Below are positions 1 through 35,142 of a DNA stretch of 35,142 nt, piece by piece; within the stretch, counting starts at the first letter, position 1, and each line of letters starts with the position of its first letter. Under the pieces are notes generated by a model. It was not told the DNA's origin. It did not search any database and saw only the letters and a program-made list of their open reading frames with translations. The position numbers and the translations under genes are program-made. The DNA is taken from NCBI GenBank assembly GCA_902542795.1, contig CACBVP010000006.1, forward strand, positions 1 through 35,142, written 5' to 3'. Origin of the DNA: an uncultured Pelagibacteraceae bacterium (GTDB lineage Bacteria > Pseudomonadota > Alphaproteobacteria > Pelagibacterales > Pelagibacteraceae).

Positions 1-1140
1 AATTAAAGATATGATTGAAAATAACAAGCCAGCAAATAAAAAAATAGCCCAACATATTGATAGTTGTTTATCTTGTTATTCCTGCATGACAACTTGCCCA
101 TCAGGAGTGAACTATATGCACCTGATAGATCATGGTAGAAATTATGTTGAGGAGACATATAAAAGACCTTTTTTAGATAGATCTTTTAGATCTATTTTAT
201 CTTTTGTACTTCCAAGGCCTAAGGTTTTTTTAATGTTAGCTTTAGTTTCAAAAATAATAAAGCCTTTTAGTTTTTTATTACCTCAATTTTTTTAAAAATT
301 CACTAAAGTTGATGCCGGATAAGATACCTTCAAAAAAATTGAAGATACAAAAAGTCTATACTCCACAAAGTGGCAAAGTAATCTCTAGAGTAGCTCTTTT
401 AACAGGATGTGTGCAAAGAGTTATCTCACCTGAAATAAATGAGTCAACTATCAGATTACTTAATCGACATGATGTTGAAGTAGTAGTAATGCCAGATATA
501 GAATGTTGTGGTTCCCTAAACCATCATTTAGGGAAAAAAGATTTAGCAAAAACCTCTTTTGTAAAAAATATTGAAAGTTGGTATGAGGAATATTTATCAA
601 ATGGGCTTGATGCAATAATAAGCAACACTTCCGGTTGCGGTACAACACTAAAAGATTACGGCCATATTTTTTAAAAATGACAAAGAACTAAAGAAAAAAG
701 CAAGTAAGATTTCTGAACTTACAAAAGACATTACAGAATTTTTAGATGAAAATTTAAAACTTAATTTTAAATTTAATGATGAAAAAAAATACAAAATTGC
801 ATATCATTCAGCTTGTTCTATGCAACATGGACAGAAAGTACACTCTCAACCTAAAGAATTAATAGCAAAAACTGGAAATGAAGTACTAGAAATTCCTGAA
901 GGACATTTATGTTGCGGTTCAGCAGGAACTTATAATATTCTTCATCAAAAAATGGCAAAATCTTTATTACAAAATAAAGTTAAGAATATAGAAAAAATTT
1001 CACCAGATTTTATTTCGACAGGAAACATTGGATGTATTACTCAAATTTCTACAGGAACAAGAATACCGATAATACATACAATTGAACTTCTTGATTGGTT
1101 TACTGGTGGGCCAAAACCATATAAATTACAAAATTTATAA
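1..1140 (+). pseudogene. glcF: Glycolate oxidase iron-sulfur subunit, 5'-partial and frameshifted twice
   Basis: GlcF is the Fe-S subunit of the membrane-associated glycolate dehydrogenase (GlcDEF), which oxidises glycolate to glyoxylate and passes electrons to the quinone pool. The start lies outside the window, so the first ferredoxin motif is missing. The second 4Fe-4S motif is visible (DSCLSCYSCMTTCPSGV), followed by both CCG-domain signatures (ECCGSLNHH and LCCGSAGTYN). The reading frame moves from frame 2 to 3 at the T7 run 287-293 and from 3 to 1 at the T6 run 667-672. Removing one T from each restores a continuous protein of about 378 residues through PQFFKNSLKLMPDK and GHIFKNDKELKKK. 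The ORF-track pieces 11-295, 309-674 and 820-1140 are all parts of this gene. The family call is firm; whether it is a true pseudogene or suffers from base-calling errors is open. Confidence 0.87.
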
Positions 1141-1143
1141 TTT

Positions 1144-2099
1144 ATGAAAAAAATATTTGTTACGCGTAGACTTTTAAAAGAAAACGAAGATAAACTAAAA
1201 GAACTTTTTGATGTGTCATTAAACACTAACGACAAGATATATAAGCCTGAAGAAATTATTGAGCAGTCAAAAGGATTTGATGGAATACTTAGCTCAGTGA
1301 CCGACCCCATTAATGCAGAGACAATTTCAAAATTATCAGATTCTATAAAAATAATTGCAAACGGTGCAGTTGGTTTTGGAAATATTGATATAGAAGCAGC
1401 ACGTAAAAAAAAACATTACCGTAACTAATACCCCTGATGTTCTTACAGATGCCACTGCTGATATTCAAATTTTACTTTTTACTAGGTGCTTCTAGAAAAG
1501 CCTATGAAGGAAGATTGGCGGCAGAAAAACAAGATTGGAAATGGTCGTGGGATTTTTTACTAGGAAAACAAATGTCAAATAAGAGACTTGGTATACTTGG
1601 TATGGGCAGAATAGGAAGAGCCGTAGCAAAACGTGCTAAAGCTTTTGGTATGGAAATACACTATCACAATAGATCTAAGCTTTCCTCAGATCTTGAAGAT
1701 GGAGCTATTTATCATGACACTTTAAAAGGCCTTTTTGAACAAAGTGAATTCCTTTCAGTTAATTGTCCAGCCACACCTGAAACAACAAAAATAATAAATA
1801 AAGAAACTTTGGGTTATTTAAAAAAGAATACTGTAATAGGTAATGCCGCTAGAGGAGATGTAGTGGATGATGATGCTATGGTTGAAGCTATAAAAAATGG
1901 AACAGTTTTTGCTTATGGCTTAGATGTTTATAATGGTGAACCAAAAATTCATCCAGAGTATTTAAAACTCAAAAACATTTTTTTATTGCCCCACTTAGGA
2001 AGTGCGACTAAGAGAACAAGATGGGACATGGCATACCGTGCAACTAAAAATTTAGAGCAGTTTTTTTCAGGCAACAAACCACAAGATCAAGTGAATTAA
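1144..2099 (+). pseudogene. D-isomer-specific 2-hydroxyacid dehydrogenase (glyoxylate/hydroxypyruvate reductase type), frameshifted twice
   Basis: This is an NAD(P)-dependent D-2-hydroxyacid dehydrogenase, probably interconverting glyoxylate and glycolate or hydroxypyruvate and glycerate, which fits its position 3 nt after glcF. The Rossmann motif GILGMGRIGRAVAKR, the catalytic Arg region NAARGDVVD, the Glu region GLDVYNGEP and the catalytic His in LLPHLGSAT are all intact. The frame breaks at an A9 run (1405-1413) and at a T5 run (1476-1480). Dropping one base at each gives a continuous protein of about 317 residues reading RKKNITVTNTPDVL and then ILLLLGASRKAYEGR, which is normal family sequence and length. 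The two ORF-track pieces (1144-1428, 1437-2099) are halves of this one gene. Substrate is inferred from family and neighbour only. Confidence 0.87.
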
Positions 2100-2163
2100 T
2101 ACACTTTTAGATTGAATCTTAAGATTTTACTTTAAAATAATTCTAAAAATATAAGAAGACTCC

Positions 2164-2192
2164 TTGACGACTTTGTGCTTAAATAATTTAGT
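2164..2192 (+). promoter_or_regulatory. Possible promoter of the TRAP operon
   Basis: TTGACG (2164-2169) and TTTAGT (2187-2192) are separated by 17 bases and lie about 24 bases before dctP. Two perfect palindromes sit nearby, AATCTTAAGATT (2115-2126) and GTTAATTAAC (2191-2200); the second overlaps the proposed -10 end and start region, a plausible repressor position. A good Shine-Dalgarno sequence, GGAGGA (2207-2212), precedes the dctP ATG at 2216. The -10 match is imperfect, so the promoter call is tentative. The remaining bases of the 2100-2215 gap show nothing else. Confidence 0.35.
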
Positions 2193-2215
2193 TAATTAAC
2201 AAAAATGGAGGACGT

Positions 2216-3364
2216 ATGTCAAAAAAAGTAAAAGGGGTAAAAACTCCTTCAAGACGTAAGTTCTTTAAAGCGGCTGCAGCAACAGGTGCAGCAGCGGCAG
2301 CAACAGTTGCAATGCCTAACATTGCACTTGGAGCTCCGGTAACTTTAAAGATGCAAGCGGCTTGGCCGTCTGGCGCTAACATTTTCTTTGAAATGGCTGG
2401 CGATTACGCAAAAATGGTAAGCGACATGTCTGGAGGTGAATTGAAAATTGATCTTCAGCCAGTTGGAGCTGTAGTAAAAACTTCGGAAATTGGACAAGCA
2501 GTAAGTTCAGGTGTACTTGATATGGGTCACTGGGTAACAGCTTACTGGTATGGAAAAAATCCAGCAGCTTCTCTTTTCGGTACAGGTCCGTCATATGGAA
2601 TGTCATCTCAAGAAGTAATGGGATGGATGGAGTATGGTGGAGGTAGAAAACTTTACGATGAAACTCTTGCAAAAGTAGGTTTCGATTACGTAGGTTTCTT
2701 CCACATGCCTATGCCTGCTCAGCCTTTTGGTTGGTTCAAAAAGAACGTAACAAAAGTGTCTGACGTTAAAGGTATGAAGTACAGAACTGTAGGATTAGCT
2801 ACTAACGTATTAACAGCAATGGGAATGGTTGTAAGACAATTACCAGGAGGTGAGATTCAGCCTGCAATGAAAACAGGTTTGATCGAAGCTGCTGAGTTTA
2901 ACAACCCAACTTCAGACTCTCAGTTTGGTATGCAAGATGTTTCTAAGCATTATCACTTAGGAAGCTTCCACCAATCACAGGAGATGTTTGAAATTCCAGT
3001 TAATAAGAAGTCGTACAATAATTTAGCGCCTAAACATCAAGCTATATTAAAGAACGCTGCTTATGCTGCGAATACAGACAACTACTTTAAAGCATTAGTG
3101 AGATACTCTGCTGATTTATCTAAATTGATGAATGAGCATAAAGTAAATGTTTATCAAACATCTGATGCGATCTTAGCTCAACAATTAAAGGGTTGGGATA
3201 AAGTAATCGGTGATTTCAATAAGAAAGATCCATTCTTTAAAAAGATCGTAGACTCACAAAAAGCTTACGCTAAGAGAGTAATGAAATACTTACTCATGAA
3301 CCAGCCAAATTACAAATTGGCTTATGAGAACGAGTTTGGTTCTTTAGCAAAAGTTAAAATCTAA
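2216..3364 (+). CDS. dctP: TRAP transporter periplasmic substrate-binding protein (DctP/TakP-like)
   Basis: This is the periplasmic receptor of a tripartite ATP-independent transporter. It opens with a twin-arginine signal: SRRKFFK at residues 12-18, an Ala-rich hydrophobic stretch, and a likely cleavage after ALGA (residue 40). The mature part carries features typical of TakP-like receptors, such as MKYRTVGLATNVLTAMG, LPGGEIQPAMKTG, AAEFNNPTSDSQFG and GSFHQSQEMFEIP. TakP relatives bind 2-oxo acids, so pyruvate-like or other 2-oxo/hydroxy acids are likely ligands, but this is inference. At 382 residues it is full length. The gene uses more C-ending codons (AAC, TTC, TAC) than its neighbours, suggesting high expression. 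It has a strong SD and is followed directly by an intrinsic terminator that separates it from the membrane subunits. Confidence 0.93.
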   Translation: MSKKVKGVKTPSRRKFFKAAAATGAAAAATVAMPNIALGAPVTLKMQAAWPSGANIFFEMAGDYAKMVSDMSGGELKIDLQPVGAVVKTSEIGQAVSSGVLDMGHWVTAYWYGKNPAASLFGTGPSYGMSSQEVMGWMEYGGGRKLYDETLAKVGFDYVGFFHMPMPAQPFGWFKKNVTKVSDVKGMKYRTVGLATNVLTAMGMVVRQLPGGEIQPAMKTGLIEAAEFNNPTSDSQFGMQDVSKHYHLGSFHQSQEMFEIPVNKKSYNNLAPKHQAILKNAAYAANTDNYFKALVRYSADLSKLMNEHKVNVYQTSDAILAQQLKGWDKVIGDFNKKDPFFKKIVDSQKAYAKRVMKYLLMNQPNYKLAYENEFGSLAKVKI

Positions 3365-3379
3365 TTATTAATAAAATTT

Positions 3380-3406
3380 AGGGGGCGTTTATCGCCCCCT
3401 TTTTTT
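3380..3406 (+). terminator. Intrinsic terminator or attenuator after dctP
   Basis: A perfect 8-bp stem AGGGGGCG / CGCCCCCT (3380-3387 and 3393-3400) encloses the 5-nt loop TTTAT and is followed by six further T residues (3401-3406). This is a textbook rho-independent terminator 16 nt after the dctP stop. Because dctQ follows on the same strand only about 40 nt later, it probably lets most transcripts end after the binding protein while some read into the permease genes. Confidence 0.92.
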
Positions 3407-3445
3407 ATGGAAAAAATCGAAAAATTAGAATAGTTTCATCTTCTT

Positions 3446-4030
3446 ATGAGGGGATTCATTCATTTCGCAGACACATTAAGCACTTCAGTGGGTAAAGCTT
3501 TTTCTTGGTGCATCGTAATATTAATGGGTGGAACTTGTTATGAAGTAGTAATGGCTTATGCATTTAACGCCCCTACACTATGGAATTTTGATTTCAGTTT
3601 ACAAATGTATGGTGCAATTTTTATGATGGCAGGTGCTTACACACTTTCAACAGAGGCACATGTAAGAGGAGATGTTATTTACCGTTTGTTTAAACCAAGA
3701 ACACAAGGTTATATAGATTTAGTTTTATATTTTATTTTCTTTTTCCCAGGCGTGTTAGCATTAGCTTTCTATGGTTATGAGTACGCAGCATTAGCTTGGA
3801 AGATAAAAGAAACAAGTTGGAATAGTCCAGCTCAAATACAAATTTACATGGCAAAATCTTTAATACCAGCTGCAGGATTTTTATTAATAATACAAGGGAT
3901 CAGCGAAGTTTGCAGATCAATAATTTGCATTCAAACAGGTCACTGGCCAGCTAGAATGGTTGTTGCTGAAGAAACAGAAAAAATATTAATGAGAACAGCA
4001 CAAGACGAGGATCAAAAAGATGTTATTTAG
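3446..4030 (+). CDS. dctQ: TRAP transporter small membrane subunit (DctQ family)
   Basis: This is the small integral membrane subunit of the TRAP transporter, which joins with DctM to form the Na+-driven permease. The 194-residue protein has about four hydrophobic helices (near residues 15-35, 50-70, 92-112 and 135-155). It contains the DctQ-type core MAGAYTLSTEAHVRGDVIY, where a conserved H-V-R-x-D element follows helix 2. No strong SD is seen before the ATG. Its last 11 bases (ATGTTATTTAG) overlap the start of dctM, implying translational coupling. Transcription probably comes from read-through of the terminator after dctP or from a weak promoter in the 40-nt gap. Confidence 0.9.
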   Translation: MRGFIHFADTLSTSVGKAFSWCIVILMGGTCYEVVMAYAFNAPTLWNFDFSLQMYGAIFMMAGAYTLSTEAHVRGDVIYRLFKPRTQGYIDLVLYFIFFFPGVLALAFYGYEYAALAWKIKETSWNSPAQIQIYMAKSLIPAAGFLLIIQGISEVCRSIICIQTGHWPARMVVAEETEKILMRTAQDEDQKDVI

Positions 4031-5381
4031 TTTAACGAATCCAGAAATTGCAATTTTAATGATGGGAATTTTCCTATTTGCAGTTTTACTAGGTTTTCCG
4101 ATTGCATTTACTCTAATGGCGATGGGAGTTGGCTTTGGATACTATGCTTATTTTGACCCAACTCGAATGGAGCATCTCTTTGATAATAGAATTTTTCAGT
4201 TGTTTGTACAAAATACTTACACAGTTATGGATAACACGGTTCTAACAGCAGTCCCCTTGTTTTTATTTATGGGTTACTTAGTTGAAAGAGCAGGAATTGT
4301 TTCAAGATTATTTTTTGCAATTAGATTAGCTTCACATAGACTTCCAGCATCAATGGCTGTGGCTGCTTTAATTACATGTGCTTTATTTTCAACAGCTACA
4401 GGAATAATTGGCGCTGTAGTAACGTTAATGGGATTACTAGCTTGGCCTGCAATGATTAGAGCCGGCTACGATAAAAAGTTTGCATCCGGAGTAATTTGTT
4501 CGGGTGGATGTCTAGGAATTTTAATACCGCCAAGTATTATGTTAATTGTTTATTCAGTGATAGCTCAGTTGTCGCCGTTACGATTATTTGCTGCAGCAAT
4601 ATTTCCAGGATTATTACTCGCAGGTCTCTACATTATGTATGCAATTACATTAGCATATTTTAATCCTTCAATAGCTCCAAAACCTCCAAAAGAAGAGATA
4701 CCTCCAAGATCGGTAATTTTAAAAGAGGTACTAGTGTCTTTTCTACCATTATTCTCTCTAATTATTTTGGTTTTAGGAACAATACTAGGAGGACTCGCAA
4801 CTCCAGCTGAAGCCGCAGCTGTAGGGGCTTTTGGCTCATTGGTTTTATCTTATTTTTATAAAACTCTTAAATGGAAAAATTTTAAAGAGTCCGTATTTCT
4901 TACTGCAAAGACAACCGCAATGATTATGTGGTTATTTATCGGTTCTTGGACATTCGCCTCAGTGTTTTCTTATTTAGGGGGTCATGAAGTATTTGAACAC
5001 TTCTTTAAGTCTATGAACTTACAACCTTGGCAGTTTTTAGTAATTACACAAATTATCATTTTCTTATTAGGTTGGCCTCTAGAGTGGACAGAAATATTAA
5101 TTATTTTCGTTCCGATTTTTTTACCGCTTGTAGAATTTTTTGGAGTAAACCCTTATTTCTTCGCAATGCTTATTGCATTAAATTTACAAACATCATTTTT
5201 AACTCCACCCATGGCCATGTCCGCTTATTATTTAAAAGGTGTTCAGTCAAAAAATGTTGAGCTGTTAGATATTTTTAAAGGAATAATGCCTTTCCTTGCC
5301 ATTGTGATTTTAGCAATGTTTTTAATGTATATGTTTCCAGGGATAGCACTTTGGTTGCCCGATACATTATTTGCAAATTAA
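4020..5381 (+). CDS. dctM: TRAP transporter large membrane subunit (DctM family)
   Basis: This is the large transport subunit of the TRAP system, with roughly 12 transmembrane segments over 453 residues, a normal length. Typical DctM features include the N-terminal GFPIAFTLMAMGVGFGYYAY, the Gly/Ser-rich region CSGGCLGILIPPSIMLIVY with the conserved PPS turn, ATPAEAAAVGAFGSLVLS in the second half, and the C-terminal TPPMAMSAYYLKGV. It works with the DctQ encoded 11 nt upstream-overlapping and the receptor dctP. Only 5 nt separate it from the amidase, so the two are probably cotranscribed. Confidence 0.94.
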   Translation: MLFSLTNPEIAILMMGIFLFAVLLGFPIAFTLMAMGVGFGYYAYFDPTRMEHLFDNRIFQLFVQNTYTVMDNTVLTAVPLFLFMGYLVERAGIVSRLFFAIRLASHRLPASMAVAALITCALFSTATGIIGAVVTLMGLLAWPAMIRAGYDKKFASGVICSGGCLGILIPPSIMLIVYSVIAQLSPLRLFAAAIFPGLLLAGLYIMYAITLAYFNPSIAPKPPKEEIPPRSVILKEVLVSFLPLFSLIILVLGTILGGLATPAEAAAVGAFGSLVLSYFYKTLKWKNFKESVFLTAKTTAMIMWLFIGSWTFASVFSYLGGHEVFEHFFKSMNLQPWQFLVITQIIIFLLGWPLEWTEILIIFVPIFLPLVEFFGVNPYFFAMLIALNLQTSFLTPPMAMSAYYLKGVQSKNVELLDIFKGIMPFLAIVILAMFLMYMFPGIALWLPDTLFAN

Positions 5382-5386
5382 GATAA

Positions 5387-6721
5387 ATGATTGATGTATC
5401 ATCTTTAAGTGCCTACGAACTTTCATTAAAACTTCAATCAGGTGAAATAAATTCAGTTGAATTATGCAACGCCTACCTAGATAGAATTAAAAAATTTGAA
5501 AAAGACGTTCAAGCTTGGCAATTCATAGATAAAAAACTTCTTATAGAAAAGGCAGAGGAAGCCGACAACTATAGAAAGTCTGGTAAACCTCTTGGACCTC
5601 TTCATGGAATGCCTGTCGCTGTTAAAGATATAATTGGAACATATGATATGCCAACTGAGTGTGGAACTGTTTTTAGAAAAAAAATGTCAACTTCTCAAGA
5701 CTCAGAAATTGTAAACCTATTAAAAAACTCTGGTGCCATAATTATGGGCAAAACAGTAACATGTGAACTAGCTTATATACATCCACCTAAAACTAAAAAT
5801 CCTCACGATTATTCAAGAACGCCCGGGGGATCCTCTAGCGGATCTGCTGCAGTTATAGCATCTCATATGGCACATTTATCTATTGGATCTCAAACAGGGG
5901 GTTCTGTAATAAGACCGGCCTCTTACTGTGGAGTTGTAGGTTATAAGCCTTCATATGGTTTAATTTCTAGAAATGGTGTTTTAAAAGTTTCAGATAAATT
6001 AGATACAATCGGAGTTTTTGGGAAAACAGTAAAAGATGTTGCATTATTAGCTAAATCGTTAATTAGAAAAGACTTATATGACCCTTCAACAGTATATTTT
6101 GCTGCAGATAAGATGCTTGAAGCATGTGATAAAGGACCAGTTTTTGAGCCAAAATTTATTTTTTATAAAACGAAAAACTGGAAAAATATAAATAAAAAAT
6201 CTCAGCAAGCTTTCGAATTTTTAATAAAGAATTTAAAAAAGAATGTAGAAGTATTTGATACACCTTCTTATTTTAATGATATTCCAAAATATCATCAGAT
6301 AATTCACGAAGTTGATATGGCTAATAATTTTCAAGTTTACTATAAAAAAGATAAAACAAAGTTATCTAAAGAAATGAGAGATGCTATTTCTCGAGGTTTA
6401 AAATATTCAGGAAAAGAATATGCAGACGCTATAGATTTTATGAAACAAAGCTACGAGTCATATAAAGAAGTTTTCGAGGATTACCATGGTGTAATAACGC
6501 CATCATCAAACGGTGTTGCAGATAAAGGATTGAAGTCAACAGGAAGTGCTGATTTTCAAAAAGTATGGACATATCTTGGTTTACCTGCAATTTCATTACC
6601 TTTACTTACTGGGGAAAATGACTTACCATTAGGCGTTCAGTTGGTTGGTGACAAGCTTGATGACTTGAGATTCTTGGGATCAGCTAATTGGTTAGAAAAA
6701 AATTGTAAAGATGAAAGATAA
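5387..6721 (+). CDS. Amidase of the amidase-signature family
   Basis: This is an amidase-signature hydrolase that cleaves a carboxylic amide to acid plus ammonia or amine. The Ser-cisSer-Lys triad can be placed: Lys80 in PVAVKD, cis-Ser149 in TPGGSSSGSAA and nucleophile Ser173 in SQTGGSVIRPAS; the 24-residue Ser-Ser spacing matches known family members. The 444-residue length is normal for a single-domain member, and no GatA partners are nearby, so it is unlikely to be GatA. The substrate cannot be read from sequence. Its position between TRAP genes and a permease suggests it handles an imported or exported amide-bearing compound. Its last 11 bases (ATGAAAGATAA) overlap the next small gene. 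Confidence 0.9.
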   Translation: MIDVSSLSAYELSLKLQSGEINSVELCNAYLDRIKKFEKDVQAWQFIDKKLLIEKAEEADNYRKSGKPLGPLHGMPVAVKDIIGTYDMPTECGTVFRKKMSTSQDSEIVNLLKNSGAIIMGKTVTCELAYIHPPKTKNPHDYSRTPGGSSSGSAAVIASHMAHLSIGSQTGGSVIRPASYCGVVGYKPSYGLISRNGVLKVSDKLDTIGVFGKTVKDVALLAKSLIRKDLYDPSTVYFAADKMLEACDKGPVFEPKFIFYKTKNWKNINKKSQQAFEFLIKNLKKNVEVFDTPSYFNDIPKYHQIIHEVDMANNFQVYYKKDKTKLSKEMRDAISRGLKYSGKEYADAIDFMKQSYESYKEVFEDYHGVITPSSNGVADKGLKSTGSADFQKVWTYLGLPAISLPLLTGENDLPLGVQLVGDKLDDLRFLGSANWLEKNCKDER

Positions 6722-6890
6722 AATAACAACTATACTCGGAGTAATTCTTTGCACAGCTTTTCTTATTGGCTTAGCAACAACTCTTACAAGATCAATGATG
6801 ATTGGTTTTTTTGATGTATTACCAGTTTATCTACTTATGGGAATGGTAATTGTGATGATGTGCTATGAAGCCTTCTTCGATAAGAAATAA
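6711..6890 (+). CDS. Small two-helix membrane protein, unknown function (not in ORF track)
   Basis: This 59-residue reading frame was too short for the track. It begins MKDKITTILG and ends YEAFFDKK. It has two hydrophobic segments, about residues 6-25 (ILGVILCTAFLIGLATTL) and 36-52 (VLPVYLLMGMVIVMM), and charged ends. It starts inside the amidase stop region (11-nt overlap) and ends 26 nt inside the EamA gene in another frame, the style of a coupled operon gene. Without it there would be an unusual 143-nt hole in an otherwise gapless operon. I do not recognise the family. It could be an accessory subunit of a neighbouring transporter; that is a guess from context. Confidence 0.7.
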   Translation: MKDKITTILGVILCTAFLIGLATTLTRSMMIGFFDVLPVYLLMGMVIVMMCYEAFFDKK

Positions 6891-7770
6891 TTCTTATTTT
6901 CCATATTTTCTTTTGTTTGTGCAGCCAATTTTTATGGCTACAAATTTAATTATTGCTAGAGGTGGAGTAGAGTACGTGCCTCCGATTTCTTTAGCCTTTT
7001 GGAGATGGTTTACTGTTTTTATTATTCTAATTCCTTTTTTTTTTGAAGATATTTTGAGGAACAAAAAGTTTTTAAGAAAAGAGTGTTATAAACTTTTTTT
7101 TCTAGGTTCTATGGGTTGTGGTATTTGTGGAGCATTTCCTTTCATCGCTGGAGTTTCAACCACAGTAACCAATATGGGGATAATATATACTTCATCTCCT
7201 ATTTTTATAATTTTTTTATCAATTCTGCTATTTAATGACAAAATAAGTTTTTCTAGATTTTTAGGTTTAATCTTATCAATTGTTGGCGTCCTAGTTATTG
7301 TATGCAAGGGTAATATAAATTTATTGATTGATTTCAAATTTACATCAGGCGATCTATGGATGATAGGTGCTGCAATCGGATGGGCGATCTATTCAATCTT
7401 TTTAATTAACTGGAAAAGTAAATTTAATATAATGTCTAGATTTACTTTAATAGCATTTTTTGGAGCAATATCATTATTTCCCTTTTATATTGCAGAAGAA
7501 ATTTTTTTTTTAAAAACAAATTTTAATAGTCATTTTGTTTTTTGGGTTTTATTCGGAGCTATATCTCCAGGTATTATTGCCTTTACTTTATATACAAAGG
7601 TACAAAAATATGTCGGCGCTTCATTAGCTGGTTTCGCGCTTTATTTGTATGCTGTCTATTCTGCTTTTTATGGAATACTTTTTTTTGATGAGGAATTAAA
7701 GTTTTTCCATTACATTGGAGCAGCATTAGTATTCCTAGGAGTTTATCTAGCAAGAAAAATTAAAACATGA
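6865..7770 (+). CDS. EamA/DMT-superfamily transporter
   Basis: This is a drug/metabolite transporter superfamily protein of 301 residues with about ten transmembrane helices in two EamA halves. Family-like signatures include FWRWFTVFIILIPF in the first half, SPIFIIFLSILLFNDKISFSRFLGLILSIVGVLVIV at the end of the first repeat, and a matching end of the second repeat with FFDEELKFFHYIGAALVFLGVYLAR. Such proteins usually export or exchange amino acids, nucleotides or other small metabolites; the substrate here is not evident. It overlaps the small membrane-protein gene by 26 nt and the following hydrolase by 4 nt (ATGA), so it is part of the cassette. Confidence 0.9.
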   Translation: MKPSSIRNNSYFPYFLLFVQPIFMATNLIIARGGVEYVPPISLAFWRWFTVFIILIPFFFEDILRNKKFLRKECYKLFFLGSMGCGICGAFPFIAGVSTTVTNMGIIYTSSPIFIIFLSILLFNDKISFSRFLGLILSIVGVLVIVCKGNINLLIDFKFTSGDLWMIGAAIGWAIYSIFLINWKSKFNIMSRFTLIAFFGAISLFPFYIAEEIFFLKTNFNSHFVFWVLFGAISPGIIAFTLYTKVQKYVGASLAGFALYLYAVYSAFYGILFFDEELKFFHYIGAALVFLGVYLARKIKT

Positions 7771-8570
7771 AATATTTATACTCGATTATTCTAGCAATAA
7801 TACTTGCTTACATTTTAGTAATGATTTTTATTTATTTTTATCAAAGAAATCTTCTTTACCATCCAAAAGAAAATAATTATGCAGGAGATACGATTGAATT
7901 TGAATACAAAGAAGTATTTATAGAAGTCGGACAAAATATAAAAATTAAATCTTGGTTTATTGAAAAAAATTTAAAAAAATCAAAAACAATAATTTTTTTT
8001 CATGGTAATGCAGGTGATCTTTCAAACAGAATTCACAAACTTAATAAATTAAATAATTTAAATTCAAACGTCCTGCTTATATCATGGAGAGGATTTAGTA
8101 ATAATCCTGGCAATCCTACAGAAAAAAATCTCTATCAGGATGCAATGAGATCTATTGAGTGGTTAAATAGTAAAGGTATAAATAATAAAGACATCATATT
8201 GTATGGTGAGTCATTGGGTACTGGTGTTGCTACTGAATTAGCACAAAGCAATTCTTTTCATGGCATTATTTTAGAGTCTCCATTTACATCAATAGCAGAT
8301 GCAGCAAAAATTTATTATCCATACTTACCTGTAAATCTTTTGCTTAAAGATAGGTACGATTCAATTAAAAAGATTAAAAACATCAAGATACCAATTTTAA
8401 TAATGCATGGAAAAAAAGATGACATCGTACCCTTTTTTATGGGAGAAAAACTTTATCAAATGGCTAATGAGCCAAAATTTAAATATTTTTCAGAGGATGA
8501 CGATCACATGATGGAGTTCAATGATGATTTACTTAATGCAATTAAAGTTATTCTAAACATCAACTCCTAA
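7767..8570 (+). CDS. Membrane-anchored alpha/beta hydrolase (ABHD13/Bem46-like)
   Basis: This is an alpha/beta-hydrolase fold protein of 267 residues. An N-terminal hydrophobic helix (about residues 5-25) probably anchors it with the catalytic domain on the periplasmic side. The oxyanion-hole motif FFHGNAGD, the nucleophile elbow GESLGTGVA (Ser149), the Asp region HGKKDDIVPF and the C-terminal His in DDDHMMEF are present. The stretch ILESPFTSIADAA and the following YPYLPVNLLLKDRYDS are typical of Bem46/ABHD13-like proteins, whose substrates are mostly unknown. It is the last gene of the TRAP-amidase cassette and its final 18 nt overlap the end of the convergent ftsY. Confidence 0.88.
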   Translation: MKYLYSIILAIILAYILVMIFIYFYQRNLLYHPKENNYAGDTIEFEYKEVFIEVGQNIKIKSWFIEKNLKKSKTIIFFHGNAGDLSNRIHKLNKLNNLNSNVLLISWRGFSNNPGNPTEKNLYQDAMRSIEWLNSKGINNKDIILYGESLGTGVATELAQSNSFHGIILESPFTSIADAAKIYYPYLPVNLLLKDRYDSIKKIKNIKIPILIMHGKKDDIVPFFMGEKLYQMANEPKFKYFSEDDDHMMEFNDDLLNAIKVILNINS

Positions 8571-9473
8571 CAAAGCTTTTGAAAAATATTCTGCATTGAA
8601 AGGATGTAAGTCATCTTCTTTTTCACCCATTCCTATCGCAACAATGGGTAGATTAAATTTTTTACAAACTGCTAAAACAATCCCACCTTTTGCAGAGCTA
8701 TCAAGTTTTGTAATAATTAAGCCAGTGAGATTGTGAATTTTACTAAATTCTTGGACCTGGTTAAGTGCGTTTTGTCCAGTCGTTGCATCGATTACTAAAA
8801 TTACTTCATTAGGATAAGATCGATCGATTTTTTTTAAAACATTAATTATTTTTTTGTATTCCTCCATTAAATTTTTTTTATTTTGAAGTCTTCCAGCAGT
8901 ATCAATTAGCGCTACATCAATTTCATTTTTTTTTGCAAATTCTGCAGTCTTAAAAGCTACAGATGCAGGATCACTATTAATTTCGGATTTTATAATATCT
9001 ACCTTAATTCTGGCTGCCCAAACTTGTAATTGATCTATAGCTGCTGCCCTGAAAGTATCGGCTGCTCCAAAAACAACAGATCGATTATTATTTTTAAAAT
9101 ATTTTCCAAGTTTACCAATACTTGTTGTTTTTCCTACACCGTTAACTCCTGAAACTACAATAACTGCCGATTTAGCATTTCCCATCATGCTTAAGTCTTT
9201 CTCATACTTTTGAAGATCAATTGCTAATTTATCAGCTAAAAGTTTTAAAATTTCTTTATGATTATCTAACTTTTTATCTACTTTAAAAGTTTCAAAATCT
9301 TTTTTAAGTTCCTTGGCAACTTCAATTCCTACATCAGAAGAAATAAGCAATTCCTCAAACTCATCTAAAATTTCAGTATCTATTTTTTTTTTTGAAAAAA
9401 TATTTTTTATTCCATCTGCAAGTCCAGAGGAGCTTTTTCCAAGACCAGTTTTAAATTTATCAAATAACCCCAT
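8553..9473 (-). CDS. ftsY: Signal recognition particle receptor FtsY
   Basis: FtsY is the membrane-docking GTPase for the signal recognition particle in cotranslational protein targeting. The 306-residue protein has the N domain, P-loop GVNGVGKTTSIGKL (around residues 109-122), DTAGR (G3), TKLD (G4) and the closing GMGEKEDDLHPFNAEYF motif. The acidic A domain found before the NG domain in E. coli FtsY is essentially absent; the protein starts MGLFDKFKTGLGKSSSG, a short amphipathic membrane-targeting segment. It is downstream of dapF with a 1-nt gap, so the two are one transcript. Its partner gene ffh lies just beyond dapF in the opposite direction. Confidence 0.96.
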   Translation of the reverse strand: MGLFDKFKTGLGKSSSGLADGIKNIFSKKKIDTEILDEFEELLISSDVGIEVAKELKKDFETFKVDKKLDNHKEILKLLADKLAIDLQKYEKDLSMMGNAKSAVIVVSGVNGVGKTTSIGKLGKYFKNNNRSVVFGAADTFRAAAIDQLQVWAARIKVDIIKSEINSDPASVAFKTAEFAKKNEIDVALIDTAGRLQNKKNLMEEYKKIINVLKKIDRSYPNEVILVIDATTGQNALNQVQEFSKIHNLTGLIITKLDSSAKGGIVLAVCKKFNLPIVAIGMGEKEDDLHPFNAEYFSKALLGVDV

Positions 9474-9474
9474 A

Positions 9475-10293
9475 CTAAATTTCTAATTCTAAATTTTTGA
9501 TTTCAGAAACAGGGCCGGTCATAAAGATATTATCCTCAGCGTCAATCTCTATTTTTAAAATACCTTCTTTGAATTGAATATCAACTTTGTTGCCAACAAA
9601 TTCATTTTTGTATGCTGCCACAGCTGTAGCACAAGCGGCAGTGCCACAAGCTTTTGTAAGGCCCGCGCCTCTTTCCCAAACATTTACTTTAATCAAATCA
9701 TTATCTGCTATCTCAGCAAAAGTAACATTTGTTCGTTCGGGGAAAAGATTATGATTTTCAATCTTTGGACCCAAAGTTTTTAAATCAACATTCATACAAT
9801 CTTTTACAAAAAAAATTATATGTGGGTTACCAACATTAACACAAAAACCATCTTTAAAAGACTTACCATCAATATCAATAGAAATTTTTTTATGATCTAA
9901 ATTTTTACTTAATGGAATTTTTTCCCAATTAAATAATGGTTTGCCCATGTTTAACTTAACAGAGTGTTCACCAACAATTTCAGCATTTAGGGTTCTATTA
10001 TTTGTTTTAATTTTTATAGATTTTGAATTATTTTTTTCTCCTAATAGATAAGCGATACATCTACTTCCATTTCCACAAGCTTCTACTTCGCCCCCATCAG
10101 AATTAAAAATTTTTATTGGAAATGAATTTTCAATTTCTTTTTCAATATAAATTATTTGGTCAAATCCGATATTCGACCTTTTTCCTAATTCTATAATTTT
10201 ATCTTTTGATAGCTCGACATGATTTTTTCTTCTATCGATTATGATAAAATCATTACCTAACCCATCCATTTTATACGCGTTAATCATCGCCAT
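9475..10293 (-). CDS. dapF: Diaminopimelate epimerase
   Basis: DapF converts LL- to meso-diaminopimelate for lysine and peptidoglycan synthesis in the cytoplasm. Both catalytic cysteines are visible: Cys73 in EACGNGSRC and Cys216 in KACGTAACA. The substrate-binding region KMDGLGNDF is at the N terminus. Length (272 residues) is normal. The start is uncertain by two codons: ATG at 10293 or the third codon at 10287 (MINAYKMDG), neither with a clear ribosome binding site. In many alphaproteobacteria a MiaB-like gene lies between dapF and ftsY; here only one base separates them. Upstream lies the divergent ffh. Confidence 0.96.
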   Translation of the reverse strand: MAMINAYKMDGLGNDFIIIDRRKNHVELSKDKIIELGKRSNIGFDQIIYIEKEIENSFPIKIFNSDGGEVEACGNGSRCIAYLLGEKNNSKSIKIKTNNRTLNAEIVGEHSVKLNMGKPLFNWEKIPLSKNLDHKKISIDIDGKSFKDGFCVNVGNPHIIFFVKDCMNVDLKTLGPKIENHNLFPERTNVTFAEIADNDLIKVNVWERGAGLTKACGTAACATAVAAYKNEFVGNKVDIQFKEGILKIEIDAEDNIFMTGPVSEIKNLELEI

Positions 10294-10303
10294 ATTTGAT
10301 TAG

Positions 10304-10309
10304 TATAAT
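10304..10309 (+). promoter_or_regulatory. TATAAT box in the dapF-ffh divergent region
   Basis: A perfect TATAAT lies here on the plus strand, pointing toward ffh; no good -35 is seen 17 nt upstream (TAATCA). The same bases read ATTATACT on the minus strand, giving a TATACT 11 bases upstream of dapF. One AT box could therefore serve both directions. If used for ffh, the transcript would begin near 10316 and carry a leader of about 140 nt containing the structured island. Confidence 0.4.
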
Positions 10310-10339
10310 TATTCATTGACTTTTAAAACCCCAAATTGT

Positions 10340-10436
10340 ACTTTCCGGACACTTTCCGCAAATACACAAGTCTTTGCGGTGCTCTTGTAAACAAGAGTGT
10401 CGACACTAGTCAGCGAAGGTTCGCCCACTAGTGCGA
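10340..10436 (+). ncRNA. Candidate structured RNA or ffh leader (GC-rich, several hairpins)
   Basis: The bases 10341-10440 contain 50 G or C in 100, against roughly 30% around them. Three hairpins follow in order. H1 pairs CCGCAAA (10356-10362) with TTTGCGG (10373-10379). H2 pairs CTCTTG (10382-10387) with CAAGAG (10392-10397) over loop TAAA. H3 is a long arm, TCG-a-CACTAGT-ca-GCGA, loop AGGT, TCGC-cc-ACTAGTG-CGA (10400-10436). GACA (10348-10351) can pair with TGTC (10398-10401) to enclose H1 and H2, competing with the base of H3. No T run follows H3, so it is not a terminator. The SRP RNA core motif (GGAA-capped helix with flanking conserved loops) is not found, so it is not an obvious ffs. 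It ends 21 nt before the ffh ATG. Whether it is a leader or a separate RNA cannot be told from sequence alone. Confidence 0.6.
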
Positions 10437-10457
10437 TAGGTGTTGGGTGTTACAAAA

Positions 10458-11810
10458 ATGTTTGAAAATTTAACTAATAAATTAGAAAGTATTTTTTCTA
10501 AATTAAAAAGTGCTCCTTCTCTTACAGAAGAGCAAGTTGACTCGGGTTTAAAAGAAATACGTTTAGCTCTTTTAGAAGCCGATGTGGCATTATCAGTTGT
10601 TAAAGAATTTATTTCTAATGTAAAACCAAAAGCTATTGGTCAGGAAATTATTAAGTCAACTTCTCCAGGCCAAATGATAGTAAAGATAGTTTATGATGAA
10701 CTTGTAACTATTTTAGGATCTAAAAACGAAGAAATAAATCTAAAAGCTGTTCCACCTATTTCAATACTTTTAGTTGGGCTGCAAGGTTCTGGTAAAACAA
10801 CTTCAGCAGCAAAACTAGCTTCACTTATTCAAAATAAACACAAAAAAAAAGTAATGGTAGCAAGTCTAGACGTATATAGGCCAGCTGCTCAAGAGCAACT
10901 AAAATTATTAGCTGAGAAGAATGACATACAATGTTTACCAATTGTAGATAATCAACAACCTCTAGATATAAGTAAAAGAGCACTCAACGCAGCTAATTTA
11001 AATGGTTCAGATGTAATAATTTTTGATACAGCCGGAAGGACGCAAATTGACCTTCCAATGATGTCTGAGATTAAAAAAATTAAAGAGATTACAAATCCTG
11101 TTGAAACAATTTTAGTAGCAGACTCTTTAACAGGTCAAATAGCTGTTAACATAGCTAAAGAATTCGATACAGTAGTAAATCTTTCATCAATTATTTTAAC
11201 TAGAGTTGATGGAGATGCTCGTGGTGGAGCCGCTTTAAGCATGAAGCAGGTTACTGGAAAACCAATCAAATACATTGGAGTTGGGGAAAAAGTCTCAGAC
11301 TTTGAAATGTTTCATCCAGATAGATTGGCAAATAGAATTCTTGGAATGGGTGATGTTGTAACCTTAGTCGAAAAAGCAGCACAGAATTTAGGTGAAGAAA
11401 AAATCAAAGAAACTGAAGAGGAATTAAAAAAAGGAATATTTACAATGGATACTTATTTGTCCCAGTTAAGACAAATGAAAAAAATGGGAGGCATGGAAGG
11501 CGTCATGTCGATGCTGCCAGGCGTAAATAAAATGAAAGCTAAAATAGATCAAGCAAATATTGATGAGAAAATGTTAATTGAAAACGAAGCTATAATTTTG
11601 TCAATGACTAAAAAAGAAAAAGAGAATCCAAAAATTATCAGCGGCTCTAGAAGAAAAAGAATTTCAAAAGGTGCCGGAGTAGATGTCTCAAAAATAAATA
11701 AACTTTTAAAACAATTTAAAATGATGTCAGATATGATGAAAAAGATGTCACAAGGAAAAAAAATTCCATCTGGAATGATACCAGATGAAATGCTCAATCA
11801 ACTAAAATGA
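10458..11810 (+). CDS. ffh: Signal recognition particle protein Ffh (SRP54)
   Basis: Ffh binds signal sequences on ribosomes and, with SRP RNA, docks to FtsY. The NG GTPase domain shows [14 protein letters not shown] (G1), DTAGRTQ (G3), [10 protein letters not shown] (G4) and [18 protein letters not shown]. The methionine-rich M domain includes [19 protein letters not shown] and the SRP-RNA-binding [20 protein letters not shown]. The ORF track begins at a GTG (10440), but homologues start near MFENLTNKL, so I chose the ATG at 10458, giving 450 residues. The six extra codons would lie in the leader right after hairpin H3. rpsP follows after 10 nt, so ffh may head the rpsP-trmD-rplS transcript. 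Confidence 0.96.
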
Positions 11811-11820
11811 AAGGTATAAA

Positions 11821-12270
11821 ATGTTAAAAATAAGACTATCAATGGGAGGGGTTAGAAAAAGACCAGTTTATAAAATAGTTATAGCTGATAGCAGATACCC
11901 ACGAGATGGTAAATTTATCGAAAAAATTGGTTCTTACAATCCATTGCTTCCAAAGGATAAAAAAGAAAGAATAAAAGTAGAAGCAGAAAGAGTTAAGTAT
12001 TGGATGAGTAAAGGAGCTCAACCAACTCTTAGAGTTTCTAGAATTTTAGGAGAGGCACAGATCATGCCAATGCCTAAACCAGGTAACAATCCTAATAAAG
12101 CAATTCCTAAAAAAGAGAGAAAAAAAGCAGGCGAAGAAAGTAAAGAAGAGCCTAAAGCAGAAGCTAAAAAGGAAGAACCTAAAGCAGAAGCTAAAAAGGA
12201 AGAACCTAAAGCAGAAGCTAAAAAGGAAGAGCCTAAAGCAGAAGCTAAAAAGGAAGAGCCTAAAGCTTAA
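11821..12270 (+). CDS. rpsP: 30S ribosomal protein S16 with repeat-bearing C-terminal tail
   Basis: S16 helps fold the 5' domain of 16S rRNA. The conserved core runs from [41 protein letters not shown]-type sequence at the start to about residue 82. Total length is 149 residues, against roughly 80-90 for a minimal S16. The extra C terminus is Lys/Glu/Pro/Ala-rich and ends in about 4.5 copies of the nonapeptide EEPKAEAKK. It follows ffh by 10 nt and precedes trmD by 14 nt. rimM, usually between rpsP and trmD in proteobacteria, is not there. Confidence 0.96.
12145..12267 (+). repeat. 27-bp coding tandem repeat in rpsP (4 full units plus 15 nt)
   Basis: The unit is GAAGAGCCTAAAGCAGAAGC followed by TAAAAAG. 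Units lie at 12145-12171, 12172-12198, 12199-12225 and 12226-12252, with a partial unit at 12253-12267 just before the stop. Units differ only at the sixth base (GAG or GAA). Such near-identity points to recent slippage or unequal exchange, and in-frame copy-number change would vary the S16 tail by nine residues per unit. Confidence 0.97.
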
Positions 12271-12284
12271 ACCAAGGTTTAAAA

Positions 12285-12974
12285 ATGCTACAAGTAAAAT
12301 TATTTACCTTGTATCCAGATTTATTTCCAGGATTGCTTGATGTTGGAATATACAAAAAAGCAAGAGAAAATAAAAAATGGAGTCTTGAAGTAATAAATAT
12401 AAGAGATTACGCTTTTGATAGTAAACGTACAGTTGATGATACTCCATTTGGCGGTGGTAGCGGGATGCTTTTGAAGCCAGATGTGGTTGCTGCTGCAATA
12501 GATAAAAATGTTACTTCAAAAGATAAGATTATTTATCTTTCACCTAAAGGTAAAAAACTTGATCAACATACAATTAAATCTTTTAGTAAGTTAAAAATTA
12601 TAAATATTTTGTGTGGCCATTTCGAAGGTGTAGATCAGAGACTTTTGGAGACTAGGAATATTGAGGAATATAGCATTGGTGATTTTATTTTATCAGGTGG
12701 TGAGAGCGCTTCTTTTGTTTTAATTGATGCTTTAATTAGACTTTTGCCGGGTGTTCTTGGTAATGAGAATTCAACTTTAGAGGAAAGTTTTGAAAATAAT
12801 CTTTTAGAATATCCTCAATACACTAAACCTAGAGAATGGGAGGGAAAAAAAGTCCCAGAAGTGTTATTTTCAGGCGATCATGCCAAAATAAAGGGGTGGC
12901 GTTTATCCCAATCTGAGGCTATAACACGTCGCCAGAGACCTGATCTTTGGAAAAAATACACAGAAAAAAAATGA
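12285..12974 (+). CDS. trmD: tRNA (guanine-37-N1)-methyltransferase
   Basis: TrmD methylates G37 next to the anticodon using SAM, which prevents +1 frameshifting. The SPOUT trefoil-knot elements are visible: [10 protein letters not shown], the SAM-binding [14 protein letters not shown] and [12 protein letters not shown]. The N-terminal [13 protein letters not shown] loop and the C-terminal RPDLWKKY fit the family. The 229 residues are normal. The stop overlaps the rplS start as ATGA (12971-12974), indicating translational coupling. Confidence 0.97.
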
Positions 12975-13480
12975 AAAATATTGAAGACATAAATAAAGCG
13001 GCGATACAAAAATTAACTGCCAACAAAAAAATCACTGAATTTTCACCTGGAGATACAATAAAAGTAGGTGTTAAAATCGTTGAAGGAAAAAGAGAAAGAA
13101 TTCAGTATTTCGAAGGCGTATGTATTGCAAAAAAAAATAGGGATATAAATTCTTCTTTCACAGTTAGAAAAATATCATTTGGTGAAGGAGTTGAAAGAAC
13201 TTTTGCGCTGTATAGTCCAAATGTTGCGTCAATTAAAGTTATAAGATCAGGAAAAGTAAGAAGAGCAAAACTTTATTACCTAAGAGACAGAAAAGGAAAA
13301 TCTGCAAGAATTGCTGAAAAAATTAAAAAGAAAATAGGTGTTGATGTTTCAGTAAAACCAGAAGAACCTAAAGCAAATCCGATAGCATCACAAACTGAAG
13401 AAGTTAAAGCTGTGGAGGAAAAAAAAGAGACTCCAAAAGTTGAAACAAAATCTGAAAAACCAGCTAGCGAAAAAAAATAA
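12971..13480 (+). CDS. rplS: 50S ribosomal protein L19 with extended charged tail
   Basis: L19 sits at the subunit interface of the ribosome. Homologues begin near [15 protein letters not shown], so I place the start at ATG 12971, overlapping the trmD stop as ATGA, instead of the track start 24 nt earlier. The core carries [39 protein letters not shown] and [16 protein letters not shown]. The protein is 169 residues, against about 115-130 for typical L19. The extra C-terminal part (from about residue 122) is rich in Lys, Glu, Pro and Ala and includes EEPKA, the same motif as in the S16 tail, but it is not a regular repeat. Confidence 0.96.
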
Positions 13481-13486
13481 GATTTA

Positions 13487-14884
13487 ATGTCCAAAACTCT
13501 ATACGATAAGATATGGGAAAACCATCTTGTTCATAAACAAGATGATGGAACGTGTTTAATTTATGTTGATCGACATCTAGTGCATGAAGTAACTAGTCCG
13601 CAGGCATTTGAAGGTTTAAGATTACAAAAAAGAAAAGTAAGAAGACCAGAACTTACCTTAGCTGTACCTGATCATAATGTTCCTACAACTGATAGATCAA
13701 AAGGCATCGATGATGAGGAGTCTCGAATTCAAGTTGAAACACTAAGAAAAAATTGTAAAGAATTTGGAGTAGAACTTTTTGACGTAAACGATAAAAGACA
13801 AGGAATAGTTCATATTATCGGACCAGAGCAAGGTTTTACTCAACCTGGAACGGTTATTGTTTGTGGTGATAGTCATACAGCAACTCATGGAGCATTTGGT
13901 TCACTAGCTTTTGGAATAGGAACTTCAGAAGTAGAACATGTCCTTGCTACCCAGACTTTGATACAAAAAAAATCCAAGAATTTAAGAATTAATGTTAATG
14001 GAGATTTACCTAAAGGTGTAACAGCTAAAGACGTTATTTTAAAGATAATAGGGACAATTGGAACTGCTGGTGGCACTGGATATGTAGTTGAATTCGCCGG
14101 CGATGTAATCAAAAACTTAAGCATGGAAGAGAGAATGACTGTTTGTAATATGACAATAGAAGCAGGAGCAAGGGCAGGTTTAATTGCACCGGATGAGAAG
14201 ACATTTAAATACTTAGAAGGAAAAACAATGTCTCCTAAAGGAGAAAATTGGAAAAAGGCATTAGAATTTTGGAAAACCTTGTACTCTGACAAAGATTGTA
14301 AATTTGATAAAGAAGTAAACATCGAAGGAAAAGATATCGAACCTCTTGTTACTTGGGGTACTTCTCCTCAAGATGTATCTCCAATAACCGGAGTAGTGCC
14401 AGATCCAGCTAATGAGAAAAATGAAGATAGAAAAATGGCTATGGAGAGATCACTTGAATATATGGGCCTTAAAGCTAATACAAAAATTTCTGATATTAAA
14501 ATTGATAAAATTTTTATAGGTAGTTGCACTAACGGTAGAATTGAAGATTTAAGATTGGCTGCTGATCTTTTAAAAGGTAAAAAAATTTCTTCAAATGTGA
14601 GTGCAATGGTCGTTCCTGGATCAGGATTAGTTAAGGAGCAAGCTGAAAAAGAGGGATTAGATAAAATTTTTAAGGACGCTGGATTTGAATGGAGAGAGCC
14701 CGGTTGCTCAATGTGTTTAGGAATGAATCCAGATCAATTAAAACCAAAAGAAAGATGCGCTTCAACATCTAATAGAAACTTTGAAGGAAGACAAGGACGC
14801 GGAGGGAGAACACATTTAGTTAGTCCAGGTATGGCAATTGCAGCTGCAATTAACGGGCATTTAGCTGATGTGAGAAAAATTTAA
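13487..14884 (+). CDS. leuC: 3-isopropylmalate dehydratase large subunit
   Basis: LeuC with LeuD isomerises 2-isopropylmalate to 3-isopropylmalate in leucine biosynthesis using a 4Fe-4S cluster. The cluster ligands are seen at Cys347 (GSCTNGR), Cys407 and Cys410 ([10 protein letters not shown]). Other aconitase-family segments are [26 protein letters not shown] and [13 protein letters not shown]. The 465 residues are the standard length. It begins 6 nt after rplS and its stop directly abuts the leuD ATG. Confidence 0.97.
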
Positions 14885-15493
14885 ATGGAAAAATTTAAAA
14901 ATTTAAAATCAATTCCTTCTTATCTGTCTTTACAGAACATTGATACCGATATGATAATTCCTAAGCAGTTTTTAAAGACTATTAAAAGAACCGGTTTAGG
15001 CAAAAGCTTATTTTATGAAATGCGATATGATGAAAATGGAAAAGTTAATGAAGATTTCATTTTAAACAAAGAACCTTATAATAAATCTAGAATTTTATTA
15101 GCAGGAAAAAATTTTGGGTGCGGTTCATCTAGAGAACATGCTCCATGGGCACTTTCAGATTTTGGAATTAAATGTGTAATAAGTTCTAGCTTTGCTGATA
15201 TATTTTATAATAACTGTTTTAAAAATGGAATTTTACCAATAAAAATTGAAGAACAAACTGTCGTGGAGCTATCAGAGTATTCAAAAAGAAAAGAAGAAAT
15301 CGAAATTGATTTAGAAAAACAAGAAATTAAATATGGAAATAAAGTTAAAAAATTTGAAGTCGATTCTTTTAAAAAAAAATGTCTGATAGAAGGATTAGAT
15401 GATATTGCACTATCATTAGAAAAAGCATTACAAATAGATAATTTTGAAAAAATTATAAAAGAAAATTCACCTTGGCTATTAAAGAATGATTAA
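14885..15493 (+). CDS. leuD: 3-isopropylmalate dehydratase small subunit
   Basis: This is the swivel-domain partner of LeuC. The signature [15 protein letters not shown] and the N-terminal [15 protein letters not shown] are clear. At 202 residues it is normal. It follows leuC with no gap and overlaps leuB by 8 nt (ATGATTAA), so leuC, leuD and leuB are coupled and should be made in fixed ratio. No leader-peptide attenuator is visible upstream of the leu genes. Confidence 0.97.
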
Positions 15494-16592
15494 AGTAAAA
15501 GATAGAAAGCTTTTACTTCTTCCAGGAGACGGTATTGGCCCTGAAGTAGTAAGAGAGGTAAAAAAAATCATAGAATGGTTTAATAAAAACAAATCTTTAG
15601 ATTTTAAAATTGAAGAAGGTTTAGTTGGCGGTGCCTCTTATGAAAAACATAAGATACCCATTACAGATGAAGTTTTTTATAAAGCACTTGAAAGTGAGGC
15701 TGTAATTCTTGGGGCTGTAGGAGGACCTAAATATGATAACTTAGAGTTCTCAAAAAGACCTGAAAGAGCACTTTTAAAACTAAGAAAAGAATTAAAACTT
15801 TTTGCTAATTTACGTCCGGCTATTTGTTTTAAACAATTAGTGGAAGCATCATCTCTTAAACCAGAAATAATCTCAGGCTTAGATATAATGATTGTTAGAG
15901 AATTAACTGGTGGAATTTATTTTGGCGAACCTAGGGGTATAGAACCTATTGAAAATGGTGAGCGAAAGGGAATTAACACACATACTTATACGACAAGTGA
16001 AATTCAAAGAGTTGCAAGAGTCGCTTTTGATTTAGCTAAAAAAAGAAAAAATAAAGTTACATCATGTGAAAAATCAAATGTAATGGAAGCTGGCATTTTA
16101 TGGAGAGAAGAAGTTCAAGCTCTTAAAGAGAAAGAATACAAAAAAGTTGAATTAGACCATATGTTAGCTGACAATTGTGCAATGCAACTTCTAAGAAATC
16201 CAAAACAATTTGACGTCATTGTTACAGATAATTTATTTGGAGATATTTTATCTGATGAAGCAGCTATGTTAACTGGCTCACTAGGTTTATTACCATCAGC
16301 TTCACTCGGGGCAAAAGATAAGAATGGAAAAATTAGATCAATGTATGAGCCCGTTCATGGATCGGCGCCAGATATAGCTGGAAAAAATATAGCTAACCCT
16401 ATTGCAACAATATTAAGTTTATCAATGGCATTAAAGTATTCTCTTGATCTAGATAAAGAAGCTGATCAATTAGATAAAGCCGTTCAAAGTGTTTTAGATG
16501 ATGGTCTTAGAACCAAAGATATCATGTCTAAAAATATGAAAGAAGTTTCTACATCTGATATGGGTGATGCAATCATAGCAAAATTGAAATAA
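15486..16592 (+). CDS. leuB: 3-isopropylmalate dehydrogenase
   Basis: LeuB oxidatively decarboxylates 3-isopropylmalate to 2-oxoisocaproate with NAD+. The N-terminal [10 protein letters not shown], the substrate-binding Arg region [14 protein letters not shown], the [14 protein letters not shown] motif, the metal-site region [20 protein letters not shown] and the NAD-binding [13 protein letters not shown] are present. The 368 residues match the family. It ends 10 nt before asd, linking leucine and aspartate-family synthesis in one transcript. Confidence 0.97.
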
Positions 16593-16602
16593 TATATTTA
16601 TT

Positions 16603-17595
16603 ATGAACTTTGCAATAATTGGAGCGTCTGGAAATGTGGGAAGAAAAACTATAGAAATTCTAGAGAAATCTAAAATTCCATTTAAAGAACTTTTTTTAGT
16701 AGCATCAGCAAAAAGTGCCGGAAAAAAAATTAAATTTAGAGACAAAGAGATCGAAATAATTGATTTAGAAAAATATGATTTTTCTAAAGCAAAAATAACA
16801 TTTTTTGCAGCAGGAAGTCAGATTGCAAAAGAGTGGGCTCATAAAGCAGCAAAAAAAACTATTGTTATTGATAACTCTAGTTACTTCAGAATGGAGAAAG
16901 AAATTCCTTTAGTTGTGCCTGAAGTTAACCCGGAAGCTTTAGATAAACATAAAAATATAATTGCTAATCCTAATTGCTCAACTATGCAAATGGTTCTTGC
17001 ATTAAAACCTTTACATGATGAGTATAAAATAAATAGAGTCGTTGTATCAACGTACCAAGCAGTATCCGGTGCTGGAAAAGCTGCAATGGATGAACTTTTT
17101 TCTCAGACAAAAGATTTTTTAGATGAAAAAAAAATAAATTCAAAAAATTTTACAAAACAAATTGCCTTTAACTTGATACCTCATATAGACACTTTTGGTG
17201 ATGATGGTTATACAAAAGAAGAGCTTAAGATGACCAATGAGACAAAAAAAATATTAGATGAAGACATTGATGTTACTGCTACCTGTGTGCGTGTTCCTGT
17301 AAGAACTGGACACTCAGAGTCAATTAATATTGAATTCGATAATTTATTTGATTTAGAAAACGTAATAAGAATTTTAAAAAAAGCTCCAGGTTGTAAAGTG
17401 GTCGATGATCGTAATGATGGTGGGTATATAACACCTCTAGAAGCAGAGGGAGATTACACCACTTACATTTCAAGAATTAGAAAAGACAATTCAAATGTGA
17501 AAGCTATTAATATGTGGGTTGTATCTGATAATTTATTAAAAGGAGCGGCTTTAAATACTGTGCAAATAGCAGAGTGTTTAGTGAAAAAATTATAA
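16603..17595 (+). CDS. asd: Aspartate-semialdehyde dehydrogenase
   Basis: Asd reduces aspartyl phosphate to aspartate semialdehyde, the branch point for lysine/DAP, threonine and methionine. The NADP-binding IIGASGNVGRKTIEIL is at the N terminus, the catalytic Cys125 lies in ANPNCSTMQM, and the catalytic His lies in RVPVRTGHSES. The 330 residues are normal for the short (Gram-positive-like/alphaproteobacterial) form. It is followed by sdhC with a 20-nt gap when the sdhC start is placed at 17616. Confidence 0.97.
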   Translation: MNFAIIGASGNVGRKTIEILEKSKIPFKELFLVASAKSAGKKIKFRDKEIEIIDLEKYDFSKAKITFFAAGSQIAKEWAHKAAKKTIVIDNSSYFRMEKEIPLVVPEVNPEALDKHKNIIANPNCSTMQMVLALKPLHDEYKINRVVVSTYQAVSGAGKAAMDELFSQTKDFLDEKKINSKNFTKQIAFNLIPHIDTFGDDGYTKEELKMTNETKKILDEDIDVTATCVRVPVRTGHSESINIEFDNLFDLENVIRILKKAPGCKVVDDRNDGGYITPLEAEGDYTTYISRIRKDNSNVKAINMWVVSDNLLKGAALNTVQIAECLVKKL

Positions 17596-17615
17596 CTTTA
17601 GTTTATAAACTCTTT

Positions 17616-18002
17616 ATGCAAGATAATAAAAATCCTTTAAGTCCACATCTACAAATTTATAAATGGCAGATTTCATCTTTGCTTTCAATAACTCATAGAA
17701 TAGTTGGAGTAATAAATTTTTTTGCAATTACTCTGATTTGTTTTTGGAGTTTATCTTTATTACTGGGAGGAGAAAGTTATAAAATTATATATACGTTTTT
17801 TAATAGTTTTTTTGGAAAATTTATAGCAATTGGTCTTTGTTGGACTTTTAGTTTTCATATTTTAAATGAGCTAAGACATTTGTTTTGGGATCTCGGCTAT
17901 GGATTTGATTTAAAAATATCTAAAATAACCGGAGCGGTAGCTTTAGTTGGTTCTTTTATATTAACAATTGTATTTTATTTGATAGGGAATATTTTTTTTT
18001 AA
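17616..18002 (+). CDS. sdhC: Succinate dehydrogenase cytochrome b556 subunit
   Basis: SdhC is one of the two membrane anchors of complex II, binding heme b and quinone. Motifs LSPHLQIYKWQISSLLSITHR and FHILNELRHLFWDLGYG match the family, with the His of the second motif as likely heme ligand. Three transmembrane helices are evident. The ORF track starts at an upstream GTG inside asd; family alignment favours the ATG at 17616 (MQDNKNPLSPH), giving 128 residues. It is 1 nt from sdhD. Confidence 0.95.
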   Translation: MQDNKNPLSPHLQIYKWQISSLLSITHRIVGVINFFAITLICFWSLSLLLGGESYKIIYTFFNSFFGKFIAIGLCWTFSFHILNELRHLFWDLGYGFDLKISKITGAVALVGSFILTIVFYLIGNIFF

Positions 18003-18003
18003 T

Positions 18004-18327
18004 ATGCACGTTTCAACAAAAAAATGGTTATTCACCAAATTAAGCTCATTTGTGCTTTTGCCTTTTATGGTTTGGTTTATCTTAAACTTTATCTCAATTT
18101 ATAAAAATAATTACACAGATGTAGCTTTATTTTTTTCAGAACAGCCTTCCCAAATTTTGTTTTCAATTTTTATAGTTATAGCCTTCTTTTTTTCAGCATT
18201 AACAATAAGTGAGATATTTGAAGACTATATACAGGATGAAAAAATCAAAAATGTCGCAAATAAACTACTTAATATATTTGCTATATTAATGCCTTTAATT
18301 ACTATTATTGGAATATTTAATTTATAA
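18004..18327 (+). CDS. sdhD: Succinate dehydrogenase membrane anchor subunit
   Basis: This is a 107-residue protein with three predicted membrane helices, the second anchor of complex II. Sequence conservation in SdhD is low, so the call rests on size, hydrophobic pattern, the N-terminal STKKWLFTKLSSFVLLPFMVWF, and a strict position between sdhC and sdhA. The usual second-helix His motif is not evident; the region reads FFSALTISEIFEDYI, so heme ligation on this side may differ. It abuts sdhA with no gap. Confidence 0.88.
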   Translation: MHVSTKKWLFTKLSSFVLLPFMVWFILNFISIYKNNYTDVALFFSEQPSQILFSIFIVIAFFFSALTISEIFEDYIQDEKIKNVANKLLNIFAILMPLITIIGIFNL

Positions 18328-20103
18328 ATGACTGCATACAAAATTATTGATCACGAATATGACGTTGTTGTACTTGGAGCTGGAGGCTCAGGTTTGAGAG
18401 CAGCCGTAGGTTTATCCGAAGCAGGATTAAAAACTGCCTGTATCTCAAAAGTTTTTCCAACTAGAAGTCATACTTCGGCAGCGCAAGGAGGTATCTCTGC
18501 CGCTCTTGGAAATATGGGTGAAGATGATTGGAGATGGCACATGTATGATACCGTTAAAGGTTCAGACTGGTTAGGAGATCAAGATGCAATAGAATATTTA
18601 TGTAAAGAAGCACCAAGAGCAGTTGTAGAGCTTGAAAGATATGGGGTGCCATTTAGCAGAACAGATGATGGAAAAATATATCAGCGACCTTTTGGAGGAA
18701 TGACAAAAAATTATGGAAATGGGACGGCACAAAGAACTTGTGCAGCTGCTGACAGAACAGGTCATGCAATTCTTCACACTCTTTATGGCCAAGCATTGAA
18801 GCATAATACAGAATTTTTTATTGAATACTTTGCCTTAGATTTAATTATGAAAAACGGAGAGTGCAAAGGAGTGATTGCTTGGAATTTGACTGATGGAACA
18901 ATTCACAGATTCAGATCACATATAACTATTATAGCTACAGGCGGTTATGGAAAAGTTTATTATTCTGCAACATCAGCTCATACTTGCACAGGAGATGGAA
19001 ATGCGATGGTTTTAAGAGCAGGTTTGCCTTTACAGGATATGGAGTTTGTTCAGTTCCACCCAACTGGAATATATGGTGTTGGTTGCTTAATCACTGAAGG
19101 AGCAAGAGGTGAAGGTGGTTTTTTAGTTAATGGAAAAGGAGAGAGATTTATGGAACGATATGCTCCTAACGCAAAAGATTTAGCTTCAAGAGATGTAGTA
19201 AGTAGATCAATGGAAATGGAAATTAATGAAGGAAGAGGAGTCGGAAAAGAAAAAGATCACATAAATTTACACTTAGATCATTTAGATAAAGAAGTGTTAG
19301 AAGAAAGACTTCCAGGAATTACCGAAGCAGCAAAAACTTTTGCTAATGTTGATGTTAATAAAGAGCCTATACCAGTTGTGCCTACTGTGCATTACAATAT
19401 GGGAGGCATACCAACAAATTATAAAGCAGAAGTTTTAACATTAAACGGTTCAGAAAAAACTGTTCCAGGATTAATGGCAATTGGCGAAGCCGCATGTGTT
19501 TCAGTGCATGGTGCAAATAGACTTGGTTCTAACTCATTAATTGATCTTGTTGTATTTGGAAGAGCAGCTGCAAAAAGAGCAGCAGAACTAGTAAAACCTG
19601 GAATGCCACATGAAGAAGTTTCTAAATCAGAAACTGATAAGTGTGTAAATAGATTTGATAAAATTAGAAATTCCAATGGTTCTACAAAAACTTCAGAACT
19701 AAGATTAAAAATGCAAAAAACAATGCAATCAAAATGCGCAGTGTTTAGAACAGAAAAAACTTTAAAAGAAGGTGTTGATCAAATTAGAAAACCTTATGAA
19801 GGTCTTCAAGATATATCAGTTAAAGATAAGTCATTACTATTTAATACTGACCTAGTAGAAACTTTGGAATTTGATAATTTAATTAGACAAGCTTTAACTA
19901 CAATGGACTCTGCATATAATAGAAAAGAAAGCAGAGGGGCACATGCAAGAGAAGATTATAGTAAAAGAGACGATAAGAACTTTATGAAACACACTCTAGC
20001 TTGGCAAAGTGATAAAAAGGTAGAGATAAAATATAGAGATGTTCATTCTAGAACTTTAACTAACGACGTACAGTACTTCCCACCAAAGGAACGAGTTTAT
20101 TAA
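18328..20103 (+). CDS. sdhA: Succinate dehydrogenase flavoprotein subunit
   Basis: SdhA oxidises succinate to fumarate with covalently bound FAD. The dinucleotide motif [13 protein letters not shown], the FAD-linking His48 in [10 protein letters not shown], the substrate motif [11 protein letters not shown], the catalytic Arg region [11 protein letters not shown] and the C-terminal [16 protein letters not shown] are all present. The 591 residues are normal. It is 2 nt upstream of sdhB in the sdhCDAB order. Confidence 0.98.
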
Positions 20104-20105
20104 AA

Positions 20106-20882
20106 ATGGCTCAATTTAACCTACCTCAAAATTCAAAAATTGAAGTTGGTGAATATTACAAAGATAAAACAAATTCCAAAAATTTAAAAAAAATAAACGT
20201 TTACAGATGGGACCCATCTACAGGCAAAAATCCTAGAGTAGATACTTTTGAAGTGGACATGGATAACTGTGGTCCAAAAGTACTAGACATTTTATTTAAG
20301 ATTAAAAATGAAATAGATCCATCGCTAACTTTTAGAAGATCATGCGCACATGGGGTTTGTGGTTCATGTGCAATGAATATTGATGGTGTAAATACGCTTG
20401 CTTGTATTAAATCTCACACAGATGTTAATGGAGATTTAAATGTTTACCCTCTTCCACATTTAAAAGTAGTTAAAGATTTAATTGGTGATTTGACAACTCT
20501 TTATAAACAATATGAGTCAATTAAACCTTGGCTTCAAACACAACAAACAGGTGAAGAAAAAATTGAATTAAAACAATCTCAAAAAGATAGAGAAAAACTA
20601 GACGGATATTATGAGTGTATTCTTTGTGCTTGCTGTTCAACATCGTGCCCAAGTTATTGGTGGAATGGCGATAAGTATTTAGGTCCAGCTGTTCTATTGC
20701 AAGCTTATAGATGGATTAATGATAGTAGAGATGGAGATAAAAAAGAGAGGTTAAAAAAAGTAGCGGATGAGCTTAAATTATATAGGTGCCATACTATCAT
20801 GAATTGTACTAATTCTTGTCCAAAGGGATTAAATCCTGCAAAAGCAATTGGTTCTATTAAGAAAATGCTTGCAACAGGTTAA
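20106..20882 (+). CDS. sdhB: Succinate dehydrogenase iron-sulfur subunit
   Basis: SdhB carries electrons from FAD to quinone through three clusters. The 2Fe-2S site reads [17 protein letters not shown] with a later Cys in LACI, the 4Fe-4S site reads [13 protein letters not shown], and the 3Fe-4S part reads [17 protein letters not shown]. The 258 residues are standard. It completes complex II and is followed after 23 nt by mmsA, with no terminator seen between them. Confidence 0.98.
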
Positions 20883-20905
20883 ATCCTTATTTATTCAATA
20901 TCATC

Positions 20906-22399
20906 ATGAAAACGATTAATCACTTTGTAAACGGTAAATCTTTTACTGGTAATTCAAAAAAAGTAGGAAAAGTATTCAATCCAGCCACTGGAGAACAAAG
21001 TGCAGAAGTAAGATTAGCCAGCACCAAAGATGTTAATGAAGCAATTGCCAATGCAAAAATTGCTTTTGAGTCTTGGTCAAACAAACCTCCACTTCAGAGA
21101 GCTCGAATAATGTTTAAGTTCAAAGAATTAATAGAAAAAAACTCTGATGAACTTACAAAAATTATCGTTTCAGAGCACGGCAAAGTTTATGAAGATGCAA
21201 AAGGATCTTTAACAAGAGGTTTAGAAGTTGTTGAGTATGCTTGTGGAATCCCGCAAATGCTTAAAGGTGAGTTCACTGAAAACGTAGGAACCAATGTAGA
21301 TAGTTGGTCTATTAGACAACCGTTAGGTGTTTGTGCTGGTATCACACCTTTTAATTTTCCTGCAATGGTACCAATGTGGATGTTCCCTATGGCAATAGCA
21401 TGTGGAAATACATTTGTATTAAAACCGTCAGAAAAAGACCCATCTTGCTCCATAAGATTAGCAGAACTTTTAAAAGAAGCAGGTCTACCTGACGGAGTTT
21501 TTAATGTAGTGAATGGAGATAAAGAAGCTGTTGATGCTTTAATTGATAGTAAAGATGTTGCAGCTATGAGCTTTGTCGGTTCAACACCAATCGCAAAATA
21601 TATTTATGAAAATTGTGCTAAAAATGAAAAAAGAGTTCAAGCATTAGGCGGAGCTAAAAATCACTGTGTTGTTATGCCAGACTGTGATTTAGATCAAGCA
21701 GTTAACGGTTTAATGGGTGCTGCTTATGGCTCTGCAGGTGAAAGATGTATGGCACAGTCAGTAGCAGTAGCTGTTGGAGGAATTGGAGATAAGTTAGTGT
21801 CTTCTTTAGCAAAAAAAGTTGAAGCATTAAAAGTTGGCCCTGGTATGGATAAACAATCTGAAATGGGACCCTTAGTTACTAAAGAACATCTAGAAAAAGT
21901 AAAAGGGTATGTTGATATTGGAGAAAAAGAAGGAGCTAAACTAGTTGTCGATGGAAGAGATTTTAAAATCCAAGGATATGAAAAGGGATATTATATTGGA
22001 GGATGTTTGTTCGATCATGTTACGAAAGATATGAGAATTTATAAAGAGGAGATATTTGGTCCAGTTTTATCTGTAGTTAGAGCTAAAGATTTCGATGAAG
22101 CTTTACAATTAGTAAACGACCACGAGTTTGGTAATGGAGTAAGCATATTTACTAGAGACGGTGACTCAGGAAGAACTTTCTCTAATAAAGCTAAAATAGG
22201 TATGGTTGGAATTAATATTCCAATACCAGTTCCTATGGCGTTTCATAGTTTTGGTGGTTGGAAAAGGTCACTATTTGGAGATCAGCATATGCACGGTCCT
22301 GAAGGAGTAAGATTCTATACTAAATTAAAAACAATTACATCAAGGTGGCCATCAGGTCTTAGATCTGACCCGGAATTTGTTATGCCAACCATGAAATAA
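20906..22399 (+). CDS. mmsA: CoA-acylating methylmalonate-semialdehyde dehydrogenase
   Basis: This ALDH6-type enzyme turns methylmalonate semialdehyde into propionyl-CoA, or malonate semialdehyde into acetyl-CoA. The catalytic Cys281 is in AYGSAGERCMAQS. The segment LGGAKNHCVVMPDCDLD is diagnostic: the general-base Glu region of hydrolytic ALDHs is replaced by AKNH, as in CoA-dependent members. ITPFNFPAMVPMWMFPMAIA and WKRSLFGDQHMHGPEGVRFYT also fit. The 497 residues are normal. Sitting between sdhB and mdh, it can feed propionyl- or acetyl-CoA from valine, beta-alanine or acrylate-type degradation into the TCA enzymes encoded around it; that link is inferred. Confidence 0.94.
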   Translation: MKTINHFVNGKSFTGNSKKVGKVFNPATGEQSAEVRLASTKDVNEAIANAKIAFESWSNKPPLQRARIMFKFKELIEKNSDELTKIIVSEHGKVYEDAKGSLTRGLEVVEYACGIPQMLKGEFTENVGTNVDSWSIRQPLGVCAGITPFNFPAMVPMWMFPMAIACGNTFVLKPSEKDPSCSIRLAELLKEAGLPDGVFNVVNGDKEAVDALIDSKDVAAMSFVGSTPIAKYIYENCAKNEKRVQALGGAKNHCVVMPDCDLDQAVNGLMGAAYGSAGERCMAQSVAVAVGGIGDKLVSSLAKKVEALKVGPGMDKQSEMGPLVTKEHLEKVKGYVDIGEKEGAKLVVDGRDFKIQGYEKGYYIGGCLFDHVTKDMRIYKEEIFGPVLSVVRAKDFDEALQLVNDHEFGNGVSIFTRDGDSGRTFSNKAKIGMVGINIPIPVPMAFHSFGGWKRSLFGDQHMHGPEGVRFYTKLKTITSRWPSGLRSDPEFVMPTMK

Positions 22400-22412
22400 T
22401 TAAAAGGAGACT

Positions 22413-23372
22413 ATGAGAAAAAAAATAACTTTAATCGGAGCAGGTCAAATTGGTGGAACCTTAGCGCATTTAATTGCATTAAAAGAATTAGCAGATGTAG
22501 TTTTATTTGATGTAGCGGCTGGTATTGCAAAAGGTAAAGCACTCGATATAGCTCAATCATCACCAGTAAATGGGTTTAATGTAAATCTTTCAGGCACGGA
22601 TAATTATGAAGATACGAAAAATTCTGATGTGATAATCATCACAGCTGGTGTACCAAGGAAACCAGGTATGACCAGAGATGACTTGCTTGGTATCAACCTT
22701 AAGATCATAAAACAAGTAGCTGAAGGAATTAAAAAAACATCACCTAATGCATTCGTTATATGTATAACTAATCCTTTAGATGTTATTGTAATGGCTCTAC
22801 AAAAATATTCAGGATTACCTAAAAATAAAGTGGTAGGCATGGCAGGAATTTTAGATTCTTCTAGATTTATTTATTTTCTCTCTCAAGAATTGAATGTTCC
22901 AGTCCAAAAAATTAAATCATTTGTATTGGGAGGGCATGGTGATAGCATGGTCGCAATGCTTGGATCAACATTTATTGAAGGAAAAAAAATTTATGATTTA
23001 GTAAAAGAAGGAAGAATATCACAAGAAAAATTAGACCAAATAGTTGATAGAACAAAAAAAGGCGGAGCAGAAATAGTTAAATATTTGGAAAAAGGTTCAG
23101 CTTTTTATGCACCAGCTGCGTCAGGAGTAGAAATGGCTGAAAGCTATTTAAAAGATCAAAAAAAACAACTTCCATGTGCGGTGTATTTAAATGGTGAATA
23201 TAATACGAAAGAAATCTACGCTGGAGTGCCGGTTATTATTGGATCTGGCGGAGTTGAAAAGATTGTAGAAATAGAACTTTCAGCACCTGAAAAAGAAAAT
23301 TTTGAGAAATCAATAGAAGCAGTTAAAGATTTGTTTAATGCAGCAAAAAAAATAGATAAGTCATTGTCTTAA
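22413..23372 (+). CDS. mdh: Malate dehydrogenase (LDH-like type)
   Basis: Mdh oxidises malate to oxaloacetate with NAD+. The protein has [13 protein letters not shown] for NAD binding, the active-site loop [15 protein letters not shown] with Arg81 and Arg88, and the catalytic His175 in GGHGDSMV. The Arg at position 81 (in place of Gln) marks malate over lactate specificity. The 319 residues are typical of alphaproteobacterial Mdh. A good SD (AAGGAGA, 22404-22410) precedes the ATG. In many alphaproteobacteria mdh leads directly into sucCDAB; here a membrane-protein gene intervenes. Confidence 0.97.
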
Positions 23373-23405
23373 TTGGTAATAATTCTGTATAAATAGTTTA
23401 AAATA

Positions 23406-24995
23406 ATGTCACTTATGAAATTATTTTCATGGCATGGAACTTGTTCCTTTTTAATTTTTATATTCGGAGTTCTTATTTGTCATTATACGGGTAATAGAGG
23501 AATATTTCCTATAGACAGTTTTAGCCATTATGATTCAGGATATAGAATACTTAATGGAGAACATCCTTTTAGAGATTATTGGATTGTATCAGGTTTTTTT
23601 ATTGATTACGTTCAAAGTATTATTTTCTATCTTTTCGGAACAAATTGGCAAGTCTATCTCCTCAACGCTTCAATTTTGAATGGTCTAACAGCCTTACTGG
23701 TCTATAAACTTTTTAAAAAATTAGGATTAGATTTTAAATTAAGTTTTTTTTACGCAATATGTTTTGCGATTTTAGCCTACCCATCTAGCGGAACACCATT
23801 TGTTGATCATCACTCTACTTTATTGTCTTTAGTTGCTATAATTTTTTTAATTTTAGCATTAGAAAAAAATAATATTTTATATTGGTCATTAATACCAATT
23901 TTTCTTTTTTTTGCTTTTTTAAGTAAACAAGTTCCAGCTGCATATATTTTATTGGTAGTTATAGTGTTAATTGTAATACATTTTTTACATCAAAATAAAA
24001 AAGATATAATTAAAATTTTAATTATACTTTTTCTAACATCAATTTTTCTAGTTATTTCATTAATAGTTTTCTTTAAATTTTTAGATGTAAATCTAGATTC
24101 TTTTTTTACACAATATCTTTTTTATCCAAACACAATAGGTGAAGGAAGATATAAAAATATTAGTTATGACTTTAAAAATGTTTTTTTGAACTTCAAATTT
24201 ATTTATATAGCTCTAATTTTTTTAGCTTTTATTACATTTAAAATTTTAAAGAATAAAAATAAGCATTTTTTTAAAAGTTTATATTTTAAAATTTTTTTGA
24301 TTAATATTCTTCTGTTTTTGTCTTTAGCTCAACATGTTATATTTACAAAAAACCAAATCTTTATATTCTTTTTGATACCTTTGGTGTCAGGATTTGCGCA
24401 TAATGGATTAAATAATTTAAACTTGAATTATAAAAAAATTTTTAGTTTTGTTTTAATTTTTTTAACTTTAGCAACAACTCTAAAATATCATAACAGATTT
24501 AATGTTGACAGAAAGTTTCACGAGTTAAACAACGTGTTATTTTCTGAAGCAATTGAAGCTAAAGAATTAAATAAACAATTTACAGGTTTAAAATGGATAA
24601 CTCCCGATTTTAAAAATAATAGAAATATAAAGTCTGAAATTAATTTTTTAAAAAAATTTCAAGAAATACTTCTAATCGATAAAACTAATAAAATTGTTTT
24701 AACCAATTTTTCTTTTTTTTCAGTAATTACTAATAGTAATGTTAGTGGTTATTCTAGATGGTATCCAGGAGACAATTCAGCATTTCCTACAAAAGAAAAT
24801 AAATTTTTCATAGATTATAAAAATTTAATAGTTTCAATAATTAAAAAAAAAAAGATACAAACTATTTATATTTTACCTGATGTTGGAGAAAAAAACTTAG
24901 TAGATTATGTAGATCCAAAATGTTTCAGCAGACAAGAACTTGAGTCACAAATTATAAAATATGAAATAAATAATAAATGTGGTGATTTATTTTAA
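23406..24995 (+). CDS. Multispanning membrane protein, GT-C glycosyltransferase-like
   Basis: This 529-residue protein has about ten or more hydrophobic helices up to roughly residue 365, then a soluble, Lys/Asn-rich C-terminal part of about 160 residues. The first loop, FPIDSFSHYDSGYRILNG followed by EHPFRDYWIVSGFF, resembles the acidic loop of PMT/ArnT-type GT-C glycosyltransferases, which use polyprenyl-linked sugars. That suggests a role in modifying envelope glycans or proteins, but donor and acceptor are unknown. An alternative start is ATG 23415. It is notably more A/T- and Phe/Ile/Lys-rich than the TCA genes on each side and contains long A runs. It sits alone between mdh and sucC, with no other glycan genes nearby. 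Confidence 0.72.
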   Translation: MSLMKLFSWHGTCSFLIFIFGVLICHYTGNRGIFPIDSFSHYDSGYRILNGEHPFRDYWIVSGFFIDYVQSIIFYLFGTNWQVYLLNASILNGLTALLVYKLFKKLGLDFKLSFFYAICFAILAYPSSGTPFVDHHSTLLSLVAIIFLILALEKNNILYWSLIPIFLFFAFLSKQVPAAYILLVVIVLIVIHFLHQNKKDIIKILIILFLTSIFLVISLIVFFKFLDVNLDSFFTQYLFYPNTIGEGRYKNISYDFKNVFLNFKFIYIALIFLAFITFKILKNKNKHFFKSLYFKIFLINILLFLSLAQHVIFTKNQIFIFFLIPLVSGFAHNGLNNLNLNYKKIFSFVLIFLTLATTLKYHNRFNVDRKFHELNNVLFSEAIEAKELNKQFTGLKWITPDFKNNRNIKSEINFLKKFQEILLIDKTNKIVLTNFSFFSVITNSNVSGYSRWYPGDNSAFPTKENKFFIDYKNLIVSIIKKKKIQTIYILPDVGEKNLVDYVDPKCFSRQELESQIIKYEINNKCGDLF

Positions 24996-25034
24996 TGGAA
25001 AAAAATTCCAAAAAATATATAACATTTAAAATTA

Positions 25035-26198
25035 ATGAATATCCACGAACATCAAGCTAAAGAGGTTCTTAGAGAATATGGTGCTCCAGTATCAAAAGGG
25101 GTAGTTGTATTTTCTTTAGACAAAATAAAAGAGGAAGTTAAAAAATTATCTAGCAAAGAATTTGTTCTTAAGGCACAGATCCATGCTGGTGGAAGAGGAA
25201 AAGCTGGAGGTGTCAAGTTAGTCAAAAATTTAGATGATCTAGAAAGAGAAGCAGAGATTATGATGGGAAAAGTGTTGATAACTCATCAAACAGGACTGGA
25301 TGGCAAAGAAGTTAAAAGATTGTACATCGAAGAGGCATCTGACATTTCAAAAGAATTTTACTTATCTTGTTTAGTTGATCGAGAGTCATCAAAGATTGCA
25401 TTTATAAGTAGCACCGAAGGAGGAATGGATATTGAAAAAGTTGCAAAAGAAACACCAGATAAAATTATTACAAATAAAATAGATTTAAAAAAAACAGGTC
25501 CTTCAACAGAAGAAATCAGTAATATAATTTCAGTTTTTAATTTTAATGAAGAACAAAAAAAATCTGCAGAAAATTTAATAAAATCGCTTTACAAGATAAT
25601 AATTGAAAAAGACGCAAGCTTAATAGAAATTAATCCTTTAATTATTACGAAAGATAATAACTTGCTTTGTTTAGATGCTAAAATGAATTTTGATGATAAC
25701 GCAATCTTTAGACGACCAGAAATTCTTAAATTAAGAGATCTAAATGAGGAAGATCCAGCTGAAATAGAAGCTAGTAAATATGATTTAGCGTACATAAAGT
25801 TGAATGGATCAATAGGATGCATGGTTAATGGAGCAGGGTTGGCAATGGCTACAATGGATATAATTAAGCTTTATGGAGAAGAACCAGCTAACTTTTTAGA
25901 CGTTGGAGGTGGAGCTTCTAAAGAAAAGGTATCAGCAGCTTTTAAACTAATTCTATCAGACAAAAATGTTAAAGGAATATTGATAAATATTTTTGGGGGC
26001 ATCATGAGATGTGACGTGCTCGCACAAGGTGTGGTTGATGCCGCAAAAGAAATAAATTTATCTGTTCCATTAGTAGTTAGGTTAGCTGGTACTAATTTTA
26101 AAGAAGGTAAAGAAATACTAGATAAGTCAAATTTAAAAATCTTATCAGCTTCAGATTTAAATGATGCGGCTAAAAAAATAGTTGAAGCAATAAAATAA
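25035..26198 (+). CDS. sucC: Succinyl-CoA synthetase beta subunit
   Basis: SucC is the ATP-grasp subunit that, with SucD, makes ATP or GTP from succinyl-CoA. It begins with the family-typical [57 protein letters not shown] and [20 protein letters not shown] are clear, as is the C-terminal [15 protein letters not shown]. The 387 residues are standard. It lies 1 nt before sucD. Confidence 0.97.
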
Positions 26199-26199
26199 A

Positions 26200-27075
26200 A
26201 TGTCAGTTTTAGTTGATAAAAATACAAAAGTAATTTGTCAAGGATTTACAGGAACACATGGAACATTTCACTCTGAACAGGCTTTAAATTATGGAACTAA
26301 ACTAGTTGGAGGAGTTACACCGAAAAAAGGAGGACAAAAACATCTTGGTTTACCAGTATTTAATACTGTTCAAGAAGCAAAGGACATATCATCAGCTAAT
26401 GCTACAATGATATACGTCCCACCTAAATTTGCTGGTGCAGCAATAATAGAAGCAATTGAAGCTAAGATAGAATTGATAGTTTGTATTACAGAAGGGATAC
26501 CGGTCTTAGATATGCTAAAAGTAAAACAGGTTTTAAATAAAAGTTCATCGAGATTAATTGGGCCAAACTGTCCTGGAATTATTACTCCTGATGAATGTAA
26601 AATTGGGATAATGCCAGGCAATATTCATAAAAAAGGATCTGTAGGTATAGTTTCTAGGTCGGGCACCCTTACATATGAAGCTGTGGCTCAAACCTCAGCA
26701 AACGGCATGGGCCAGTCAACTTGTATAGGCATTGGTGGAGATCCGATAAATGGAACAAACTTTATAGACTGCTTAGAACTTTTCCTTAAAGATGATGATA
26801 CAAAATCTATTGTTATGATTGGTGAAATAGGAGGATCGGCAGAGGAAGAAGCGGCGGAATTTCTAAAAAAAGAGAAAATTAAAAAACCCATGGTTGGTTT
26901 TATTGCTGGTTTAACAGCTCCGCCCGGAAGAAGAATGGGACACGCAGGTGCAATTATCTCTGGAGGCAAAGGAGGAGCAGAAGATAAGATCGAGACAATG
27001 AAATCTGCTGGTATTACTATCTCTAAATCACCTGCTGATATTGGCAAAACACTTTATAAAAAACTTAATGGTTGA
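26200..27075 (+). CDS. sucD: Succinyl-CoA synthetase alpha subunit
   Basis: SucD binds CoA and carries the phospho-histidine intermediate. The active-site His248 lies in [32 protein letters not shown] near the N terminus and [10 protein letters not shown] also match. The 291 residues are normal. After its stop there is a 32-nt gap with a possible weak promoter before sucA. Confidence 0.97.
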
Positions 27076-27098
27076 TTTTTTATAGTTTGTGTTAAAAT
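27072..27098 (+). promoter_or_regulatory. Weak candidate promoter before sucA
   Basis: TTGATT (27072-27077, overlapping the sucD stop) and TAAAAT (27093-27098) are 15 bases apart, a little short of the usual 16-18, and lie just before the sucA ATG at 27108. It could give the 2-oxoglutarate dehydrogenase genes extra transcription with a nearly leaderless mRNA. In this AT-rich background a chance match is quite possible. Confidence 0.25.
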
Positions 27099-27107
27099 AA
27101 ATTTTTA

Positions 27108-30002
27108 ATGTCTTCTTCAAACGACAATACAGTTTATAAAAAAACTTCATTCCTTGCAGGAATGAATTCAGAATTTATTAATGAGTTTTATACTGATTAT
27201 ATTTCTGATCCAAAATCATTACCTGAAAGCTGGAAAATTTTTTTTGATGGGCTAAGTGATGATGAGAAACTTGTTTTCAATGATCTAAGAGGGCCAACCT
27301 GGTCACCAGAAAAAAAGTATAAAAAACTTAAAGAAGTCTTAGACAATAAAAAAGAATTAGTAGAAGAAAACATCAATATAAATTCAAAATCTGCTAAACA
27401 GGCATCAAAAGACTCTGTCAGAGCAATTATGTTAATTAGAGCCTTTAGAATAAGAGGCCATTTAATTGCAAATTTAGATCCACTTTCAATACAAAAAAAA
27501 GAAGAGCACCCTGAACTTAGACCAGAAACATATGGTTTTACAAAAAGTGATTACAAAAGAAAAATTTTTTTAGATGGTGTTTTAGGACTTCAGTATGCCG
27601 ACTTAAATCAAATTTTAGATATTTTAAAAAGGACATATTGCTCTACCATTGGGTATGAATTTATGCACATGGGTGACCCAGATGAAAAAGCATGGATAAG
27701 AGATAGAATAGAAGGACCAGAAAAAGATATTACCTTTACAGAAAATGGAAAAAAAGCAATTTTGAACAAAATTATTCAGGCTGAGGGATTTGAAAAATAT
27801 TTACATGTTAAATTTGTTGGCACAAAAAGATTTGGATTAGATGGAGGCGAAGCTCTTATACCTGCTCTAGAGCAGATAATTAAAAGAGGAGGAAATCTTG
27901 GAGCGAAAGAAATTAAAATTGGAATGCCTCACAGAGGGAGATTAAATGTATTAGCAAATGTAATGGGGAAATCTTACAGAGCTATATTTAGTGAATTTTT
28001 TGGAAAAACAGTTACCTCAAAAAAAGATTTTGAGGGAGATGTAAAATATCATTTAGGAGCGTCCTCAAACCGTGACTTTGATGGAAATAATGTTCATATC
28101 AGCTTAACAGATAATCCGTCTCACTTAGAAGCTGTTAATCCAGTAGTACTAGGCCAAGTAAGAGCAAAACAATTTTTTCATAAAGATAAAGAAAGAAAAA
28201 AAGTTATTCCAGTTTTAATGCATGGTGATGCTGCATTTGCTGGGCAAGGTATAGTTGCGGAATGTTTTGCGATGTCTGGATTACCAGGTCATAATATCGG
28301 AGGAACAATTCACATAATTGTAAATAATCAGATTGGATTTACTACAGCACCAAGATTTGCAAGATCCTCACCATATCCATCTGATGTCGCAAAAATTGCA
28401 CAAGCTCCAATTTTTCATGTTAATGGAGATGATCCAGAAGCAGTGGTCCACTGTGCTAAGGTTGCAACCGAGTACAGACAAAAATTTAACAGAGATGTTG
28501 TGATAGATATGGTTTGTTATAGAAGATTTGGACACAATGAGGGAGACGAACCATCATTTACACAGCCACTAATGTATAAAAAAATTAAGTCACATCCGTC
28601 CACACTTACTTTATATGGTCAAAAATTAAGTAACGAAGGACTTACTTCAGAGAATGAATTGCAAAAAAATAAAACTAATTTTAAAAAATGGTTAGAAACT
28701 GAGTTTGAACAATCTAAAACTTACAAATCAGATTTAAAATGGTTTGATGGTGTATGGTCAAGATTTAAGCCAGGTTTAGGCAAAGACAAAAGAGGAGCAA
28801 GTGGAGTTGATGCTAGTTTATTGAAAGCTGTTGGAAAAAAAATTTCTACAATACCTACAGGGTTTACTGTTCATAAAACATTAAAAAAAATATTTGATTT
28901 GAGAAATCAATCAATTGAAAAAGAAAGCGGTATAGATTGGGCTACAGCTGAAAGCCTTGCATTTGGCACGCTATTAGCCGAGGGCTTTTCAGTAAGATTG
29001 TCAGGGCAAGACTCAGGAAGAGGTACTTTTAGTCAAAGACATGCTGTACTTAGAAATCAAGACAATCATCAAAGATATATACCGTTGAATAATATTAAGG
29101 CCGGACAAAAGAATTTTGAGGTAATAGATACCTTGCTTTCTGAATTTGCAGTATTGGGTTTTGAGTTTGGATACTCACTCTCTGAACCTGAAACTTTAGT
29201 TTTATGGGAAGCCCAATTTGGAGATTTTGCAAATGGAGCGCAGATAATTATAGATCAATTTATTTCTTCGGGTGAATCAAAATGGGGAAGAGCTAGTGGT
29301 TTAGTAATGCTTCTACCACATGGTTATGAAGGACAAGGACCCGAGCATTCTTCCGCAAGGTTAGAAAGATTCTTACAGTTGTGTGCTGGCGAAAATATGC
29401 AAGTTGTAAATTGTACTACACCAGCAAACTATTTTCATGTTTTAAGACGCCAAATGCACAGAGAATTTAGAAAACCATTAATAGTAATGACACCAAAATC
29501 TTTACTAAGACATAAGAGATGTATTTCAAATTTATCAGATTTTTCAAAAAAAAGTACCTTCCATAGAGTTTTAGAAGACGATGCTTATTCAAAGGTAAAT
29601 AATTTATTAGAGCTTAAAAAAAAGGACGAAAAAATTAAAAAAGTGGTGATGTGTTCAGGAAAAATTTACTATGATTTACTTGAAGCAAGAGAAAAAATAA
29701 AAAATGATAAAGTTACTTTTGTTAGATTAGAGCAATTGTATCCTTTCCCTGCTAAAACCTTAGCCAATATCTTAAAAAGATATAATAAAGCAAAATTTAT
29801 TTGGTGTCAGGAAGAACCAAAAAATATGGGTGCTTGGAACACAGTAAGAAATTATATAGATAGGACTTTGGAAATGATTGATTTTGGCGATAAATCAGTA
29901 AAATACGTAGGAAGAGACGCTTCTTCTTCTACAGCGACAGGAAATCTTAATAAACATCTTGCACAACAAAAAGAAATATTAGAAAAGATATTAAAAGACT
30001 GA
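27108..30002 (+). CDS. sucA: 2-oxoglutarate dehydrogenase E1 component
   Basis: SucA is the thiamine-diphosphate-dependent E1 of the 2-oxoglutarate dehydrogenase complex. The N-terminal segment [21 protein letters not shown] is the E2-binding type. [41 protein letters not shown] and [19 protein letters not shown] mark the ThDP-binding core, and [18 protein letters not shown] plus [21 protein letters not shown] mark the transketolase-like C part. The 964 residues are usual. Its stop overlaps the sucB start as TGATG (30000-30004). Confidence 0.98.
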
Positions 30003-31339
30003 TGGCAGAAAAAATAACAGTTCCTACTCTTGGTGAGTCAGTTACCGAAGCAACAGTATCTAAATGGCTTAAAGCTCAAGGAGAGAAAGTTGTAGCTGAC
30101 GAACCTATTGTTGAACTCGAAACAGATAAAGTTAATGTTGAAGTGCCAGCGCCTAGCAATGGAGTATTAAGTAATATTGCAGTAAAAGAGGGCGAAACCG
30201 TAAATGTTGGATCTCTCCTTGGAACAATAAATGGAGGTACAAATACTCAACCAGAAGTAAAAGAAGTAAAAAATTACAGCCCTCCTCCTAAACAAGAAAA
30301 AGAAATTAAAAAAGAGGTTAAACCAATTATAGAGGAAGTAAAAAAAACACCTCCAATAAAAAAACCAGCACCAGTTAAAAAAATTGAAGAATTACAAACT
30401 ACTAAGGAAGAAGAACCTTTGATACTTGATCAAGTTCACGAGGAGGTTCCAGTTAGTAAAAATATTTCTCAAAAACTACAAGAAACAAGAGTAGCCCCTG
30501 CTGCAAGAAAAATGGCTGCCGAGTCAAATATAGATTTATCTAAGATTCAAGGCACAGGAAGAAATGGAACAATTTTAAAAGAAGACATCATGAGTTTAAT
30601 GGGCTCCAAACCCTCTCCTTCAGAAAGAAAAATTAAATACGGTCCTGAAGAAAGAATTAAAATGACAAGGTTGAGACAAACAATTGCAAAAAGATTAAAG
30701 GAAGCTCAAGAAAATGCAGCAATGCTAACTACATTTAATGAAGTTGATATGAGCGAAGTTATTTCGATGAGAAATCAATATAAAGATGAATTTTTAAATA
30801 AATACGGAGTAAAACTAGGATTCATGTCTTTCTTTGTCAAAGCATGTGTAATTGGTTTAAAAAATTTTCCTGCGATAAATGCTGAAATACAAGGCGATGA
30901 AATAGTTTACAAAAATTATTATAACATAAGTATAGCTGTGGGAACTGATAGAGGTTTAGTAGTTCCTGTTTTAAGGGAGACTGATGAGATGTCTTTTGCA
31001 GATATTGAAAAAAATATTGGTGATCTTGGCCAAAAAGCTAGAGATGGAAAAATTACTATAGAAGACTTACAAGGTGGAACTTTTACCATCACTAATGGAG
31101 GAATATATGGTTCCATGTTATCTACTCCAATTTTAAATCCACCTCAATCTGCAGTTCTTGGAATGCATAATATTGTACAAAGACCTGTTGTAGTTGATGG
31201 AAATGTTGAACCTAGACCAGTAATGTATTTAGCATTATCTTATGATCATAGAATTATTGATGGCAAAGAAGCAGTTTCATTTTTGAAAATTGTAAAAGAG
31301 TCTTTAGAAAAACCTCAAAGACTTTTTCTTAATATATAA
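30002..31339 (+). CDS. sucB: Dihydrolipoyl succinyltransferase (E2)
   Basis: SucB forms the E2 core and transfers the succinyl group to CoA. It has one lipoyl domain with Lys43 in [16 protein letters not shown], a long Lys/Pro/Glu-rich linker (about residues 80-155), the E1/E3-binding domain [20 protein letters not shown], and a catalytic domain ending [15 protein letters not shown] with His416 and Asp420. The 445 residues are normal. It is cotranslated with sucA and is 2 nt before lpd. Confidence 0.97.
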
Positions 31340-31341
31340 TT

Positions 31342-32748
31342 ATGGAAAGTAATTTTGATTTAGTTGTTATTGGCGGCGGCCCAGGTGGATATGTCTGTGC
31401 AATTAGAGCTGCTCAGTTAGGGTTAAAAACAGCTTGTGTAGAATCAAGAGGGGCCTTAGGTGGTACATGTTTAAATGTAGGATGTATACCATCTAAAAGC
31501 TTATTAAATTTATCTGAAAATTTTCATAAAGCAAAAAAAGACTTTAACAAACAAGGTATAGAAATTGACGGAATAAAACTTAACATTGAAAAAATGATGT
31601 CTAATAAGGATAAATCTATTCAAGTATTAACCAAAGGAGTAGAGTTTTTATTTAAAAAAAATAAGGTAACATATTTTAAAGGTAAAGGTGTTCTTTTTTC
31701 AAAAAACGATATAGTAGTTTATGAAGATAATAATAAAAGAACTAACGTTAAATCTAAAAATATTGTTATAGCCACTGGATCAACTGTATCCTCATTACCT
31801 GGGATAGAAATAGATGAAAAAAATATTGTATCTTCTACTGGGGCCTTATCTTTTGACAAAGTTCCTAAGAAACTTGCAGTCATTGGGGGAGGTTATATTG
31901 GTTTGGAAATGGGATCTGTCTGGTCAAGATTAGGTTCTGAAGTTACCGTTATAGAGTATTTAGACTACATAACTCCTGGAATGGATAGAGAAGTTTCAAA
32001 TGAATTTCAAAAAATTTTAACAAAACAAGGGATCAAGTTTAAGATGGGCTCAAAAGTTGAATCAGTAAAAGATCAAGGGGGCTCAGTATCTATCTCATAT
32101 ACAAATGTTAAGACTTCAAAAAAAGAGAAATTGGAAGTAGATAAAGTTTTAGTATCAGTAGGAAGAAAGCCGTATACAGAAGGATTAAATCTCTCAAAAG
32201 TTGGAATTAAAAAAGACAATAAAGGAAGAATAGAAGTTAATGATAAATTGCAAACTTCAGTGAATAATATTTACGCTATAGGTGATGTTATCAAAGGACC
32301 AATGTTAGCGCATAAAGCAGAGGAAGAAGGTATAGCTGTTGCTGAAATTTTAGCAGGTCAAGCAGGTCATGTTAATTACGATGTAATACCAGGTGTGGTC
32401 TATACATCGCCAGAAGTTGCCACTGTCGGAAAAACAGAAGAACAATTAAAAGAGGAAAACAAATCTTATAAGATTGGCAAATTTCCATTTCTTGCTAACT
32501 CTAGAGCCAAAGTAAACAATGAAACTGAAGGCTTTGTTAAAATACTCGCTGATAGCAAAACTGACAAAGTTTTAGGAGTCCATATTATCGGGCCTCATTG
32601 TGGTGATATGATCGCAGAGATGGCTTTAGCGATGGAATTTGGAGCAAGCTCAGAAGATATTGCTAGAACGTGTCACGCTCATCCTACACATACAGAAGCC
32701 ATTAAAGAAGCAGCTTTAGCTGTTGATAAAAGACCAATTCATTTTTAA
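31342..32748 (+). CDS. lpd: Dihydrolipoyl dehydrogenase (E3)
   Basis: Lpd reoxidises dihydrolipoamide with FAD and NAD+. The redox disulfide Cys43/Cys48 is in GGTCLNVGCIPSK; FAD- and NAD-binding motifs are VVIGGGPGGYVCAIRAAQLG and AVIGGGYIGLEMGSVWSRLG; the dimer-interface catalytic His lies in CHAHPTHTEA. The 468 residues are standard. Being last in the sucCDAB-lpd run, it is most likely the E3 of the 2-oxoglutarate complex, though it may also serve pyruvate dehydrogenase. Confidence 0.97.
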   Translation: MESNFDLVVIGGGPGGYVCAIRAAQLGLKTACVESRGALGGTCLNVGCIPSKSLLNLSENFHKAKKDFNKQGIEIDGIKLNIEKMMSNKDKSIQVLTKGVEFLFKKNKVTYFKGKGVLFSKNDIVVYEDNNKRTNVKSKNIVIATGSTVSSLPGIEIDEKNIVSSTGALSFDKVPKKLAVIGGGYIGLEMGSVWSRLGSEVTVIEYLDYITPGMDREVSNEFQKILTKQGIKFKMGSKVESVKDQGGSVSISYTNVKTSKKEKLEVDKVLVSVGRKPYTEGLNLSKVGIKKDNKGRIEVNDKLQTSVNNIYAIGDVIKGPMLAHKAEEEGIAVAEILAGQAGHVNYDVIPGVVYTSPEVATVGKTEEQLKEENKSYKIGKFPFLANSRAKVNNETEGFVKILADSKTDKVLGVHIIGPHCGDMIAEMALAMEFGASSEDIARTCHAHPTHTEAIKEAALAVDKRPIHF

Positions 32749-32776
32749 AAAAGAAAAATTCAACTACTATTAAAAT

Positions 32777-34726
32777 ATGAAAGCGCAAGTACTGCTGCCT
32801 AAAATATTTAATTTTTCATTCACATACGAAACAAAAAAAGAAAAATTGATCCCAGGTGATATTGTTGAAGTTCCTTTTGGAAAAGAAAAGGCGATTGGTG
32901 TTGTGTGGCCAGACAAAAGCTTTGTGTCAAAAGACATAAAAATTAAAAATATTCATAAAAAAATTAGCGAAATTTCTTTAAATAAAAATTTCATTAATTA
33001 TATGAAGTGGTTTGGGATGTACAACGTAACTCCCTTAGGGCTTGTTCTTAAAATGGTTATTGGAGGAAATCAAAATTTATTCATAAAAAATGATAAAATT
33101 TTTGACCAAAGAGTTGTTAAAGCAAAAAAATTTACCTTAAATCAAGAACAGAATAATGCTTTAAAGTTTTTAAATTTAAAAAATAATAGATTTGATGTTT
33201 CTGTCCTTCAAGGAACAACTGGTTCAGGTAAAACACTTGTATATTTTGAAAGAATAAAAAAAATTATTACTGAAAAAAAGCAAGCCTTGGTTTTACTTCC
33301 TGAAATTTTTTTAACTAATGAATTTAAGGCAAGGTTCTATGAATTTTTTGGTTTTGAACCAGCAATTTGGCATTCGAAAATAACGCCAAAAAATAAAAGA
33401 ATTATTTGGAATGGTGTAATAAATAATAATATTAAATTAGTAGTTGGAGCGAGATCTTCTTTACTTTTACCTTTTAAAAAACTTGGAATTATCATAGTTG
33501 ATGAAGAACATGACACATCTTACAAACAAGATGAAGGTGTAATATATCATGCGAGAGATATGGCAATAGCCAGAGCTTCTTTTGAGAAAATACCAATTCA
33601 TTTAGTTAGCTCCATACCATCGTTAGAAACTTTTAATAATATACAAAATAAAAAATTTCGACATTTTAAAATTAACAAAAGGTATGCCGATTATCCTTTA
33701 CCAAAAACAAAAATAGTAAATTTAAATTTAAAAAAAATAAAAAATAGTTATGTCTCTGATGAGAGTATTAAAATTGTAAAAAAGTTTCTTGAGAAAAATG
33801 AGCAGATTTTATTTTTTTTAAATAGAAGAGGTTATGCTCCATATTTAATTTGTAAAAACTGTGGATATAAGCAGACATGCAATAATTGTTCGATGTATTT
33901 AACATTTCACAAAAGTAAAAATAAAGCTGTCTGCCATCATTGTTCCTCAGAAAAAAAAATATCCAATAAATGTAAAAATGAAAAAAATTGTGATTTTATA
34001 ATGTATGGGCCAGGTGTTGAAAAAATTTACGAGGAAGTAAGTAAATTATTTCCTGCTAGCAAAATAGAAATTTTTTCAAGTGATTATATGAAAAAAAAAG
34101 ATCACACAAATTCTTTATTTAATAGAATCAGAAATAATCAGGTAGATATTTTAGTTGGAACTCAGATGATTTCAAAAGGTTTCAATTTTCCTAAGCTAAA
34201 TTGTATTGTTGTTATTGATGCAGATTTTTCAGGAAGAGGTTATGATCTAAGGACTACTGAAAAAAATATTCAATTATATAATCAGTTAAGCGGAAGAGCT
34301 GGCAGATTCAGCCCTGAGTCTTTAATTGTTTACCAGACATTATCTCCAGAGAACATTACTTTAAATGAGTTGATAAAAAACAACCCTGATGAAATTTTAA
34401 AAAAAGAACTTATTTCAAGAAAAGAAAATTCTCTACCTCCTTTTTGTAGACTTATTGCAATAATCATATCAGCTAATAATCAATCTTTAAGTATTGAAGG
34501 AGCAAGAGAAATTAAAAAACGTCTTAGTAAGATTAATGGTTTAGAAATCATGGGTCCTGTAGACTCACCTTTACTGAAGATAAAAAAGAAATTTAGATCA
34601 AGATTATTAATTAGGTTTAATGAGAAAAGCTTAAAGCAAAAAATGGTTTCCAATCTTCTAAATTCATTGAAAATCTCAAGCAAAATTAAACTTACGGTTG
34701 ATGTTGATCCCGTTAACTTTGGATAA
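32777..34726 (+). CDS. priA: Primosomal protein N' (PriA helicase), short form
   Basis: PriA restarts stalled replication forks. The superfamily-2 helicase core shows Walker A GTTGSGKT (residues 146-153), DEEH in IIVDEEHDTSYKQ, and GTQMISKGFNFPKL. Paired Cys motifs (CKNC, CNNC, CHHC, CKNEKNC) form the Zn-binding region. The N-terminal 3'-DNA-binding domain is recognisable (LIPGDIVEVPFGKEKAIGVVW). Length is 649 residues against about 730 in E. coli, and Walker A comes some 75-80 residues earlier, so the winged-helix domain between the N domain and the helicase core seems absent. It precedes atpH with a 79-nt gap. Confidence 0.95.
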   Translation: MKAQVLLPKIFNFSFTYETKKEKLIPGDIVEVPFGKEKAIGVVWPDKSFVSKDIKIKNIHKKISEISLNKNFINYMKWFGMYNVTPLGLVLKMVIGGNQNLFIKNDKIFDQRVVKAKKFTLNQEQNNALKFLNLKNNRFDVSVLQGTTGSGKTLVYFERIKKIITEKKQALVLLPEIFLTNEFKARFYEFFGFEPAIWHSKITPKNKRIIWNGVINNNIKLVVGARSSLLLPFKKLGIIIVDEEHDTSYKQDEGVIYHARDMAIARASFEKIPIHLVSSIPSLETFNNIQNKKFRHFKINKRYADYPLPKTKIVNLNLKKIKNSYVSDESIKIVKKFLEKNEQILFFLNRRGYAPYLICKNCGYKQTCNNCSMYLTFHKSKNKAVCHHCSSEKKISNKCKNEKNCDFIMYGPGVEKIYEEVSKLFPASKIEIFSSDYMKKKDHTNSLFNRIRNNQVDILVGTQMISKGFNFPKLNCIVVIDADFSGRGYDLRTTEKNIQLYNQLSGRAGRFSPESLIVYQTLSPENITLNELIKNNPDEILKKELISRKENSLPPFCRLIAIIISANNQSLSIEGAREIKKRLSKINGLEIMGPVDSPLLKIKKKFRSRLLIRFNEKSLKQKMVSNLLNSLKISSKIKLTVDVDPVNFG

Positions 34727-34805
34727 TTTTTTAAATTGGCAACTTGATCAAGATAAACTCTTATGATACGAAACGCTCATTATTTCACAATAATTTCAAT
34801 AAAAA

Positions 34806-35142
34806 ATGAGCACAAATAAATCTTTCTCAACAGAAACCTCAGAAAGATACTCTCGTGCGCTTTTTGGAGTAGCGCAAGAAGCTAGTGAATTAGAGAAAAT
34901 AGAAAATGACATCAAGAACTTTGCCTTATTATTAAGCAATAGTCTTGAGATAAAAAATTTCATACACAATCCAAGTCAAAGCAAGGAGAATCAAAGAGAT
35001 GCATTGAAACTTTTAGCTGACAAGCTTAACTTTTCAAAAAATTTAAAAAACTTTATGTTTTTATTAATAGAAAAAAGAAGAATATTTTTTGTTGAAAAAA
35101 TTATTGATAGTTTTTTAAAATTATGTGCACAAAAAAGAGGTG
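34806..35142 (+). CDS. atpH: ATP synthase F1 delta subunit, 3'-partial
   Basis: This frame runs off the window end, so it is missing from the ORF track. It starts at ATG 34806 (MSTNKSFSTETSERYSRALF) and its 112 visible residues include the OSCP/delta signature YSRALFGVAQEASELEKIEND and the region LLIEKRRIFFVEKIIDSFL. The delta subunit links the F1 head to the peripheral stalk. It is normally the first gene of the alphaproteobacterial atpHAGDC operon, which presumably continues past the window. The 79-nt upstream gap contains TATGAT (34762-34767) but no well-spaced -35. Confidence 0.93.
   Translation, partial: MSTNKSFSTETSERYSRALFGVAQEASELEKIENDIKNFALLLSNSLEIKNFIHNPSQSKENQRDALKLLADKLNFSKNLKNFMFLLIEKRRIFFVEKIIDSFLKLCAQKRG

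Follow-up and report, generated by a model that had tools for sequence, protein, structure and literature searches.

Comparison among related genomes showed that the non-coding island located between dapF and ffh in an uncultured Pelagibacteraceae bacterium is an RNA of three hairpins (H1, H2, and H3), which keeps a fixed place and is associated with rpsP, the gene encoding ribosomal protein S16. The island very probably acts in cis, as a leader. The core of this finding was already known, since a motif at the dapF-ffh gap had been described in 2009 by Meyer et al. (PMC2704228) and is represented in Rfam as RF01793. What the alignments add is that the RNA consists of three hairpins, with H1 and H2 lying outside the structured hairpin of the Rfam entry, and that these two hairpins covary.

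Locus, fold, and family of the island

The island (positions 10340-10436 of the window, that is, of the whole 35,142-nt stretch of DNA analysed) has a G+C content of 49.5%, vs 31.9% in the window and 21.7% in positions 10294-10339, and a G+C content this high is reached by only 0.4% of the 97-nt stretches in the window. It sits between the divergent genes dapF (10293-9475, minus strand) and ffh, whose in-frame ATG is at 10458. The first-pass annotation had described a GC-rich non-coding island at this place, ending 21 nt before the start of ffh, and both statements proved correct; the short ORFs of 31 and 39 aa crossing the island are mechanical. With regard to the surrounding genes, the pair ftsY-dapF (8553-10293) is divergent from ffh (10458-11810), so that the genes for the SRP receptor and the SRP protein flank one intergenic region. 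Downstream of ffh (11810-13480), rpsP is followed by trmD without rimM between them, a gene that most other Alphaproteobacteria have there. The coordinates of all features are collected in Table 1.

Table 1. Features of the leader, its promoter, and the downstream genes (positions in the window)
Feature	Position	Strand	Details
Probable promoter	10316-10344	+	-35 TTGACT (10316-10321), -10 around TTGTACTTT
Variable 5' leader segment	10346-10355	+	From sequence-only alignment A1; UU(U) directly before H1 kept
Hairpin H1, 7 bp	10356-10379	+	10356-62 with 10373-79
Competing helix P2ext	10377-10402	+	10377-10380 (CGGU) with 10399-10402 (GUCG here, usually AUCG)
Hairpin H2, 6 bp plus G-U closing pair	10381-10398	+	10382-87 with 10392-97
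Hairpin H3, structured part of RF01793	10404-10433	+	10404-10 with 10427-33; 10413-16 with 10421-24
Conserved tail 3' of H3	10434-10449	+	Class consensus about UUU-G-Y-GUUUGG, runs to ffh start
ffh, SRP protein	10458-11810	+	TIGR00959, 562 bits
rpsP, ribosomal protein S16	11821-12270	+	TIGR00002; 10 nt 3' of ffh
trmD	12285-12974	+	Pattern and phmmer matches
rplS	ORF 12947-13480	+	Pattern and phmmer matches; start codon uncertain

The promoter was recognised from a TTGAC sequence plus a TANNNT-type box lying at the same spot in the leaders of relatives, and it was not among the promoters listed by a generic scan of the window. According to this prediction, transcription would probably start a few bases 5' of H1. 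The island is very unlikely to be a small RNA in its own right, released by processing or termination ahead of ffh. A transcript was reported in small-RNA metatranscriptomes (PMC2704228), and the type given to RF01793 in Rfam is sRNA; however, the window scan found no terminator between the island and ffh, which counts against a separately terminated small RNA, and the element is always at the operon start.

The minimum-energy fold reached -44.6 kcal/mol, vs -27.6 ± 3.5 kcal/mol in shuffled sequences (z -4.82; none of 200 shuffles was as good), and it contained H1, H2, and H3 just as the first-pass annotation had drawn them. Within H3, a C·C mismatch (10411/10426) lies beside an A·C position (10412/10425). 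The tail between H3 and the start codon is conserved and unpaired class-wide.

A search with cmscan matched positions 10389-10441 to RF01793 ('ffh') with 42.4 bits (cut-off 35; E 6.6e-07), so the earlier statement that the island could not be matched to a known family has to be withdrawn. Along with a score above the curated cut-off, the island has the covarying bulged stem of this family (H3), its two conserved cytosines in the bulge, and its location before ffh, and it was noticed by the same GC-island reasoning. The motif was found through GC-rich intergenic regions in Pelagibacter, with the dapF-ffh gap among those listed, and was described as a single hairpin with a bulge, placed before ffh, with a wide distribution in Rhodobacterales, Sphingomonadales, and Rhizobiales but absent from Rhodospirillales and Caulobacterales; a role in ffh regulation was proposed as possible (PMC2704228). 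Whereas RF01793 as described is a single hairpin associated with ffh, the RNA studied here has three hairpins and a wider range, and is also found before rpsP where ffh is missing.

Of the 197 Pelagibacterales genomes searched, 175 contained a match to RF01793, and 20 genomes of the order without such a match were also negative with our model R1. At the class level, a model of the three hairpins (R2) detected the leader in 109 of 241 genomes, vs 65 for RF01793 with the same draw size and settings. Inspection of 40 loci matched by R2 only revealed an Ffh GTPase motif downstream in 38 of them and an Ffh-like start in one more (39/40), which constitutes independent support, since R2 holds no coding information. 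Weak leader matches (E 0.05-0.5) were also seen at the start of ffh, or a short distance 5' of it, in Gluconobacter and Neokomagataea (L279, L281, L282, and L317), and these are probably divergent members.

The location next to ffh had also raised the idea of a divergent SRP RNA, to which we now assign practically no probability. The genome carries its own canonical 4.5S RNA on another contig (G000:C5:36964-37058), and for this reason the island is not the SRP RNA. Moreover, cmscan gave no match to RF00169 (bacterial SRP RNA) in the island, where domain IV with its symmetric UCAGG/AGCAG loop and GGAA-type tetraloop was not recognised, and the Ffh site's AGCAG strand is absent from H3. The fold is different, and the only likeness lies in the functional neighbourhood and the short word UCAG.

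Conservation, covariation, and a competing helix

The promoter, H1, H2, H3, and the tail were all conserved in 94 oriented leaders. In a sequence-only MAFFT alignment of 63 leaders from Pelagibacterales (A1), the three helices paired in 93.9% of the cells, vs 34-45% when they were slid. Covariation was evaluated with a home-made, R-scape-like test (not R-scape itself) in which the observed substitutions are redistributed on the tree as a phylogenetic null; the class-wide alignments, like the larger ones in general, had been fitted to the structure, whereas A1 had not. In A1, covariation was observed for one pair of H3 (10407-10430, E=0) and two of H2 (10382-10397 and 10384-10395, E=0.02 and 0.04, respectively). 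In one class-wide test, every pair up to E=0.1 belonged to H1, H2, or H3, and in a structure-fitted alignment of 95 diverse sequences the best 18 of 5778 column pairs were all pairs of these hairpins or the pair 10412-10425. Class-wide, H1 was paired in 90.9% of the cells and showed both-side changes at all 7 pairs, with 6 pairs at E=0 under the phylogenetic null. In H2, 6 pairs had double changes in Pelagibacterales, and its covariation was also significant class-wide. These are the conservation and compensatory changes that the first-pass annotation had proposed to look for in relatives, and they were found for H1, H2, and H3.

Regarding the interior of H3, the C·C mismatch was kept in 92 of 95 sequences, and position 10412-10425 varied among A-C, C-G, G-U, and U-A across Alphaproteobacteria (E=0). 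The A·C opposition at 10412/10425 thus acts as a pair position adjoining the invariant C·C mismatch. These features bear on whether the leader could be an unregulated structured 5' UTR, merely stabilising the mRNA or setting its translation rate. Such a UTR would agree with a promoter-proximal element that adjoins the start codon with no terminator, but the class-wide invariant C·C, the conserved loop-side sequence, and the tail exceed the needs of a mere stem, and we consider this explanation unlikely.

The first-pass annotation had suggested a switch between two exclusive folds based on a GACA/TGTC pairing. That pairing is unsupported, since its 5' segment (10347-10353) is not conserved in relatives. 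The idea of a switch persists in another form, through the different and partly conserved helix P2ext, which lengthens H2 and cannot form together with the base of H1. P2ext was paired in 99.6% of the cells in Pelagibacterales, in 94.4% class-wide among the genomes positive for RF01793 (where all 4 pairs showed double changes and the alignment had not been fitted to P2ext), and in 88.5% in the family f41 described below; in genomes matched by R2 only, the value was only 64% and covariation was not significant. Constraint folding placed the H1 and P2ext states within 1.6 kcal/mol of each other on average, with a wide spread. The modelled opening of the ffh start region was 0.57 vs 0.47, being lower in the P2ext state in 50 of 63 cases. 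We regard H1/P2ext as a candidate switch, to which the comparisons and models give partial support.

Other structural elements were tried and rejected. A base triple 10358-10377-10402 included the top non-helix pair in A1, but with E=0.75, and was read instead as part of P2ext. A long-range stem, P1 (10348-54 with 10438-44), was strong in the window fold but paired in only 56% of the relatives' cells, and an extension of H3 (10399-402 with 10434-37) was paired in 74.7% of cells and in 42% in the R2-only genomes. Finally, the pairs of a pseudoknot between the H1 loop and the tail barely beat permuted ones (0.014 of permutations were as good, with relatedness not controlled).

Association of the leader with rpsP

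The usual gene order 3' of the leader was ffh-rpsP-(rimM)-trmD-rplS, with ffh as the first gene in most genomes. The rpsP gene was found downstream, on the same strand, in all 42 leader loci scanned by phmmer, and it was the only gene common to every leader locus examined.

In the family f41, the leader was kept in 14 of 18 genomes, with the S16 gene directly next in the loci read, and the gene order (dapF / leader / rpsP-rimM-trmD-rplS) is that of the window minus ffh. No Ffh or FtsY above the cut-off was detected in 15 f41 genomes, of which six have a completeness of 93% or more, and one sub-threshold match of 20 bits was seen; this protein-profile search was positive in 14 of 14 control genomes, and its result was consistent across the 15 f41 genomes. 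The 4.5S RNA was not found in the same 15 genomes, which are draft assemblies. Absences given by the genome search call for care, since it missed the 16S of two near-complete genomes in which this gene must be present. These small genomes (L221, L274, L276; G235, G340, G420, G435, G441, G449, and others) have apparently lost the whole SRP pathway, that is, Ffh, FtsY, and 4.5S RNA, while the leader survives before rpsP. In f41, H3 was paired in 100% of the cells, with double changes at 5 pairs (in a comparison set that includes the window), and H1 was weaker, with 73% paired. The family appears to be the PS1 clade itself or a relative of it, a link that rests on TrmD similarity (67% and 56%), and the PS1-named single-cell genomes AG-349-L06 and AG-343-O05 have the same arrangement.

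In the family f13, the leader was followed by only ffh and rpsP, with trmD-rplS not downstream. Furthermore, no leader was found in the 7-13 kb around trmD at trmD-rplS loci that lack a neighbouring rpsP (Hyphomicrobium, Filomicrobium, Lentibacter, Mesenet, and others). Since the leader persists before rpsP in f41, stays in f13, and was not found near detached trmD-rplS, it seems tied to rpsP rather than to ffh. We think it probable that the target of the leader is the ribosomal-protein genes of the operon and not the SRP. Autoregulation, in which the leader would bind Ffh or sense free 4.5S RNA and so tune the level of the SRP protein, would be consistent with the position of the leader immediately 5' of ffh in almost every genome, with the word UCAG shared by H3 and the Ffh site of 4.5S RNA, and with the regulation of ffh that Meyer et al. 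thought possible (PMC2704228). This explanation seems unlikely to us, given that f41 keeps the leader, and H3 by compensatory changes, without detectable Ffh, FtsY, or 4.5S RNA, and that Meyer et al. saw no likeness to the Ffh site (PMC2704228).

A putative S16-responsive leader

From the original interpretation of the island, a conserved, covarying RNA and a cis leader before ffh are retained, whereas an unmatched family and a divergent SRP RNA are not. Our best reading, taken as a whole, is that positions 10346-10457 are the 5' leader of the ffh-rpsP-trmD-rplS mRNA and are bound by S16, a reading whose chances we judge to be about even. On the genomic associations described above, the identity of S16 as the ligand is plausible, with chances just short of even. 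The leader would fold as H1, H2, and H3 and act in cis on the operon, and excess S16 would bind it, most likely through H3 with its invariant C·C mismatch and aided by H1/H2. Binding would then lower operon expression, as in other ribosomal-protein leaders. One possible route would be a shift from H1 to the extension of H2 (10377-10380 with 10399-10402), which is modelled to close the ffh start region somewhat.

Like ribosomal-protein autoregulatory leaders, the island is a conserved RNA with a defined fold, located in the 5' UTR of an operon that encodes two ribosomal proteins. It differs from them in that the binding of S16 is here inferred and in that a scan for rRNA mimicry gave nothing convincing, no credible H3-like site being found in two SAR11 16S and three 23S sequences. 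That scan gave one pattern match to h16, which we take to differ from the true 16S structure there.

It is rather unlikely that the leader answers a ribosomal ligand other than S16 (L19, a segment of rRNA, or the ribosome itself) or a small molecule. The ribosomal proteins encoded in the operon, the conserved and unpaired tail, and the presence of competing helices would all be compatible with such a ligand; on the other hand, the genes for L19 and TrmD are not downstream in f13, detached trmD-rplS loci have no leader near them, and the Rfam search matched no riboswitch family. Returning to S16, we tentatively propose that the class-wide three-hairpin RNA might be an S16-responsive switch of rpsP(-rimM)-trmD-rplS in Alphaproteobacteria, with ffh being co-controlled where it heads the operon.

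According to a 2024 review, the regulation of the trmD operon (rpsP-rimM-trmD-rplS) is without any information, and regulation that is unknown in this sense is rare among ribosomal-protein operons (PMC10931766). Comparative evidence now points to one protein (S16) and one RNA, in a class that includes many laboratory species. The RF01793 entry covers part of this RNA and is named for a gene apparently lost from one family that retains the RNA. If true, an S16 switch would supply a missing piece of ribosomal-protein regulation, and it would be one that outlives the loss of the SRP pathway.
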